Shown here: one piece after another, positions 1-64,000 of the stretch
Layout: each line of letters starts with the position of its first letter
How positions within the stretch are numbered: the stretch's first letter is position 1
Origin: Methylobacterium sp. CB376
GTDB lineage: Bacteria; Pseudomonadota; Alphaproteobacteria; Rhizobiales; Beijerinckiaceae
Direction: 5' to 3'
NCBI RefSeq assembly: GCF_029714205.1
Contig: NZ_CP121648.1
Coordinates: forward strand, 1,550,001-1,614,000
Length of the DNA: 64,000 nt
Position numbers and translations under genes: made by a program
Notes under the pieces: generated by a model
Database searches by the model: none
What the model was told of the DNA's origin: nothing
The model's input: only the letters and a program-made list of their open reading frames with translations

Positions 1-433
1 CCCGCGCCCGCGCCTCGGTCGCCGCCAGGGTCTCCTCGCGGCGGCGGTGCGCGGCGATCAGGTCGAGCGACAGGCGCGTGAAATCCTGCGCGTTGCGGGT
101 TCCGCGCGCGATCAGCTCCGGTTCCAGCCACTCGCGCCCGAGCGAACCGATGCGCCCGAGGCGCCGCCCCGCATCCTCGCCCATGGCGCGCAGGGTCGGG
201 CCGCCGTCCGGCTCGCGCCGGCCGTGGCCGATCTCCGCCAGGAACGCGCCGCTCATGCGCTGCACCTCCTCGACCAGGGCGGTGCTCTCGGCGAGGAGCG
301 GGGTGGCCACCTCCGAGAAGCGCGACACGCTGGCATCGACCCGGCCGAGGAAGAGCAGCCCCACCGCCCCGCAGCCGCCGCAGAGGGCCGCCATGGCGAG
401 CAGGCTGACGAGAAGCTTGGTCCTGACGTTCAT
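1..433 (-). CDS. membrane-anchored sensor protein, N-terminal part only
   Basis: The gene is cut by the left edge of the window, so only about 144 N-terminal residues are visible. It starts MNVRTKLLVSLLAMAALCGG, with one hydrophobic segment at about residues 7-29. A long, charged, probably helical stretch follows and looks like the extracytoplasmic helical sensor of a chemoreceptor, histidine kinase or cyclase. No output domain is visible, so the class cannot be decided. It lies 42 bp downstream of the NHL lipoprotein gene on the same strand and is probably co-transcribed with it. A lipoprotein that feeds a sensor is plausible but is inference. Confidence 0.6.
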   Translation of the reverse strand, partial: MNVRTKLLVSLLAMAALCGGCGAVGLLFLGRVDASVSRFSEVATPLLAESTALVEEVQRMSGAFLAEIGHGRREPDGGPTLRAMGEDAGRRLGRIGSLGREWLEPELIARGTRNAQDFTRLSLDLIAAHRRREETLAATEARAR

Positions 434-475
434 CTGCCGCCCCGGCGGTCCATCACAGCCTCTCGGGAAGGGACC

Positions 476-1435
476 TCAGTGGCTCGGCGCGCCGACGCGC
501 CTGAAGACCTGGATGCGGAAGTTGCCGGTATCGGCCACGTAGACGAGGCCGGTGTCGCGGTCGACCAGAACCCCGTGAAGGTTGGAGAAGGCCCCGGGAG
601 CCGAGCCCGGCACGCCCCACATCCCGAGGAAACGGCCGTCCGGGCCGAGCACCTGGACGCGGCTGTTGCCGATCTCGCTGACGTAGACGTTCCCGTCGCG
701 GTCGAAGCCGAGGCCGGCTGGGGAGCGGAACTCGCCCGGCCCCGTGCCGGTCCGTCCCCAGACCGCGAGCAGCCGGCCCTCCGGGTCGAACACCTGGAGC
801 CGGTCGTTGCGCAGGTCCGTGACGAAGAGGCGGCCGTCGGGCGAGACCTTGGCGGCCTCCGGGGAGTCGAACTCGCCCGGCCCCGCGCCCCGGCGGCCGA
901 ACGCGCGGACATGCGCGCCGTCGAGGTCGAAGACGCTGACGCGGTGCGTGCCGGCCTCCGGCACGAACAGCCGGCCGCCATGGATGTCCATGAACTCCGA
1001 GCGCATCGTCTGTCCCGCGCCGGCCCCGTAGCCGCCGAAGGTGACCAGCCAGCGGAAGGCCGGATCGTACTTCTTGATGAACCCCGACGCGTGATCGGCG
1101 ACGAAGACGTTGCCGGCCTCGTCGACCGCGATGCCTTCCGGCCGTTCGAGATGGTGATCCTCGTCGCCCCTGCCGCCGAACCGGCCGAGGAATCGGCCGG
1201 TCGTCTTGTCGAAGGCCTGGACCCAGGCATGGGCGGCGTCGGTGGCCAGGATCCTGCCGTCCCGCGTGAGGGCGAGATCCTCGACATACTCGAATTGGCC
1301 CGCCTCCGTGCCGCGCGTGCCGATGCTCGCGATCGGCTCGAATTGCCAGGGGGTCCCGGACGACCGCGCGGGCCCGCCACCGCACGCGATCAGGGCGGCT
1401 GCGGCAAGCGTGCGGGCGAGGCGAGTCACGTTCAT
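476..1435 (-). CDS. NHL-repeat (six-bladed beta-propeller) lipoprotein
   Basis: The N-terminus MNVTRLARTLAAAALIACGG is a lipoprotein signal with lipobox LIAC, so Cys18 should be lipidated after export. The rest is about six NHL-type repeats, recognisable by recurring strings such as PEGIAVDEAGNVFVAD, PAGLGFDRDGNVYVSE and LHGVLVDRDTGLVYVAD, each followed by a [NSR]xRxQVF strand. NHL propellers mostly bind ligands or proteins, and no enzyme active site is apparent. The sensor gene follows 42 bp downstream. The repeats are clear; the partner and ligand are unknown. Confidence 0.85.
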   Translation of the reverse strand: MNVTRLARTLAAAALIACGGGPARSSGTPWQFEPIASIGTRGTEAGQFEYVEDLALTRDGRILATDAAHAWVQAFDKTTGRFLGRFGGRGDEDHHLERPEGIAVDEAGNVFVADHASGFIKKYDPAFRWLVTFGGYGAGAGQTMRSEFMDIHGGRLFVPEAGTHRVSVFDLDGAHVRAFGRRGAGPGEFDSPEAAKVSPDGRLFVTDLRNDRLQVFDPEGRLLAVWGRTGTGPGEFRSPAGLGFDRDGNVYVSEIGNSRVQVLGPDGRFLGMWGVPGSAPGAFSNLHGVLVDRDTGLVYVADTGNFRIQVFRRVGAPSH

Positions 1436-1742
1436 CGAGGGCGAACTCCGGCGTCGGTCGCGGCGGGGATGCGTGGATCACGCGGATCGTGGCAAGTTCA
1501 GCGTCGCGGACCGAGCGTCACTCCAGAACAATCGACGCCGAGAGCGGGCGTGGAGCGATGAGGCGGCACGAGAACGGCCAGCCTCGCTCTTGGAGGCGCT
1601 CATTCGTCTGGCCTGGAGCCGATCAATCCGCATTTCATTACAGCATCCGAACATATGCCGCAAGGGCACGCGGGTGCGAGGACAGTTCAGGCGCGTCACC
1701 CGCCGGTCCCGGATGCCTGACGGGGTGGGACGCCGGGCGGCC
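1436..1742. other. intergenic, no gene seen
   Basis: This 307-bp gap separates the NHL lipoprotein start from the chemoreceptor stop, both on the minus strand. It should hold the lipoprotein promoter. A slightly AT-richer patch near 1625-1655 is the only visible candidate. I see no coding sequence or hairpin that I would defend. Confidence 0.4.
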
Positions 1743-3203
1743 TCATCCCGCCTTGAGGAATTTCTCAACGCTGCCGCTGAGGTCGGCCGAGTGCTCCGCG
1801 AGATCGCCGGCGATCGCGCGGACCGACCCGGCCAGCTCCCCGGTCGAACTCGCGGCCGCCGAGACGCCCCCGATATTGCCCGACATCTCCTCGGTCGCGG
1901 CCGACTGCTCCTCGACGGCGCTCGCCATCGCCAGGGTGAGCTTCGACAGCTCGGCCACGGCCGTGGCGATGGTCTGGATCGCCTCGACGGCGTGGCCCGT
2001 CGAGGATTGGATGTCGGCGATCTGCCGGGTGATGTCGTCGGTCGCCTTGGCGGTCTGGCCGGCGAGCTCCTTCACCTCGCTCGCCACCACCGCGAAGCCG
2101 CGCCCGGCCGCCCCGGCGCGGGCCGCCTCGATCGTGGCGTTGAGCGCGAGCAGGTTGGTCTGGCTGGCGATCGACTTGATCATCCCCACCACCGCGTCGA
2201 CCTTGCGGGCGTCCTCGGCCAGCTGGCGGACGGTGCTGTCGGTCGCCTCGGCCTGCTGGGCGATCTGCTGGGCGCGCTCGGAGACGCGGCCGACCTGGCC
2301 GGAGATCTCGCGGATCGAGTCGTTCATCTGCGACGAGGCGGTGGCCACCGAGCTCGCGCGGTCGCGGGCATTCTCGGCCGAGCGGCCGAGCCCCTCGGAG
2401 GTGTGCTGCATGCGCTCCACGGCGTCGCGCAGGGCGCCGACGACCCGCGCGACGTCGTCCGCCATGCGCGCCTGGGCGGTGATGATCGACCAGGTCAGCA
2501 TCGGCCCCACATAGCTGCCGTCCGGGCCGTGGATCGCCGAGACGCGCAGCTCCAGCGTCTCCGGCCCCACCCGGATCTTGGTCCGGTACGGCAGGTGACG
2601 CGCGTCCTTCAGCATCTCGCGCTGATGGCGCGGGTTCTTGTGGAACACGTCGATCGAAGAGCCGATCATGTCCGCGATCTTCACCGGCAGGTACTGCTCG
2701 ATGGCGCCGAGCGTGCGCCGGGAGGTCTGGTTGAGGTAGTTGATCCGGAACTCGTTCTTGGGATCGGCCGTCATGACCGCGACCGGCATGTCGTCGATCA
2801 TGGTCATCAGGCGGCTGACCTCGTCCTTCTTGGCGGTGATGTCGGAACCCACCTTCAGGACCCGCTCGATCCGGCCGTCCGGCCCGAGCACCGGGTTGTA
2901 GCTCGCCTCCAGCCAGACGCGGTGGCCGGCCTTGTTGACCCGCTGGAACTCGCCGGAGTGGAACTCGCCGGCCTTCAGCCGCGCCCAGAACCCCGCATAG
3001 GCGGGGCTCCCCGCGTAGGCCGGCTCGCAGAAGATGCGGTGATGCTTGCCCCTGACCTCGTCCAGGCCGTAGCCGACCACCGACAGGAAGTTCGGGTTGG
3101 CGTCGAGGATGGTGCCGTCCAGGTCGAACTCGATGCTGGCGAGGGAGCGATTCAGGGCGTCGAGTCGGGCCTGGGCGGGGTTGTAGGTCTTCTGGCGGAA
3201 CAT
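1743..3203 (-). CDS. soluble methyl-accepting chemotaxis protein with two PAS domains
   Basis: A cytoplasmic chemoreceptor of 486 residues without any membrane segment. PAS domain 1 spans about residues 20-123 (it contains [20 protein letters not shown] and a PAC-like end [10 protein letters not shown]). PAS domain 2 spans about 128-240. The signalling domain fills the rest, and its CheA/CheW-contacting hairpin tip is visible at about 344-370 ([20 protein letters not shown]). PAS domains in such receptors often bind haem or flavin to sense oxygen or redox state; here the ligand is unknown. It stands alone with no che genes nearby, so it presumably works with a chemotaxis array encoded elsewhere. 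Confidence 0.95.
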
Positions 3204-3503
3204 GGTCGTATCCTTCGGGCCGTCCGCTCCGGGCGGACCGTCTCGCGCAGCCGTGGTGAGCCGGGGCCGGCCGGGCCGGTCCCCGACGGGCGGTCCGCGG
3301 GCCCGGCGCGGCGCGGCCCCGAAGCACGGGGTGCCCTGCCGGCGCAGGTCCGAGCCCGGGCTCGCCCGCCGCTCACCCTGCAGACGCTAGTGAGAAACCG
3401 TTAATTTCACCTTTCCGCGACCGGGATATACCTGTCTAGCAACGCACTCATGCGGATTAGACCTTGCGGTAGAGGTCTCGACCAATTTGACGGAATGCAA
3501 CTT
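3204..3503. other. intergenic, probable chemoreceptor promoter region
   Basis: This is the region upstream of the minus-strand chemoreceptor. The half beyond about 3380 is clearly less GC-rich than its surroundings (for example GAAACCGTTAATTTCACC and GGGATATACCTGTCTAGC), as expected for a promoter region. I could not fix a -35/-10 pair. No coding sequence is supported. Confidence 0.35.
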
Positions 3504-3797
3504 TTAGCAGCGTAAGGGTCTGGCCAATTGGCCGTCCGGGGGCTCGAGCAGCAGGGTCAGGAGCGGGTTGGGCAGCGGCGGGCCTGAACGATGGCGTGGA
3601 CGCGCTCGATCACTCCGGGACGCCGCAGCGCGCCACGAGGAGACCCGCCGGGAACTCGTCCTGGACCACGGGTCGGCGGCACCAGGGCGACGCCCGCGCC
3701 CAACCGCGCGCAGCCGCAGCATGGCCATGGCGTCGACCTCGGCGCGGATGACCGGCGCGCGCCAGGACGTGGCCGAATACGGGACCCGCTTGATCAT
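3504..3797 (-). pseudogene. frameshifted C-terminal remnant of a LysR-type regulator
   Basis: No single frame is a protein, but pieces of three minus-strand frames join into a recognisable LysR effector-domain C-terminus. The pieces, in order, are VPYSATSWRAPVIRAEVDAM with AMLRLRAV, then VVQDEFPAGLLVARCGVP, then VIERVHAIVQARR, then PNPLLTLLLEPPDG. In intact regulators this reads as the end of the second Rossmann-like lobe and the closing strand. At least two frameshifts are needed. There is no start, and no DNA-binding helix-turn-helix precedes it. It is a decayed gene and should not be functional. The family call is from motif memory only. Confidence 0.5.
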
Positions 3798-3903
3798 TCG
3801 GCGTCGCCACACAGTTCTTTTACAAAACAGAACGAAACCGCTCAATATTTGAATTTCCTGAACGCCGTGATCCGGCATACCTGAAGGGTCGTCCGCGCCC
3901 GGG

Positions 3904-4308
3904 ATGACCCCGATGTTCCGGCTCCTCGCTTGGATCCTCGCCGCCGCGCCGCTGCTGCTGCTGGCGGCCGTCGGTCGCCTGCCGGCCTCCCTCGCCGGTC
4001 CCTGCCCCGCGCGCCTGCTCCGTCTCGCGCGCGACCTGATCCTGCACGAGGCCTGCGAGCGCGCCGTGCGGCGGGAAATGATGAGCCGGCTCCTGGGATC
4101 CGCTCCCGGCGGCGGCCCCGCCCAGCACGCAGCCCTCAGCGACCTCGTCGAGAAGCGGTGGATCCACCTCGTGCGGATCACGCCCGAGGGGCGCCTCAGC
4201 CGCTACCGGGGCGGCGGCCTCTGGGAGCCGGACGCCGCCGCAGTCAGCGGCGTCCCCGAATCGGACGCCGCCGCGGCCGGGGGCGCGATCGAGGAGGCCC
4301 TGTCGTGA
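3904..4308 (+). CDS. hypothetical protein with N-terminal membrane segment
   Basis: A 134-residue protein beginning with a strongly hydrophobic segment at about residues 4-26, either an uncleaved signal anchor or a signal peptide. It continues with a short Arg/Leu-rich helical part and an Ala/Gly-rich tail. I do not recognise the family. An alternative ATG lies three codons downstream. Its stop overlaps the GTG start of the next gene by 4 bp (GTGA), so the two are almost certainly translated together. The Bat/MoxR operon follows, but a 122-bp gap makes co-transcription with it uncertain. Confidence 0.6.
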   Translation: MTPMFRLLAWILAAAPLLLLAAVGRLPASLAGPCPARLLRLARDLILHEACERAVRREMMSRLLGSAPGGGPAQHAALSDLVEKRWIHLVRITPEGRLSRYRGGGLWEPDAAAVSGVPESDAAAAGGAIEEALS

Positions 4309-4685
4309 GCGCCCCCCCGATGCCGGCCATCCAGATCCTGTGGCGGGACCCCGACGGGCCGCCCGGCGGCGAGACGCTCCTCGACCTCTTCGCCCGCCAC
4401 GAGATCGTCGAGGCGGATCTCGACGAGGCGATCGACCTGATCCTCGCCGATCCGGCGGTCGAGCGGATCGCGATCGGGGGCGCCTACCGGCTCGACATCC
4501 GCGCCGCGGTCGCCGGGAGCGTGCTCGCCCGCGCCGTGTTGTCGCGGCCGGACGCGTCCCGGGATTCCAGGCGGCAGGCCCTCCTCATCGCGCTGCTGCT
4601 GCATCGTCCCGAGCGGCTGCGGCCGGGCGAGGGCGCGCCGCCCGCCTCGCGAACACGTGTTGTCTTGGACTGGGGTCGGGATTGA
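4305..4685 (+). CDS. hypothetical protein coupled to the preceding gene
   Basis: A 126-residue protein when the GTG that overlaps the upstream stop by 4 bp is taken as the start; an ATG five codons later is the alternative. It has the soluble, acidic, helix-forming central sequence ADLDEAIDLILADPAVERIA and a hydrophobic helix LLIALLLHRPERL near residue 100. There is no signal peptide and no motif I recognise. The tight overlap suggests that it works with the membrane protein upstream. Confidence 0.55.
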   Translation: MSAPPMPAIQILWRDPDGPPGGETLLDLFARHEIVEADLDEAIDLILADPAVERIAIGGAYRLDIRAAVAGSVLARAVLSRPDASRDSRRQALLIALLLHRPERLRPGEGAPPASRTRVVLDWGRD

Positions 4686-4807
4686 CGCGTGAGGGAAGAC
4701 GCGGCCTCAATCCCCGCGAGAGCGGGCCGAGCGACAAGGCCCGCCCGAGGAGGCGGCCGGATGGTGGGGTGCGCGGGGCCACGAGCGATGCGCGGGCGCG
4801 GAACCCG

Positions 4808-5842
4808 ATGAGGAACGCGGACCTCCCCGGGCCCGGAAGCCCGGTGCCGCCCGACGAGGGGCAGGCCGCGGGACGGGCCGAGGGACGGGCGCTGCGCGAG
4901 CGCGTCCTCACCCTCCGGGCCGGGCTCGAGGAGGGGCTGATCGGCTGCAGCGGGCTCGTCGAGCGCCTGCTGATCGGGCTCCTCACCGGCGGCCACCTGC
5001 TGATCGAGGGGGCCCCCGGCCTCGCCAAGACCCGGGCGGTGAAGCGCCTCGCGGACGGGCTGCATACCGGCTTCGCGCGCGTGCAATGCACTCCGGACCT
5101 GATGCCGGCCGACCTCACCGGCACCACGGTGTGGCGGCCCGATGGCGGGCGCTTCGAGTTCCTGGCAGGCCCGCTCTTCCACTCCCTGGTGCTGGTCGAC
5201 GAGATCAACCGCGCCCCGCCCAAGGTGCAGTCGGCGCTCCTCGAAGCCATGGCCGAGCACCAGGTGACGGTGGCCGGCACCACCCATCCCCTGCCCGATC
5301 CCTTCATGGTCGTGGCGACCCAGAACCCGATCGAGCACGCGGGCACCTACCCGCTGCCCGAGGCGCAGCTCGACCGCTTCCTGCTGCACGTCGTCGTCGA
5401 GATGCCGGACGAGGCCTCCGAGCGGCGCATCCTCGACTTGGTCGAGGGGGAGATGAGCGCGGAGGTGGCGCCGATGCCCCTGCGCCTCACCGCCGAGGAC
5501 CTGCGCGCCGCCCGCGCCGCCGCCCTCCGGACCTACGTCTCCCCGGCCCTCAAGGACTACCTGGTGCGGCTCGTGGCCGGGACCCGTAGCGAGAGCGCGG
5601 CGCCCGACCTGCGCGCCGCGATCGAGCACCCGGTCTCCCCCCGCGGCACCCTCGCCCTGATGATCGCCGGCAAGGCGCGCGCCTACCTGCACGGCCGCGA
5701 CCACGTGGTGCCGGAGGACGTGGCGGCGCTGGCCGCCGACGCCCTCTCGCACCGCCTCGCGCTGACCTGGCGCGCCGCCGCCGAGGGCCAGACCGCCCGC
5801 GCCCTGGTGGCCGGGCTGCTCGACCGGGTGCGGCCCCTCTGA
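4808..5842 (+). CDS. MoxR-family AAA+ ATPase
   Basis: An AAA+ ATPase of the MoxR branch, 344 residues. It has Walker A GAPGLAKT, Walker B LVLVDEINRAPPK, the sensor-1 region VVATQNPIEHAGTYPLPEAQ and the C-terminal lid domain, all typical. MoxR ATPases act with von Willebrand A proteins as chaperone-like complexes that insert cofactors or mature partners. The first in-frame ATG after the upstream gene was taken as the start. The six genes that follow are on the same strand with at most 11 bp between them, forming a MoxR-Bat operon. The nearest named relative by gene order is the mxaR part of the methanol dehydrogenase maturation cluster, but no mxaF or mxaI is present here. Confidence 0.93.
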   Translation: MRNADLPGPGSPVPPDEGQAAGRAEGRALRERVLTLRAGLEEGLIGCSGLVERLLIGLLTGGHLLIEGAPGLAKTRAVKRLADGLHTGFARVQCTPDLMPADLTGTTVWRPDGGRFEFLAGPLFHSLVLVDEINRAPPKVQSALLEAMAEHQVTVAGTTHPLPDPFMVVATQNPIEHAGTYPLPEAQLDRFLLHVVVEMPDEASERRILDLVEGEMSAEVAPMPLRLTAEDLRAARAAALRTYVSPALKDYLVRLVAGTRSESAAPDLRAAIEHPVSPRGTLALMIAGKARAYLHGRDHVVPEDVAALAADALSHRLALTWRAAAEGQTARALVAGLLDRVRPL

Positions 5843-5853
5843 GGCCTCCCGCC

Positions 5854-6774
5854 GTGGCCCGCCCCTCCCCGCCCGACGATCCCCTGGCGCAGCCCGGCGT
5901 CGCGGTCGACGCGGCCGCCCTGATGGGCCTTCGCCACCTCGCCCGCCGGGGCGGCGGCCTCGCCACGCGCAGCCTCGTCGGCCTGCCGGGCGGGATCGTG
6001 ACCCGGCGCCGCGGTCGCGGCTCCGAGCCCGACGACGTGCGCCCCTACGCGGAGGGGGACGATGTCCGCCACATCGACCGCAACGCCACGGCGCGGACGG
6101 GCGTCCTGCACACGCGCACCCACCATGAGGAGCGCGACCGGGCGGTGGTGCTGCTGGCCGATTTCCGGCCCTCCATGCTGTTCGGCACGCGGCGGGCCCT
6201 GCGCTCCGTGGCGGCGGCGGAGGCGCTCGCCCTCCTGGGCTGGCGCATCGTGGAGGATGGCGGGCGGATCGGCCTCGTGGTCGCCTCGACGGAGGCGGAG
6301 CCGGTGGTCCTGCGCCCGACCGGCGGCGGGCGCGGCATGGGGGCGCTCGCCGGCGCCCTCGCCCGGGCGCACGCGCTGGCGCTCGCCGCGCCCCCGGCGC
6401 GGGACCCGCCCCTGCTCGCCACCCTCGCCCGCGCCCAGACCCTGCTGCCGGCGGGGGGACACCTCGTGATCGCGAGCTCCCTGGATGAACCCGGAGAGGG
6501 ATTCGCGGCGGCCCTGACCGCGCTCGCCGAGCGGGTCTCGCTCAGCCTGATCCTGGTGAGCGACGCCTTCGAGCGCGCCCCGCCCCCCGGCCTCTACCCC
6601 TTCGCCACGCCGGACGGGCGCCGGGGCACCGCCGCGGCCGGGCGCGCCGCGCCGCCGCCCGACGACCGCCTCTCCCGCTGGGCGCGGGCCGGGCTCGAAG
6701 GCGTGCGGCTCGACAGCGAGGGCGGCCCGGAATCCTTCGCCCCGCTGATGGAGCGCCTCGATGCCGTGCTGTGA
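5854..6774 (+). CDS. DUF58 domain protein
   Basis: A 306-residue protein starting at GTG 11 bp after the MoxR stop. The DUF58 signature is present at about residues 54-84 (RGRGSEPDDVRPYAEGDDVR, then HIDRNATAR), followed by a vWA-like fold region with ADFRPSML in the position of the metal-binding strand. DUF58 proteins nearly always accompany MoxR ATPases and are thought to link the ATPase to membrane vWA proteins. It overlaps the next gene by 14 bp. It corresponds by order to MxaS/BatA-upstream proteins of other bacteria. Confidence 0.88.
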   Translation: MARPSPPDDPLAQPGVAVDAAALMGLRHLARRGGGLATRSLVGLPGGIVTRRRGRGSEPDDVRPYAEGDDVRHIDRNATARTGVLHTRTHHEERDRAVVLLADFRPSMLFGTRRALRSVAAAEALALLGWRIVEDGGRIGLVVASTEAEPVVLRPTGGGRGMGALAGALARAHALALAAPPARDPPLLATLARAQTLLPAGGHLVIASSLDEPGEGFAAALTALAERVSLSLILVSDAFERAPPPGLYPFATPDGRRGTAAAGRAAPPPDDRLSRWARAGLEGVRLDSEGGPESFAPLMERLDAVL

Positions 6775-7243
6775 CGACGGCGCCGCGCCGGCGCTGCGCG
6801 CGGCGCTCGCCGACCTGCGCGGCCTGCACGCGCCTCCCGACCCGGGCGGCCTCGACCTCGCCGTCCTGGCGGCGATCGCGCTCGGCCTCGCGCTCGCCGC
6901 CCTGGCGGTCGCGGCGCGGCGCTTGATGAGCCGGCAAAGCACCCCCGTGCGGCGCGCCGCTCTGGCCGACCTCGCCGCCGCGCGCGGCCTCGACCCGCCC
7001 GCGCGGCTCTTCGCGCAGGCGCGCCTCGTGGCACGCCTCGCCCGGGCGCTCGGAGCGGAGGACGGGGTGGGCGGGCGGTCGCCCGAGGACCGGGCCGTCG
7101 CCCTCGACCGCCTGTTGCGCACCGATTTCTTCACCGCGGGGCCCGGCCGGGCGCTGACCCGCGACCTCTACGCCCCCGCCGCGCCGGACCTCGACGCGGT
7201 CGATGCGGGGCTGACGCGGCTCCTTTCGCGGATCCGGGCCTGA
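6761..7243 (+). CDS. DUF4381-like membrane protein
   Basis: A 160-residue protein with a single membrane span at about residues 32-52 (LAVLAAIALGLALAALAVAA). The cytosolic, Arg/Ala-rich helical domain holds RLFAQARLVARLARALG and LDRLLRTDFF, like DUF4381 proteins. These sit between DUF58 and the first vWA protein in many Bat operons, exactly as here. The start overlaps the DUF58 gene by 14 bp. Sequence similarity is weak outside the helical repeats, so the family call rests partly on position. Confidence 0.7.
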   Translation: MPCCDDGAAPALRAALADLRGLHAPPDPGGLDLAVLAAIALGLALAALAVAARRLMSRQSTPVRRAALADLAAARGLDPPARLFAQARLVARLARALGAEDGVGGRSPEDRAVALDRLLRTDFFTAGPGRALTRDLYAPAAPDLDAVDAGLTRLLSRIRA

Positions 7244-7245
7244 CC

Positions 7246-8235
7246 ATGGCCTCCCTCCTCGGCGCCCTCCTGCCCGGCGGCTTCGACTTCGCGGCGCCCC
7301 TCGCCCTGCTCCTCCTGCCGCTGCCCCTCCTGGTCGCCCGCCTCGCGCCGCCGGAGCGGGCGGGCGGCGCGGGCGCGCTCCTGGTGCCGGACTCGATCAT
7401 CGGCCGGATCGGCCGGGCCGAGGATCTGCGCGCGGCGGCCCGGCGGCGCCGGCTCCTCGCGGGACTTCTCTGGACCTGCCTCGTGGTCGCGCTCGCCGGG
7501 CCCCGGCTGGTGCTGCCGGCGACGGCCCTCCCGGCCTCGGGCCGCGAGATCATGCTGGCCCTCGACCTCTCGGGCAGCATGGAGCGGGTCGATTTCTCGA
7601 TCGACGGGCGCAACGTCTCCCGCCTCGCGGCGGTCAAGCAGGTCGGGGCGGACTTCATCCGCCGCCGGGCCGGCGACCGGATCGGGCTCGTGATCTTCGC
7701 CGACCAGGCCGACGTGGCGGCCTCGCTCTCCTTCGACACCGCCGCGGTGGTGCACGCCCTGGAGGAGGCCCAGATCGGCCTCGTCGGCCGCTCGACCGGC
7801 ATTGGCGACGGGCTCGGCCTCGCGCTCAAGCGCCTCGACGCCGCCACGGCGCGGGAGAAGGTGGTGATCCTGCTCTCGGACGGCGCCAACAATGCTGGCC
7901 AGACCACGCCGCACGACGTGGCGGGCCTCGCCCGCGACCTCGGCATCCGGGTCCACACCATCGCGCTCGGGCCGCGCGACCTCTCGGACGCGGACGGCGA
8001 CCCCGACGTGGTCGATACCGAGGCCCTGCGGGACGTCTCGGCGACGAGCGGCGGGCGCTTCTTCCGCGTGCGCACCACCGACGACCTCGCGGCCGTGGCC
8101 GATGCCATCGACGAGGTCGAGGGCGGCCGCGCCAAGGCGCCGCCGGTGCCGCTGCGCCGCGACCTCTGGCCCTGGCCGGGCGGCCTCGCCCTCCTCACCG
8201 CCCTCTCGCTGCTGCTCGCGAGGCGCACGGCATGA
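7246..8235 (+). CDS. BatA-like von Willebrand factor A membrane protein
   Basis: A 329-residue protein. Two N-terminal membrane segments (about residues 14-32 and 70-92) are followed by a vWA domain with a complete metal-ion-dependent adhesion site: DLSGSM, the Thr in RSTGIGDG and the Asp in LLSDGANN. A C-terminal span lies at about 308-325. This is the BatA layout: membrane-anchored, with the vWA domain between the spans. BatA-type proteins are proposed to interact with the MoxR ATPase and the BatB partner. It overlaps the next gene by 4 bp. Confidence 0.9.
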   Translation: MASLLGALLPGGFDFAAPLALLLLPLPLLVARLAPPERAGGAGALLVPDSIIGRIGRAEDLRAAARRRRLLAGLLWTCLVVALAGPRLVLPATALPASGREIMLALDLSGSMERVDFSIDGRNVSRLAAVKQVGADFIRRRAGDRIGLVIFADQADVAASLSFDTAAVVHALEEAQIGLVGRSTGIGDGLGLALKRLDAATAREKVVILLSDGANNAGQTTPHDVAGLARDLGIRVHTIALGPRDLSDADGDPDVVDTEALRDVSATSGGRFFRVRTTDDLAAVADAIDEVEGGRAKAPPVPLRRDLWPWPGGLALLTALSLLLARRTA

Positions 8236-9155
8236 GCGACGCCCTCACCCTCCTGCGCCCCTGGTGGCTCCTCGCCCTGCCGCTCCTCGGCCTCCTCGCG
8301 TGGCGCGCGGCGTTCCGGGCCGCCCCCCTGGGGGATTGGGTGCGGGCGATCGAGCCGCGCCTGCTCGCGGGCCTGACGGCGCGGGGCGCCGTCCTGCCCG
8401 GGCGGCGGCGGGCGGGCCAGGCCGCCCTCCTGGCCACCGCCGCCCTCCTCGCCCTCGCCCTCGCCGGCCCGGCCGTGCAGCGCGGCGACGCGGCGGGATT
8501 CCGCAACCTCGACGCCACGATCCTGGTGATGGACCTGTCCCGCTCCGTGGCCGAGGGCGGGCGGCTCGACGAGGTGCGGGGCGTCGCCCAGAGCCTCGCC
8601 GAGGCGGCCGGCACCCGGCAGGTCGCTCTCGTCGTCTACGCGGGCGACGCTTACCTGGCCGCGACGCCCACCACCGACCGGGAGGCCCTCGGCACTATCC
8701 TGTTCGCCCTCGACGGCGCCACGGTGCCGGACCGCGGCAGCCGCCCGGCCCGGGGCCTCGCGCTCGCCCGCCGCACCCTCGCGGAGATGGGCGCGGTCGG
8801 GGCGGACGTGGTGCTGGTCTCCGACGGGGGCGGCGTGGACGAGGCGGCCCGGCGCGAGGCGAGCGGCCTGTCGGGCGACGGCCACCGCCTGCACGCGCTG
8901 TTCGTGCCGACGCCGGCCCTGCCGCCGGAGGCGCCCCGGCCCGACCGGCCCGCCCTCGACCGCCTCGCCGCGGCGGGGGGTGGCGTCGCGGCCGACCTCG
9001 ACGCGCCCGCCCCGGTCCTCGGCGCGGTCGGCGAGACCGCGGCCCGGCACCTCGCGGACGGGGGCCTCGCCGTGCTGGCCTGGCAGGATCTCGGGCGCTG
9101 GCTGCTCCTCGGGGCGCTGGCGCCCGCCCTGCTGCTGTTCCGGAGGGGGGCCTGA
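8232..9155 (+). CDS. BatB-like von Willebrand factor A membrane protein
   Basis: A 307-residue paralogue of the preceding gene. It has membrane spans at about residues 11-28 and 62-82, a vWA domain from about 95, and a C-terminal span at about 288-304. Its metal site is altered: the first loop reads DLSRS rather than DxSxS-M, and the third keeps LVSDGGG. It may therefore bind metal differently from its neighbour. The gene overlaps its neighbours on both sides (4 bp and 1 bp), which implies translational coupling. Confidence 0.87.
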   Translation: MSDALTLLRPWWLLALPLLGLLAWRAAFRAAPLGDWVRAIEPRLLAGLTARGAVLPGRRRAGQAALLATAALLALALAGPAVQRGDAAGFRNLDATILVMDLSRSVAEGGRLDEVRGVAQSLAEAAGTRQVALVVYAGDAYLAATPTTDREALGTILFALDGATVPDRGSRPARGLALARRTLAEMGAVGADVVLVSDGGGVDEAARREASGLSGDGHRLHALFVPTPALPPEAPRPDRPALDRLAAAGGGVAADLDAPAPVLGAVGETAARHLADGGLAVLAWQDLGRWLLLGALAPALLLFRRGA

Positions 9156-10051
9156 TGGAGGCGGTCCTGCCCGCGATCCGGCCGCGCCGCCGCCCGCGCC
9201 CCGGGAGCGCGGCCCGCGCCCTGGCGGTCGCCGGGGCCCTCGCGGCGCTCGGCCTCCTCGCGGTGCCGCGGGCGAGCCTCGGGCGCGCGCTCCTCGCCGC
9301 CGGCCTGCCCGGCCTCGCCGTGCGGGTCGCCGACGATCCGGGCTGGCGCGGCACGGCGCTCTACGCGGCCGGACGCTACCGGGAGGCCGCGGAGGCCTTC
9401 GGGCAGGCGCGGGGCCGCGCCGCCGCCTACAATCGCGGCAACGCGCTCGCCATGGCGGGCGACCTCGACGGGGCGCTCAAGGCCTACGAGGCCCTGCTCG
9501 CGCGCGACCCCGGCAACGAGGATGCCCGCGCCAATCGCGACCTCGTCGCCCGCCTCCTCGACGAGCACCTCACCCTCGGCCAGCAGGCGGCGGGCGAGGC
9601 CAATGCCCGCGCCGACCAGACCACGCGCTACGACGCCAAGGCCACCAGCGACGAGAACGACCCGGGCAACGCCTCCTTCGGCGAGGGGCTGGCCGGCAAC
9701 CGCGAGGCCTCGGCGGCGGCCGACGCGCCCGGCACCTCGAAGGCCTCGCGCACCGGCAAGGCCGAGCAGCGCGCCGTCGATCCCGGACGCGGGCGCGCGC
9801 GGGGATCGGCGAGCGACGCGGAGGGGGGCGGGCGCAGCGGCGCGGGCCTCGCCAGCGTCTCGCAGGTGGTCGAGCGGGAGGTCCGCCGCGTCTCGAAGAG
9901 CTTCGAGGCCAAGGAGATCCGCGCGGACCGGCACTGGCTCGCGACCATGACGGACGATCCGGGCCGCTTCCTCAAGCGCCGGCTCGAGGCCGAGCACCTG
10001 CGCCGCCAGGAGGCGGGCAGCGCCGTCCAGCCCGGGAGCAACCCGTGGTGA
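9155..10051 (+). CDS. TPR-repeat membrane protein (BatC-like)
   Basis: A 298-residue protein with an N-terminal hydrophobic segment (about residues 20-42) and two tetratricopeptide-like repeats at about 68-125 (GTALYAAGRYREAAEAFGQA, then YNRGNALAMAGDLDGALKAY). A long Ala/Gly/charged low-complexity region and a basic C-terminal helix follow. BatC proteins have the same anchor-plus-TPR design and are thought to scaffold the vWA pair. The start ATG shares one base with the BatB-like stop. Confidence 0.85.
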   Translation: MEAVLPAIRPRRRPRPGSAARALAVAGALAALGLLAVPRASLGRALLAAGLPGLAVRVADDPGWRGTALYAAGRYREAAEAFGQARGRAAAYNRGNALAMAGDLDGALKAYEALLARDPGNEDARANRDLVARLLDEHLTLGQQAAGEANARADQTTRYDAKATSDENDPGNASFGEGLAGNREASAAADAPGTSKASRTGKAEQRAVDPGRGRARGSASDAEGGGRSGAGLASVSQVVEREVRRVSKSFEAKEIRADRHWLATMTDDPGRFLKRRLEAEHLRRQEAGSAVQPGSNPW

Positions 10052-11388
10052 AAATGGTTAGCCGCGAAACTTATCTCGCGCAGGACGCGCTCGCCGGTCG
10101 GGGAACGCCGCGCCGCGCCGCAGGGGAACGGCGCCGGAGAGCGAGTTTGAGCCGGCTAATAAACGCGGCTGAGCGCGCGGCCGGCCTCGTGCTCGCGCTG
10201 CTGCTCGCCGGCCCGGCCCTGGCCCTCGACCCGGGCGACCTCACCCTCACGGTGACGCCCGAGACCGGCGGGAACGCCGCGCCTTTTCCGCGCGAGATGG
10301 TGCTCCTGCACATCCGCGGCACCTACCGCGCCCAGATCACCCTGGAGGATCTGCGCCAGCCCCCGCTGCAGAATTTCAGCTGGACCCAGCTCGGCCGCGA
10401 CCGCTGGTTCAAGACCAGCATCGACGGCCAGGAGGCGCGCGGCTTCGAGCGGGTCGTGGCGGTGTTCCCCCAGCGCCCGGGCCTCTTCACCATCGAGCCC
10501 TTCGTGCATCACCTCACCCTCGTGGACGGCGGCGGGCGGCGGGTGGTCGACGTGCCCTCGGCGCCGGTCCCGATCGAGGTGAAGCCCTGGACGGGGCCGG
10601 GCGGACCCGACCAGAAGGACCCCTGGTGGCTGCCCGCCTCGGCGGTGGCGGTGACGGACGTGTGGAACCCCGAGCCCGAGACCCTCCGGGTGGGCGAATC
10701 CGCCCGCCGCACCGTGATCATCGAGGCGCGGGGCATGACCGGCGACGGGCTCCCGCCGCGCCCGATCATGCGCAGCCGGGGCGTGCTGACCTTCGCGGGC
10801 CCGACCGAGCGCCAGACCTTCATCACGCCCACCGGGCCGGTGAGCCGCGCCACCTACCAGTGGGACGTGCGCCCCGGCGTGGCCGAGCCGGTCACGCTCG
10901 CGGAGATCCGCGTTCCCTGGTTCGACACCGCGTCGCGCACCATGCGCGAGGCCGAGATTCCCGCCCGCATCGTCGGGAGCCGCGCCCGGGCGGAGCCCGA
11001 CGAGGCCGACCTGCCGCCGCCCCGCTCCGCCTGGACGGCCGCGCTCGCCGGCACCCTCGCCTTCGGTCTCGGCGCGCTGTTGTTTGCCGGCTTCTTTTCG
11101 CGATCGGATCCCCGCGCCGCGACGCTGCGGGGCCTGAGGCGGGCCGCGCGGCGCGGCGACGCGCCGGCGTTCCGGGCATGCCTCGCCCGGACCGACGCGG
11201 CGCTCGCCGCGCATTGGCGGCGCGATCCCGCCACGGCCGGCCTCCTCGCTTCCCTCGACCGGGCCCTGTTCGGGCCGGGGGCGGAGGCGCCGCCCGACCT
11301 GCGGGCGCTGGTGCCGGCGCTCGGGCGCAGCCGACCCCCGCCGCCGGCGTCGCCCGATCCCCTCGCCCGCCTCGACGGCGCCCGCTGA
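10048..11388 (+). CDS. BatD-like exported protein
   Basis: About 446 residues from the GTG that overlaps the TPR gene stop by 4 bp (GTGA). An ATG two codons later and a TTG at 10147, just before the signal sequence, are alternatives. The hydrophobic signal (AAGLVLALLLAGPALALD) begins about 45 residues in, so a later start is quite possible. The mature part has beta-rich BatD-type domains (LTVTPETGGNAAPFPREMVL, IEARGMTGDGLPP) and one C-terminal span at about residues 330-350, followed by a cytosolic tail. It closes the Bat operon. The family is supported by layout and context. Confidence 0.82.
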   Translation: MKMVSRETYLAQDALAGRGTPRRAAGERRRRASLSRLINAAERAAGLVLALLLAGPALALDPGDLTLTVTPETGGNAAPFPREMVLLHIRGTYRAQITLEDLRQPPLQNFSWTQLGRDRWFKTSIDGQEARGFERVVAVFPQRPGLFTIEPFVHHLTLVDGGGRRVVDVPSAPVPIEVKPWTGPGGPDQKDPWWLPASAVAVTDVWNPEPETLRVGESARRTVIIEARGMTGDGLPPRPIMRSRGVLTFAGPTERQTFITPTGPVSRATYQWDVRPGVAEPVTLAEIRVPWFDTASRTMREAEIPARIVGSRARAEPDEADLPPPRSAWTAALAGTLAFGLGALLFAGFFSRSDPRAATLRGLRRAARRGDAPAFRACLARTDAALAAHWRRDPATAGLLASLDRALFGPGAEAPPDLRALVPALGRSRPPPPASPDPLARLDGAR

Positions 11389-11474
11389 CGGCCCCGGTTC
11401 GGCCACCGCGCCTGCACGGAACGGCCAAGGTTGCGCGGCAGCCTGTCGCCGTAACGGCCAGACGGAGCACCCGC

Positions 11475-12344
11475 ATGCCCTGCCTCACCCGCCGCGCCGC
11501 CCTGATCGGCTTTCTCCTCCTGCCCCGGGCGCTGCGGGCCGCCGAGGGCCCCGGCGAGGCCGTGGCGCGCCTCGCGGCGCTCGAACGCCACGATGGCGGG
11601 CGGCTCGGCGTCACCGTCCGGGACACCGGGACGGGCCGGATCCTGTCCTACCGGGCCGACGAGCGCTTCCCCCTCTGCAGCACCTTCAAGGCCGTCGCCG
11701 CCGCGGCGGTGCTGGCCCGGGTCGACCGGGGCGAGGAGAGCCTGGACCGGCGCATGGCCTACGGTCCCGAGGACCTCGACGCCTACGCGCCGGAGACCCG
11801 CCGGCGCGTCGGCGAGGGCGGCATCGACCTGCGGGCGGCCTGCGCGGCGGCGGTGATCTGGAGCGACAACACGGCCGCCAACCTGATGCTGCGGGCCCTC
11901 GGCGGCCCGGAGGCCGTCACGGCCTTCGCCCGCGCGCAGGGCGACGCGGTCACCCGCCTCGACCGCACGGAGCCGAGCCTCAACACGGCGATCCCGGGCG
12001 ATCCGCGCGACACGACCAGCCCCGCCGCCATGGCGGCGCTGATGGAGCGCATCCTGGTCGGGCCGGTGCTCTCGGCCGAGAGCCGCGCGCTCCTCCTCGG
12101 CTGGATGACGCAGAGCCCGACCGGCGCCGAGCGCCTGCGCGCCGGGCTCAGCCCCGGCTGGCAGGTGGCCGACAAGACCGGCACCGGCGCGAACGGCACC
12201 GCCAACGTGGTGGCGCTGGTGCGCCGGCCCGGCGGCGCGCCGCTCGTGGCGAGCGTCTACCTCACCCAATCCCCCGCCCCGGCGGAGGCGCGCAACGGGC
12301 TCCACGCCGAGGTCGGCCGGCTCGTCGCGCGCACCTTCGCCTGA
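11475..12344 (+). CDS. bla: class A beta-lactamase
   Basis: A 289-residue serine beta-lactamase with every catalytic motif: STFK (nucleophile Ser and Lys), SDN, EPSLN (general-base Glu) and KTG. The N-terminus TRRAALIGFLLLPRALRAAE is an export signal whose two arginines suggest the Tat route, as for many class A enzymes of this group. It hydrolyses penicillins and some cephalosporins in the periplasm; the substrate range cannot be read from sequence. No AmpR-type regulator is adjacent, so expression is probably constitutive. It stands alone, 86 bp after the Bat operon. Confidence 0.95.
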   Translation: MPCLTRRAALIGFLLLPRALRAAEGPGEAVARLAALERHDGGRLGVTVRDTGTGRILSYRADERFPLCSTFKAVAAAAVLARVDRGEESLDRRMAYGPEDLDAYAPETRRRVGEGGIDLRAACAAAVIWSDNTAANLMLRALGGPEAVTAFARAQGDAVTRLDRTEPSLNTAIPGDPRDTTSPAAMAALMERILVGPVLSAESRALLLGWMTQSPTGAERLRAGLSPGWQVADKTGTGANGTANVVALVRRPGGAPLVASVYLTQSPAPAEARNGLHAEVGRLVARTFA

Positions 12345-12440
12345 TCCCGCCGCGCGATCGCCGCGAACACGAGCGGATGTTCGAGACCGACACCCCCAAT
12401 ACCCGCCCGCCTCCGAGACCACCCGCCGCCAAGACCGCCG

Positions 12441-12941
12441 ATGTCCAAGACCACCCGCGCCACCCTGGCCCTCGCGAGGGCGTCCGTGCCGCACGGCCTC
12501 CGCGCCTACGCCTACGATCCCGACGCGCCGCGCATCGGCCTGCAGGCGGCGGAGGCGCTCGGCGTCGCGCCCGAGCGGGTGCTGAAGACGCTGATGGCCC
12601 AGGTCGACGGCAAGCCGGTCTGCGTGCTGGTGCCCTCGGACCGCGAGGTCTCCCTGAAGAAGCTCGCCGCGGCCTGCGCCGGCAAGGCGGCCGCCATGAT
12701 GCGCCCCGCCGAGGCGGAGCGCCTGACCGGGTACCATGTCGGGGGCATCTCGCCCCTCGGCCAGAAGCGCCCCGTCCTGACCCTGGTGGAGGAGCAGGCC
12801 CTGCGCCACGAGCGGGTCTTCGTGAATGGCGGCCAGCGCGGCCTGCAGATCGAGATCGCCCCCGGCGACCTCGTGGCGGTGCTCGGCGCGCGCTCGGCCG
12901 CGCTCGTCGCCGCGGCCGAGGAGCCGGCGACGAAGCGTTAA
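12441..12941 (+). CDS. ybaK: YbaK-type Cys-tRNA(Pro)/aminoacyl-tRNA deacylase
   Basis: A 166-residue single-domain protein of the YbaK/EbsC family, which hydrolyses Cys mischarged on tRNA(Pro) in trans. Family signatures are the invariant Lys in VLKTLMAQVDGK, SLKKLAAACAGKAAAMM and GGISPLGQKRP. The length matches the family. It is a free-standing editing factor in the cytosol. The stop is followed 44 bp later by an unrelated small exported protein gene. Confidence 0.93.
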   Translation: MSKTTRATLALARASVPHGLRAYAYDPDAPRIGLQAAEALGVAPERVLKTLMAQVDGKPVCVLVPSDREVSLKKLAAACAGKAAAMMRPAEAERLTGYHVGGISPLGQKRPVLTLVEEQALRHERVFVNGGQRGLQIEIAPGDLVAVLGARSAALVAAAEEPATKR

Positions 12942-12985
12942 CCCTGCGCGCGCAGGCTGCCGCCTCGCGGGCGGAGGAGGAATCG

Positions 12986-13327
12986 GTGAACGAACGGGGC
13001 GGATCCGCGAAGGCGGGCCACGCGGTCGCGCTCGGGCTCCTGGTCGGCCTCGCCCTGCCGGCGGGGGCGGCCGATCTCGCCGAACCGGCCTATCAGGCCG
13101 AGATCCGGTATTTTCCCTACGGCGACGACGGGGTGGTGCGGCGCGCCGCTCCGCCCCGGGTCGTGCTGGCCTGCCCGCCGGGGGCGGGCGTCACGCCGAC
13201 GAATGGGCCGCTCGATCCGAGCTACGTCGGCTCGTCCCTCGGCCTCGGCAAGCCGAGCTATTACGGCCTGACCCCGCCACCGGGGGTGGACGACCCGTAC
13301 GGGCGGCGCCTCCGCGCCTGCCCGTGA
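12986..13327 (+). CDS. small exported protein of unknown function
   Basis: A 113-residue protein from a GTG preceded by a strong ribosome site (GGAGGAGG). A signal peptide ends at about residue 29 (LLVGLALPAGAAD). The mature 85 residues are rich in Gly, Pro and Tyr (VRRAAPPRVVLACPPGAGV, LGLGKPSYYGLTPPPG) and carry two cysteines that could pair. I do not recognise the family. It converges on the SCO1 gene. Confidence 0.65.
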   Translation: MNERGGSAKAGHAVALGLLVGLALPAGAADLAEPAYQAEIRYFPYGDDGVVRRAAPPRVVLACPPGAGVTPTNGPLDPSYVGSSLGLGKPSYYGLTPPPGVDDPYGRRLRACP

Positions 13328-13356
13328 GGGTCGGCGGGGTCACTCCTGCCGTGCGG

Positions 13357-13989
13357 TCACGGTCCGGCCTTGGCGAGCACGCGGGCGAGGCGGGCGGCGA
13401 GGGCCTCCGGCTCCGTCCCGACCGCGACCCGGTCGACGATCAGGCCGTTCTCGTCCACCAGCAGCACGGCGGCGCTGTGCGCGTAGGTGAAGTCGCCCCC
13501 GGGCAGGGCGACGCGCTCGGCCGTGATACCGAAGCCCTCGATGGCCTCGTCGATCGCCGGACGCTCGCCGGTGAGCGCGACGATGCGCGGATCGAACCCC
13601 GTCATGTAGGCGGCGAGCGCGGCCGGCGTGTCGCGCTCGGGATCGACGGTGACGAAGTAGATCCGCAGCTCGGGGTCGGGGACGGCCCGCAGCGCGAGGC
13701 TGAGCTGGGCCAGCGTCGTCGGGCAGATGTCGGGGCAGTGGGTGAAGCCGAAGAACAGCCCGTAGGGCCGTCCCGTCAGGGCCTCCGACTCCACGCTCCG
13801 GCCGGACGGGTCCCGCAGCGCGAAGTGGCCGGCGAGCGGGCTGGCCGGAGGCGCGGCGCGGAGCGCGGGGCGGGCCGGGATCTCGGTCGCGGAGCCGGGC
13901 GCCGCCATCGCGCCGAGGAGCAGCGCGAGGGCCGCGACGCGGCGGGCGCGGCGCCGGATGGGGTGGGGTTGCGCGCCGGTCAGGGGCAT
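13357..13989 (-). CDS. SCO1/SenC-family copper chaperone
   Basis: A 210-residue periplasmic thioredoxin-fold protein with an N-terminal signal or anchor (about residues 15-33). The copper-binding CPDIC motif (GFTHCPDICPTTLAQ) and the distal His in FTYAHSA are present. SCO proteins deliver Cu(I) to cytochrome oxidase CuA or other copper enzymes. No cytochrome oxidase genes are nearby. It is the last gene of a minus-strand set that begins with a galactose-oxidase-type copper enzyme, and it overlaps the small exported protein gene upstream by 10 bp. This suggests a role in loading that oxidase; that role is inference. Confidence 0.92.
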   Translation of the reverse strand: MPLTGAQPHPIRRRARRVAALALLLGAMAAPGSATEIPARPALRAAPPASPLAGHFALRDPSGRSVESEALTGRPYGLFFGFTHCPDICPTTLAQLSLALRAVPDPELRIYFVTVDPERDTPAALAAYMTGFDPRIVALTGERPAIDEAIEGFGITAERVALPGGDFTYAHSAAVLLVDENGLIVDRVAVGTEPEALAARLARVLAKAGP

Positions 13990-14261
13990 TCGTCGCCGCT
14001 CCAGGTGTAGCCGCCCTTCGCCTCCCGGGCGATCGCCGCGCAGACGCTCTCCGGGACGGAATCCGTGCAGGTGCGCCCGCCGACCTGGTCCCTGACGCGG
14101 CAGGCTCCGACGGCCGGCGCGGGCGGCTGCGCCGCCGTCCCGGGCGACTGCGACGCCGTCCCGGTCGCGGCCCGATCCGGCCGGGCCTGTTGCGCGCGGG
14201 CGACGCCCGCGGGAGCCAGCGCGAGCAGGGCTGCCGCGGCGATCCTGGCGATTCTCGACAT
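13980..14261 (-). CDS. small exported Cys-containing protein
   Basis: A 93-residue protein with a signal peptide ending at about residue 23 (APAGVARAQ), a Pro/Ala-rich linker and a short C-terminal domain with four cysteines (ACRVRD, TCTDS, VCAAI, DECP). It lies between the copper oxidase gene (28 bp upstream) and the SCO1 gene (10-bp overlap), all on the minus strand. The spacing implies one operon. The function is unknown; the cysteines could form two disulphides or bind metal. Confidence 0.7.
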   Translation of the reverse strand: MSRIARIAAAALLALAPAGVARAQQARPDRAATGTASQSPGTAAQPPAPAVGACRVRDQVGGRTCTDSVPESVCAAIAREAKGGYTWSGDECP

Positions 14262-14289
14262 GGTGCGCTCTCCGCTTCGGAGCCGGCGG

Positions 14290-17200
14290 TTACCGGATCC
14301 ACACGACCTTCGCGACGCTCGGCACGCCGTTGCCGTCCAGCGCGAACAGCATCCAGGTGCCCGGCAGCAGGATCCCGGGATCGGCCGGCAGGGCCAGCTG
14401 GTAGGTGGTGCCGCTCGCGGCGGCGATGGCGAGGGGCACCCGGCGCTGGTCGTTGTTGGTCGAGTGCGTGACGCTGCCCAGCCGGACCAGGGCGAAGGCG
14501 GCCACGGCGCGGTCGGTCGCGACGGCGATCGTGCTGCCGAGGCCGGCGCTGGCCGGGGCCCGGGTGAGGACGGGCCGGCTCGCCGGGTTGCCCCGAGCGT
14601 CGAACAGGTAGGGCGGGGACAGGATCTCGAAGTTGAGGTGGTCGGCGCCGCCGCAGCCGCCGCACAGCCCGCCGCCGCCGAACAGCACCCGTCCGTCGAG
14701 GAGCAGCATGCCGATGCTGTGGTAGTTGCGCGGCACGGCCATGGGGGCGAGCCGCCGGACCTTGCCGGTCCGCGGGGACCAGATCTCCGGCATCATCACC
14801 GGCAGGTTGTCGGTGAACTGGGCCGCCACGTTCTGGCCGCCCGCGGTCACCACGTCGCCGTCGGGCAGGACGACGCTGTTCGCGTAGGCCCGCGCGAACA
14901 GCATCGGGGCCGCCTCGGCGAGGCCGACCGCGCCGTTCGGTCCGGCGCTGATGTCGATCGTGAAGGCGCTGTCGAGGGCGGGCGCGCCCGTATAGGCGGG
15001 GGCGCCGCCGGCCTTGTAGATCTTGCCGACGTCGTACAGCGTGGCGGTGCCGTTCACCGCGAAGAGGTCGTTGCCGCGCCGGCCGGCGAACCGCATCGTG
15101 CCGTCCCCGGCGGTGTCGATCCAGTGCATGTCCGTGCTCGGCCCGGCGTGGAAGACCGCCCCGTTGGAACTGGCGAACAGCCAGAAATGCGTGTCGCCGG
15201 GATAGATCGCGACGCTCGGATCGGCCGCCGCGTTGCCCTTCACGTTGCGCAGGACCCGCCAGCGATTCGCCGCGGCCGACCAGATCTCGCCGTCCTTGCC
15301 GCCCGCGCCGCCGGACCACGAGCCGCCGAACGTGAAGGATTCGCCGGTCGAGAGCGTGGTGCTCGCGTTGTAGCCGCGGGTGATGGTCATGTCGGCCACG
15401 CGGGTCCAGGAATTGGCGGCCGGATCGTAGATCGTCGCGAGGCCGGCCGAGATGCCGCCGGTGATCAGGATGCGGCCGTCCGGCAGCACGTTGGTGCCGG
15501 GACAGAACATGTCGTGGCCGGTCTGGGCGATGTAGGTGTCGGTCGCGCGGTCGGTGGCCGGGTCGTAGAGCGTCGTCCAGGTTCCGTTGCCGGAGCCGAA
15601 GCTGGTGCGCTGCTCGGCGGCCCAGAACAGGAGCTTGCCGTTGGGCAGCACCGCGCCGGCGACCGGGACGATGCCGATCTCGCGCGGGGCGGTCCAGGCG
15701 GAGGGCGCGCGGCCCTCCGGCCCGAGGATCGTCCAGCGCTGCGGATCGTTCGCGTCGCAATCCCACTGGAGGATGGCGCTGCCGGAAGTGCGGTTGCCGT
15801 TCGGCCCCGTCGGGGTCAAGCAGCGGCCCGAATGCATCGCGACGATCTCGGTCCAGCGGTCGATCCGGCGCAGGCGGAACAGGGCGTTCGGCGCCGCGGA
15901 GCAGCCCTGCGGCACGACGCGGGCGCCGTTGCCCATGCCGGCATTCTCGACGGCGAGGCACTGGCCGGTCAGGTCGCTCCTGATCTGGTAGCCGCCCGAG
16001 GTCGGCACGAAGGTCCAGGTCTGGCTCGCCTGATCCCGGCAGATCTGCTGGGCCACGCCGCCGCCGCCGGCATCGACGCAATTGCCCGAGCGGCGGTTGA
16101 TGAGGATCGAGGCGCCGGTCGGCGCGGGTTCTCCGGGCGGCGGGCCGCCGCCCGTCTGCCCGCCCCCGGTCCCCGGACCGGTTCCGGGATCGGCATCGCC
16201 GCCCGGCACGCTGCAGCGCAGGGTGTAGACGACGTTGCGGCCGGGCGCGCCGGCATCGCCCCAGACGTCCTGCCGGCCGCCGGCGCTGGCGCAATCGCCC
16301 GCGATCTGGACCGCCCGCTCGCCCGGCGTGTCGCTGTAGACCAGGACGGGCGCGCCGTTGCGCGACTTGTCGCCGTTGGCCCAGATGCGCAGGCCCACGC
16401 CCCAGCGCCCGCCCGCCGGCACGCCGAACGGCTGCGAGGGCAGGTTCAGGCCCGGCGTTCCGATGCCGAAATTGTAGCTGGCGACCGTCGTCTGCGCGCC
16501 GACAGTGCCGTCGGGGTTGCGGATGAACAGGAACACGTCCTTGGCGTACCAGCCGTTGATCTCGGTCGGCGTCAGCGTCACCGCGAGGGCTTGCGGCGTC
16601 CCGGGATCCGTCCCGGGCGATGCGGCGGTGCAGCTGACGGAATAGACGATGTTCTGCCCCGGAGCGGCGGCGTCACCCCAGAGGTCCTGGCGATTCCCGA
16701 ACCGGCAATCGCCCGAACTCTGGAAGGGGCGCTGGCCGGGCGCGTCGCTGAAGTACAGGACCGGCGGCCCGTTGCGCGACTTGTCGCCATTGGGCCAGAC
16801 CCGCAGGCCGAAGCCCCAGCTCGCCGTCGCGACCGGCAGCGCGATCGGCCGCGACGGCAGGTTCATCCCGGCCGTCTGTCGCCCGAAATCGTAGGTGACG
16901 AGGTCGGTCTGGGCGATGACGGCGCCCGCGGCGTCGCGGGCGAACAGGAAAAGGTCCTTGGCGTACCAGCCATTCGCCGCCGTGAGCGTGATCGACACCC
17001 GCGTGCCCGGCGCGCCGGTGCCGCCCCCCTCGGCGCTCGCCCCGGCGGCGAAGGTCTGGTGGGTGCCGCCCGAGCAATCCCACTGGATCAGCTTCGTCCC
17101 GGCTGTCGCGAAGCCGCCGTAGACGTCGAGGCATTTGCCCGAATAGGCCGCCACGAGGCGCACCCCGCCGCCCTGGGCCTGGGCGGACCAGATCTGCTGC

Positions 17201-17553
17201 GTGACCGGGAGGCAGCGGATCTGCCAGACCGCGCTGCCGCCGCTGCGCGACATCTGCGAATCCAGGCACAGGCCCGTCGCCTGGTTGACGAGGTTGAACC
17301 CGCCGCCCGCCGGCCGGATCTGCCACGTCTGATCGGCGCCCCCGGTGCAGGGCTGCTGCTCGATCTGCACCGCCTCGGCCGGGTTGCCGCCCGGAACCGT
17401 CAGGCACATCCCGGAATGCAGGGCCCTGATCGGCCCCGACCCGGTGCGCGCGGCGAAGCTGATCTCCGCGGCCGCGGGCGAGGCCGCGAGCGCGAGGAGC
17501 ACCAGGATCATCGCCCGGGGCACGGAGCGTTCTCGGCGGGACGGACGTCTCAT
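14290..17553 (-). CDS. galactose-oxidase-type radical copper oxidase with lectin domains
   Basis: A secreted enzyme of about 1087 residues. In order: signal peptide to about 29; ricin-type beta-trefoil 33-170; two tandem copies of a carbohydrate-binding-like domain (about 184-308 and 324-447, each with GWYAKD, WG.GLR and DKSRNG); a second ricin trefoil 481-609; a Kelch propeller 622-990; and a C-terminal E-set domain. All fungal galactose oxidase active-site residues have counterparts: the cross-link Cys (FCPG, ~684), Tyr (TRGYNAS, ~728), stacking Trp (GGSWSGG, ~746), the Tyr-His pair (NYHS, ~944-945) and His (GSVTHS, ~1030). It should oxidise a primary alcohol to aldehyde with H2O2 release; the substrate is unknown. 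ATGs at 17565, 17571 and 17592 are alternative starts. Confidence 0.9.
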   Translation of the reverse strand: MRRPSRRERSVPRAMILVLLALAASPAAAEISFAARTGSGPIRALHSGMCLTVPGGNPAEAVQIEQQPCTGGADQTWQIRPAGGGFNLVNQATGLCLDSQMSRSGGSAVWQIRCLPVTQQIWSAQAQGGGVRLVAAYSGKCLDVYGGFATAGTKLIQWDCSGGTHQTFAAGASAEGGGTGAPGTRVSITLTAANGWYAKDLFLFARDAAGAVIAQTDLVTYDFGRQTAGMNLPSRPIALPVATASWGFGLRVWPNGDKSRNGPPVLYFSDAPGQRPFQSSGDCRFGNRQDLWGDAAAPGQNIVYSVSCTAASPGTDPGTPQALAVTLTPTEINGWYAKDVFLFIRNPDGTVGAQTTVASYNFGIGTPGLNLPSQPFGVPAGGRWGVGLRIWANGDKSRNGAPVLVYSDTPGERAVQIAGDCASAGGRQDVWGDAGAPGRNVVYTLRCSVPGGDADPGTGPGTGGGQTGGGPPPGEPAPTGASILINRRSGNCVDAGGGGVAQQICRDQASQTWTFVPTSGGYQIRSDLTGQCLAVENAGMGNGARVVPQGCSAAPNALFRLRRIDRWTEIVAMHSGRCLTPTGPNGNRTSGSAILQWDCDANDPQRWTILGPEGRAPSAWTAPREIGIVPVAGAVLPNGKLLFWAAEQRTSFGSGNGTWTTLYDPATDRATDTYIAQTGHDMFCPGTNVLPDGRILITGGISAGLATIYDPAANSWTRVADMTITRGYNASTTLSTGESFTFGGSWSGGAGGKDGEIWSAAANRWRVLRNVKGNAAADPSVAIYPGDTHFWLFASSNGAVFHAGPSTDMHWIDTAGDGTMRFAGRRGNDLFAVNGTATLYDVGKIYKAGGAPAYTGAPALDSAFTIDISAGPNGAVGLAEAAPMLFARAYANSVVLPDGDVVTAGGQNVAAQFTDNLPVMMPEIWSPRTGKVRRLAPMAVPRNYHSIGMLLLDGRVLFGGGGLCGGCGGADHLNFEILSPPYLFDARGNPASRPVLTRAPASAGLGSTIAVATDRAVAAFALVRLGSVTHSTNNDQRRVPLAIAAASGTTYQLALPADPGILLPGTWMLFALDGNGVPSVAKVVWIR

Positions 17554-18136
17554 GGCCGGCGGCATTCCCATCAGCGAGGAGGATCGGCTCATCGAACCTC
17601 GGGACAGACGCGCCGCGAGGCGCCCCGTGGCCAGGTGAGAAACGGCATTCCGGCGACGATTCGAGAGCATGGCGGCGTGATACGACGTCATCGGTAAAAT
17701 TTTCCCCAAGGTCAATCGGCGCTGATCGGTCCGCATGGGGTCGCCGCGCCGCCTCATCCGATCCCGTCATTCCGTGAATATTTCTCAGGCCGACTCAGTC
17801 GTACCGAAACATCCGGCCGCAACGGCTTTTGCAAAGCGCCTCATGGCGCCGCGCCGCGGCCCGACCGCCCAGTCCATCCCCGATCGGAGAGCCGGATCAC
17901 CTCTCACGGGCTGGGCTCCCGACTTCCGGACGGGCCGGGCGGGCGCGATCTCTGCCGTTTCATCAGGATGAATGGCGCGGCGCCGATCGCGACCGGCGCG
18001 GACGGCACGCGACGCCCCCTCGCCGCGCGGCCGGCGGCCGGGGCGGGTGCGGGGCGGGACCCGAGGCCGGGGGCTCCCGCGCGTTTCGTCCGGAAATGCT
18101 CTAGGGTCCCAGCCGAATCGACCCCGGAGCCCCGCG
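17554..18136. other. divergent intergenic region, copper oxidase / panC
   Basis: A 583-bp gap between two divergently transcribed genes. The part around 17690-17830 is AT-richer (for example GGTAAAATTTTCCCC and TGAATATTTCTCAGG) and probably contains the oxidase promoter. The part nearest panC is very GC-rich. I see no supported coding sequence. Confidence 0.4.
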
Positions 18137-19003
18137 ATGCCCCTCCCCTCTCCCTCCCCCGCCGCGGTCGCGCGGCTCGCCGACGTGCCGGCGCTGCGGG
18201 CCCAGGTGCGGGCGTGGCGGGAGGCGGGCGAGGCCGTCGCGCTGGTGCCGACGATGGGAGCCCTGCACGAGGGTCACCTCGCCCTGGTGCGGCAGGGGCG
18301 CGAGACCTGCCGGCGGGTCGTGGTCAGCATCTTCGTCAACCCGACGCAGTTCGGCCCGAGCGAGGATTTCTCCCGCTACCCGCGCGACCCGGAGCGCGAC
18401 CTCGCGCTGCTCGCGGGGGCCGGGGCGGACGCGGCCTACCTGCCGGACGTCGCCACCATGTACCCGCCGGGCTTCTCCACCACGGTCAGCGTGGCCGGCC
18501 TCACCGAGGTGCTGTGCGGTCCGCTGCGGCCCGGCCACTTCGCGGGCGTCGCCACCGTGGTGACCAAGCTCCTGCTCCAGGCCCTGCCCGACCGGGCCCT
18601 GTTCGGCGAGAAAGATTATCAGCAATTGCAGGTGATCCGCCGCTTCGTGCGCGACCTCGACCTGCCGGTGACGATCGAGGGCGTGCCGACCGTGCGCGAG
18701 CCGGACGGGCTCGCCCTCTCGTCGCGCAACCTCTACCTGACCGCGGCCGAGCGCGAGGTGGCGCCGCGCCTGCACGCGGTGCTCCGGGACGTGGCCGAGG
18801 CGGTGCGGGGCGGCGGCGCGACGGGGCCCGCCCTCGCCGAGGGAAGCGTCGCCCTCGCGGCGGCCGGGTTCGCGCCCGTGCAGTATCTCTCGGTGAACGA
18901 TGCCGACTCGCTGGCGCCGCTGGAGCGCGTGGACGGCCCCGCCCGCGTGCTCGCGGCGGCCTATCTCGGCCGCACCCGGCTCATCGACAACGTGCCCGTC
19001 TGA
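18137..19003 (+). CDS. panC: pantothenate synthetase
   Basis: A 288-residue enzyme that condenses pantoate with beta-alanine using ATP, the last step of vitamin B5 synthesis. Signatures are PTMGALHEGHLALV (nucleotide-binding HIGH-like motif), FVNPTQFGPSEDFSRYPR, FGEKDYQQLQ and LSSRNLYL. Full length. The chosen ATG gives the usual N-terminus. It stands alone and converges on dapD; a perfect 12-bp hairpin lies between the two. Confidence 0.97.
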   Translation: MPLPSPSPAAVARLADVPALRAQVRAWREAGEAVALVPTMGALHEGHLALVRQGRETCRRVVVSIFVNPTQFGPSEDFSRYPRDPERDLALLAGAGADAAYLPDVATMYPPGFSTTVSVAGLTEVLCGPLRPGHFAGVATVVTKLLLQALPDRALFGEKDYQQLQVIRRFVRDLDLPVTIEGVPTVREPDGLALSSRNLYLTAAEREVAPRLHAVLRDVAEAVRGGGATGPALAEGSVALAAAGFAPVQYLSVNDADSLAPLERVDGPARVLAAAYLGRTRLIDNVPV

Positions 19004-19039
19004 TCCCAGCAATCATGTCTCATGACTGCCGGTTCCGTT

Positions 19040-19082
19040 CCCGGATCGTCGCCAGGCCTTTTCTTGGTGTCGACGATCCGGG
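19040..19082. terminator. hairpin between convergent panC and dapD
   Basis: A perfect 12-bp inverted repeat (CCCGGATCGTCG at 19040-19051 against CGACGATCCGGG at 19071-19082) with a 19-nt loop. It sits 37 bp after panC and 43 bp after dapD, between two gene ends. There is no clear T-run after the stem on either strand, so it may stop transcription weakly or mainly protect 3' ends. Confidence 0.7.
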
Positions 19083-19124
19083 AGGGTCAGCGGCCCGATG
19101 CGTCGGCGTCCCGGGCCGTCGCGG

Positions 19125-19970
19125 TCAGTCCCGCAGCAGCTCGTTGATGCCGGTCTTCGCCCGCGTGCCGGCATCGACCCGCTTGACGATCACCGCGCAG
19201 TAGAGCGCCGGGCCGGGCGCGCCGTCCGGCAGCGCCTTGCCGGGCAGCGAGCCCGAGACCACCACCGAGTAGGGCGGCACGCGGCCGTAGACGACCTCCC
19301 CGGTGGCGCGGTCGACGATCTTGGTCGAGGCGCCGAGATAGACGCCCATCGAGAGCACGCTGCCCTCGCCGACGATCACCCCCTCGGCCACCTCGGCGCG
19401 GGCGCCGATGAAGCAATTGTCCTCGATGATGACCGGGTTGGCCTGCAGCGGCTCCAGCACCCCGCCGATGCCGGCGCCGCCGGAGATGTGGCAGTTCTTC
19501 CCGATCTGCGCGCAGGAGCCGACCGTCGCCCAGGTGTCGACCATCGTGCCCTCGCCCACGTGGGCGCCGAGATTGACGAAGGAGGGCATCAGCACCGCGC
19601 CCGGAGCGATGAAGGCGCTGCGGCGCACGATGGCGCCCGGCACCGCGCGGAAGCCCGCCTGCCGGAAGCGCTCCGCGTCCCAGCCGTCGAACTTCGACGG
19701 CACCTTGTCCCACCACGCCGCGCCGCCCGGCGCGCCGGAGATCAGCTCCATGTCGGTGAGGCGGAAGGACAGCAGCACCGCCTTCTTCAGCCACTGATTC
19801 ACCTGCCAGTCGGCGTTGCCGGACTTCTCGGCGACCCGGACCTGCCCGGAATCCAGGAGGGCGAGCGCCGCCTCGACGGCCTCGCGCACGGGGCCCTGGG
19901 TGGCGGCCGTCACGTCCGCGCGGTCCTCCCAGGCGGCTTCGATGGTCCGGGCGAGATCGGCGTGCGACAT
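19125..19970 (-). CDS. dapD: tetrahydrodipicolinate N-succinyltransferase
   Basis: A 281-residue left-handed beta-helix enzyme of the lysine/diaminopimelate pathway. It transfers succinyl from succinyl-CoA to tetrahydrodipicolinate. Hexapeptide-repeat regions are plain ([37 protein letters not shown]), and [13 protein letters not shown] is a DapD signature. The start [14 protein letters not shown] was chosen because it matches the family N-terminus; an in-frame ATG 28 codons upstream is less likely. A promoter-like -35/-10 pair lies about 75-105 bp upstream. Confidence 0.96.
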
Positions 19971-20045
19971 GGGCGGGAGTCCTGGCAGGGAGTCTTGCGA
20001 GGGGGTCCGGAGAGGGAGCCCCGCGAGGGGAGCGGTCGGGCGCCT

Positions 20046-20074
20046 GCTTAGCAAAGCCCCGCCGCCGCTGTCAT
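20046..20074 (-). promoter_or_regulatory. candidate dapD promoter
   Basis: On the minus strand an ATGACA box (20069-20074) is followed after 16 nt by GCTAAGC (20046-20052). This fits the alphaproteobacterial housekeeping pattern (TTGAC-like -35, GCTA-type -10). It lies 76 bp upstream of the dapD ATG and overlaps the stop of the gene upstream. The same heptamer recurs upstream of the next two minus-strand genes. Confidence 0.45.
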
Positions 20075-20577
20075 CCCGGATCCCTTCTGGCCGGATCCCT
20101 TCTGGCCGGATCCCTCGCCGCCGGATCCTCCCCGGGCGCGGCGGCCCACAGCCCGCTCAGCGCCCGCGTCAGGGCGGTCAGCTCCTCCGCGATGGCGTCG
20201 TGGATCGCCGCGGCGGTCTCGGGGAAGACTTCGAGCACCCGGCGCATCAGGGCGCGGGGGATCACCATCACCGCCGCCTCGGTGGCGGCCCGCGCCGTGG
20301 TCGGGCGCTCCTGGACCAGGAACAGGGCGGTCTGGCCGATCAGCGCCGAGGGGCCGGCCTCGACCGGGGGCGTGCCCGCGGGGCGCGGGTCGAGCCGGAT
20401 CGTGCCGCGCAGCACCACGAAGCCGCCATCGGCCGGCTCGCCGCGCCGGAACAGGACGCTCTCCGGGGCCAGCGTCCGATGCTCGGCGGCGAAGGAGATC
20501 AGCCTCAGCGCGTCCCGGGGCATCAATCCGAAGAGCGGGCTCGCGGCCAGGATCGCGATGTCGTCGTCGAGCGCCAA
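20071..20577 (-). CDS. cyclic-nucleotide-binding-domain protein
   Basis: A 168-residue protein consisting of one CRP-type cNMP-binding beta-roll ([40 protein letters not shown] in the phosphate-cassette position) plus a helix. No DNA-binding or kinase domain follows, so it is a stand-alone sensor domain. The phosphate-binding Arg of classical CRP is not obvious, so the ligand is uncertain. The C-terminus ends in repeated ARRDP units encoded by a 15-bp tandem DNA repeat. The response regulator gene lies 78 bp upstream on the same strand. Confidence 0.8.
20078..20122. repeat. 15-bp tandem repeat, three copies
   Basis: GGATCCCTTCTGGCC at 20078 and 20093 is identical in both copies; a third copy at 20108 differs in its second half. 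The unit length is a multiple of three and lies in the last codons of the cNMP-binding protein gene, adding ARRDP pentapeptides. Copy-number change would keep the frame. Confidence 0.85.
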
Positions 20578-20655
20578 CGGCCCCCTTCTCCCCCTGCCGC
20601 CCGGGGGCGGTCGAGAAACTGCTTAGCCGATCGGGCGTCGCCGTACCACGGCCGA

Positions 20656-21342
20656 TCAGGGCAGCAGCTTGTAGCCGCCGCCCTCCGTCACCAGGATCGA
20701 GGCGGCGGCGGGGTTCGGCTCGATCTTCTGGCGCAGGCGGTAGATGTGGGTCTCCAGGGTGTGGGTCGTGACCTGGGCGTTGTAGCCCCAGACCTCGGCC
20801 AGCAGGGTGTCGCGCCCGACGACCTGCCGGCCCGCCCGGTAGAGGAAGCGCAGGATAGCGGTCTCCTTCTCGGTGAGCTTCAGCTTCGAGCCGCGCTCGC
20901 CGACGAGGAGCTTGGCGCCCGGCCGGAACGTGTAGGGGCCGATCTGGAAGATCGCGTCCTCGCTCGCCTCGTACTGGCGCAGCTGCGCCCGGATGCGGGC
21001 GAGCAGCACCGCGAACTTGAACGGCTTGGTGACGTAGTCGTTGGCGCCCGCGTCGAGGCCCATCACGGTGTCGGCCTCCGAGGTCTGGGCCGTCAGCATG
21101 ATCACCGGGCTGCGGAAGCCGCTCTGGCGCATCTGCCGGACCGCCTCGCGCCCGTCGAGGTCGGGCAGCCCGACATCCATCACGACGAGGTCGACGCGCT
21201 CGGCCGCGACCCGGGCGAGCGCCCCCTGGGCGGTCTCCTCCGTCGCCACGGCGAATTCGGCGTGCAGTTCGAGCTGCTCGGTGAGGGTCTCGCGGAGCGA
21301 GGGATCGTCGTCGACGACGAGCAGGCGGTGGGCGTTCGACAT
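20656..21342 (-). CDS. OmpR-family response regulator
   Basis: A 228-residue two-component regulator. The receiver domain (residues 5-118) has the acidic pair DDD, the phospho-acceptor Asp in VVMDVGLPDLDG, Thr in MLTAQ and Lys in YVTKPF. The winged-helix domain is at about 135-226 (KLTEKETAILRFLYRAGRQV, THIYRLRQKIE). No histidine kinase gene is adjacent, so it is an orphan. Target genes are unknown. Confidence 0.94.
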   Translation of the reverse strand: MSNAHRLLVVDDDPSLRETLTEQLELHAEFAVATEETAQGALARVAAERVDLVVMDVGLPDLDGREAVRQMRQSGFRSPVIMLTAQTSEADTVMGLDAGANDYVTKPFKFAVLLARIRAQLRQYEASEDAIFQIGPYTFRPGAKLLVGERGSKLKLTEKETAILRFLYRAGRQVVGRDTLLAEVWGYNAQVTTHTLETHIYRLRQKIEPNPAAASILVTEGGGYKLLP

Positions 21343-21551
21343 CGGAACGACACTCTTGATGAACGCGACCCGGCCGAACCGCCGGCTTCCCTCACGATCG
21401 ACGCCCCGGGCTCACCCCGGCCGGCCCTGCGCGTGCGGCACGGGACCGCTGCTTAGCAGCATGCGTGGCCGAGAGTAGCGGAGCGCGATGTCGCGGCAAG
21501 GCCCGCCCTTGCCGTGTCCACCCCCGCGCGCGACGGAGCGTTTCCGGCATG

Positions 21552-22220
21552 TTACGCAGGAGTCCGGGGCGGCAGCGTCCCGTCGGGCCGCTTCGGGGCC
21601 GGGCGCAGATTGCTGGGCGCCGCCAGGGCCGGGCGCTCCACCCGCACCGGACAGCCCTGCAGCCAGAGATAGACGCGCAGGGCCAGCCACGCGTCCTCCA
21701 GCGCCCCGTGCCGCGCCCCCGCCCGCGCCAGCTTCACGCGCCGGCAGACCGCGTCGAGGGCGGACGAGCCGGGCTCGCCCCGGCGGCGATAGGCCTCCAT
21801 CGTGCAGTAGGTCGGGCGCGCGGGATCGGGCCGGCCCGCGGCCCGGAACTCGCGCGCCAGGAAGCCGAGGTCGAAGGCGGCGTTGTGCGCGACCACGAGG
21901 TCGGCCCCGGCGAGGAGCGCCGCGACGGCGTCGAGGTGGCCGCGGGCCGGGTCCTGGTGGCGCAGGAGCCAGTCGTCGTAGCCGTGCACCGCCTCCGCCC
22001 TCGGGTGGCTGGGCCGTCCGGGATCGAAGATCAGGTGGTGGCAGGCGAGGACGGGGCTCCCGCCGAGGAGCGTGGCGGTGTCGAGGAGGACGGCGCCGAA
22101 GCTGACGACCCGGTCCTCCGCGCCGAGGCCCGTGGTCTCGACGTCGACCGCGAGGAGCCGCCCCGGCAGGTGCCCGAGCCAGTCGGGCACCGCCGCACCC
22201 TGCGCCATCCCGTGCGCCAT
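21552..22220 (-). CDS. DnaQ-like DEDDh 3'-5' exonuclease
   Basis: A 222-residue exonuclease-fold protein. Exo motifs are visible: AVDVETTGL (first Asp and Glu), VVAHNAAFDLGFL (second Asp) and the HGALEDA ending with His and Asp. It resembles the epsilon proofreading subunit fold but lacks features that would assign it to the replisome, so it is probably a stand-alone exonuclease in repair or RNA/DNA turnover. The start ATG at 22220 has a strong upstream AGGAGG. It is divergent from the L,D-transpeptidase gene with a 46-bp gap. Confidence 0.88.
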   Translation of the reverse strand: MAHGMAQGAAVPDWLGHLPGRLLAVDVETTGLGAEDRVVSFGAVLLDTATLLGGSPVLACHHLIFDPGRPSHPRAEAVHGYDDWLLRHQDPARGHLDAVAALLAGADLVVAHNAAFDLGFLAREFRAAGRPDPARPTYCTMEAYRRRGEPGSSALDAVCRRVKLARAGARHGALEDAWLALRVYLWLQGCPVRVERPALAAPSNLRPAPKRPDGTLPPRTPA

Positions 22221-22266
22221 CGCCGCCTCCTGGAGACTCCCGCCCGAACGTCCTAAACCGGCAGCC

Positions 22267-22800
22267 ATGAAGCGCACCACCCTCTCGGCCCTGCGCCTGC
22301 GCGCGAGCGTCCGCGACCGCTCCCGGGGCACGCTCCTCGCGGGCCCCGTGCAGATCCCCTGCGCCCTCGGCAAGGGCGGGCGCAGCCACGCCAAGCGCGA
22401 GGGCGACGGCGCCTCGCCGCGGGGCGCCTTCCGCCTGCGCGGCGGCTACTTCCGGCCCGACCGGTGCGGGATCCGCCCGGCCTGCGGCCTCGGGCTGCGC
22501 CCGATCCGCCCGCGGGACGGCTGGTGCGACGACCCGCGCGACAGGCGCTACAACCGCCCCATCCCCCTCCCCTCCCCGGGCGTGAGCGCCGAGACCCTGT
22601 GGCGGGAGGACGGCCTCTACGACATCGTGATCGACCTCGACTACAATCGCGGCCCGATCCGGCGGGGGCGCGGCAGCGCCATCTTCCTGCACTGCGCCCG
22701 GCCCGGCTTCCTGCCCACGGAGGGCTGCGTCGCCCTGCGCCGCCGCGACCTCGCCCGGCTGCTCGCCCGGATCGGGCCGCGGACGCGCCTCGTCATCTGA
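22267..22800 (+). CDS. L,D-transpeptidase (YkuD) family protein
   Basis: A 177-residue protein with the YkuD catalytic signature IFLHCARPGFLPTEGCVALR, that is His followed by a T-x-G-C element with the nucleophile Cys. The Arg-rich N-terminus lacks a clear signal peptide, which is odd for a periplasmic cross-linking enzyme, though this short subfamily is common in alphaproteobacteria. Likely roles are peptidoglycan 3-3 cross-linking or lipoprotein attachment. Its ATG lies only 46 bp from the divergent exonuclease start. Confidence 0.85.
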   Translation: MKRTTLSALRLRASVRDRSRGTLLAGPVQIPCALGKGGRSHAKREGDGASPRGAFRLRGGYFRPDRCGIRPACGLGLRPIRPRDGWCDDPRDRRYNRPIPLPSPGVSAETLWREDGLYDIVIDLDYNRGPIRRGRGSAIFLHCARPGFLPTEGCVALRRRDLARLLARIGPRTRLVI

Positions 22801-22879
22801 TCCCTCGGCCGCCTCGCGCGGAGCCGGCGCGGCCCTCCGCAGGGTCATGCTGCGTCGCAGCATCGATCGGGCCGGTTTC

Positions 22880-22891
22880 ACCAATATTGGT
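22880..22891. promoter_or_regulatory. 12-bp palindrome, possible operator
   Basis: ACCAATATTGGT is a perfect palindrome in an otherwise GC-rich gap, about 90 bp upstream of the 66-residue protein gene. Isolated AT-cored palindromes of this kind are typical of dimeric regulator sites. No regulator gene is adjacent, so the binding protein is unknown. Confidence 0.4.
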
Positions 22892-22978
22892 AACGCTGCC
22901 ATGCTCGCCTGCCCCGCAAACATCCGGTATGGTCCGCCGCAATCCGCAATTCGGCCATAAATCAGCAGGGAGACGCGC

Positions 22979-23179
22979 ATGCCGCTTGAGGCTTATTCCG
23001 CGACCGAAATCGTGCGCGCCCGGCAGATCCACGCTGCGGAAGGACCGAAGGGCACCCTCTGGGACGAGCGCGTGCGCCACCGGCAGGATCTCGACGCGCT
23101 GGTGCTGCTGTCCGACGACGACCGGTTGCGCTTCCTCGAACAGGCCCGCGAGGAGATCCGCCGCCTGCACGCGAATTGA
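22979..23179 (+). CDS. small conserved-looking cytosolic protein
   Basis: A 66-residue protein beginning MPLEAYSATEIVRARQIHAA, with an acidic and Arg-rich helical remainder (LVLLSDDDRLRFLEQAREEI) and no signal or membrane part. The balanced composition and an upstream GGGAGACGCGC ribosome site support a real gene. I do not recognise the family. Confidence 0.6.
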   Translation: MPLEAYSATEIVRARQIHAAEGPKGTLWDERVRHRQDLDALVLLSDDDRLRFLEQAREEIRRLHAN

Positions 23180-23237
23180 GCCGCGGCGGGCCGAGGGGGC
23201 GGTCCGCCTGCCTCGCACGGGTGCCCCGGCATCCGCC

Positions 23238-23921
23238 CTAGCCCTTCGCCGGCCGCGCCCCGAAAATCGCGCTGCCCACCCGGACATGGGTGGCGCCCAT
23301 CTGGATCGCCGCCGGGTAGTCGGCGCTCATGCCCATCGACAGCACCGCGAGCCCGTGGCGGGCGGCGATCCGGGCGAGCAGCGCGAAATGCGCCGAGGGC
23401 GGGTCCTCGGCGGGCGGGATGCACATCAGCCCCTCGATCGTCAGCCCGTGCGCGTCGCGGCACTCGGCCAGGAAGGCGTCGGCCGCGGCCGGCGAGACGC
23501 CGCCCTTCTGCGGCTCGTCCCCCGTGTTCACCTGAACGAGGAGGCGCGGGCGCCGACCGGTGCGGGCGATCTCCCTCGACAGGGACGCTGCCAGGGAGGA
23601 CCGGTCGAGGGAGTGGATCACGTCGAACAGCTCCACGGCCTCCCGGGCCTTGTTCGACTGGAGCGGGCCGATCATGTGCAGCTCCACGTCCGGGTAGCGG
23701 GCCCGGAGCGCCGGCCACTTGGCCCTGGCCTCCTGCACGTAGTTCTCCCCGAACAGCCGCTGACCCGCCTCCAGGGCCGGGACGATCCCCTCCGCCGGCA
23801 CGGTCTTCGACACGGCGACGAGGGCGACCGCGTTCGGGTCGCGCTCGTGGTCCCGCGCCGCGCGGGCGATCTCGGCCCGCACCGTCGCCAGATTCGCCGC
23901 GACTGCCGCCGCCTCGATCAT
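23238..23921 (-). CDS. yggS: YggS/PLPBP-family pyridoxal phosphate homeostasis protein
   Basis: A 227-residue alanine-racemase-fold protein that binds PLP without known enzymatic activity and buffers B6 vitamers. The PLP lysine lies in LVAVSKTVP (about residue 39). Other signatures are FGENYVQEA, HMIGPLQSNK, SMGMSADYPAAIQMGATHVR and GSAIFGAR. Full length. It is divergent from leuS, with a MITE-like element in the gap. Confidence 0.95.
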   Translation of the reverse strand: MIEAAAVAANLATVRAEIARAARDHERDPNAVALVAVSKTVPAEGIVPALEAGQRLFGENYVQEARAKWPALRARYPDVELHMIGPLQSNKAREAVELFDVIHSLDRSSLAASLSREIARTGRRPRLLVQVNTGDEPQKGGVSPAAADAFLAECRDAHGLTIEGLMCIPPAEDPPSAHFALLARIAARHGLAVLSMGMSADYPAAIQMGATHVRVGSAIFGARPAKG

Positions 23922-23981
23922 CGATCCCCTCCCTCGCGCTCCCCGCGGCTCGACCGTTGACCCCGGGGACCAAACCGTGTC

Positions 23982-24116
23982 CTAGAGGCTGTCATGGACC
24001 GGAGACAGGTGTTGTGTCGCGTCAGCGACGTCCAGCCCGCGGCGTCGGCCGGCGACGCACCCGGCGCCCGACCCTGGCCGGCACAACGCCTGTCCCCGGT
24101 CCATCACAGCCTCTAG
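23982..24116. mobile_element. MITE-like element with 35-bp inverted ends
   Basis: The left arm at 23982-24016 and the right arm at 24082-24116 are inverted repeats matching at 32 of 35 positions, and they enclose 65 bp without coding capacity. Both ends terminate in CTAG just outside AGGCTGT. The palindromic CTAG could be a target duplication of the kind some IS5-group elements make. The size, long terminal repeats and absence of a transposase are those of a miniature inverted-repeat element. It sits in the divergent yggS-leuS promoter gap. Confidence 0.7.
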
Positions 24117-24231
24117 TCCGCCGGCGCCGCGCCGGGCAAGCTCAACCGCTTGCGGTCGCGGCGCTCTCCCGTCCCGCCTCCAGGCCCGGTCCCGCCGGCC
24201 GGCGCCGCCCCGTCCCACGAAGACGCTCCCC

Positions 24232-26847
24232 ATGGCCGAACGCTACAACCCGAAAGAATCCGAGCCCCATTGGCAGGCGGTCTGGGCCGAGCGCGACCTC
24301 TTCCGCACCCGCAACGAGGATCCCCGGCCCACCTACTACGTGCTGGAGATGTTCCCCTACCCGTCGGGCCGCATCCACATGGGCCACGTGCGCAACTACG
24401 CGATGGGCGACGTGGTGGCGCGCTACAAGCGCGCCAAGGGCTTCAACGTGCTCCACCCGATGGGCTGGGACGCCTTCGGCTTGCCGGCCGAGAACGCCGC
24501 CATGGAGCGCAAGATCAATCCGCGCGAGTGGACCTACGCCAACATCGCCACGATGAAGGGCCAGCTCAAGGCGATGGGCCTGTCGCTGGACTGGAGCCGC
24601 GAGGTCGCGACCTGCGACCCGTCCTACTACAAGCACCAGCAGCGCATGTTCCTGGACTTCCTGAAGGCCGGGCTGGTGACGCGGCGCACCGCCAAGGTGA
24701 ACTGGGACCCGGTCGACCACACCGTGCTGGCCAACGAGCAGGTGATCGACGGGCGCGGCTGGCGCTCGGGAGCCCTGGTCGAGCAGCGCGAACTGACCCA
24801 GTGGTTCTTCAGGATCACCGACTACGCGCAGGACCTGAGCGACCGGCTCGACACGCTGGAGCGCTGGCCGGAGAAGGTCCGGTTGATGCAGAAGAACTGG
24901 ATCGGCCGCTCGGAGGGGCTGGAGCTGCGCTTCGCCCTGGCGGCGCCTGACGGCGCGGCGCCTGACGGCGCGCCCGATGGCGTCCCCTCCGAGGTGAAGG
25001 TCTACACGACGCGGCCCGATACCCTGTTCGGGGCGAAGTTCCTGGCGGTCGCGGCGGATCACCCCCTGGCCGCCGCCGTGGCGGCCACCTCCCCCGCCCT
25101 GCGGGACTTCATCGCCGAGTGCCGCCGGATCGGGACCGCGCAGGAGGCGATCGACACGGCGGAGAAGCTCGGCTTCGACACCGGGCTGAAGGTTCGCCAC
25201 CCCCTCGACCCGACTTGGCTGCTGCCGGTCTACGTCGCCAATTTCGTGCTGATGGAGTACGGCACCGGCGCCGTGTTCGGCTGCCCGGCCCACGACCAGC
25301 GCGACCTCGACTTCGCCAACAAGTACGGGCTCGGCAACGTCCCGGTCGTCTGCCCGCCCGGGACCGACCCGGCCGGTTTCGTGATCACCGACGTCGCCTA
25401 TGAAGGTGACGGCCGCATGATCAACTCGCGCTTCCTCGACGGCATGACCACCGAGGCGGCGTTCGCGGCCGTGGCAGCGCGCCTCGAAGCGGAGCGGCTC
25501 GGCGAGGCGCCGGTCGCGCAGCGCCGGGTGCAGTTCCGCCTGCGCGACTGGGGCGTCTCCCGCCAGCGCTACTGGGGCTGCCCGATCCCCGTCATCCACT
25601 GCGAGTCCTGCGGCGTGGTGCCGGTGCCGGTCGAGGACCTGCCGGTGACGCTGCCCGAGGAGGTGTCCTTCGACCAGCCGGGCAACCCGCTGGAGCGGGA
25701 CGCGGCGTGGCGCAACGTGCCCTGCCCGGTCTGCGGCGCTCCGGCCCGGCGCGAGACCGACACCATGGACACGTTCGTGGATTCGTCCTGGTACTTCGCG
25801 CGCTTCACGGCGCCCTGGCTGACCGACGCCCCGACCGACCCGGCGACGGCCGACCGCTGGCTCCCCGTCGACCAATATATCGGCGGCATCGAGCACGCGA
25901 TCCTGCACCTGCTCTACTCGCGCTTCTTCGCCCGGGCGATGCGCAAGGTCGGCTGGGGCGGGGCGGACGAGCCTTTCGCCGGCCTGTTCACCCAGGGCAT
26001 GGTGGTCCACGAAACCTACAAGGACGCGTCCGGGGCCTGGGTGCAGCCGGTGGACGTGCGGATCGCCGTCGAGGACGGGGAGCGCCGGGCGTTTCACGTG
26101 AAAACCGGCGCGCCGATCATAATCGGCTCGATCGAGAAGATGTCGAAGTCGAAGCGCAACGTGGTCGACCCGGACGACATCATCGCCTCCTACGGGGCGG
26201 ATACCGCGCGCTGGTTCATGCTGTCGGACTCGCCGCCCGAGCGCGACGTGATCTGGACGGAGGACGGCGTGCAGGGCGCCTCGCGCTTCGTCCAGCGGGT
26301 CTGGCGCCTCGTCAACGAGATCGCCGAGCGGCCCGAGCAGGCCGGCGACGCGGCCGCCGACCTCGCCCTGCGCAAGGCGGCGCACCGGGCCCTGGCCGCG
26401 CTCGGCGAGGATATCGAGCGCCTGCGCTTCAACCGCTGCGTCGCCCACCTGTACGAGCTGGCGAACACGCTCCAGGACGCGCTCGCCGGCCCGGCGCCGC
26501 TCGGGCGGCCCGCGCTGATCGAGACCGGCCGCATCCTGGTGCAGCTGCTCGCCCCGATGATGCCGCACCTCGCGGAATCCTCATGGGCGGTGCTCGGACA
26601 GCCGGGCCTGGTCGCGGAGGCCCCCTGGCCGGAGGCCGACCCAGCCCTGCTCGTCGAGGCCAGCATCACGCTGCCGGTGCAGGTGAACGGCCGGAAGCGC
26701 GCCGACGTGACGGTGCCGCGCGAGGCCGACGCCGCCGCGGTCGAGGCCGCCGTGCTCGCCCTGGAGGCGGTGCAGCGCGCCCTCGACGGCAAGGCGCCGC
26801 GCAAGGTGATCGTGGTGCCCCAGCGCATCGTCAACGTCGTGGCCTGA
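24232..26847 (+). CDS. leuS: leucyl-tRNA synthetase
   Basis: An 871-residue class I synthetase that charges tRNA(Leu). The HIGH motif appears as [11 protein letters not shown] near residue 45 and the KMSKS loop as KMSKSKRN near 640. The editing domain (about 225-425) has the conserved Thr-rich and [16 protein letters not shown] segments. Inside the insertion before the editing domain a short in-frame repeat GCGGCGCCTGACGGC occurs twice, giving APDGAAPDG, probably a neutral slippage expansion. A weak parS-like palindrome lies within the gene at 26090. The lptE gene follows 164 bp downstream. Confidence 0.98.
26090..26105. promoter_or_regulatory. parS-like site inside leuS
   Basis: CGTTTCACGTGAAAAC keeps the 13-base core GTTTCACGTGAAA of the ParB-binding palindrome but deviates at the outer positions. 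It is coding sequence (RAFHVKT). It lies about 4.9 kb from the nearest full parS. Weak ParB binding is possible. Confidence 0.45.
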
Positions 26848-27011
26848 GGCGGGGACGATTCGCGGCGGGGATCCGTGAGGAAAGCGGGGACGGCGCGCCC
26901 CGCCTCCACGCTCCCGCCGCAGAGCTTTCCTATATCCTGCGGGTCCGGGTCGGTGTCGCGCCGACCCGGCGACCGAATCAGGATCCGCTCGCGGCGGAGG
27001 ACGGGACCGGC

Positions 27012-27548
27012 ATGGCACGCAGCACGGTAGGCACGGCGCGACGCTTCGCACTCGCCGGGATGGTGATGCTCGGCCTGTCCGGGTGTTTCCGGCCGCTCTA
27101 CGGCCCGACCGCCTCCGGCGCGCCGCTGAGCGCGGTGCTGGCCTCGATCCAGGTCGACCCGGCGACGACGGCCCAGGGCCAGGAGCGCCTCGGCCACTAC
27201 CTGCGCAGCGAGCTGGTCTTCGACCTCGACGGGGCCGGCCAGGCGCCGGAGAAGCGCTATCGGCTCACGCTCGCGGTGAGCGAGACGGTGCAGACCCCGA
27301 TCGTGAGCTCGGTCACGGCCCGGGCCGAGTCCGCCACGCTGTACGGCAGCGCCGCCTACAAGGTGGTGAGCCTCGACGGCAGCCGCACCCTCACGGAGGG
27401 CACCGCCACCGGCCTCGCGAGCTACGACCGCTCGGTGCAGCGCTTCGCCAGCCTGCGCGCGGCCCGCGACGCGGAGATCCGCCTCGCCAAGCTCCTGGCG
27501 GACCAGATCAAGACGCGCGTCGCCGCGATCCTTGCCACGCAGCCGTGA
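27012..27548 (+). CDS. lptE: LPS-assembly lipoprotein LptE
   Basis: A 178-residue outer-membrane lipoprotein that plugs and stabilises the LptD barrel for lipopolysaccharide insertion. The lipobox LSGC is at about residue 25, followed by FRPLYGPTASG as in LptE proteins. The ATG gives a short basic n-region before the hydrophobic core. Position between leuS and holA is the usual one in proteobacteria. The stop overlaps the holA GTG by 4 bp. Confidence 0.93.
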   Translation: MARSTVGTARRFALAGMVMLGLSGCFRPLYGPTASGAPLSAVLASIQVDPATTAQGQERLGHYLRSELVFDLDGAGQAPEKRYRLTLAVSETVQTPIVSSVTARAESATLYGSAAYKVVSLDGSRTLTEGTATGLASYDRSVQRFASLRAARDAEIRLAKLLADQIKTRVAAILATQP

Positions 27549-28573
27549 CGGCGATCCGCCCGGGCGACGTCGAGGGCCTGCTGCGCCGCGGGCCCGACCC
27601 GCGCGTCGCCGTGATCCTGGTCTACGGCCCCGACACGGGGCTGGTGGCCGAGCGCGCCCGCAGCCTCGCGGAGGGCGCGGTGGCGGACCCGTCCGACCCC
27701 TTCGCCCTGGTCAAGATCGACGGGGACGTGCTGGCGGGCGATCCCGGCCGGCTCCTCGACGAGGCCGGGACGGTCGGGCTGTTCGGGGGCCAGCGGGCGA
27801 TCTGGGTGCGGCCCGGCAGCCGCCCCATCGCGCCGGCCGTCGAGGCCCTGCTCAAGGCGGAGCTGCCGGCGGCCCGCGTCGTGGTGGAGGCGGGCGACCT
27901 CGCCAAGTCGGCGCCGCTGCGGGTCCTCTGCGAGCGCTCGCCGCGGGCCCTCGCCCTCCCCTGCTACCCGGATGACGCGCGGACCCTCGCCGACCTGATC
28001 GACGCGCGGCTCCAGGCCGAGGGCCTGCGCATCGCGCGCGACGCCCGCGAGACCCTGGCGGCGAGCCTCGGGGGCGACCGCCGCGCCAGCCTCGGCGAGA
28101 TCGAGAAGCTCGCCCTCTACGCGCGCGGGCAGCGCGAGATCAGCCTCGAGGACGTGGAGGCGGTGGCGAGCGACGTCTCGGGATCCGTCCTCAACGCCCT
28201 GATCGACGCCGCCTTCGCGGGTCAGGCCGGCGAGGCCGAGCGGAGCTACCGGCGCTTCCGGGTCGAGGGCATGGACGCCTCGGTGATGTTGGGGGCGGCC
28301 CTGCGCCACGCCCTCGCGCTGCTCGCCGCGCGCCTCGACGGCCAGGGCCAGTCGCCGGGCCAGATCGTGGCGAGCTGGCGCGGCCTGCACTTCCGGCGCC
28401 AGAGGATCGTCGAGGTCCAGCTGGCGCGCTGGTCGCCGGAGGCGCTCCGGCGCGCCGTCGCCCGCCTGCAGGAGGCCGTGCTCGCCTGCCGGCGCGCCGA
28501 GGCGGAATTCGCGCACGCCCTGGCGAGCGACGTCCTGGTCCGGATCGCCCTGGAGGCCGGGCGCCGCGCCTGA
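27545..28573 (+). CDS. holA: DNA polymerase III delta subunit
   Basis: A 342-residue clamp-loader subunit that opens the beta clamp. It starts at GTG in a GTGA overlap with lptE. Recognisable regions are VILVYGPDTGLVAERAR, GLFGGQRAIWV and the C-terminal collar helices (VLNALIDAAFAGQAGEAERS, HALALLAARLDGQG). Its last codons (GRRA) and TGA stop lie in a copy of the palindromic repeat family found elsewhere in this window, so the repeat may have supplied the present C-terminus. Confidence 0.94.
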   Translation: MTAIRPGDVEGLLRRGPDPRVAVILVYGPDTGLVAERARSLAEGAVADPSDPFALVKIDGDVLAGDPGRLLDEAGTVGLFGGQRAIWVRPGSRPIAPAVEALLKAELPAARVVVEAGDLAKSAPLRVLCERSPRALALPCYPDDARTLADLIDARLQAEGLRIARDARETLAASLGGDRRASLGEIEKLALYARGQREISLEDVEAVASDVSGSVLNALIDAAFAGQAGEAERSYRRFRVEGMDASVMLGAALRHALALLAARLDGQGQSPGQIVASWRGLHFRRQRIVEVQLARWSPEALRRAVARLQEAVLACRRAEAEFAHALASDVLVRIALEAGRRA

Positions 28574-28636
28574 GCGACGCCGACATCCGCATGGCCGAAA
28601 TCGGAGATGGCGAAGCCATCAACCGGATGTCGTTGG
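28562..28636 (-). repeat. palindromic interspersed repeat, copy A
   Basis: Read on the minus strand it contains GGTTGATGGCTTCGCCATC, then GCGGATGTCGGCGTCGCTCA, then GGCGC, matching the copies at 37.2, 50.2 and 55.4 kb. The GGCGC end points into the 3' end of holA and includes its stop codon. It lies between convergent holA and parB. Confidence 0.75.
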
Positions 28637-28666
28637 AGCGCGATGCGGGCCCCCTCCCCTCGCCGC

Positions 28667-29560
<894 letters not shown>

Positions 29561-29594
29561 ATCCTGGTGTCCTCGTGTCTCGTGACCCCGGCGC

Positions 29595-30436
<842 letters not shown>

Positions 30437-30440
<4 letters not shown>

Positions 30441-31075
30441 GGAAGCGGGTCGCTCAAGCTGGAGATGCGGACGATCCCCGCGGAGGAATCGGTCCGGCTC
30501 GGGATCACATCCGCCACGAATGTCCACTTTTCGCGGGCGGCGGTCAATTCGGATTGGGCCTCCCGGCCCTTCGGAAACAGCCCGATGGTGCCGCTTTTCA
30601 ACAGCGGGGCCGTCCAGGCGATGAGCTGCGGCAGGGGCGCGAGGGCGCGGGCGCAGACCACGTCGACGCCGCGGAAACCGGCGACGACGCGCTCGATCCG
30701 GGCGACGTGGATCCGGGCCGGGGCGCCGGTGAGGCGGGCGGTTTCCTGCAGGAAGGCGCCCTTGCGGGCATTGCTCTCGACGAGGTCGACGCGCAGGTCG
30801 GGGCGATTCCGCACCCCGGCGATCGCCAGGATCAGGCCCGGGATGCCGGCGCCGCTGCCGAGGTCGAGCCAGGTCCGCGCCTGCGGGGCGGCGTCGAGGA
30901 GCTGCAGGGAATCGGCGATGTGGCGCGTCCAGACATCCGGCAGGGTGGCCGGGCCGACGAGGTTCTTGATCGCCTGCCAGCGCGTGAGCTGGGCGACGTA
31001 GAGGTCGAGGGCGGCGGCTGTTTCACGTGAAACACCCGCCTCCGCCAGCACCCTGTCGCGGTCGGAGGGCACCAT
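30437..31075 (-). CDS. rsmG: 16S rRNA (guanine-N7) methyltransferase RsmG
   Basis: A 212-residue SAM methyltransferase that modifies G527 of 16S rRNA. Motif I is WLDLGSGAGIPGL; others are VDLVESNARKGAFL and VVCARALAPLPQL. The ATG shares a base with the mnmG stop. A parS palindrome lies within its N-terminal coding region (residues about 14-19), a site where ParB loading and translation share sequence. Confidence 0.96.
31019..31034. promoter_or_regulatory. parS site
   Basis: TGTTTCACGTGAAACA is an exact match to the universal bacterial ParB-binding palindrome. It lies inside rsmG, about 1.5 kb from the parB start. Confidence 0.93.
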
Positions 31076-32958
31076 CACGCCTCCGCCGGAGCGGCCGCGT
31101 CGGCCCGCCTGGCATGGGCGGCCAGCAGGGTCAGAGCCGCGGGGGTCACACCCTCGATCCGTGCCGCCTGGCCCAGCGTGTGCGGCCGCACGCAATCCAG
31201 CTTCAGCCGCAACTCGTTCGACAGGCCGGCGATGCGGCCGTAATCGAGAGAGGCCGGAAGTCGCACCGCCTCGTCGCGCCGGAAGGCCGCGATGTCGGAT
31301 CGCTGCCGGTCGAGATAGACCGCGTAGGCCGCGTCGGTGCGCAGCCGCTCGGCGACGCGGGGCGGGACGGCCGCGAGTTCGGGCCAGATCGCCGCGAGGC
31401 GCGGCCAGTCGATCTCCGGATAGGAGAGGAGCTGGAAGGCGCTGCGCCGGATCCCGTCCCGGTTCAGGGCGAGGCCGTGCCGGGCCGCCTCGCTCGGCGT
31501 GATCGCGAGCGCGTCGAGCCGCGCGCGGGCCGCGGCGAGGGCCTGCTGGCTCTCGGCAAAGTGGCGGGCCCGCGCGGCCCCGACGCAGCCGAGCGCGATG
31601 CCCCGCCCGGTGAGCCGCTCATCCGCGTTGTCGACCCGCAGGCTGAGCCGGTACTCGGAGCGCGAGGTGAACATCCGGTAGGGCTCGCTCACGCCATGCG
31701 TGACGAGGTCGTCGATCATGACGCCGATGTAGGACTCGGCCCGGTCGAGGACGGCGAGGGCCGATCCGGCGGCGAGGCGCGCGGCGTTGATCCCCGCCAG
31801 GATGCCCTGGCCGGCCGCCTCCTCGTAGCCAGTGGTGCCGTTGATCTGGCCGGCCAGGAACAGGCCGGCGACCCGGCGGGTCTGGAGCGTCGGGTCGAGC
31901 TCGCGCGGGTCGACGTAGTCGTACTCGATCGCGTAGCCCGGCCGCAGCATCGCGGCCCGCTCGCAGCCCGGGATCAGGCGCAGGACCGCGCGCTGGACCT
32001 CCTCGGGCAGGGCGGTCGAGATGCCATTCGGGTAGATCGTGGGATCGTCCAGCCCCTCCGGCTCCAGGAAGATCTGGTGCCCGTCGCGGTCCCCGAAGCG
32101 CACCACCTTGTCCTCGATCGAGGGGCAGTAGCGCGGACCGCGGCTGGTGATCCCGCCCGAGTACATCGGCGAGCGGTGCAGGTTGGCGCGGATCAGGTCG
32201 TGCACCGCCTGCGTGGTGCGGGTGACGCCGCACTCGATCTGCGGCGTGGTGATCCGGTCGGTCAGGCTGGAGAAGGGCACCGGCTCGTCGTCGGCGGCCT
32301 GCTTCTCGATCCCGGCCCAGTCGATGGTGCGTCCGTCGAGGCGGGCCGGGGTGCCGGTCTTGAGCCGGCCGAGCCCGAAGCCGTGCCGGTCGAGGGTGGC
32401 GGCGAGGCCGAGGGCCGGCGCCTCGCCAACCCGTCCGGCCGGCATGGTCCGCTCACCGATATGGATCAGACCGCGCAGGAAGGTCCCGGTCGTCAGCACC
32501 ACGGCCGCGCAGGGGAGGGCGCGCCCGTCCGCCAGCACGATGCCCGTGACGCGCCCCTCCACCACGGCCAGGTCGTGCGCCTCGCCCTCGATCAGCGAGA
32601 GGTTGGGCGTGGCTGCCAGCGCCTCCTGCATCGCCCGGGCGTAGAGCTTGCGGTCGGCCTGGCTGCGGGGCCCGCGCACCGCCGGTCCCTTGCGGCGGTT
32701 CAGCAGACGGAACTGGATCCCGGCGCGGTCGGCGACGCGGCCCATCAGCCCGTCGAGGGCGTCGACCTCGCGCACGAGGTGGCCCTTGCCGAGGCCGCCG
32801 ATGGCGGGGTTGCACGACATGGCGCCGAGCGTGGCGCGGCGGTGGGTGACGAGCGCCGTGGCGGCGCCCAGGCGCGCGGCGGCCGCGGCGGCTTCCACGC
32901 CGGCATGGCCGCCGCCGACGACGATCACGTCGAAGCGGGTGCGGTCGATTCGCTGCAT
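31075..32958 (-). CDS. mnmG: tRNA uridine-5-carboxymethylaminomethyl modification enzyme MnmG
   Basis: A 627-residue FAD protein that, with MnmE, installs cmnm5 on U34 of several tRNAs. The FAD-binding [17 protein letters not shown] is at the N-terminus; conserved [43 protein letters not shown] and the C-terminal GASS-like helical domain are present. Full length. Its partner mnmE is 174 bp upstream and rsmG overlaps downstream. Confidence 0.98.
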
Positions 32959-33015
32959 GCGAGATCTCTGGGCGGGCAGCCCGAGATCGTCAACCGGGAA
33001 GTCGGGGAGGGCGCG

Positions 33016-33031
33016 TGTTTCACGTGAAACG
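33016..33031. promoter_or_regulatory. parS site
   Basis: TGTTTCACGTGAAACG differs from the consensus only in the last base. It lies in the mnmE-mnmG gap, 26 bp from the next parS. Confidence 0.9.
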
Positions 33032-33056
33032 GGGAAAGCGATTGGAGAATCGTGGC

Positions 33057-33072
33057 TGTTTCACGTGAAACA
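33057..33072. promoter_or_regulatory. parS site
   Basis: TGTTTCACGTGAAACA matches the ParB-binding consensus exactly. It forms a close pair with the site at 33016 in the mnmE-mnmG gap. Confidence 0.93.
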
Positions 33073-33132
33073 GCCTCGCTCCGCCGCAGCGCGGGCGCGC
33101 CCGCGCGAGCGGATCCTCCTCGCGGCCCCGCT

Positions 33133-34446
33133 TCACTTCCCGATGCAGAAACTGGAGAACAGTCGGTCCAGCATCTCCTCGACGCCGACCCGGCCCGCCA
33201 CCGCCCCGAGGGCCCGCACCGCGAGGCGCAGGTCCTCGGCGACCAGTTCCGCCGGCATCGTCTCGGCCCCGGCGATCGCCCGCCCGAGATGGGCCGCGCA
33301 TTCCTCGAGCGCGCGGCGCTGCCGCTCGCGCGTCACCACGGCGTCGCCACGGCCGAGCGCGGCCCCCGCCGCGGCCGCGACGCGGTCGAGAAGCATCGCG
33401 AGCCCCTCGCCGGTCAGGGCCGAGATCGCGAGCGCCCCGTCCACGCCGCCGCCCGGATCCCGCCCGAGATCCCGCTTGGTGTGCACGACCAGGGCTCCCT
33501 TCGGCGCCGCGGCGCCGCCCTCGGGCGGCACCAGCCACAGCACGAGATCCGCCTCCTCGATCCGCCGCCGGCTGCGCGCCATGCCCTCGGCCTCGATCGG
33601 GTCCGCCCCTTCGTCCCGCAGCCCGGCCGTGTCGACGAGGAGCACCGGCAGGCCGTCGAGGTCGCAGCGGACCTCGATCGCATCCCGCGTGGTGCCGGGG
33701 ATCGGCGAGACGATCGCCGCCTCCCGCCGGGCGAGGGCGTTGAGCAGCGTCGATTTGCCGGCATTGGGCGGACCGGCCAGGACCACCACGAACCCCTCCC
33801 GCAGCCGCTCGCCCCGCCGTCCCTCCGCCAGCGCCGCCAGGATCGCGTCCCGCACCCGCGCGGCCGCGGCGAGACCCGACGCCGACAGGGCCGATTCGTC
33901 CACGTCGCCCTCGTCCGAGAAGTCGAGCGCGGCCTCGGCCCCGGCGAGCACGCCGAGCAGGGTGTCCCGCCAAGCCTCCACGAGCCGGCCGAGCGCCCCG
34001 TCGAGCTGCCGCATCGCCTGCCGGCGCTGCGCTTCCGTCTCGGCATCGATCAGGTCGGCGAGACCCTCGACCGCGGTCAGGTCCATGCGGCCGTTGAGGA
34101 AGGCCCGCCGCGTGAAGGCGCCGGGCTCGGCCGGGGCGAGGCCCGGCAGGCGGCCGAGCACCCGAAGCACGGCCGCGCGGACGGCCGCCCCGCCGTGAAG
34201 GTGCAACTCGGCGCTGTCCTCGCCCGTGAAGGTCGCGGGACCGGGCAGCCAGACCACCAGGGCACGGTCGAGCACCTCGCCCGTCCCCGGGTCGCGCAGC
34301 TGCCGCAGCGACAGGCGCCGCGGCAGGGGAGGGGGGTGGCCCGTCAGCGCCGTGAGACATGAGGCCGCTCCCGGTCCGCTGATCCGGATCACCGCCACCG
34401 CGGCCCGTCCGAATCCCGAGGCCGGCGCGAAGATCGTGTCGGTCAA
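33133..34446 (-). CDS. mnmE: tRNA modification GTPase MnmE
   Basis: A 437-residue G protein partner of MnmG. The N-terminal folate-binding domain starts TDTIFAPASGFGRAAVAVIR. The inserted G domain has G1 GPPNAGKSTLLN, G3 DTAGLRD and a G4 region reading HTKRD. The C-terminus ends FCIGK, the invariant Cys motif needed for modification. It is divergent from opgH with a 200-bp gap. Confidence 0.98.
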   Translation of the reverse strand: MTDTIFAPASGFGRAAVAVIRISGPGAASCLTALTGHPPPLPRRLSLRQLRDPGTGEVLDRALVVWLPGPATFTGEDSAELHLHGGAAVRAAVLRVLGRLPGLAPAEPGAFTRRAFLNGRMDLTAVEGLADLIDAETEAQRRQAMRQLDGALGRLVEAWRDTLLGVLAGAEAALDFSDEGDVDESALSASGLAAAARVRDAILAALAEGRRGERLREGFVVVLAGPPNAGKSTLLNALARREAAIVSPIPGTTRDAIEVRCDLDGLPVLLVDTAGLRDEGADPIEAEGMARSRRRIEEADLVLWLVPPEGGAAAPKGALVVHTKRDLGRDPGGGVDGALAISALTGEGLAMLLDRVAAAAGAALGRGDAVVTRERQRRALEECAAHLGRAIAGAETMPAELVAEDLRLAVRALGAVAGRVGVEEMLDRLFSSFCIGK

Positions 34447-34646
34447 GACGTCGCTCCTCCGGGGGCTCCGCCCCGCACCCCGCGCGGGCGCCGCCCGCGC
34501 CCCGCCGGGAACTCGCCCCCGGAGCCCGGGATTGACAGCGCCGGTCCGTCCTGTCGAGCATCGCGGCGCCGCAGCGTCATCGTTCCGGCACCATTCAGGC
34601 CAATCCCCCTAGGGCTGGCCATCCTCCCGTCTCCGTCGAGTCCGCC

Positions 34647-36521
34647 ATGCCGCCTGCCTCCCCGCCCGATGCGGCGCTGATCGTGCGCCGCCTCGCCCTC
34701 GCGCTCCCGACGCTCGCGACGGCCGCCGCGCTGGCCGGGCTCGCGGCCGCGGCGAGCCCGGCCGACGGTCTCCTCGACGGCGCCGTCCTGGTGCTGTTCT
34801 GCCTCGTGATGACGTGGCAGGCCTACGTGGCGTGGCAATACGTCTACGGCGCCGCCGCCGCCTGGCTCAAGCGGCGCGTCGTCTCCGCCGTCGAGGCGGC
34901 GGCCCCGACGGTGCCGCTGGCGCCGTCCGGGCGGAGCCGCACGGTGCTGGCGGTGGCGATCCACGCCGAGGACCCCGTCGCAGTCTTCGCAGCGATCCGG
35001 GTGATGGCCCGCTCCATCGCCCGGGCGGGCGGCGGCGGCGACATCGACATCTTCGTCCTCAGCGACACGCGGGACGCCGCCATCGCCGCCGCCGAGGAGC
35101 GCGAACTCGCCCGCGCCCGGGCGTGGTGCGAGGCCGCCGGTCCCGGGCTGCCGCGCCTGCGCTATCGCCGCCGGGCCGAGAATACGGGCCGCAAGGCCGG
35201 CAACATCGCGGAGTTCTGCCGCCGCCACGGCGACGCCTACGAGTTCATGGTCGTGCTCGACGCCGACAGCCTGATGAGCGGCGCCACGATCCGCCGGCTG
35301 ATCCGGCTGATGGAGGCGCATCCGCGCGTCGGGCTGATCCAGACGGTGAGCTACGCGGCCGGGCGCGACACGCTCTTCGCCCGCATCCAGCAATTCGCCG
35401 TGCGCCTCTACGCGCCGCTCTCGATCCGCGCCCTCGACACCTGGCAGGGCCCGGACGGCAGCTACTGGGGCCACAACGCCATCCTGCGCCTGCGCGCCTT
35501 CGCGGCGCATGCCGACCTGCCGGTTCTGCCCGGACGGCCGCCGCTCGGCGGCGAGATCCTCTGCCACGACACCGTCGAGGGGGCGCTGCTGCGCCGCGCC
35601 GGCTGGGAATTACGCCTGCTGCCGGAGGAGGGGGGCACCTGGGAGGAGATGCCGACGAACCTCGTCGACCTCCTCGGGCGCGAGCGCCGCTGGTGCCAGG
35701 GAAACCTGCAGCATCTCGGCCTCGTCGGCACGCCCGGCCTCACGGCCGGGAGCCGCTGGCACCTCCTGGTCGGGATCCTGTCCTACCTCGCCTCGCCGCT
35801 CTGGCTCGCCTTCCTGACCCTCGGCACGGCCCGGGCTGTCCTGCGCGGCGATCTCGGCCTGCTCGCCTACGGGCTCACCGGCGAGGGGGAGGCGGCCGGC
35901 GCGCTCGCGGCGCTCACCCTGGCGGTCCTGGCGGCGCCCAAGCTGCTCAGCCTCGGCCACGTCCTCCTCAGCCGCGAGCGGCGGAGCGCCTTCGGCGGAA
36001 CCCGCCGGCTCCTCCTCAGCGCCGCCCTCGAACAGGTGGTCTGGGTGCTGCTCTGGCCGGTGCTGATGCTGTTCAACGCCGGGGCGGTGGCTTCGACCCT
36101 GGCCGGCAAGGTCGTGCGCTGGGACGCGCAGGTGCGCGACGACCGGCAGGTCCCCTGGTCGGAGGCGGCCCGGCTGCAGGCCGACGCGCTGATCGCGGGG
36201 GGCGTCCTGGCCATACTCCTCGCCGTCGCGGGCGATCCGTGGCTGGCCGCCTGGATGGGGCCCGTCGCCGCCAGCCTCCTGCTCAGCCCCGCCCTCAGTG
36301 TGCTGACGAGCCGCGCCGATCTCGGCCAGGGCGCGCGGCGGCGCGGGCTGTTCCTGACCGTGGACGACACCGCGCAGGCGCCGGAGCTGCGCGACCTCGC
36401 GGCGGCCCGGGCCGGCCGGCCGCCGGAGCCGGAGCGCCCGCGCGCCCAGCCCGTCGCGGGGGAGGGGCCGGTCTGGCTCGCCACCGTCACGGACGACGCC
36501 GCGGCCTCGCCCCCGCGCTGA
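34647..36521 (+). CDS. opgH: glucans biosynthesis glucosyltransferase H
   Basis: A 624-residue inner-membrane GT2 glycosyltransferase that makes the beta-glucan backbone of osmoregulated periplasmic glucans from UDP-glucose. Membrane spans lie near residues 18-38 and 45-68, and four more follow the catalytic domain (about 375-540). Catalytic features are LSDTRD, VVLDADSLMSG (DxD), ILCHDTVEGALLRRAG and RERRWCQGNLQH (the Q-x-x-RW-like acceptor motif). No opgG is adjacent. It is shorter than the enterobacterial enzyme, as usual in alphaproteobacteria. Confidence 0.92.
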   Translation: MPPASPPDAALIVRRLALALPTLATAAALAGLAAAASPADGLLDGAVLVLFCLVMTWQAYVAWQYVYGAAAAWLKRRVVSAVEAAAPTVPLAPSGRSRTVLAVAIHAEDPVAVFAAIRVMARSIARAGGGGDIDIFVLSDTRDAAIAAAEERELARARAWCEAAGPGLPRLRYRRRAENTGRKAGNIAEFCRRHGDAYEFMVVLDADSLMSGATIRRLIRLMEAHPRVGLIQTVSYAAGRDTLFARIQQFAVRLYAPLSIRALDTWQGPDGSYWGHNAILRLRAFAAHADLPVLPGRPPLGGEILCHDTVEGALLRRAGWELRLLPEEGGTWEEMPTNLVDLLGRERRWCQGNLQHLGLVGTPGLTAGSRWHLLVGILSYLASPLWLAFLTLGTARAVLRGDLGLLAYGLTGEGEAAGALAALTLAVLAAPKLLSLGHVLLSRERRSAFGGTRRLLLSAALEQVVWVLLWPVLMLFNAGAVASTLAGKVVRWDAQVRDDRQVPWSEAARLQADALIAGGVLAILLAVAGDPWLAAWMGPVAASLLLSPALSVLTSRADLGQGARRRGLFLTVDDTAQAPELRDLAAARAGRPPEPERPRAQPVAGEGPVWLATVTDDAAASPPR

Positions 36522-36639
36522 GCCGGCCCGCGGACCCGCCGGGACGGGCGCCGGACGGCTCCTCAGCGGAATCGCCGCGCGCGATCCTGCCGTGACCGTC
36601 GCGTGCGGACCATCGTCGCCGCCGAATCGGTCGCGCGGC

Positions 36640-37104
36640 TCAGCGCGCCGGCTTGCCCAGCACCCGGAGGGGATCGGTGCGCTGCTGCGGCGAGGGCGCG
36701 GTGGTGAGCGCCGTGCCCTCCTCGCCCCGCCGGGTGCTGCCGGTGGTCGCGGGTCCGGCGCCGCCCTGGCCGGCGGTGGCGCCGTTCTCCGGCCCGTGCA
36801 CCGGCACGTTGCCGCTGGCGAGTTCGAGGCAGGTCAGCATCTCGACGTAGCTCGGGAAGCCGCCGGCCCGCGATTGCTGCGAGCACTGGCGCTTCGCCGT
36901 GCCCGAGAAATCACCCCAGCGCTTGCGCAGGTCGTCCCCCGCGGCGCGCTCCGAGCGCAGGCAGCCGTCCGCCCCGGCATCGTTCGAGACGGAGGCGCGT
37001 CCCGGTGACTTGCAGGTGGCCTCGATGTTGAAGCGCGGCGGCCCGTCGGCCGCGGCGAGGAGGACGTGCGCGCCGAGAAGCGCGGCGGGCAGGGCGGCAG
37101 GCAT
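36640..37104 (-). CDS. small exported protein of unknown function
   Basis: A 154-residue protein with a short signal peptide (MPAALPAALLGAHVLLAAAD). The mature domain is FNIEATCKSP, then DGCLRSERAAGDDLRKRW, then RQCSQQSRAGGFPSYVEMLT, then CLEL, with four cysteines likely to pair. A Gly/Thr/Pro-rich tail of about 50 residues follows. The core pattern resembles small periplasmic proteins common in Hyphomicrobiales whose function is unknown. It converges on opgH. Confidence 0.75.
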   Translation of the reverse strand: MPAALPAALLGAHVLLAAADGPPRFNIEATCKSPGRASVSNDAGADGCLRSERAAGDDLRKRWGDFSGTAKRQCSQQSRAGGFPSYVEMLTCLELASGNVPVHGPENGATAGQGGAGPATTGSTRRGEEGTALTTAPSPQQRTDPLRVLGKPAR

Positions 37105-37226
37105 GGGGCACTCCTCGGCTGGCGAGCTTTGCGGGAGAACGCGCCGGGATGCGATCGGTTCGACGGGCGGGCCCGTGCGAACCGAAGGAGCGGCGCGTCG
37201 ACCGAAAGTTCACCATGATCCGAAAT

Positions 37227-37350
37227 CCGACGGATTGCTTCGCAATACGGATTTCGGCTTCGCTCAAGCGCCGCGCGGGCTTGGCATACGACGACCGACG
37301 GATTGCTTCGCCATGCGGATTTCGGCCTCGCTCAAGCGCCGCGCGGGCTT
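37227..37350 (+). repeat. palindromic interspersed repeat, tandem copies B1 and B2
   Basis: Two 56-bp copies (37227-37282 and 37295-37350) differ at only three positions and are separated by 12 bp. Each begins CCGACGGATTGCTTCGC, continues CGGATTTCGG and ends GCGCCGCGCGGGCTT. The GGGCTT end points toward the 3' end of the minus-strand PLP lyase gene. The family also occurs near 28.6, 50.2 and 55.4 kb. Confidence 0.9.
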
Positions 37351-37356
37351 ATCTCA

Positions 37357-37386
37357 CGCTCTCAGGACGTGATCGTCCGGAGAGCG
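37357..37386 (-). terminator. hairpin after the PLP lyase gene
   Basis: CGCTCTCAGGAC (37357-37368) pairs with GTCCGGAGAGCG (37375-37386), a 12-bp stem with one mismatch and a 6-nt loop. It lies 31 bp past the stop of the minus-strand PLP lyase gene and directly abuts the tandem repeats. No clear T-run follows. Confidence 0.65.
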
Positions 37387-37417
37387 TCTGATTCCCCGCC
37401 CGCCGGGCCGCGGCGGC

Positions 37418-38578
37418 TCAGGCCGCGCCGCGCAGGGCCGCGTCGAGATCCGCGAACAGGTCCTCGGGGTCCTCGATGCCGGTCGAGAGGCGCAGCAGGT
37501 CGGCGGGGCAGGGGGTCCCGGGCCCCTCCACCGAGGCGCGGTGCTCGATCAGGCTCTCGACCCCGCCGAGGGAGGTGGCGCGCTTCCACAGGGAGACGCG
37601 GGCGGCGGTGGCGATCGCCGCCGCCTCGCCGCCGGCGACGCGGATCGACAGCATCGTGCCGAAGCCGCCCTCCATCTGCCGCGCCGCGACCGCGTGGCCG
37701 GGATGATCGGCCAGGCCGGGATAGAGCACGGCATGGACCCGCGGGTGGGCCGTGAAGCGATCGGCCAGCGCGGCGGCGCCCCTCATCTGCGCGGCGATGC
37801 GCAGGTGCAGGGTGCGCAGGCCGCGCAGCAGCAGGAAGGCCTCGAAGGGGCCGAGGATGGCGCCCTGGCTCGCGCGGATGCCCTTGATCCGGCCCCAGAA
37901 CGCGTCCTCCCGCGCCCCCGCCAGCACGCCCGCGATCACGTCCGAGTGGCCGTTCAGCACCTTGGTGGCCGAGTGCATGACCACGTCGGCCCCGAGCGCG
38001 AGCGGGCGGGTGACCACCGGCGAGGCGGCGGTGGAATCGACGGCCAGCCGCGCGCCGGCCGCGTGCGCGATCTCGGCCGCGGCCGCGATGTCGGTGATGG
38101 TCCAGAGCGGGTTCGAGGGCGTCTCGAGCCAGACCAGCTTCGTGCGGCCCGGCACCACCGCCGCCCGCAGGGCGTCGAGGTCGTCGGTGGCGACGAGGTC
38201 GACCTTGAGGCCCCAGCGGGTCGCCTCCTGCAGCAGCCAGCGGCGCAGGGCCCAGTACATCACGCTCGGCGCCACCACGTGGTCGCCGGGATCGAGCGCC
38301 CCGAACACCGCCGTCGCCGCCGCCATGCCGGAGCCGAACAGCAGCGCGCCCGCCGGCGCCTCCTCCAGCATGGCGAGGACGGCCTCGGCCTCGCGCACCG
38401 TGGCATTGTCCGGCCGGCCGTAGCAGTAGCCGGAACTGTACTGGTTGTCGGGGTCGCGCAGATAGGTCGAGGTGAGGTGGATGGGCGGCACCACCGCCTT
38501 GGTCACCGGATCGACGTGGCCCATCGCCTGAACGGCGAGGCTGCGCTTGGACCAGGGGGAGGGGGTTTCGCGGCTCAT
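37418..38578 (-). CDS. PLP-dependent Cys/Met metabolism lyase (cystathionine beta-lyase/gamma-synthase family)
   Basis: A 386-residue fold-type I PLP enzyme. Signatures are LTSTYLRDPDN, YCYGRPDNATVREAE, FGSGMAAATAVFGAL, WLETPSNPLW and the PLP lysine in MHSATKVLNGHSD. The C-terminal LWKRATSLGGVESLIEHRA is typical. It cleaves or forms cystathionine or a related C-S bond; beta-lyase, gamma-lyase and gamma-synthase cannot be told apart by eye. The start MSRETPSPW has a GCAGGAG site upstream, which favours it over the ATG six codons earlier. Confidence 0.92.
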   Translation of the reverse strand: MSRETPSPWSKRSLAVQAMGHVDPVTKAVVPPIHLTSTYLRDPDNQYSSGYCYGRPDNATVREAEAVLAMLEEAPAGALLFGSGMAAATAVFGALDPGDHVVAPSVMYWALRRWLLQEATRWGLKVDLVATDDLDALRAAVVPGRTKLVWLETPSNPLWTITDIAAAAEIAHAAGARLAVDSTAASPVVTRPLALGADVVMHSATKVLNGHSDVIAGVLAGAREDAFWGRIKGIRASQGAILGPFEAFLLLRGLRTLHLRIAAQMRGAAALADRFTAHPRVHAVLYPGLADHPGHAVAARQMEGGFGTMLSIRVAGGEAAAIATAARVSLWKRATSLGGVESLIEHRASVEGPGTPCPADLLRLSTGIEDPEDLFADLDAALRGAA

Positions 38579-38659
38579 CTGCAACTCCTGCGGCACCGCT
38601 TCGCCCTTGCAGAACGGGGGCCCGAGCGCAAGTCAGGGCAGTCATCCCCTGGAACTGCC

Positions 38660-39172
38660 ATGACGCTCGCCGCCACCCGCCTCGCCGTCCCGTCCCCCGC
38701 CCTGCGCCTCGCCCTCGCCGTGCTGCCGGTGCTCGCCACGGCGCTCACCGGCCCGCTCTTCACCACGCCCAACATCCCGACCTGGTACGCGGGCCTCGCC
38801 AAGCCGGGTTTCACGCCGCCGAACTGGATGTTCCCGGTCGCGTGGTCGATGCTCTACGCGATGATCGCGCTCGCCTGCTGGCGCGTCCTCGGCACGGCCC
38901 CGGCGAGCGCGGACCTGCGCCGGGGCCGGAGCGTGGCGCTCGCCGCCTACGCGGTCCAGCTCGCCCTCAACGCGATCTGGACGCCGGTCTTCTTCGCCGC
39001 CCATTCCCTGCTCGGCGGGCTGGTGGTGATCGTCGCGCTCCTCGTGATGATCCTCTGGACGATCCGGCTGTTCTGGCCCCTCGACCGCGCCGCGGCCCTG
39101 CTGCTGGTGCCCTATGCGGGCTGGGTCGCCTACGCGACCGCCGTGAACGCGGCGGTGTGGCGGATGAACTGA
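38660..39172 (+). CDS. tspO: TspO/MBR family membrane protein
   Basis: A 170-residue five-helix membrane protein. Family signatures are WYAGLAKPGFTPPNWMFPVA, WSMLYAMIALACW, LALNAIWTPVFF and the final span with PYAGWVAYATAVNA. Bacterial TspO binds and photo-degrades porphyrins and tunes stress or photosynthesis gene responses. It stands alone between the PLP lyase (divergent) and ppk2. Confidence 0.95.
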   Translation: MTLAATRLAVPSPALRLALAVLPVLATALTGPLFTTPNIPTWYAGLAKPGFTPPNWMFPVAWSMLYAMIALACWRVLGTAPASADLRRGRSVALAAYAVQLALNAIWTPVFFAAHSLLGGLVVIVALLVMILWTIRLFWPLDRAAALLLVPYAGWVAYATAVNAAVWRMN

Positions 39173-39328
39173 TCGGCCGGCGCCTCGGCCGGCCCCGCGG
39201 GTCTCGCCCCGCCCCGCCGGGGGGACCGGAACCGGCCGGGTGCGGCGGGTCCCCGCGCAAACTGTCACATCCCGGCCGCAGAATGGGCCGGGCCCGCCCG
39301 TTCCCGGCGGGCCGGACGGAGACGCGCG

Positions 39329-40246
39329 ATGGAAGACGATCTGAAGGCCGCCCGGGTCGAGGCCGTGCGCGAGGAGGTGGCGGACAGCCTCGACGAGGAG
39401 ATGGAACTCGAACTCGACGAGGCGTTCCTCGAACGCGTCGCCGACGGCGTCGAGCCCCCGAACCGCGCCCCGACCCTGCCGCGGGCGGTGTATTTCCGCG
39501 AATTGCTGCGCCTGCAGCAGGAACTGGTGCGGCTGCAGGATTACGTGCAGGTCCACAGGAAGCGGGTCGTGGTGCTCTTCGAGGGGCGCGACGCGGCCGG
39601 CAAGGGCGGGGTGATCAAGCGCATCACCCAGCGGCTGAACCCGCGCGTCTGCCGCATCGCCGCGCTGCCGGCCCCGAGCGAGCGCGAGCGCACGCAATGG
39701 TACTTCCAGCGCTACGTCGCCCACCTGCCGGCCGGCGGCGAGATCGTGCTGTTCGACCGCTCCTGGTACAACCGCGCCGGCGTCGAGCGCGTGATGGGCT
39801 TCTGCACCGACGACGAGTACGAGGAGTTCTTCCGCTCGGTGCCGGAATTCGAGCGGATGCTGGTGCGCTCGGGCATCATCCTGGTGAAGTACTGGTTCTC
39901 GATCACCGACGAGGAGCAGGAATTCCGCTTCCGGATGCGGATCAACGACCCGCTCAAGCAGTGGAAGCTGAGCCCGATGGACGTGCAGTCGCGGGCCCGC
40001 TGGGAACTCTACACGAGGGCCAAGGAGACGATGCTGGAGCGCACCCACATCCCCGAAGCGCCCTGGTGGGTGGTCGAGGCGGTCGACAAGAAGCGGGCGC
40101 GCCTCAACTGCATCGCTCACCTCCTGGAGCAGGTGCCCTACGGCGCCGTCGAGCGCCCCCCCGTGGACCTGCCCGAGCGGGTGCGCCACCCGGATTACGA
40201 GCGCCACCCGGTTCCCGCCGAGATGCACGTCCCGGCCCGCTACTGA
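39329..40246 (+). CDS. ppk2: polyphosphate kinase 2
   Basis: A 305-residue single-domain PPK2 that transfers phosphate between polyphosphate and nucleoside diphosphates. Walker A is FEGRDAAGKGG, the lid region includes RRxxQ-like QWYFQRYVAHLP, and Walker B is VLFDRSWYNRAGVERVMGFC. The acidic N-terminal helix (about residues 1-40) is common in the one-domain class. The stop overlaps, tail to tail, the end of a truncated SDR fragment. Confidence 0.94.
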   Translation: MEDDLKAARVEAVREEVADSLDEEMELELDEAFLERVADGVEPPNRAPTLPRAVYFRELLRLQQELVRLQDYVQVHRKRVVVLFEGRDAAGKGGVIKRITQRLNPRVCRIAALPAPSERERTQWYFQRYVAHLPAGGEIVLFDRSWYNRAGVERVMGFCTDDEYEEFFRSVPEFERMLVRSGIILVKYWFSITDEEQEFRFRMRINDPLKQWKLSPMDVQSRARWELYTRAKETMLERTHIPEAPWWVVEAVDKKRARLNCIAHLLEQVPYGAVERPPVDLPERVRHPDYERHPVPAEMHVPARY

Positions 40247-40353
40247 GCGGGTGCCCGCTCCTCGCAGCCCCGGCGAGCCAGCGCCGCCGCGGAGGCGGCG
40301 CCGATCCCCGGCGAGGCGCCGGTGACGAGCGCCGTGCCGCGCTGCGACTCCAT
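40240..40353 (-). pseudogene. truncated short-chain dehydrogenase, first 37 residues only
   Basis: The protein MESQRGTALVTGASPGIGAA and on to SAAALARRGCEERAPAQ carries the SDR cofactor motif TGASPGIG and then stops. The catalytic Ser-Tyr-Lys part is gone. An intact GAGGAG ribosome site precedes its ATG, so the start is genuine. It is 10 bp downstream of the molybdenum oxidoreductase large-subunit gene on the same strand, which suggests that a full SDR once ended this operon and was cut when ppk2 became adjacent. Confidence 0.7.
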
Positions 40354-40363
40354 CGGCTCCTCC

Positions 40364-42637
40364 TCATGCGCCGGAGAGCCTGACGTTGGAGAGCGGCAGC
40401 GCGCGGACGCGCTGGCCGGTGAGCGCCGCCACCGCGTTGGCGACCGCGGGCGGCACGCCGGGCAGGCCCGGCTCGCCGACCCCACCCATCGGGGCGCCGC
40501 TCTCGACGATGCGCACGTGGACCGCCGGCATGTGCTCGCGCCGCAGGATCGGATAGGCGTCGAAGTTGCGCGCCTGCCGCTGCCCGTCCCGATAGAGCAT
40601 CTGCTCGACGAGCGTCGCCGAGAGGCCGAGCGCCGCGGCCGATTCGACCTGGGCCTTCACGATCGCCGGGTTGACCACGCTGCCCGGGTCGAACGCGATC
40701 CAGAGCGTGTGCACCCGCGCCTCGCCGCCCTCGACCGAGACTTCCGCCACGGTCGCGGTCTCGGAGCCGAAGGGCGAGGCCATGGCGAGGCCGCGGGCGC
40801 GCCGCCCGCCCTCGGCCTCGTAGGGGCCCCGCTTCCAGCCGCCGGAGAGGTCCGCGACCTCCTCCAGCAGCCGCCGGTGGCGCGGGCTGCCCGCCACCAG
40901 CGCCATCCGCAGGGCGAAGGGGTCCTGCCCGCCCGCCTGCGCGATCTCGTCGAGGAAGCTCTCGTAGAAATAGTCGTTCATCGAGTGCCCGACCGAGCGC
41001 CAGAACGCGATCGTGACCGGGTGCGCCCGCTTCACGAAGGTCATGCGGCGGTTCGGGATGGCGTAGGGCTTCCGGACCAGCCCCTCGACGGCGGAAGGGT
41101 CGACCGGCCCCTGGACCATCGCCCCGAACCAGCGGCCGATCGGCCCCTCGCCGACCGTGCGCACCTCGAGCGCGATCGGCCGGCCCGCCGCGTCGAGGGC
41201 GGCGCGGAAGCGGCTCGCCGAGAGGGGCCGCAGGGCGTCGCTGCCGAACTCCTCCTCCCGCGACCACAGCACCCGCACGGGCCGGCCCGTCGCCCTGGCG
41301 AGCAGGATCGCCTGCGGGTAGGGGTTCGCCGGCCCATAGGCGAAGTGGCGCCCGAAGAAGCCGCCGAGCATCGGCGAGTGGATGCGCACCCTGTCCGGGG
41401 CGAGGCCCGCCGCCTGCGCGGAGAGGGCCTGGAACAGCTCCGGCATCTGGTTGGGCGTCCAGACGTCGAGCGTGCCGTCCGGGTTGAAGCGGGCGATGGC
41501 GGAGGGCGGCTCCAGCTGGGCGTGGGCGAGGTAGGGCGCCTCGTAGGCGGCCTCGATCACCCTGGCGGCGCTCGCGAAGGCGCCGCCCGCGTCGCCCTCC
41601 GCCTCCGCCACCTGCGCCTCCCCCACCTGAGCCTCTCCGGGCGCGTCCGCGAGCGCGGCCCGCATCGCCTCCGACGAGAAGGTCGCCGAGACGGTCGCGA
41701 TGCCCTCCGGCTCGGGCGCCGACCAGCGCACGCGGAGCGCCTCCACGGCCTTGCGGGCGCGCCACCAGCTGTCCGCCGCCACCGCGACGGCGCCGGGGAG
41801 TCGGTGGACCGAGTGGACGCCCGGCATCCGCCGGACCTCGTCCTCGTTGGCGAGGGACAGGGGCTCGGTGCCGAGATGCGGCGCGTGCTGGACCGCCGCG
41901 TGGAGCATCCCCTCGACCGTCTGGTCGATCGCGTAGACCGCCCGGCCCGTCGCCTTGTCCCGCACGTCGAGGCGGGGCACCGGCCGGCGGATGTAGCGGA
42001 ACGAGGCCGGGTCGCGCAGGGGCACGCCGTCGCGGGGCTTGAGGGCGAGCGCCTCCCCGGCGAGGTCGCCGTACGGGAGGGTGCGGCCGGAGGCGGGGTG
42101 CACCACGGCGCCGTCGCGGGTGGCGAGGCTTCCCGCCTCCACCTTGAGCCGGGCGGCGGCGGCGCGGATCAGCATGTCGCGGGCGGTGGCGCCGAGCTGG
42201 CGCATCAGCGCGTAGCTGGAGCGGGTGGAGAAGCTGCCGCCGGTCATCCGCAGGCCGTTGACCACGGCGTAGTCCGGGCCGGGCGGGGCGCACTCGACCA
42301 GGAAGCGGGCGGGATCGACGTCGAGTTCCTCGCCGACGATCTGGGCCATGCCGGTGGCGATGCCCTGGCCGCCCTCCACGAAGGGGCTGAGCAGGCGGAC
42401 GCGCCCGTCCGGGCGGATCTCCAGGAAGGCCGGAACGCGGGTGCCGGGCTGGGGCGCGATGGCGCCGGCGCCCTCGGCCGGGCCCTGCGCCTCGGCGCGG
42501 CCCCGGGCCGGGAGCGCGATGCCGAGCACCAGCGCGCCCGCGGCGCGGCCGAGGAAGCGGCGGCGGGAGAGGTTGGCGACGCCCTCCGGCGCGACGGCCG
42601 GCAGGGAGGGGAGGGGGGACCGCGCGGGCCGCGTCAT
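40364..42637 (-). CDS. molybdopterin-dependent oxidoreductase large subunit, Tat-exported (IorB type)
   Basis: A 757-residue member of the xanthine oxidase family with the layout of isoquinoline 1-oxidoreductase beta subunits. A Tat signal NLSRRRFLGRAAGALVLG is at about residues 23-40. The molybdopterin domains include FVEGGQGIATGMAQIVGEEL, GGFFGRHF and GGVGEPGLPGVPPAVANA near the C-terminus, where the catalytic Glu lies. It oxidises aldehydes or N-heterocycles in the periplasm; the substrate is unknown. A GGGAGGTG site precedes the ATG. The [2Fe-2S] subunit gene is 11 bp upstream. No XdhC-type chaperone or cytochrome gene is adjacent. Confidence 0.93.
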   Translation of the reverse strand: MTRPARSPLPSLPAVAPEGVANLSRRRFLGRAAGALVLGIALPARGRAEAQGPAEGAGAIAPQPGTRVPAFLEIRPDGRVRLLSPFVEGGQGIATGMAQIVGEELDVDPARFLVECAPPGPDYAVVNGLRMTGGSFSTRSSYALMRQLGATARDMLIRAAAARLKVEAGSLATRDGAVVHPASGRTLPYGDLAGEALALKPRDGVPLRDPASFRYIRRPVPRLDVRDKATGRAVYAIDQTVEGMLHAAVQHAPHLGTEPLSLANEDEVRRMPGVHSVHRLPGAVAVAADSWWRARKAVEALRVRWSAPEPEGIATVSATFSSEAMRAALADAPGEAQVGEAQVAEAEGDAGGAFASAARVIEAAYEAPYLAHAQLEPPSAIARFNPDGTLDVWTPNQMPELFQALSAQAAGLAPDRVRIHSPMLGGFFGRHFAYGPANPYPQAILLARATGRPVRVLWSREEEFGSDALRPLSASRFRAALDAAGRPIALEVRTVGEGPIGRWFGAMVQGPVDPSAVEGLVRKPYAIPNRRMTFVKRAHPVTIAFWRSVGHSMNDYFYESFLDEIAQAGGQDPFALRMALVAGSPRHRRLLEEVADLSGGWKRGPYEAEGGRRARGLAMASPFGSETATVAEVSVEGGEARVHTLWIAFDPGSVVNPAIVKAQVESAAALGLSATLVEQMLYRDGQRQARNFDAYPILRREHMPAVHVRIVESGAPMGGVGEPGLPGVPPAVANAVAALTGQRVRALPLSNVRLSGA

Positions 42638-42648
42638 CGCCACCTCCC

Positions 42649-43095
42649 TCAGGCCGCGGCCTGCCGCACGGCGGCGGCGATGCGGTTGTAGGTGCCGCAG
42701 CGGCACAGGTTGGTCATCGCGGCGGCGATGTCCTCGTCGGTGGGCTTCGGGTTCTGCGTGAGGAGGGCGGTGGCCGCCATGACCTGCCCGGACTGGCAGT
42801 AGCCGCATTGCGGCACCTGCTCGGCCACCCAGGCCTCCACGACCCTGCGGCCGACCGGATCCTGCTCGATCGCCTCGATGGTCCGGACGCGGGCGGCGCC
42901 GACGCTCTCGATCGGCACCTGGCAGGAGCGCGTGGCCTGCCCGTCGATCAGCACCGTGCAGGCGCCGCACTGGGCGATGCCGCAGCCGTACTTCGTGCCC
43001 GTCATGCCGAGCGTGTCGCGCAGGACGAAGAGGAGCGGGGTGTCGGGCTCGACCTCGACCTGATGGTCGCGGCCGTTGATCGTGAGGTGGAACAT
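42649..43095 (-). CDS. [2Fe-2S] subunit of the molybdenum oxidoreductase (IorA type)
   Basis: A 148-residue protein with two iron-sulphur clusters: a plant-ferredoxin type (KYGCGIAQCGACTVLIDGQ and RSCQ) and a four-helix type (QCGYCQSGQ and CRCGTYNRI). It has no signal peptide and is presumably exported by the Tat system as a hitchhiker on the large subunit. It starts the two-gene operon and passes electrons from the Mo site to an unidentified acceptor. Confidence 0.96.
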   Translation of the reverse strand: MFHLTINGRDHQVEVEPDTPLLFVLRDTLGMTGTKYGCGIAQCGACTVLIDGQATRSCQVPIESVGAARVRTIEAIEQDPVGRRVVEAWVAEQVPQCGYCQSGQVMAATALLTQNPKPTDEDIAAAMTNLCRCGTYNRIAAAVRQAAA

Positions 43096-43392
43096 CGCGG
43101 GTCCTCGGGGGGCGGACGCTGAGCCAGGACCCTATGACCGCCATGCTTCCCGAGAAATGTCGTAAATCCGACTTTTTCGGACATCGGCTCCGCGCGATCG
43201 ATCAGGTCTCGCCCGCAAAGCGGCGCAGGGCGTTGCGCGATTGCTGATCGATCTGGGACGGGGGCATCACGGAGGCAGCGGGGGCCATCACCTCCGGCCG
43301 CACGGGCCGCACCGCGAGGCGGGACCGAGCCGGGCCGGTCGGTCGCGGATGGCGCGCGTCCCGGATTCCGCCCCGGCCACGCGGATCCCCGC
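43096..43392. other. intergenic, probable promoter of the Mo oxidoreductase operon
   Basis: A 297-bp gap with an AT-richer stretch near 43151-43185 (CCGAGAAATGTCG, CCGACTTTTTCGGAC) in promoter position. CCGACTTTTTCGG is a small hairpin. A 28-residue minus-strand frame ending SRNALRRFAGET was considered but lacks convincing support. Confidence 0.35.
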
Positions 43393-43659
43393 TCAGCGAT
43401 CGACCCAGCGCCGCACCGCGTAGGGGAAGCAGCGCCCGTGCACGTCGGTCAGGTCGCCGTCCGAGCCGGCGCACCACACCACCTCGTCGGCGGCGGCCGG
43501 GAAGGCGGTCAGCGTCAGGCCCCGCACCACCCGCACCTCGCCCGGATCGATCTCGGCGCAGCCGACGCAGGCCTCCTCCTCGATCACCCGGTCGATGTCG
43601 GCCCCGTCGGGCAGGCAGGCGTAGAGCACGTCGGCGAAGGCGAGCGTGTAGGTGCGCAT
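43393..43659 (-). CDS. small protein of unknown function
   Basis: An 88-residue acidic protein starting MRTYTLAFADVLYACLPDGA, with CVGCAEID, VVWCAGSDGD and HGRCFPYAVRRW. Four to five cysteines could bind metal. No signal or membrane segment. The composition looks coding and the gene follows the aldo/keto reductase gene by 66 bp, but I do not recognise a family. Confidence 0.6.
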   Translation of the reverse strand: MRTYTLAFADVLYACLPDGADIDRVIEEEACVGCAEIDPGEVRVVRGLTLTAFPAAADEVVWCAGSDGDLTDVHGRCFPYAVRRWVDR

Positions 43660-43725
43660 GAATCCCCTCCCGTCATCGATGCGGTGAGGGGCAGGAACGC
43701 CCCGAGGTGCCGGCCGGTTGCGGAT

Positions 43726-44550
43726 TCAGCCGAACGTCTCCGGGTCGGGGCCGATGCGCCCGTCCGCCGCGTCGAGCGCGGCGATCGCCGCCTGGTCCTC
43801 GGGATCGAGCGCGAAGCCGAAGATGTCGGCATTCTCGCGGATGCGCGCCGGCGTCTCCGATTTCGGGATGACCGCGCTGCCGCTCTCGATGTGCCAGCGC
43901 AGGATCACCTGGGCGGGGGTGCGCCCGTGCTTCTCGGCGATGCCCCGGATCACCGGATCCGCCAGGGCCGCGCCCCGGCCGAGCGGGCTCCAGGCCTGCG
44001 TGACGATCCCGGCCCGCGCGTGGAAGTCCCGCAGCGCCCGCTGCTGGAAGCGCGGATGCAGCTCGATCTGGTTGACCGAGGGCGTCGAGCCGGTCTCGTC
44101 GATGACCCGCTTCAGCTGCGCGACCGTGAAGTTCGACACGCCGATCGAGCGCGCCCGTCCGTCCTCGCGCAGGCGCATCATCGCCCGCCAGGTCTGCACG
44201 TAGAGGTCGCGCTGCGGCAGCGGCCAGTGCACGAGGTAGAGGTCGACGTGGTCGAGGCCGAGCCGCTCCAGGGAGGCGTCGCAGGCCCGCAGCACCTCGT
44301 CGCTGCCGTGGGAATCGTTCCAGAGCTTCGTGGTGACGAAGATCTCCTCGCGCGCGAGGCCCGAGGCCGCGATGGCCCGGCCGACCCCGGCCTCGTTGCC
44401 GTAGACCGCCGCCGTGTCGATCGCCCGGTAGCCGGCCTCGAGGGCGAGGCCGACGATCTCGGGCGCCTTCTCGTCGGCGAGCTTCCAGACGCCGAAGCCG
44501 AGCTGCGGCACGCGCTTCCCGTCGTTGAGCGTCAGGGTCGGCTGCGTCAT
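43726..44550 (-). CDS. aldo/keto reductase
   Basis: A 274-residue (beta/alpha)8 NADPH-dependent oxidoreductase. The catalytic tetrad is visible: Asp and Tyr in AIDTAAVYGNE, Lys in VTTKLW and His in YLVHWPLP. The signatures GVSNFTVAQLKRVI and IPKSETPARIRENADIFGF (cofactor loop) are present. The group resembles 2,5-diketo-gluconate reductases, but many members simply detoxify carbonyls. It lies 80 bp after the binding-protein gene, possibly co-transcribed. Confidence 0.95.
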   Translation of the reverse strand: MTQPTLTLNDGKRVPQLGFGVWKLADEKAPEIVGLALEAGYRAIDTAAVYGNEAGVGRAIAASGLAREEIFVTTKLWNDSHGSDEVLRACDASLERLGLDHVDLYLVHWPLPQRDLYVQTWRAMMRLREDGRARSIGVSNFTVAQLKRVIDETGSTPSVNQIELHPRFQQRALRDFHARAGIVTQAWSPLGRGAALADPVIRGIAEKHGRTPAQVILRWHIESGSAVIPKSETPARIRENADIFGFALDPEDQAAIAALDAADGRIGPDPETFG

Positions 44551-44630
44551 GGAAGGCTCCTCCGCGGGGGCGGTGCCGGGGCGGCACCCTCCTCGAAGTG
44601 GAGCCCGCGCGCCGTCTGTCGAGGCGGCGC

Positions 44631-45842
44631 CTACTTCGCGAGCGGGCAGCCGCCCTCGCTCATGGGCCGGAAGGCCTTGTCGCCCGGCACCGTCGCGAGG
44701 AGCTTGTAGTAGTCGTACGGCCCCTTCGACTCGGCGGGGGTCTTGACCTCGAACAGGAAGAGGTCGTGGACCGCCCGCCCGTCCTGCCGGATCGTGACCG
44801 GGCCGAAGAGCGGGTCGTCGATCGGCGTCTCGCGCAGGGCCGCCAGCACCTTCTCGCCCTCGACGGTGGCGGCGGCGCGCACGCCGCGCAGGTAGGCCAG
44901 CGTCGCCGAGTAGACCCCGGCGTGGTTCTCGGTCGGCATGCGGCCGTTCATGCGCTCGGCGAAGCGCTTGGCGAAGGCGCGGGTGCCGTCCGTGCGGTCC
45001 CAGTAGAAGGCGCTGGCGAATTGCAGGCCCTGGGCCGCCTTGAGGCCGAGCGCGTGGACGTCCGAGATCTGGATGAACAGGGCCGCAACCCGCATGTCGG
45101 GCATCAGGCCGAATTCCGCCGCCTGCTTGACCACGTTGATCATGTCGGCGCCGGTATTGGCGAGCGCCAGCACCTGTGCGCCCGAGCCCTGGGCGGCCAG
45201 CAGCGGCGAGGCGAAGTCGCCGGCATTGAGCGGGTGCTTGGTCGAGCCCTTGACGCTGCCGCCCATGCCCTTGAGGGCCGCCGTGGCGTCGCGCTCCAGC
45301 GCTTGGCCGAGGGCGTAATCGACCGTGAGGAAGTACCAGGACTTGAAGCCGCGCTCGGCGATGGCGCGCGCGGTGGCGGAGCCCTGCGCCCAGGTGTCGG
45401 AGACCCACTGCACGGTGGTCGGCGCGCAGGCCTTGCCGGTGAGGTCGGAGGTCATCGCGCTCGACGCCAGGGCGACGCGGTGGCGCTCGCGCATCAGGTT
45501 GGCGACGGCGAGCGCCACGGCGGAGTTCGGCAGGTCGACGATGGTCGAGACGCTCTCCTGGTCGAGCCACTTGCGGGCGATGGCAAGGCCGATATCGGGC
45601 TTGTTCTGGTGGTCGGCCGAGACGACCTCGACCCTGATGTCGGGGGTCTCCTTGGCGAAATCCTCGGCCGCGAGCTGGGCGGCGACGACCGAGCCGGTGC
45701 CGGCCTGATCCGCGAAGGGGCCGCTCATGTCGCTGAGCACGCCGACCTTCACGGGGGGAACCGCCTCCTGCGCGGCGGCCGAGACGGAGAGCAGGGCTGC
45801 GAAACCGGCCGCGAGGACCTGGCGCAACGAACGGGGCGACAT
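44631..45842 (-). CDS. periplasmic substrate-binding protein, branched-chain amino acid (LivK) type
   Basis: A 403-residue type I periplasmic binding protein with a signal peptide ending at about 25 (LLSVSAAAQEA). Hallmarks are VKVGVLSDMSGPFADQAGTG, VVSADHQNKPDIG, YFLTVDYALGQALERDA and NHAGVYSATLAYLRG. No permease or ATPase gene is beside it, so it must use a transporter encoded elsewhere or act as a sensor partner. The ATG at 45842 gives a normal signal peptide and was preferred to the one 14 codons earlier. Confidence 0.9.
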   Translation of the reverse strand: MSPRSLRQVLAAGFAALLSVSAAAQEAVPPVKVGVLSDMSGPFADQAGTGSVVAAQLAAEDFAKETPDIRVEVVSADHQNKPDIGLAIARKWLDQESVSTIVDLPNSAVALAVANLMRERHRVALASSAMTSDLTGKACAPTTVQWVSDTWAQGSATARAIAERGFKSWYFLTVDYALGQALERDATAALKGMGGSVKGSTKHPLNAGDFASPLLAAQGSGAQVLALANTGADMINVVKQAAEFGLMPDMRVAALFIQISDVHALGLKAAQGLQFASAFYWDRTDGTRAFAKRFAERMNGRMPTENHAGVYSATLAYLRGVRAAATVEGEKVLAALRETPIDDPLFGPVTIRQDGRAVHDLFLFEVKTPAESKGPYDYYKLLATVPGDKAFRPMSEGGCPLAK

Positions 45843-45987
45843 CGCGAAACTCCAGAGGCGGAACCGCGCGGGGCGGTGGTGCACCGTATGTCAGGATGGC
45901 GGGGCCGAGTCGATGGATGCGCGCGGTCGCGCGCCGATCCGGCCACCCCGCGCCGGGCCCGCGCGCCGGGGCGGCCCGCCGGCGCCG

Positions 45988-47382
45988 CTACGGGCTCCCT
46001 CTCCGGGTCGGCTCGGCGTTCGGCACCTTCGCCGGCTCGTCCGCGGCGCGTGGCTTCAGCCGGTCGACCAGTTCCCGCACCCTGAAATCCCCGACAGGCT
46101 GCAGAGCGGCGATGATCTCATTGAAATTTCCGCGAAGATTGTGCTTCGCGACAAGGTTCTTCGGGAGGTCGTTGCTGGCGATCAGGCCCTGCAAGGTCAG
46201 AAGCGATTTCTCGAGCGCGCCCACCACCGCACCGAAATCCTGCTGTGCCGGCGCGGCTTCCGTGCGGGAATCCGGCAGGTCCTGGCGGTCGCGCGGCGCG
46301 TCGGGAGGACCGAATTGCCGGGCGGCCGGATCCGCGCTCGATCGCAGGGGAGGGCTCCCCGAGGCCGGCCGGCCGGGGGAGGAGGTGAGGGCCGGCGGAG
46401 GCGACGACGCGATCCCCCACCACGACACGGCGCCCAGGCCGATCGCGCTCGCGCCCGCGAGGGCGAGCAGGCCGGCCTGATTGCGCCGGGTGGCGAGCCG
46501 CAGCGCGGCGTCGAGCGCGTCGATCCGCCTCTCCACGGCGCCGAACTGACGCTGCCAGGCCTGCTGCACCTCCGCGAGGCCGCTCGGCGCACGCCCGGCC
46601 TCCGCGCGCGGCGAGGGCAGGGCCTGCGGCGGGGGCAGCCTGGCGAGGTCCGGCGACGGGGCGGACGGGCTTCGCCAGCCGGACCAGATCGAGCCGCGCT
46701 CGCGCTCCTCGCCGGCGGCCCCGCGGGCGCGCGCGTCGAGGCGCGGTCCCGGTGCCCGGACGCCGCGCATGGCGGCGGCGTCGCGCGCGATCAGGACCTT
46801 GGCGTAGGGCTCGAAGAGGCCGTCCCGCTGGGCCCGCGTCAGCGCGTCGGGCAGCGCCGCGGAATCCGCCTCCCGCGAGAGGTCGATGACGGCGGGCGTG
46901 CCCAGGAGGGTGAAGGAGAGCCCCTGCCGTGGCCGGTTGCTCCGCTGCGCCCGCTCGGCGTCGTGGAGCTTGGAGACGTCGCCCTCGAGATCCTCCAGGC
47001 GCAACGCGCCCGTGTCCCTGATCAGCCCCGAGGACAGCAGGGACTCGATCCTGCCGATGATCGCTTCCAGCAGCGCGACCGCCTCGCCGCCGTCCAGGTG
47101 CGTCCCGAACAGCCAGAGGCCGCAGCCGAAATACCCGCCGGAACGCCCGACGACGCCCTGCGGCAGCGGCTTGTAGCAACCGATCCAGGTGGCCTCGATC
47201 TCCGGGTTGCGCCGGGCGACGACATAGTACCCGGCCGTGTCGTGACGCATGATCGCGTCGTCGTTCGACAGGACCATGATCGCCTGAAGCGCGTCGACGT
47301 GGTGGCTGACCTCACCTTTCACGTCGATGTAATGCGCCGAGAAGCCCCCGATCGTGTCGAACACCGCCACGGCAGCCAGCAT
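45988..47382 (-). CDS. cassette protein 3: N-domain, proline-rich linker, one membrane span
   Basis: A 464-residue protein I cannot place in a named family. An N-terminal domain (about 1-200) contains YYVVARRNPEIEATWIGCYK and VVGRSGGYFGCGLWLF. A Pro/Arg-rich linker follows (about 205-270), then a short coiled part, one membrane span at about 303-323, and a Pro-rich then helical C-terminus (DFGAVVGALEKSLLTLQGLI). The start follows the GTPase-like gene stop by 1 bp, so the two are translationally coupled. Topology suggests a membrane-tethered partner or effector of the NTPase. Confidence 0.7.
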   Translation of the reverse strand: MLAAVAVFDTIGGFSAHYIDVKGEVSHHVDALQAIMVLSNDDAIMRHDTAGYYVVARRNPEIEATWIGCYKPLPQGVVGRSGGYFGCGLWLFGTHLDGGEAVALLEAIIGRIESLLSSGLIRDTGALRLEDLEGDVSKLHDAERAQRSNRPRQGLSFTLLGTPAVIDLSREADSAALPDALTRAQRDGLFEPYAKVLIARDAAAMRGVRAPGPRLDARARGAAGEERERGSIWSGWRSPSAPSPDLARLPPPQALPSPRAEAGRAPSGLAEVQQAWQRQFGAVERRIDALDAALRLATRRNQAGLLALAGASAIGLGAVSWWGIASSPPPALTSSPGRPASGSPPLRSSADPAARQFGPPDAPRDRQDLPDSRTEAAPAQQDFGAVVGALEKSLLTLQGLIASNDLPKNLVAKHNLRGNFNEIIAALQPVGDFRVRELVDRLKPRAADEPAKVPNAEPTRRGSP

Positions 47383-47383
47383 G

Positions 47384-48499
47384 TCAGCGCTCTCGGAACA
47401 GCTTCGAGAAGACCGAGAGGATCATCACCCTCGTCAGCGTCTCGTAGGGCCCGGCCTCCTCGACCGGGCTCGGGACGACGTCCGCGTACAGGATCTCCCG
47501 CGCGCCGCCGCCATGCGGCAGAGCGGCCGTCGCGTTGCCGTAGAGCCAGTTCCACAGCGTCCGATTGAATCTCCTGAACACCGGCGCGTAGATCGGACTG
47601 TGGGTGATGCGCCGATCCGGCTGCACCCAGGCCGCGCTGTACGGCATCAGCGCCTTGGAATGCGCGGGAAACCCGGTCATCGCGGCGAATTTCGGCCAAG
47701 CGACCCGCCATCTCGCGATCCTGTCGAGCACGGTCGACGCCGTCGCGTCCGAGAAGCCGCTGCCGTTCACGCCCGGAGGGCAGCACGCGTCCCACTTCGA
47801 GATCAGGAGGAGCAGGTTGTCGCGGTTCTTGTTGCCCCGCAGCCGGTCGACCTGATGCATGGCGTTGCTCAGGCACTCGTGCGAGCTCGCGGCCGATTCC
47901 CCATCCGGCCCCGCGACCGTCGGAGCGACGAAGATGAGCGACATGCCGAGTTCGTAGTGCTGCAGGATCTCCTTGAGGAGGTTCCTGAATGGCAGGAAGG
48001 GCGGCATCCGCGAGGCGTCGGCGGCCTGGCCGGCCGCCGGTTTCTGCTGCTCGAACCATTCTCCCATGCCCTCCAGGAAGGCGAACTTCACAGTTCGTCT
48101 TTCGTGAACGATGTTGACCGGGATGAAGTACGGCGTTTCTCTCTGCGTCCGCGGCGCCGCGTAGCCTCGCCCGAAGGCCGCCACCTGGTTCTCGAAGAAG
48201 GCGCGCGCCGCCTCCTCGATGGGCGCGAAGTACCCGTGCCGACGCGGCCAGATCGGCGCCCTGAGCTGGACATCGACGACGGCGTCATCTGACGATTTGA
48301 TATAGTCGATCAGCGAGAGAAGCATCATGGTTTTCCCGGATGAATTCGTACCGAAAATCATGACCGGGTGAATGTCGTTGTTTCTCAGATGACTCATGAT
48401 CTCGCGAGCCAGCAGAGGCGACTCGAAATCCGCGTGCTCGATGTCGTCGTCGTCGAAAGCCTGATCGCTGGAGAAATTGTGCCCGTTCGCATCGTTCAT
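47384..48499 (-). CDS. cassette protein 2: GTPase-like P-loop protein
   Basis: A 371-residue soluble protein with a P-loop GTNSSGKT at about 50-57, a G3-like LEGMGE at about 142-147 (Glu in place of the usual Asp of DxxG) and a G4-like SKWD at about 234-237. This order is that of TRAFAC-class GTPases used in bacterial conflict and secretion-linked systems rather than of a AAA+ ATPase. The acidic N-terminus DDDDIEHADFES is distinctive. A GTG five codons upstream is an alternative start. It is the middle gene of three and is likely the motor or switch. Function unknown. Confidence 0.75.
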   Translation of the reverse strand: MNDANGHNFSSDQAFDDDDIEHADFESPLLAREIMSHLRNNDIHPVMIFGTNSSGKTMMLLSLIDYIKSSDDAVVDVQLRAPIWPRRHGYFAPIEEAARAFFENQVAAFGRGYAAPRTQRETPYFIPVNIVHERRTVKFAFLEGMGEWFEQQKPAAGQAADASRMPPFLPFRNLLKEILQHYELGMSLIFVAPTVAGPDGESAASSHECLSNAMHQVDRLRGNKNRDNLLLLISKWDACCPPGVNGSGFSDATASTVLDRIARWRVAWPKFAAMTGFPAHSKALMPYSAAWVQPDRRITHSPIYAPVFRRFNRTLWNWLYGNATAALPHGGGAREILYADVVPSPVEEAGPYETLTRVMILSVFSKLFRER

Positions 48500-48564
48500 A
48501 ATGCTGAGCCCCACTTTCCTTGACGTCTCGCCTTCCGGGACGAGGGCCGGCTCCGGTCGTCGCC

Positions 48565-49731
48565 TCAGCCCAACTCGATGGGAGACCAGATGTAGGTGAC
48601 GCCGCTTTCCCGGAGCGTGCGGTCCCTGTTCAGGCGCCGCCGCCTCGCCTCGCGCTCCCGATCCACCCGCACCGCGTTGACGACCAGGAACACCGCCAGG
48701 AAATCGATCGCGAATGGAACCATGATGTAGATGTAAGTCGTCGGCCTGTTCGATCGTTCGATCAAAACGTTAACGAGCTGCACCAGGGAGGTGACGGACT
48801 CGTAGGCATTGTTTGCGAGATAGCTTTTCAACTTGAATTTCTCAAGATTTGAAAAACCCGACAATTTGTTGTAAAGCTTGATGTACTCGGCATTCGCCTG
48901 AGTGATGGTCGGGACGATCGCTTCGAAGAGAGTTTGGTCAAAAAGGAAATTGTTAACGCCAATCAGCGCTTTCTCCTTCTCGTTGAGCCGCGCGACCTCC
49001 TGGTCGACGGTCAGCCTGATCTCGCGGCTCAGGGATGCCCTCTCGGCCATCTGTCGCGAGGGCTGCGCGAGGTACTCGCCGAGGGCCTTGTCGATCATGC
49101 TGCCGTAGGCCCTCGCCACCGCCTCGACCGTCGCGCGATCCTTGCAGTCGAGACCCCGTCCGGTTCCGGTGAGGATCTCGACGCCGGGCAGGACGGCCTT
49201 GATCCCGTCGATGGCCCTGCGCGCGCCCGGCCCGATCCCGCACGCGACGGGGTTCCTGATCTCGGTGTCGAGGTTCTTCGCGAGGCTTCTCACCCGCGAG
49301 GCGAGGGCGTCGACCTCGGGGCGTGCCAGGATCGTCGCCGATTCCGCCTGGATCCGAAGCAGGGCCTCCCGCGTGGTCGCGATGCTCTCGCGCAGGATCG
49401 TCGGCCCTTCCAGCAGGAGCATGCAGGCGGCCAACACCCCGTACCCGCTCGTGAGGACGAGGATCAGGAGGGACCCGCCCTTCAGGAGCCGTCGCCGCCA
49501 CGGGCTCGCCCCGGAGACCTCGACCAGGGCGCGCCCCGCGATCACCAAGAAGCCGTAGATCAGCAACGCGACGACGGCGACGATCCCTCTGATCTGCCAG
49601 ACCCCCCAATCCGGGTAGGAGGTTTTGAAGCTGAAATAATAGCCCTGACCAACATAAAACATGAATGCGACGATCAACGGCGGAAACAAGAAATAGATCA
49701 CTATCTTCCAAAAATGGAAAAATGGCGACAT
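48565..49731 (-). CDS. cassette protein 1: four-span membrane protein
   Basis: A 388-residue membrane protein. Spans lie at about residues 8-28, 47-67, 86-106 and 333-354, so a helical domain of about 225 residues lies between the third and fourth. A basic cytosolic tail EREARRRRLNRDRT follows. The start MSPFFHFW has a GGAG site 6 nt upstream, better than the ATG eleven codons earlier. Codon use is clearly less GC-biased than in flanking genes (many TTT, AAA, AAT and TTG codons), a sign of recent transfer. I do not recognise the family. It leads the three-gene operon. Confidence 0.75.
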   Translation of the reverse strand: MSPFFHFWKIVIYFLFPPLIVAFMFYVGQGYYFSFKTSYPDWGVWQIRGIVAVVALLIYGFLVIAGRALVEVSGASPWRRRLLKGGSLLILVLTSGYGVLAACMLLLEGPTILRESIATTREALLRIQAESATILARPEVDALASRVRSLAKNLDTEIRNPVACGIGPGARRAIDGIKAVLPGVEILTGTGRGLDCKDRATVEAVARAYGSMIDKALGEYLAQPSRQMAERASLSREIRLTVDQEVARLNEKEKALIGVNNFLFDQTLFEAIVPTITQANAEYIKLYNKLSGFSNLEKFKLKSYLANNAYESVTSLVQLVNVLIERSNRPTTYIYIMVPFAIDFLAVFLVVNAVRVDREREARRRRLNRDRTLRESGVTYIWSPIELG

Positions 49732-50234
49732 TGCTATCTCCGCAGATTCGAAGGCAGCATACATGTTAATGGAACCTTAACAAGTGATTTCTTGAAGAAT
49801 TTTCGACGACATCAATCGGACGACGCCTCGGCGCGCCACATCATCTCGTGCGTATTTGATGAACTTCGGTTCGAGCAATCATGGCCACCCGCGGCCGCAT
49901 CGATCATGCCGCAGAGACATCGACAGGATGTCGACGGCCCACTTATGCTGAAGGATTTCTAAGTTGAGCGTCGCTTCCGGCCCGGGCGCAGGCCGGTCCT
50001 CGTGGTTTTGCGGCATTGTCCGCCGCGCTCATCCGCATGTTTCCGCGAGGGCGCCGCGAAGCCCTCGCGCCCGCGGGCTTCCTTCCGCGGGAGGGAAGCC
50101 GTTCGGACCGCCCGGATTCAGCCCGCCCCCGCGCCGGGCCGCATCCGGCGCATCGTCAGGGGCGGGGCGCCCCGTCCGACATCCGGCCGATCATCCGGCG
50201 CCCGGGCCGCGCGCCGGGAGACCGGATCATACCA
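49732..50234. other. intergenic, upstream of the GTPase cassette
   Basis: About 500 bp. The part near the cassette (49740-49970) is AT-richer (TTAATGGAACCTTAACAAG, GATTTCTTGAAGAATTTTCG) and should carry the cassette promoter. The rest is GC-rich and holds no supported gene; a plus-strand frame there has the composition of a shadow. Confidence 0.4.
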
Positions 50235-50293
50235 AATCCGCTTGATCCCTTCGGGATGGCGGATTTGGGCTTCGCTCAGGCGCCGCGCAGGCT
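50235..50293 (+). repeat. palindromic interspersed repeat, copy C
   Basis: Begins AATCCGCTTGATCCCTTCGG, with GCGGATTTGGGCTTCGCTCA and GGCGCCGCGCAGGCT following, and so matches copies B1 and B2 over most of its length. The AGGCT end points toward the 3' end of msrB and is followed after 9 bp by a perfect hairpin. Confidence 0.85.
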
Positions 50294-50302
50294 CGCGATC
50301 CA

Positions 50303-50327
50303 GGATCCGCTTCGATCAAGCGGATCC
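50303..50327 (-). terminator. hairpin directly after msrB
   Basis: GGATCCGCTT (50303-50312) and AAGCGGATCC (50318-50327) form a perfect 10-bp stem with a 5-nt loop, beginning 4 bp after the msrB stop on the minus strand. No long T-run follows. It is coupled to repeat copy C, as a similar hairpin is to copy D. Confidence 0.75.
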
Positions 50328-50331
50328 CGTC

Positions 50332-50745
50332 TCACTCCTTCGGCTCGAAGCTCAGCGCGGCGCCGTTCATGCAGAAGCGCAGGCCGGTCGGGGCCGGGCC
50401 GTCCTCGAAGACGTGGCCGAGATGGCCCTTGCAGCGCTGGCAATGCACCTCGGTGCGGGTCATGAAGAAGGAGCGGTCGACCTGCGTCTCCACCGCGCCC
50501 TCGATCGGCGCGAAGAAGCTCGGCCAGCCGGAGCCCGATTCGTACTTGGTGTCGCTCTCGAAGAGCGGCTGGCCGCAGCCGGCGCACTGGAAGGTGCCGG
50601 CCCGCTTCTCGTGGTTGAGGGGACTGGTGCCCGCCCGCTCGGTGCCGTGGCCGCGCATCACCCGGTACTGCTCCGGCGTCAGGCGCTGGCGCCACTCCTC
50701 CTCGCTGAGAGCCGCCTCGTCGCGCACCCCGTCGACCACGCCCAT
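50332..50745 (-). CDS. msrB: methionine-(R)-sulfoxide reductase MsrB
   Basis: A 137-residue repair enzyme that reduces R-methionine sulfoxide. Two CxxC zinc motifs (CAGCG and CQRCKG), [24 protein letters not shown] and the catalytic Cys in RFCMNGAAL are all present. The start MGVVDGV has a GGGAGGA site; the ATG nine codons upstream is less likely. It is cytosolic, with no signal. Confidence 0.97.
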
Positions 50746-50814
50746 CGGTTCCTCCCTCGGCCGTCCCGTCATCCGGCCCCTAGATAGGGGCCGGCGCGGG
50801 GCGCGGGGAGGGCG

Positions 50815-51975
50815 TCACGCCGGCGCGCCCACCGTGTCGGCCATGCGGGCGCGGCGGGTGCCGAGCGGGGCGGGCGCGCCCTCGGTCGTGTCGCGGATCG
50901 TCTGGTGCTCCAGTTCGGCGTTGATCTCGCCGCCGAGCAGCACGATCGTCGCCGAGATCCAGATCCAGGTCATGAAGCCGACGGCGGCCCCGAGCGACCC
51001 GTACGTCTCGTTGTAGCTGCCGAAATGGGCGACGTACCAGGAGAAGGCGATCGAGCCGATGATCCAGACCACTCCGGCGATCAGGCTGCCGGGCGTCACC
51101 CAGCGCCATTGCGGCTTGTCCCGGCTCGGGCCGTAGCGGTAGAGCACCGCCAGCGCCAGGAGCAGCACCGCGAGCAGGATCGGCCAGCGCAGCAGCGCGA
51201 TGTACCACGCCTTCGGGCTGATCGAGATGCCGAACGTCCCCACGAAGTTCAGGATCACCGGCAGCACCACGATCCCGGTCAGGGCGAACACCACGAAGAG
51301 CAGGCCGCCCAGGGTGAAGGCCAGCGATTGCAGGTTCAGCCGGATGAAGCTGCGCTTCTCCTCCTCCTCGTAGACGATGTTGAGCGCGTCGAAGATCGCC
51401 TTGACGCCCGCATTCGCGCTCCAGAGCGAGATCGCGAGGCTGGTGAAGAAGGTGAGTCCGAGGGTAGTGCCGCCCTTGGCGGTGATGCGCTTGACCTGGT
51501 CGCCGATGATGTCGAGGGCCCCCGAGGGCAGCACGCCCTGCAGCAGCGACAGGTGGTCGTTGATCGTCGCCGGATCGGTGAACAGGCCGTAGAGGGAGAC
51601 CAGCGCCGCGATGGCCGGGAATATCGCCAGCAGCGTGTAGAAGGTCACGCCCGCCGCGACCGACAGCACCCGGTCCTTCTGGAATTCGACGTAGACCCGG
51701 TAGAGAATGTCCTTCCAGCCCTTGGCCGGGATCTCGGTCGGGGTCTCGGCGTGGCGGCCGCGATCCGGCTCGGTGTCGGCCACCCGCTGGGCGGGGCGGC
51801 CCGAATAGGATTTCGCGCCCGGGCCGAGATGCCGGGTCGGGTCGGAGGGCTCGGCGATGTCGGGCGCGCGCCGGGCCGTCACGAGGCGCACCAGCGCGAG
51901 GCCGAGGAAGACGGTCCAGAGGGTCGAGGTCACGCCGCCGGGCGAGGCGGGACCGGGTTCGGGATTCGGCGTCAT
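50815..51975 (-). CDS. YihY/virulence factor BrkB family membrane protein
   Basis: A 386-residue inner-membrane protein. After a disordered N-terminus of about 85 residues the family domain begins with AAGVTFYTLLAIFPAIAALV. SLWSANAGVKAIFDALNIVY, several further spans and GSLGAAVGFMTWIWISATIV follow. These proteins were once called ribonuclease BN; that activity belongs to another protein, and the real role is unclear. It ends 69 bp upstream of msrB. Confidence 0.9.
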   Translation of the reverse strand: MTPNPEPGPASPGGVTSTLWTVFLGLALVRLVTARRAPDIAEPSDPTRHLGPGAKSYSGRPAQRVADTEPDRGRHAETPTEIPAKGWKDILYRVYVEFQKDRVLSVAAGVTFYTLLAIFPAIAALVSLYGLFTDPATINDHLSLLQGVLPSGALDIIGDQVKRITAKGGTTLGLTFFTSLAISLWSANAGVKAIFDALNIVYEEEEKRSFIRLNLQSLAFTLGGLLFVVFALTGIVVLPVILNFVGTFGISISPKAWYIALLRWPILLAVLLLALAVLYRYGPSRDKPQWRWVTPGSLIAGVVWIIGSIAFSWYVAHFGSYNETYGSLGAAVGFMTWIWISATIVLLGGEINAELEHQTIRDTTEGAPAPLGTRRARMADTVGAPA

Positions 51976-52183
51976 CGGGCGACCGTTCGCGAGCAGAAAC
52001 CCGCCGGGGCGGGCAGTTCCGTCACAACGTGACGCCGCGGCCGGGTGTTCCGCCACGCCTCGGGGTGAGCTTGGATCATCGCGCGCTCTACGCGCGATTC
52101 ATTGGCCGCCCGCCGCCGCTCCACTTGCGGGCCCGGACGGTGCGCCTCGCGGCGTTCCCCCGCCCGTCAGGTGACCCTGCCCG

Positions 52184-53062
52184 TCACTTGACCCTGCCGC
52201 TGCGCCGGGCGGCCACGCGGGCGAGGGCGGCGAGGTCCTTGTCGCCGTCGCCGTGCGCGATCGCCTCGATCAGCCCGTCGCGCAGGAGGCTCGCGAGCGG
52301 CATCGGCACGCGCGCGGCCTCCCCGGCGGCGAGGGCGAGGCGGATGTCCTTGGCGCCCAGCGACAGGCCGAAGCCCGGCGGCTCGTAGCGGCCCGCCGCG
52401 ATCGAGGCGCCGTAACCCTTGTAGACCGGGCTCGCGAAGATCGTGTTCGTCATCAGGTCGAGGAGGTCGGCGCCCGGCACCCCGTGGGCCTCCACCAGCG
52501 CCGCCGCCTCGCCCATCGCCGCGACCGCATTGACGAGGAGGAAGTTGCCGGCGAGCTTGACCGCGTTGGCGCGGGCCGGCTCCGTCCCGAAGGGCCACGT
52601 CCTCGCCCCCATCGCGTCGAGCAGCGGTTGCGCGCGGGCGATCGCCTCCTCCGGCCCCGCCGCCACGATGGTGAGCTTGCCCGCCTCCGCCACGTCCGGC
52701 CGGCCGAAGACCGGGGCGGACAGGTAGGCGACCCCCGCCCGCGCGTGCAGGGCGGCGAGGTCGCGGGCGAGCGCGACCGAGATCGTGCTCATGCCGACGT
52801 GGATGGCGGGCCGCTGGCCCTGGTCGAGCACGCCACCCTCGACGATGACGCTGCGCAGGGCCGCGTCGTCGGCCAGCATGGTGACGGCGACGTCGCCCCG
52901 GAACGCCTCGGCCGGGCTCTCCACCGGCTCGGCGCCCGCCTCGCGCAGCGAGGTCGCGGCCTCGCGGGTGCGGTTCCAGACCCGGACCCGGTGCCCGGCC
53001 CGGACGAGGTTGAGCGCCATCGGCCGGCCCATCCGGCCGAGCCCGAGAAATCCCACATCCAT
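52184..53062 (-). CDS. NAD(P)-dependent beta-hydroxyacid dehydrogenase (HIBADH family)
   Basis: A 292-residue oxidoreductase with the Rossmann fingerprint VGFLGLGRMGRPMALNLVRAG at the N-terminus and the catalytic-Lys helix NAVKLAGNFLLVNAVAAMGE near 165. GYGASIAAGRYEPPGFGLSLGAKD lies in the C-terminal helical domain. The family covers 3-hydroxyisobutyrate, tartronate semialdehyde and glyoxylate reductases; the substrate cannot be assigned. A start at 53062 gives the usual family N-terminus. Confidence 0.92.
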   Translation of the reverse strand: MDVGFLGLGRMGRPMALNLVRAGHRVRVWNRTREAATSLREAGAEPVESPAEAFRGDVAVTMLADDAALRSVIVEGGVLDQGQRPAIHVGMSTISVALARDLAALHARAGVAYLSAPVFGRPDVAEAGKLTIVAAGPEEAIARAQPLLDAMGARTWPFGTEPARANAVKLAGNFLLVNAVAAMGEAAALVEAHGVPGADLLDLMTNTIFASPVYKGYGASIAAGRYEPPGFGLSLGAKDIRLALAAGEAARVPMPLASLLRDGLIEAIAHGDGDKDLAALARVAARRSGRVK

Positions 53063-53160
53063 GGCCGGCGGCTCCCGCATCGCCGGGGCTCGCGCGGCCC
53101 CGGCCCGCCTCCACCTATGGCGCGGGCCCGCCCCGCCCAGAGGAGCGGCGAGGGAGCGGC

Positions 53161-53598
53161 TCAGGCGGAGAGGAGCGCCGCCTTGTCGACGCCGAGCGCC
53201 TCGGCGACCTCGTCCAGCACCTTGTGCTCCAGTTCGCTGATCCCGCCCTGATCGGCGACGTCGGCGGCGATCAGGAAGACGTCCTGGCGCTGGTCGAGGG
53301 GCCGGTCGGCGATGGCCGAGAGGAAGCGCAGGTTCTCGATCCGGCCGGCCCGGCTCTTCGCGCGGGCGATCGCCTCGTGCAGTTCCTGCTCCAGCTTCAG
53401 GACGCCGTAGGATTTCTGCAGGATCGGGTTGGCGGCGAGATTCGTGAGGGCGGTCTCGATCTCCTCCTCGTCGATCTCCCGGTCGGCCAGGATGACGTTG
53501 GCCGCGCCCGAAGCCGCCGCGTGCAGGAAGGCGGTATCGCCCGCATACGACATGACCACCCGGCCGATCCGGGTGAAAGCATCCTGAAACAGCCCCAT
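53161..53598 (-). CDS. TerB-domain protein
   Basis: A 145-residue helical cytosolic protein resembling the TerB (tellurite-resistance) fold: MGLFQDAFTRIG, ANVILADREIDEEEIETALT (metal-binding acidic loop), RFLSAIADRPLDQRQD and LDEVAEALGV. TerB domains are thought to sense or bind metal near the membrane. No other ter genes are nearby. A run of three regularly spaced palindromes lies 130-185 bp upstream. Confidence 0.8.
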   Translation of the reverse strand: MGLFQDAFTRIGRVVMSYAGDTAFLHAAASGAANVILADREIDEEEIETALTNLAANPILQKSYGVLKLEQELHEAIARAKSRAGRIENLRFLSAIADRPLDQRQDVFLIAADVADQGGISELEHKVLDEVAEALGVDKAALLSA

Positions 53599-53728
53599 CG
53601 TCTCATCCTCGGCGCGGCCATCGGCGGCGCGGGTCAACCCGCTTGTTCGCCAGCCTGCGCGAATCGATGCACAGCCTTGCGCGTACAGGCAAGCACATCC
53701 GCACCACAGCGGCGTGCCGAACGCACGC

Positions 53729-53785
53729 GCATCGCCGCGATGCCAGTGTGCATCGCCGCGATGCGGGCGCGCATCGCCGCGATCA
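53729..53785. repeat. three palindromes at 21-bp spacing
   Basis: GCATCGCCGCGATGC occurs at 53729 and 53750, and GCATCGCCGCGATCA at 53771. The starts are exactly 21 bp apart, two helical turns. The third copy contains the pdxY stop codon. Such phased palindromes suit cooperative binding of a dimeric protein upstream of the TerB gene. Confidence 0.8.
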
Positions 53786-54631
53786 CACCGCCTCGACCGG
53801 GAAGACCCGGCTCGGCGCCACGAACTCGTCCTGCGCGGCCACGGTCAGGATCTCGCGCGCGCCCTCCTCGGCGGTGCGCCGCAGGAGGCCGAAGACCGAG
53901 GCCGCCATGGCGCCGAGCGCCTCGGCCGCCGAGCCGGAGCGGGCGTAGTGGACGAAGAACAGGGCGGCGCTCGCGTCCCCGGCCCCGTTGACCGAGATGG
54001 CGAGCTTCGGGGTGCGCAGGCGCCAGACCTCCCCGGCCTCGCCGGCCAGCAGGTCGATCGAATCCTCGGGCGTCTCGGCGGTGTGCAGCGAGGTGACGAG
54101 GACGACCCGCGGGCCGCGCGCCTGCACGGCCGCCACCGCGCGCTTGGCCTCGGCCAGGGTGCGGCTCGGCAGGCCCGAGAGGTGATCGAGTTCGAACTGG
54201 TTCGGCGTGACGATGTCGGCGGCCGGCACCGCGTGGTCGCGCATGAAGTCGGGCACGCCCGGGCGCACGAAGACGCCGCGGCCGACATCGCCAATCACCG
54301 GGTCGCAGCAATAGAGCGCTCTCGGATTGGCGGCCCGCACCCGCGCCACGGCCCCGAGGATCGCCTCGCCGATCTCGGCCGAGCCCATGTAGCCGGAGAG
54401 CACCCCGTCGCAGGCGCCGAGCACCCCGCGCTCGGCGATGCCCTCGACGAGCTCGCCGATCGAGGGCCCGTCGTAGACCCGGCCCCGCCACGCCCCGTAG
54501 CCGGTGTGGTTGGAGAACTGCACCGTGTGGATCGGCCAGACCTCGACCCCGAGCCGCTGCATCGGGAAGACCGCCGAGGCGTTGCCGACATGCCCGTAGG
54601 CGACGTGGGACTGGATCGACAGGATGTTCAT
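53783..54631 (-). CDS. pdxY: pyridoxal kinase PdxY
   Basis: A 282-residue ribokinase-fold enzyme that phosphorylates pyridoxal (B6 salvage). Signatures are [53 protein letters not shown] and the anion-hole/catalytic [12 protein letters not shown], where the base Asp lies. Full length. Together with yggS it is one of two B6 genes in the window, but they are 30 kb apart. Confidence 0.96.
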
Positions 54632-54760
54632 GCAGGACCCTCGGGCCTCGAACCCCGGTGGTAGCCCGCCGCTCGGGGCGGCTCAACACGCGCGATCGCC
54701 CCGGATTGCATTCCGGCGGGGAAGCCCCACCATCGCCCCGGGCAGAGACGGTCAAGGTTC

Positions 54761-55282
54761 ATGGATTTCGAGACGATCCGCATCGCCACGCTCGACTTCG
54801 TGCGCGCGCACCATGCCTGGGCGCCGCTCATCGCCGGCCTCGTCGCCTTCTGCGAGTCGCTCGCGGTGCTCTCGCTGCTGGTGCCCGCCACCGTGATCCT
54901 GCTCGGCATGGGGGCCCTGCTCGGGGCGGGCGGCATCCCGTTCCTGCCGGTGATGGTCGGGGCCGGGATCGGGGCGATCCTGGGCGATTGGGCCTCCTAC
55001 GAGTTCGGCCGCTACTACAAGGAGGGGGCGAAGCGGATCTGGCCGCTCACCCGCTATCCCGAGATGATGGAGACGGGCGAGACCTTCTGCCGGCGCTGGG
55101 GCGCCTGGGGAATCTTCCTCGGCCGCTTCGTCGGGCCGGCGCGGGCGGTGGTGCCGCTCATCGCCGGGATCTTCGTGGTCGGGCGCATCCCGTTCCAGAT
55201 CGCCAACGTCACCTCGGGCTTCGTCTGGGCCTTCGTCTGGCTCGCGCCGGGGGCGGGGCTGTTCGGCTGGATGGAGGGGTGA
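54761..55282 (+). CDS. DedA family membrane protein
   Basis: A 173-residue integral membrane protein with four to five spans. The family core is visible: FCESLAVLSLLVPATVILLG, GAILGDWASYEFGRYYKEG and FLGRFVGPARAVVPLIAGIF. DedA proteins take part in lipid-carrier recycling and envelope homeostasis driven by the proton gradient. It is a short family member and stands alone, divergent from pdxY. Confidence 0.93.
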   Translation: MDFETIRIATLDFVRAHHAWAPLIAGLVAFCESLAVLSLLVPATVILLGMGALLGAGGIPFLPVMVGAGIGAILGDWASYEFGRYYKEGAKRIWPLTRYPEMMETGETFCRRWGAWGIFLGRFVGPARAVVPLIAGIFVVGRIPFQIANVTSGFVWAFVWLAPGAGLFGWMEG

Positions 55283-55359
55283 GGGGCAGGCCGATCCCCC
55301 GGCTCCCCCGAAACCGCCTTGCGCGAGGCAGGCCTGCTTCGCCGCCGAACCGGTGATCC

Positions 55360-55386
55360 GGGATCCGCTCGATCGAAGCCGATCCC
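55360..55386. terminator. hairpin between dedA-family gene and binding-protein gene
   Basis: GGGATCCGCT (55360-55369) pairs with AGCCGATCCC (55377-55386) with one mismatch and a 7-nt loop. It lies between two convergent genes and beside repeat copy D. The sequence closely resembles the hairpin after msrB. Confidence 0.65.
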
Positions 55387-55393
55387 GTATCCC

Positions 55394-55475
55394 AAGCCCG
55401 TGCGGCGCCTGAGCGACGCCGCCATCCGCATGGCCGACATGGGAGATGGCGACGCCATCAACCGGATGGCGGATG
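55394..55475 (-). repeat. palindromic interspersed repeat, copy D
   Basis: Read on the minus strand it contains GGTTGATGGCGTCGCCATC, GCGGATGGCGGCGTCGCTCA and GGCGCCGCACGGGCTT, and is closest to copy A. The GGGCTT end points to the hairpin and to the 3' end of the dedA-family gene. Confidence 0.85.
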
Positions 55476-55495
55476 ACCCCTCCGGCGAAGGACGC

Positions 55496-56494
55496 TCAGC
55501 CCATCGCCTTGCGGATGAAGCGGTCCTCCAGCGTCGCCGCGAGGTCGATCTTGGCGCCCTGCAGCTCCGGATCGAGGGTGCGCACGAGGTCGAGCACGCT
55601 CGCCATGCCTTCCTGCGAGGGGATGCCGGTGCGGGAATAGCTCTCGAGCGAGTTCTTCACCGCCTGCACGTAGAGCGGCCGGTCGCCGAAATGGTAGGCG
55701 GGCGGCACCGTGTCGGCGACCTCCTCGGGAGTGGCGGCGGCGAGCCACTTCAGCGATTTCGCGAAGGCGTTGACCACCTTCTGGGTCGCGGCGGCGTGGC
55801 GCTCGATCCACTCCTGCTTGGTGTAGACCACCGCCGCCGGGTTCGGCCCGCCGAACAGCGCCCGGGTCCCGGCCTCCGTGCGGGTGTCGATCATCACGGC
55901 GATGTCGCCGTCCGCCTCCAGCTTGGCGATGACCGGGTCGAGGTGGGAGATCGCGTCGATCTCGCCCTTCTTCATCGCCGCGATGGCGCCCGCCCCGCCG
56001 CCGACGCCGATGAGCGGCGCGTCCGTGGCCTTCAGCCCCGCCTTGATCATCGCGTACTGCACCGCGAGCGCCGTCGAGGAGCCGGGCGCCGTCACGCCGA
56101 TCTTGCGGCCCTTGAGATCGCCCGGGCCCCGCACCGTCCCGGCGAGGTCCTTGCGCACCGCGATCACGATCGCCGGGTAGCGGCCGAGTTCGCACACCGC
56201 CCGCACGTCCTGTCCCTTGGCCTGCATGCGGATCGTGTGCTCGTAGGCCCCCGTCACCACGTCGACCGAGCCGCCGATCAGCGCCTGGAGCGAGCGGGCG
56301 CCGCCGCCGAAATCGTTGATCTCGGCCTCCACCCCCTCCTCGACGAAGTAGCCCTTCTTCTCCGCGATGGTGAGCGGCAGGTAGTACAGGAGCGGCTTGC
56401 CGCCGACGCCGATGCGGACCTTGACGGTCTCGGCGCGGGCGGGCGCGGCGAGGCCGAGCGCGGTGGCGCCGGCCAGGAAGCTGCGGCGGTCCAT
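55496..56494 (-). CDS. ABC transporter substrate-binding protein, NitT/TauT type
   Basis: A 332-residue periplasmic binding protein of the SsuA/NMT1-like group. The Tat-like signal is MDRRSFLAGATALGLAAPAR. The mature part has GKPLLYYLPLTIAEKKGYFV, AEINDFGGGARSLQALIGGS and VTAPGSSTALAVQYAMIKAG. Likely ligands are sulfonates, nitrate, taurine or pyrimidine-like molecules; sequence alone does not decide. It is third in the importer set, separated from the permease gene by 218 bp, so it may have its own promoter. Confidence 0.92.
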   Translation of the reverse strand: MDRRSFLAGATALGLAAPARAETVKVRIGVGGKPLLYYLPLTIAEKKGYFVEEGVEAEINDFGGGARSLQALIGGSVDVVTGAYEHTIRMQAKGQDVRAVCELGRYPAIVIAVRKDLAGTVRGPGDLKGRKIGVTAPGSSTALAVQYAMIKAGLKATDAPLIGVGGGAGAIAAMKKGEIDAISHLDPVIAKLEADGDIAVMIDTRTEAGTRALFGGPNPAAVVYTKQEWIERHAAATQKVVNAFAKSLKWLAAATPEEVADTVPPAYHFGDRPLYVQAVKNSLESYSRTGIPSQEGMASVLDLVRTLDPELQGAKIDLAATLEDRFIRKAMG

Positions 56495-56712
56495 GAGATG
56501 TCCTCCGGTGAGATCAGGCCCGAGCATCATGCGCCGAAGAGGTCCCCGGTTCGGCGGCACACATGATGCGGCACCAGGAATCCAAGCAGACGTGCGTGGG
56601 GCAGTTCCGCTTGAGGTATTGTCCGACGATGCGGATGCCGGTTCGTCGAGGACGATGCGGCACCATCCAAGGCCGGGAGCAGCGTCCGACCGCCCCATGA
56701 TCGGGCGCCGCT

Positions 56713-57495
56713 CTAGCCGCCGGCCGGGCCGGGGCGCCAGACCAGCAGCCGCCGCTCGATCAGCGTGACGGCGGCGTCGATGACGATGACGAAGACGGTC
56801 AGGATCAGCATCCCGGCGAAGACGCCGGTGACGTCGAACACGCTCTCGGCCTCGTGGATCTTGTAGCCGAGCCCGGCCGAGGAGCCGAGATACTCCCCCA
56901 CCACCGCGCCGACGAGCGCGAAGCCCACCGCCGTGTGCAGCGAGGAGAACATCCAGGTCAAGGCCGAGGGCCAGTAGACGTGCCGCAGCAGGCCGCGCTC
57001 GTTGAGACCGAGCATGCGGGCGTTGGCGAGCACGACCGGGCTGACCTCACGCACGCCCTGGTAGACGTTGAAGAACACGATGAAGAACACGAGGGTGAAG
57101 CCGAGCGCCACCTTCGACCAGATGCCGAGCCCGAACCAGAGGGCGAAGATCGGCGCCAGCACCACGCGCGGCAGCGCGTTCGCGGCCTTGATGTAGGGGT
57201 CGAAGACCGCGGCCAGGAGCGCGTTGCGGGCGAACAGGAAGCCGAAGGCGATGCCCCCCAGCGCCCCGAAGGCGAAGGCCAGCACCGTCTCCTGCAGGGT
57301 GATCCAGAGATGGCCCCAGATCTCGGGATTGCTCATCTCCGCCCAGGTCCGCTTCAGCACGTCGACCGGCGTCGAGAAGAAGAACTGCAGCTGCCTGGGC
57401 TGGCCCAGCAGCGGATACACCGTGAGCACGTGCCAGACCGCCAGGATGGCGAGGCCGACGAGGATCTGGAGGGCGAGGAGGCCGAGACGGTTCAC
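56713..57495 (-). CDS. ABC transporter permease, NitT/TauT type
   Basis: A 260-residue inner-membrane permease with about six spans and the EAA loop ANARMLGLNERGLLRHVYWP that docks the ATPase. The GTG start VNRLGLLALQ gives the family N-terminus. An ATG 32 codons upstream would overlap the ATPase gene and add a non-hydrophobic leader, so it is less likely. The ATPase gene ends 76 bp upstream. Confidence 0.93.
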   Translation of the reverse strand: MNRLGLLALQILVGLAILAVWHVLTVYPLLGQPRQLQFFFSTPVDVLKRTWAEMSNPEIWGHLWITLQETVLAFAFGALGGIAFGFLFARNALLAAVFDPYIKAANALPRVVLAPIFALWFGLGIWSKVALGFTLVFFIVFFNVYQGVREVSPVVLANARMLGLNERGLLRHVYWPSALTWMFSSLHTAVGFALVGAVVGEYLGSSAGLGYKIHEAESVFDVTGVFAGMLILTVFVIVIDAAVTLIERRLLVWRPGPAGG

Positions 57496-57571
57496 GGGGC
57501 GGAGGCTCCGGGGCGAATGGCGAAAGGTTCTGGCGGGTCCCGGCGGCGTCAAACCGCTCTCCGTGCCGGCC

Positions 57572-58450
57572 TCATGCCGGCCCGCCCGCATAGGCGCGCG
57601 AGACCTCGACCCGCAGCCGCGCCCAGATCTCCTTGTAGAGGGCGTGGAATTGCGGTTCGAGGCGGATCTCGCTGGTGTCGCGCGGCCGCGGCAGGGCGAC
57701 GGGGAAGTCGCCGACGATGCGGGCGGCGGGGCCGGCCGAGAGCACCACGACCCGGTCCGAGAGGGCGATCGCCTCCTCCAGGTCGTGGGTGACGAAGATC
57801 ACGGCCTTGCGGTTGGCGGCCCAGAGGTCGAGCAGGAGGTTGCCCATGATCTGCCGGGTCTGCGCGTCGAGCGGCCCGAACGGCTCGTCCATCAGCAGGA
57901 TCTCGGGGTCGCGGATCAGCATCTGGGCGAGCGCCACGCGCTTGCGCTGGCCGCCCGAGAGCATGTGCGGGTAGCGGTCCGTGAAGCCGGCGAGGCCCAC
58001 CCGCCCGAGCCAGTCGCGCGCCCGCGCGAGCGCCTCGGCCCGCGGCACCTTCTGCGGCTCCAGCGCCACCGCGACGTTGTCGAGGGCGGTCTTCCAGGGC
58101 ATCAGGGCATCGGCCTGGAAGAGGTAGCCGGCCCGGGCGTTGAGGCCGGTGAGCGGGCCGTCGAAGATGCTGACGAGGCCGGCCACCGGCTTGAGCAGGC
58201 CCGCCGCGGCGTTGAGGAGGGTCGACTTGCCCGATCCGGTCGGGCCGACCACCGCCACGAACTCGCCGGGGGAGACGGTGAGGTCGATCCCGTCCACGGC
58301 CACGTAGCGCTTGCCGCCCTTCAGCGTGAAGGCGATCGAGACGGCGTCGAGGCGCACCGCGCTGGCGCTGCGGGCGACCGCCGTGCCGCCCACCAGCCGC
58401 ACGCCCGCCCGGCCGCTCCGTCGTCCCTCGGCCACGCCGTTCTGGCTCAT
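57572..58450 (-). CDS. ABC transporter ATP-binding protein, NitT/TauT type
   Basis: A 292-residue ATPase that energises the importer. Walker A GPTGSGKST, Q-loop YLFQADALMPWK, signature LSGGQRKRVALAQ, Walker B ILLMDEPFGPLD and H-loop VTHDLEEA are all intact. The start MSQNGVAEG has a strong GGGAGGGA site. It is first in the operon order ATPase, permease, binding protein. Confidence 0.96.
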   Translation of the reverse strand: MSQNGVAEGRRSGRAGVRLVGGTAVARSASAVRLDAVSIAFTLKGGKRYVAVDGIDLTVSPGEFVAVVGPTGSGKSTLLNAAAGLLKPVAGLVSIFDGPLTGLNARAGYLFQADALMPWKTALDNVAVALEPQKVPRAEALARARDWLGRVGLAGFTDRYPHMLSGGQRKRVALAQMLIRDPEILLMDEPFGPLDAQTRQIMGNLLLDLWAANRKAVIFVTHDLEEAIALSDRVVVLSAGPAARIVGDFPVALPRPRDTSEIRLEPQFHALYKEIWARLRVEVSRAYAGGPA

Positions 58451-58516
58451 GCCGTTCCCTCCCGCGGCGATGCCTCCCGCCGTCGCGGGCGACATTCGGC
58501 GAGCGGCGGCGCGAGA

Positions 58517-58702
58517 TCAACCGCTTCGTGCACGCCCGAGCGCCCGCGCGCCATGCCACAGGATCAGGACGAGCGGCAGGGACAGGCCGAGCCAGGCCAG
58601 GACCGGGCCGATCTCCTCGATCAGCAGCGCGCCGAGGAGTCCCGCGGCCGAGGCCCCGCCGACGAGGAGCGGGATGCGGAAGACCGGGCGGGGCGGCCTC
58701 AC
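58517..58702 (-). CDS. 61-residue two-span membrane protein
   Basis: A short protein from the GTG that overlaps the PepSY gene stop by 4 bp (GTGA): MRPPRPVFRIPLLVGGASAA, then two hydrophobic helices (about residues 10-28 and 33-52) and a basic end ARALGRARSG. Small two-span proteins often follow PepSY genes in siderophore-uptake loci, and the coupling here supports a real gene. No family name is claimed. Confidence 0.7.
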   Translation of the reverse strand: MRPPRPVFRIPLLVGGASAAGLLGALLIEEIGPVLAWLGLSLPLVLILWHGARALGRARSG

Positions 58703-59829
58703 GCGCGGCCGCTCCGGGCCGGGACGGGGGCGGGAGGCGGAGCCGCCCCGCCCGCGCGCCGCTTGGCGAGCCACAGGGCGAGCCCGCTGCCCAGGACCGC
58801 GACGCTGACGAGGTCGAGCAGCGCCCAGATCAGCTTCAGCGGCAGGCCGCCGTAATCGCCGAAATGCAGCGGCTGCGAGACCAGGAGGGCGGTCAGGTAC
58901 CAGGGCAGCCGCCGCGTCGCGGCCACCGCGCCGGTCTCGGCGTCGAGGAGCACCGGCCGCAGCAGCCGCGAGGTCAGGACCGTGTCGCCGCGCAGGAACA
59001 CGCCGAAGTGCCGGCCGGTGCTGAAGGCCGTGCCGGGAAACGCGATGAAGGAGGGCGTCATGCCCGGCGCCGCCGCGACCGCCCGCGCCACCACCGCGTC
59101 GAGCGACAGGCGCGGCGTCGCCGGGGCTCCGCCCCGGCCCGCATGCATGGCGGCGAGGTCCGTCGCCTTCCAGCGGCCGATCATCGGTTCGGACAGGGTG
59201 TTGATCACGCCGGTCGCCCCCACGGTCGTCAGCCACGCCACCGTGACGATGCCCATCAGGTTGTGCAGGTCGAGCCAGAGAATGCGCCGCGCCCGCCCGG
59301 CCCGGATCGTCCCGAAGGCCATGCGCCGCATGAGCGGGCCGTAGAGCACGACCCCCGAGACGATCGCCGCCACCAGGAGCGCGCCCATCGCCCCGAGGAA
59401 GAGCTTGCCCGGCAGCCCCGCGTAGAGGTCGACGTGGAGCCGCAGCATCACCTGCATGAAGGCGCTGCGCGGCGGGCCGAGGCGGGCGCCCGTCGCCGCG
59501 TCGTAGAGCGTCGTCACGGACGCGTTCGGATGGGCGTCGGCCGCCTTGTTCAGGATCGCGAAGACCGCCCGCGGCGCGTCCTCGTCGTGGCCGAGATATT
59601 GCAGCACCTGCCCCGGATGGTCGGCGAGGGCGATCTGCGCCACGCGGTCGAGGGAGAGCGGCGCCTGCCCGCTGGCGAGCGGCGCCGGCCCCGCGCCGAA
59701 CCAGCCGTCGATCTCCCGGTGGAAGATCAGCGGCAATCCGGTCAGGCAGAGGAGCAGCAGGAACAGGGTGGCGATCAGGCTCGTCCAGGTGTGGACGCGC
59801 CGCCACGCGCGCAGCCGCGCCGCGTTCAT
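58699..59829 (-). CDS. PepSY-associated membrane protein
   Basis: A 376-residue inner-membrane protein with four spans: about 15-35 (TWTSLIATLFLLLLCLTGLP), 145-167, 190-215 and near 340-360. The periplasmic parts carry PepSY-like repeats. Conserved HTW, RLHVDLYAGLPGKLFLGAMG and DLHNLMGIVTVAW supply histidines that fit an FMN/haem-type ferric-siderophore reductase role proposed for this family. The start has a GGAGG site. It lies 11 bp after the TonB receptor gene. Confidence 0.9.
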   Translation of the reverse strand: MNAARLRAWRRVHTWTSLIATLFLLLLCLTGLPLIFHREIDGWFGAGPAPLASGQAPLSLDRVAQIALADHPGQVLQYLGHDEDAPRAVFAILNKAADAHPNASVTTLYDAATGARLGPPRSAFMQVMLRLHVDLYAGLPGKLFLGAMGALLVAAIVSGVVLYGPLMRRMAFGTIRAGRARRILWLDLHNLMGIVTVAWLTTVGATGVINTLSEPMIGRWKATDLAAMHAGRGGAPATPRLSLDAVVARAVAAAPGMTPSFIAFPGTAFSTGRHFGVFLRGDTVLTSRLLRPVLLDAETGAVAATRRLPWYLTALLVSQPLHFGDYGGLPLKLIWALLDLVSVAVLGSGLALWLAKRRAGGAAPPPAPVPARSGRA

Positions 59830-59840
59830 GGCGGACCTCC

Positions 59841-62093
59841 TCACCAGCGGTAGCTGACGCTGGCGACGATCCGGCGCTGCTCGCCGTAGAAGCAGGCGGT
59901 CGCGCTGGAGCAGGAGGAGACGAAGCGCCGGTCGGCGGCGTTCTGGATGTTCACGGCGGCCCGCCAGCCGTCGCGCTCGTAGTGGATTGCGGCGTCGAGG
60001 AGCACGGAATCCGGCACCCGCAGGGTGTTGGCCACGTCCGCGTAGGAGCGCCCGACGGAGCGCAGGCCGCCGCCGAACCCGAAGCCCTTCCAGTCGCCCG
60101 AGGGGATCGTGTAGTCGAGCCAGAGCGACCCGAAGGTCTCCGGGATGCCGACCGGCACCCTGCCGAGGTCGAGCACGGTGCCCTTGACCGTGCGCAGGTC
60201 GTAGGTCGTGAAGGCGCCGACGAGGTTCAGGCCCTCGGCGAGGCTCGCCACCACCGAGGCCTCGATGCCGCGCGAGCGCACCGCACCGATCTGCAGGTTG
60301 TTGAAGGGATTGCTCGGGTCCGGCGTCAGCACGTTGGCGCGCTGGAGGTCGAAGGCCGCCAGCGTGAACAGGGTGTTCCAGCCCGGCGGCTCGAACTTGG
60401 CGCCGACCTCGATCTGGTCGCCGCGGTCCGGCCGGTAGGGCGCACCGGTCTGGCCGTTGGCGCCCGGCGTCGGATTGAAGGATGTGCCCCAGGTCACGTA
60501 GGGCGCGAAGCCGTTGTCGAAATTGTAGATCAGGCCGAGCCGGCCGGTGAAGGCCCGGTCGTCGCCGCGCACCGAGGCGGAGGGCGTGAGCCGGTTCGTC
60601 AGGTCGCTCGTCACGACGTCCTGCCGCCCGCCGACCAGGAAGGTCAGGCGCTCGGTGAGCCGGATCTGGTCCTGCGCGTAGAGGCCGACCTGCTGCAGCA
60701 GCTGGTTCGCGACCAGGTAGGGCACCGGCTGGCCGGCGAGCTGGCCGTAGCGCGGCGCCAGGATGGCGAGCGTGGGCGCCGGGAAGGCGGAGGCCTGGTA
60801 ATCATTGAGGTCGTAGCGCTTGTAGTCGATGCCGAGCAGCAGGTCGTGGGCGAAGAGCCCGTCCGCGAAACGGGCCTCGGCCTGCGTATCCACCGTGACG
60901 AGGCCGGCCTTCGGCGTCGTCAGGAAGCCGTAGCGGGACAGCTGCGTCTGCGTGGCGTCGCCGGCCTCGTAGCCGTTGCCGACGTAGCGCTGGTCGCGGA
61001 CGTCGGTGAGCGAGTAGCGGAAATTCTGCCGCACGGTCCAGACGTCGTCGATCCGGTGCTCGAACAGGTAGCCGAGATTGGCCTGATTGCGGGTGTAGCC
61101 GTCGATCAGCGGGTCGCTGACATTGAGCGGGCGGGGGATGCGCAGGCCCAGAGCCTGGGGGCGCACGGTGCCCAGATAGGGCAGGAACTGGCCCGCCCCG
61201 CCGGTCACGTCGCGCTGGACGCTCGTCAGCAGCGTGAAGGTCGTGGCCCCGTCCGGTTTGTAGGTGAGGGCGGGCGCGAGGAAGACCCGGTCCTCCGGCG
61301 CGAAGCGGACGGGCGCGTCGCTGTTCTGCAGGCGCCCGGTGAGCCGGTAGAACCAGTGCCCCTCCGCATCGGCCGGCCCGCCGAGGTCGAAGGCCGCGTA
61401 GGCCTGGTTGAAGGAGCCCCCGCCGAATTCGAGTGAGTGCAGCGGGTCGAGCGGCGGGCGCTTCGACACGACGTTGATGAGGCCGCCCACCGGACTGCCG
61501 CCGAACAGGGTCGCGGCCGGCCCGCGCAGCACCTCGATCCGCTCGGCGCCGAAGGGGTCGATGCGGTAATTGGCGAAGGAGGTCTGGAAGAGCTGGAGCC
61601 CGTCGCGGAACAGGCCGCTCTCGGTGGCCGAGAAGCCCCGCAGGATGAACCAGTCGAGGCGGGTATCCGGCCCGAACGGGTTGGCGAAGACGCCCGGCGC
61701 GTAGCGCACGGCCTCCGACAGGGTCTGGGCCTTCTGGGCCTGGAGCTGCGCGGCGCCGATCACCGAGATCGATTGCGGCGTGCGGATGAGCGGCGTGTCC
61801 GTCTTGGTGGCGGTGGCGCTGCGGGTCGCCACGTAGCCCTCGACCGGGCCGGTGGCGGTCTCGGGCCGGCGCGCCCCCGGGAGGCCCGCCCCGGCCGCCC
61901 CCTGTCCCTCCACGCTGATCGTGTCGAGCGCGATCGTGCCCTCCTGCGCCCGCGCCGCCCCGGCGAGCAGGAGCGTCGAGGCCCCTGCCAGGACCGTCGA
62001 GGCCCCTGCCAGGACCATCGAGGCCCCTGCCAGGACCATCGGGCCCGCCAGGACCACCTTGCCGATCAGACTCGCGCCCACGCTCCGCCGCAT
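59841..62093 (-). CDS. TonB-dependent siderophore receptor
   Basis: A 750-residue outer-membrane receptor. After the signal peptide the TonB box region is IALDTISVEGQ. The plug (about 95-215) has TPQSISVIGAAQLQAQKAQT, APGVFANPFGPDTRLDWFIL and GPAATLFGGSPVGGLINVVS. The 22-strand barrel ends ...RRIVASVSYRW with the terminal Trp. The class resembles hydroxamate (ferrichrome/ferrioxamine) receptors. The signal peptide is unusually long because of an internal repeat (VLAGAS units). An AT-rich promoter is 70-110 bp upstream. The PepSY protein and a small membrane protein follow. Confidence 0.94.
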   Translation of the reverse strand: MRRSVGASLIGKVVLAGPMVLAGASMVLAGASTVLAGASTLLLAGAARAQEGTIALDTISVEGQGAAGAGLPGARRPETATGPVEGYVATRSATATKTDTPLIRTPQSISVIGAAQLQAQKAQTLSEAVRYAPGVFANPFGPDTRLDWFILRGFSATESGLFRDGLQLFQTSFANYRIDPFGAERIEVLRGPAATLFGGSPVGGLINVVSKRPPLDPLHSLEFGGGSFNQAYAAFDLGGPADAEGHWFYRLTGRLQNSDAPVRFAPEDRVFLAPALTYKPDGATTFTLLTSVQRDVTGGAGQFLPYLGTVRPQALGLRIPRPLNVSDPLIDGYTRNQANLGYLFEHRIDDVWTVRQNFRYSLTDVRDQRYVGNGYEAGDATQTQLSRYGFLTTPKAGLVTVDTQAEARFADGLFAHDLLLGIDYKRYDLNDYQASAFPAPTLAILAPRYGQLAGQPVPYLVANQLLQQVGLYAQDQIRLTERLTFLVGGRQDVVTSDLTNRLTPSASVRGDDRAFTGRLGLIYNFDNGFAPYVTWGTSFNPTPGANGQTGAPYRPDRGDQIEVGAKFEPPGWNTLFTLAAFDLQRANVLTPDPSNPFNNLQIGAVRSRGIEASVVASLAEGLNLVGAFTTYDLRTVKGTVLDLGRVPVGIPETFGSLWLDYTIPSGDWKGFGFGGGLRSVGRSYADVANTLRVPDSVLLDAAIHYERDGWRAAVNIQNAADRRFVSSCSSATACFYGEQRRIVASVSYRW
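61975..62055. repeat. 21-bp tandem repeat in the receptor signal peptide
   Basis: Copies at 61975, 61996 and 62017 share the 20 bases TCGAGGCCCCTGCCAGGACC preceded by G or A; a degenerate 18-bp copy follows at 62038. All lengths are multiples of three, so the reading frame is kept and the signal core is extended by VLAGAS-type heptapeptides. Confidence 0.9.
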
Positions 62094-62159
62094 CACCCGG
62101 ACCCTCTCACGCGCGCAGCACGACGGGCTCGCCGAAGCGGCGAGTCGCGCGGGGCGGCG

Positions 62160-62203
62160 CTGTTTTGAATTGTAATAAAATACTGATTTTTCAGAGTTTT
62201 TCC
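62160..62203 (-). promoter_or_regulatory. AT-rich promoter/regulatory region of the siderophore receptor
   Basis: This 44-bp stretch is the most AT-rich near the receptor gene (GTTTTGAATTGTAATAAAAT, CTGATTTTTCAG). It contains the small inverted repeat CTGA-N4-TCAG. Iron-uptake genes in this group are usually controlled by Irr, RirA or Fur through such sequences. I do not see a full match to a named box, so the regulator is left open. Confidence 0.45.
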
Positions 62204-62408
62204 ATGCGGCGGTGCTACCCGCTGAGCAACCTGCTGGCAAGCTCGCCGGCAACGACACCTTGAGCGTGTGGCTCGCGCGTCACCGGGCGTGATCCGCGCC
62301 GCGCCACGGCGGCGCCGCGCGGGGGAGCTGCGACACAGGCGGCGGTGACAACCAGCGCGCGACCTGCTGGGATGCGTCCTCCGATTCGCCAGGATCCCGG
62401 TTCCCCTC

Positions 62409-62885
62409 GTGTCCGCCGCCCTCTCGCTCCCCGTCGACCGCCGCCAGTCGCCGATCGCGCTGGAGGTGCGGCGCGGGGTGCGCCGGCTCTTCGCCGAACT
62501 CGGCCACGTCACGATCCCGGAATTCACCCTGGCGAACGGCCGGCGGGCGGACCTGATCGCGCTCGGGCCGTCGGGCCAGCTCACCATCATCGAGATCAAG
62601 TCGGGCCTGCCCGACTTCCGCGCCGACCGGAAATGGCCGGACTACCGGGATTTCTGCGACCGCTTCTACTTCGCGGTGCCGGAGGAGATGCCGATTGCCG
62701 TGCTGCCGGAGGAGACCGGCCTCATCGTGGCGGATGCGTTCGGGGCCGCGATCCTGCGCGAGCCGCCCGACCATCCCCTGGCGGGCGCCCGCCGGAAGGC
62801 CGTGACCCTGCGCTTCGCCCGCGCGGCGGCGGGCCTGCTCCACGCGCTCGCCGATCCGGGCGCGGTGCGCGAGGGGAGCCTCTGA
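62409..62885 (+). CDS. mmcB: MmcB-family DNA repair protein
   Basis: A 158-residue protein with a PD-(D/E)xK nuclease-like core: RRLFAELGHVTIPEFTLANG, RRADLIAL (Asp) and IIEIKSG (Glu-x-Lys), then FRADRKWPDYRDFCDRFYFA. Alphaproteobacterial MmcB is a LexA-controlled protein linked to mitomycin C damage repair. It starts at GTG. I did not find a clear LexA box in the upstream gap. Confidence 0.85.
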   Translation: MSAALSLPVDRRQSPIALEVRRGVRRLFAELGHVTIPEFTLANGRRADLIALGPSGQLTIIEIKSGLPDFRADRKWPDYRDFCDRFYFAVPEEMPIAVLPEETGLIVADAFGAAILREPPDHPLAGARRKAVTLRFARAAAGLLHALADPGAVREGSL

Positions 62886-63006
62886 AGGAGCGCATCCCGG
62901 CGCAACCCTGGCCGGCGCCGGCGGCGTTGGACAGCCGCGCCAGCCCCGCCCCATGATCCGGCCCGACCGACGCGCCGCGCAGCGCGTCCGGCAGGGAGGA
63001 TCGAGC

Positions 63007-63756
63007 ATGAGGCTTCGGGGCAAGGTCGCGATCGTCACGGGCGCGGGCGGCGGGTTCGGCGAGGGCATCGCCCGGCGCTTCGCGCAGGAGGGTGCGCGGG
63101 TCGCGGTGGTCGACCTGCGCGGGGAGGAGGCCGAGCGGGTCGCCGCCGCGATCGGCCGGGACGCGATCGCGGTCACGGCCGATGTCGGGGCGAAGGAGGA
63201 CGTGGCGCGCGCCGTGGCCCGCACCGCCGAGGCCTTCGGCACGCCCCACATCCTCGTCAACAATGCCGGCATGACCCACCGCAACCAGCCGCTGATGGAG
63301 GTCGACGAGGACACGTTCGACCGCGTGTTCCGGGTCAACGTGAAGTCGATCTTCCACTTCGTGCGGGCGGTGGCGCCGGCCATGCGCGACAACGGCGGCG
63401 GGGTGATCCTCAACGTCGGCTCGACGGCGGGGATCCGGCCGCGGCCGGGCCTGACCTGGTACAACGCCTCGAAGGGCGCCGTGAACCTGATGTCGAAGTC
63501 GCTGGCGGTCGAACTCGCGCCCTGGAAGATCCGGGTCAACGCGCTCTGCCCGGTGATGGGCGAGACCGGGCTGCTCGAAGCCTTCATGGGCGTGCCGGAC
63601 ACGCCCGAGAACCGCGCCAAGTTCATCGCCACCATCCCCCTCGGCCGCCTGTCGCGCCCGGAGGACATCGCCGCCACCGCGCTGTTCCTCGCCTCCGACG
63701 AGGCGGAATTCCTGACCGGGATCGAGATGCCGATCGACGGCGGGCGGACCGTCTAG
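63007..63756 (+). CDS. short-chain dehydrogenase/reductase
   Basis: A 249-residue classical SDR. The cofactor motif is VTGAGGGFGEGIA, NNAG is in HILVNNAGM, and the catalytic Ser, Tyr and Lys appear in VGSTAG and YNASKGAV. Asp in VVDLRGEE suggests a preference for NAD. The substrate is unknown; 3-oxoacyl or sugar alcohol oxidation are common in this group. The ATG has a GGGAGGATCG site. Its stop overlaps, tail to tail, that of the ATPase gene by 3 bases. Confidence 0.94.
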   Translation: MRLRGKVAIVTGAGGGFGEGIARRFAQEGARVAVVDLRGEEAERVAAAIGRDAIAVTADVGAKEDVARAVARTAEAFGTPHILVNNAGMTHRNQPLMEVDEDTFDRVFRVNVKSIFHFVRAVAPAMRDNGGGVILNVGSTAGIRPRPGLTWYNASKGAVNLMSKSLAVELAPWKIRVNALCPVMGETGLLEAFMGVPDTPENRAKFIATIPLGRLSRPEDIAATALFLASDEAEFLTGIEMPIDGGRTV

Positions 63757-64000
63757 CTTTCGGACGGCTCCTCGGCGGCCAGGGCCGCCTCGACGAACAG
63801 CTCCGGATCGTCGCAGAACTCGCGGTAGAGGCGGAAATGCGCCGTGTCCCCGAGCCGCACCGGCGCGAGGCCGGCGCGCGTGACCGCCATCAGGGCGGCG
63901 CCCGGATAGGCCATCAGGATCGGCGAGTGGGTCGCGATGATGACCTGGGCGGCCCGCATCCGCTCCATCTCCCGCAGCAGCGCCAGGAAGGTGACCTGGC
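63753..64000 (-). CDS. AAA/ABC-type ATPase, C-terminal part only
   Basis: The gene continues beyond the right edge. The visible 82 residues read QVTFLALLREMERMRAAQVI, then IATHSPILMAYPGA, and end DPELFVEAALAAEEPSES. ATHSPILMAYPGA contains the H-switch of predicted ATPases with an ABC-like fold (Rad50/OLD-related AAA_21 group). The N-terminal Walker A lies outside the window. Such proteins are varied and often housekeeping or defence linked; no role is assigned. Confidence 0.75.
   Translation of the reverse strand, partial: QVTFLALLREMERMRAAQVIIATHSPILMAYPGAALMAVTRAGLAPVRLGDTAHFRLYREFCDDPELFVEAALAAEEPSES

Follow-up and report, generated by a model that had tools for sequence, protein, structure and literature searches.

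A rare three-gene cassette encoding a predicted Ras-like GTPase and two putative membrane partners in Methylobacterium sp. CB376

Gene Layout and Composition

The window, a stretch of 64,000 nucleotides of Methylobacterium sp. CB376 (NZ_CP121648.1, positions 1,550,001 to 1,614,000), harbors a cassette of about 3.7 kb, made up of three minus-strand genes arranged head to tail. P1 (48565..49731, minus strand, 388 aa) encodes a four-span membrane protein, P2 (47384..48499, minus strand, 371 aa) a predicted Ras-like TRAFAC GTPase, and P3 (45988..47382, minus strand, 464 aa) a protein with a new N-terminal domain and one likely span. The open reading frames agree with the initial annotation, as do the gaps of 65 bp between P1 and P2 and 1 bp between P2 and P3. 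A longer start of P1 is possible at an in-frame ATG at 49764. Only one base (47383..47383, minus strand; TGA C ATG) separates the stop codon of P2 from the ATG of P3, which suggests that the two genes may be translationally coupled. Leave-one-out profiles, from which the protein of the window had been omitted, recover P1 with E 5.5e-32 and P2 with E 2.1e-112 among 485 six-frame pieces; judged by these profile matches, the reading frames are not chance ones.

A lower-GC donor had been proposed for the first gene. Total GC is indeed low in P1 (61.0%), but it is low in P2 as well (63.6%), while that of P3 is normal (72.7%). Third-position GC amounts to 0.835, 0.855, and 0.901 in P1, P2, and P3, compared with 0.918-0.975 in nine neighboring genes. 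The low GC is therefore not confined to P1 and reaches P2.

The Encoded Proteins

P2 carries the motifs GTNSSGKT (G1, residues 50-57), LEGMGEW (containing the G3 ExxGE, 143-147), SKWD (G4, 234-237), and YSA (G5, 287-289), together with a family signature, TLWNWLYGN, at 314-322. Hydropathy detects no membrane spans in the protein, and its AlphaFold2 model has a pLDDT of 84.8. A Foldseek comparison of this model with the PDB yields 33 matches at E<=1e-3, of which 32 are, by title, GTPases or GTPase-holding complexes (G-alpha, Ras, Rab, Rac, Arf, SR-beta, EF1A, YcjX); the remaining match, 3aq4_A, has a title that does not reveal its identity. The TM-scores, normalized by query length, are a modest 0.24-0.39. 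The fold likeness to YcjX (DUF463) reaches beyond the G-domain: three YcjX entries give the longest alignments (251-252 residues vs. 161-192 in the other rows listed). Sequence matches of P2 in the PDB are P-loop stretches (best E 0.0079). By predicted fold and motifs, P2 is a Ras-like GTPase, in line with the soluble GTPase-like protein first proposed. The G1 Lys, the G3 GEW, and the G4 WD are kept in every aligned row with letters (23, 25, and 26 of 26). Glu takes the place of Asp in G3 in 24 of the 25 rows with letters, so that GTP hydrolysis by P2 is only putative. The Glu after the G3 glycine (GE) occurs in all 25 rows with letters; we read it as the Walker B glutamate meant in the definition of DO-GTPases.

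The initial annotation had named the DO-GTPases as a possible clade, and by profile P2 appears to be a distant relative of them. Its profile matches four DO-GTPases, all of which pass the Pfam cut-off of DO-GTPase1 or DO-GTPase2, with P 3.7e-07 over 166 columns spanning G1 to G4. The Pfam DO-GTPase2 model scores 16 bits on the P2 of the window, below the cut-off of 27, and 32.9 bits, above it, on another family member (P0024). Single-sequence hhalign (13 sequences scored, six of them controls, after 11 further ORFs had been removed as family members or tested relatives) fails to tell relatives and other P-loop proteins apart: the top score (46.0 over 38 columns) belongs to the ATPase of an ABC transporter encoded in the window, and three of the four DO-GTPases score below five of the six controls. 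Since this comparison does not discriminate, the proposed kinship rests on the profile comparison, made without a profile-level control of another P-loop family, on the G1-to-G4 span, and on the fold. A GTPase with N-terminal pentapeptide-like repeats (G331, L014:7494-8924) also matches the P2 profile (E 6.1e-27). It differs from P2 in its fusion to the repeat region, recognized by eye, and neither P1 nor P3 was found in the 17 kb fetched around it.

P1 has four spans by hydropathy (10-28, 47-65, 88-106, and 336-354), as the initial annotation held; in the P1 of one MAG copy (L007) the fourth is sub-threshold (1.31). Spans 3 and 4 enclose a loop of about 220-228 residues, probably periplasmic by the positive-inside rule, which contains a cysteine pair (Cys164/Cys196 in the window) in all five P1 proteins. 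The C-terminal tail is basic and includes a Trp-Ser-Pro motif. Candidate relationships of P1 were rejected. The protein was presumed to resemble DUF4407 proteins, but the five P1 sequences gave no match to this family at E<=10; a DUF4407 search of 61 relatives returned sub-cut-off matches only, in 8 of the 61 genomes. YcjF-like neighbors (ten sequences, one being a probably spurious ORF of 827 aa) match P1 over 56 columns only (P 0.028). The PDB sequence matches, the best being gp41 constructs, designed coiled coils, and keratin, look like coiled-coil likeness only.

The single span assigned to P3 is likely: one stretch (303-321) lies above the threshold, but marginally so (mean hydropathy 1.61 vs. 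1.6). A second hydrophobic stretch, in the N-terminal domain, exceeds the threshold in two of the five P3 proteins. A proline-rich segment and a short C-terminal region follow the span, and the orientation expected from the positive-inside rule is found in three proteins, tied in one, and reversed in one. P3 diverges fast, with lengths of 414-546 aa. Its leave-one-out profile ranks the right ORF first among the 485 pieces, but with E 0.59 over the whole length and 0.092 for the N-terminal 200 residues; homology between the Methylobacterium and MAG proteins thus appears weak and is argued mostly from position and motif (E 0.092 among 485 pieces). The N-terminal domain does look new, no Pfam, NCBIfam, or PADLOC family matching P3 at E<=1. 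The structure model is too poor (pLDDT 34.4) for a comparison of folds, and matches to PDB sequences, mainly haemagglutinin HA2, again resemble coiled coils only. By eye, the C-terminal tail of the L007 protein looks LysM-like, but Pfam returns nothing for it at E<=1.

No effector domain was recognized in P1, P2, or P3. A search for a known characterized locus (Pfam, NCBIfam, PADLOC) returned none for the triplet. Assignment to a known defense system was rejected: the three proteins of the window have no Pfam or NCBIfam match above curated cut-offs, and PADLOC-DB offers nothing for P1 and P3 and three weak matches around the P-loop for P2 (best E 0.0062).

Distribution and Mobility

The order P1-P2-P3 recurs in four unrelated MAGs (L004-L007: Methylotenera, Methylococcales, Methylococcaceae, Legionellaceae), with intact frames for all three genes there and in the window. 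The homologues remain neighbors, as was to be checked for the triplet: P1 and P3 accompany P2 at all five P2 loci that were found in genome contigs. The cassette is rare, being found in none of 98 relatives beyond its own genome (99 with it) and in 2 of 201 genomes from the order to which L005 belongs, both of them known beforehand. Among 398 genomes of the phylum, four weak P2 hits (E 3.6e-4 to 7.8e-4) are limited to 43-77 positions around the P-loop; the family count leaves them out. P2 was not found in the plasmid, phage, or viral-contig collections, nor P1 in plasmids or viral contigs, nor P3 in viral contigs.

The cassette of the window and three of the four MAG copies (L005-L007) deviate in GC; L004 does not. 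In one of seven congener loci the site is empty: msrB and an ABC-transporter binding-protein gene lie about 210 bp apart, without the cassette (G038, L073). The stretch between the two blastn matches to this congener (45748..50312) contains, besides the cassette, intergenic DNA and the first part of the binding-protein gene. Together, the GC deviation and the empty congener site point to lateral spread, and with the patchy presence they bear out the foreign origin first suspected. Neighbors of the L005 copy encode a PemK toxin, TerD, LeoBC-like, WYL, and PD-(D/E)XK proteins. Among the four MAG copies, toxin, TerD, and LeoBC-like neighbors occur at one, and next to a second lies a gene whose N-terminal domain is of restriction-enzyme type; both were counted without a control set. 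The neighbors of L004 and L007 do not look defense-like.

A Possible Membrane-Anchored Switch

The predicted Ras-like P2, the four spans of P1, and the likely span of P3 fit the GTPase core with membrane partners that was initially envisaged. We interpret the cassette, with a probability of about 45%, as a laterally spread, membrane-anchored GTPase switch, used most likely in conflict or envelope surveillance. By analogy with the DO-GTPase/GAP1 systems and the YcjX of psp operons, we infer that such surveillance, for example against phage, is the likeliest use. The predicted periplasmic loop of P1 would sense envelope damage or a ligand and pass the signal to the cytosolic C-terminal tail, where P2 would dock and change its nucleotide state. 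GTP-bound P2 would then engage the N-terminal domain of P3, the product of the gene directly downstream, and P3 may act at the membrane as effector or adaptor. Several observations count against this interpretation: the collections of phages, plasmids, and viral contigs yielded no copy, PADLOC matches are of no more than P-loop level, and none of the three proteins has a recognized effector domain. So do the weak P3 homology of the Methylobacterium and MAG copies, the mixed P3 orientation and second hydrophobic stretch, the Glu for Asp in G3, the modest TM-scores, the failed single-sequence hhalign control, the unremarkable GC of L004, and the neighbors of L004 and L007.

The strongest alternative, which we hold only tentatively, is an accessory module for envelope stress or membrane maintenance like YcjX-YcjF, directed neither against phages nor against competitors, in which P2 would be the switch, P1 its partner in the membrane, and P3 a scaffold. 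YcjX is the solved structure with the greatest aligned length to P2, excerpts of a paper on the psp family place a DO-GTPase-family protein, for which the YcjX structure is cited, in psp operons (PMC11237479), and 9 of the 29 loci fetched, which have short flanks, show after YcjX a gene whose product has at least two spans. However, the genome already carries a separate YcjX (G000:C1:6812871-6814220), the DUF463 profile does not hit P2 at E<=1, and the P2 profile compares poorly with 29 YcjX sequences (P 0.0017, probability 15.5). The YcjF-like neighbors align with P1 no further than noted above, and maintenance genes do not usually spread in so patchy and GC-deviant a manner.

It is rather doubtful that the cassette is a divergent DO-GTPase/GAP1 system whose P3 is a GAP1 protein diverged past sequence methods. 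P2 is apparently kin to DO-GTPases, and two known-type systems (L027/L028) have DO-GTPase1 immediately before GAP1, the arrangement also seen for P2 and P3; excerpts of Kaur et al. (2020, eLife, PMC7159879) add that GAP1 proteins may carry C-terminal spans. However, none of the five P3 proteins has a GAP1 Pfam family at E<=1, hhalign against two GAP1 sequences gives P 0.34 and 0.43, and the P3 proteins (414-546 aa) are shorter than these two (837 and 875 aa). GASH is likewise without a match in P1 (hhalign P 0.55) and P3 (P 0.76), and neither GASH nor FNIII Pfam families occur in P1-P3 of the window or in the other four P1 and P3 proteins. As a positive control, the same Pfam scan detects GASH, DO-GTPase2, DO-GTPase1, and GAP1-N1 in L027/L028 (GAP1 at 115.7 and 70.5 bits). 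Placing the cassette among the DO-GTPase/GAP1 systems is thus not supported, and with GAP1 and GASH not detectable it is not filed under them; it may work like one.

That the genes are cargo or a decaying remnant without current joint function is very unlikely: P3 is highly diverged and in strain WSM2598 the P2 stop reads AGA, adding 24 residues that overlap P3, but no frame is broken in the window or in L004-L007, the G1, G3, and G4 residues are kept, and gene order holds across classes.

The preferred reading, a laterally spread switch, can be sharpened, though with clearly less assurance, to a new class of laterally mobile bacterial surveillance system in which a four-span, cysteine-paired periplasmic sensor sets a cytosolic Ras-like GTPase, which in turn fires a fast-evolving membrane effector. 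Equally tentatively, it might be a bacterial parallel to receptor/small-GTPase/effector signaling, with a DO-GTPase/YcjX-type core and two undescribed partners. The triplet is rare and apparently undescribed as a system. If the reading is true, a distinct layout (P1 sensor, P2 switch, P3 output) joins the GTPase-centered bacterial conflict or envelope-stress systems, and the compact unit, with naturally cassette-free congeners, makes function directly testable.

Comparison with Known Systems

The DO-GTPase/GAP1 systems are described, in excerpts of Kaur et al. (2020, PMC7159879), as GTPase-centric conflict systems that are themselves predictions; the N1 type has a GASH component, the N2 type one of FNIII repeats, and GTPases are paired in 38% of systems. 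As far as these excerpts go, the cassette shares with them a TRAFAC GTPase, the Glu after the G3 glycine, frequent membrane partners, and a third component encoded immediately downstream of the GTPase. It differs in having no detectable GAP1, GASH, or zinc-ribbon match, in its one GTPase instead of a pair (one P2-type match in its own genome even at E<=10), in the four-span, large-loop partner, in a G3 that begins with Glu rather than Asp, and in the WNWLYGN signature. YcjX resembles P2 in a Ras-like fold over about 250 residues, the GEW in G3, and an often adjoining membrane-protein gene. In contrast to YcjX/YcjF, the cassette has a GTPase outside DUF463, a P1 not detectably related beyond 56 columns, and a P3 for which no counterpart was identified. 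The small Ras/Rab/Arf, Rag/Gtr, and other eukaryotic-type GTPases are 10-15% identical to P2, which is distinguished from them by extra N- and C-terminal segments, its place in a bacterial operon, and its membrane partners.

Organization and conservation of the cassette

In the 7.69 Mb genome that holds the window, P1 (49731-48565, a membrane protein), P2 (48499-47384, a Ras-like GTPase) and P3 (47382-45988) are encoded on the minus strand; as the initial annotation had described, they lie head to tail, separated by 65 and 1 bp. The P2 search narrowed 34 candidate stretches to five loci in genome contigs: Methylobacterium sp. WSM2598 and metagenome-assembled genomes (MAGs) of Methylotenera (L004), Methylococcales (L005), Legionellaceae (L006) and Methylococcaceae (L007). 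At all five, the homologues stay neighbours in the order P1-P2-P3 on a single strand, in keeping with the proposed cassette; the profiles used to annotate these loci include the loci's own or near-identical sequences. In each of the four MAGs, P1 occurs as a single copy, within the cassette. Profiles built without the window protein recovered P1 (E 5.5e-32) and P2 (E 2.1e-112) among 485 window pieces. The P3 ORF ranked first among these pieces at E 0.092 (N-terminal 200 residues, equivalent to about 2e-4 for this ORF alone) and 0.59 (whole protein); the case for P3 homology therefore leans on position and motif and less on score.

The WSM2598 copy is 99.4% identical to the window across the 9.9 kb bearing the cassette, with 7, 8 and 6 codon differences in P1, P2 and P3, of which 2, 4 (including a stop loss) and 3 change the product. 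Because the P2 stop codon reads AGA in WSM2598, the annotated protein is 24 residues longer there and its end overlaps P3. A stretch of about 100 bp (50230-50331), by eye palindromic and resembling a dispersed repeat, is missing from WSM2598 at the msrB 3' end.

Features of P1 and P3

No library family was recognised for window P1 and P3, and the MAG proteins gave only sub-cut-off, coiled-coil-like or chance matches. The four-span topology first assigned to window P1 recurs in L004-L006, the fourth span being weak in L007. The loop between spans 3 and 4 (about 210-230 residues) contains two cysteines and the C-terminal tail is basic in all five proteins; the tail motif reads Ser- or Thr-Pro-Trp in the four MAG copies, Trp-Ser-Pro in window P1. 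Lys/Arg residues are more numerous in loop 2-3 than in loop 1-2 in three of the four proteins with correctly picked spans, L007 being tied; together with the basic tail, this charge pattern fits an N-in, loop-out, C-in arrangement. P3 consists of a new N-terminal domain, with W-x(3)-Y ... Y-x-G-x-G-x-W-L invariant in a five-row alignment, followed by one span. A second hydrophobic stretch exceeds the threshold within this domain in L004 and L005, and the charge pattern agrees with N-in in 3/5 proteins.

Rarity and mobility

The data point to a rare and mobile cassette. With its own genome set aside, P2 was absent from 98 relatives (0/98) and, across the phylum, matched in 5/397 genomes, in four of them around the P-loop only. 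Within the order to which L005 belongs, 2/201 genomes contained P1, and both were known already. Two P2 protein searches returned 17 and 16 matches, amounting to 23 distinct proteins. Cassette GC content is 31.1% in L007 (left flank 58.0, right 54.5), 30.9% in L005 (38.3, 36.3) and 35.7% in L006 (43.5, 40.3); L004 shows no deviation (34.8%; 36.4, 33.5). Seven congener stretches of 14-15.5 kb, each around an orthologue (82-84% identity) of the downstream binding-protein gene, yielded none of P1, P2 or P3 at E<=1e-10. In one of them (G038, locus L073) msrB adjoins the binding-protein gene at about 210 bp, constituting an empty site; no msrB match was found in the other six.

Neighbouring genes

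Seven neighbours in the window encode a periplasmic binding protein, an aldo/keto reductase, MsrB (SelR), BrkB, an NAD-binding dehydrogenase, TerB and a kinase. The TerB-domain protein (53161-53637, minus strand; 26.1 bits, cut-off 24.4) lies 3.4 kb upstream of the cassette. The L005 copy is accompanied by a PemK toxin, TerD, a LeoBC-like protein, a WYL regulator and a PD-(D/E)XK protein, with HipA and a small HTH-like neighbour farther along (L005:5827-16894 and L104:13689-15211); by eye, core-type genes bound the stretch, which resembles a small accessory island. The occurrence of TerB near the window cassette and TerD beside the L005 copy is probably a coincidence. Adjoining the L006 cassette, a protein (L006:4548-5933) joins an AspBHI-type N-terminal domain to a transglutaminase core; PADLOC, run without a control set on ten neighbour proteins of L004-L006, places it among methyl-directed restriction enzymes on the strength of that N-terminal domain. 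An SNase homologue lies 1.5 kb upstream of the L004 copy, and immediately downstream is a small unassigned protein. One of two L007 neighbours has no match and the other matches DUF5658.

Relation to known GTPase systems

P2 is a member of a broad GTPase group that includes the DO-GTPases and the YcjX-type protein of psp operons. Compared with four DO-GTPases (from two genomes, all above the Pfam DO-GTPase1 or DO-GTPase2 cut-off), the P2 profile aligned over 166 columns, from motif G1 to G4 (P 3.7e-07, probability 92.9; P 3.4e-07 with a larger alignment); with 29 YcjX (DUF463) proteins it reached only P 0.0017, probability 15.5, over 112 columns. In single-sequence runs of the same program an ABC-transporter ATPase scored highest, and relatives could not be told apart from controls. 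Window P2 falls under the Pfam DO-GTPase2 cut-off (16 bits vs 27); 7/14 family members match DO-GTPase2 at E<=1, and one (P0024) exceeds the cut-off at 32.9 bits. In another alphaproteobacterial genome (G331), a more distant GTPase of the same broad family (L014:7494-8924) is fused to N-terminal repeats, pentapeptide-like by eye; its neighbours are unassigned, and neither P1 nor P3 was found near it in 17 kb.

From topology, gene order and GTPase fold we infer a mechanism in which P1 would sense, P2 would switch and P3 would act. No published description of the triplet was found in open-licence PubMed Central main texts; a supplement may list it. In the predicted conflict systems described by Kaur et al. 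(PMC7159879), DO-GTPases pair with GAP1 and membrane components are frequent, and psp operons are reported to include a DO-GTPase-family protein in a study that cites the YcjX structure (PMC11237479). Two proteobacterial GAP1-N1 systems (L027:3662-10520, L028:5532-12156) comprise GASH, DO-GTPase2, DO-GTPase1 and GAP1-N1, their effectors being a calcineurin-like protein with GAAD and a phosphorylase with EAD1; a search of 150 genomes of the phylum gave no GAP1-M match. The cassette resembles DO-GTPase/GAP1 systems in that P3 stands in the place of GAP1. In contrast to them, GAP1 and GASH are undetectable in it, and it is therefore called a variant, one that may work like DO-GTPase/GAP1 systems but is not assigned as a member.
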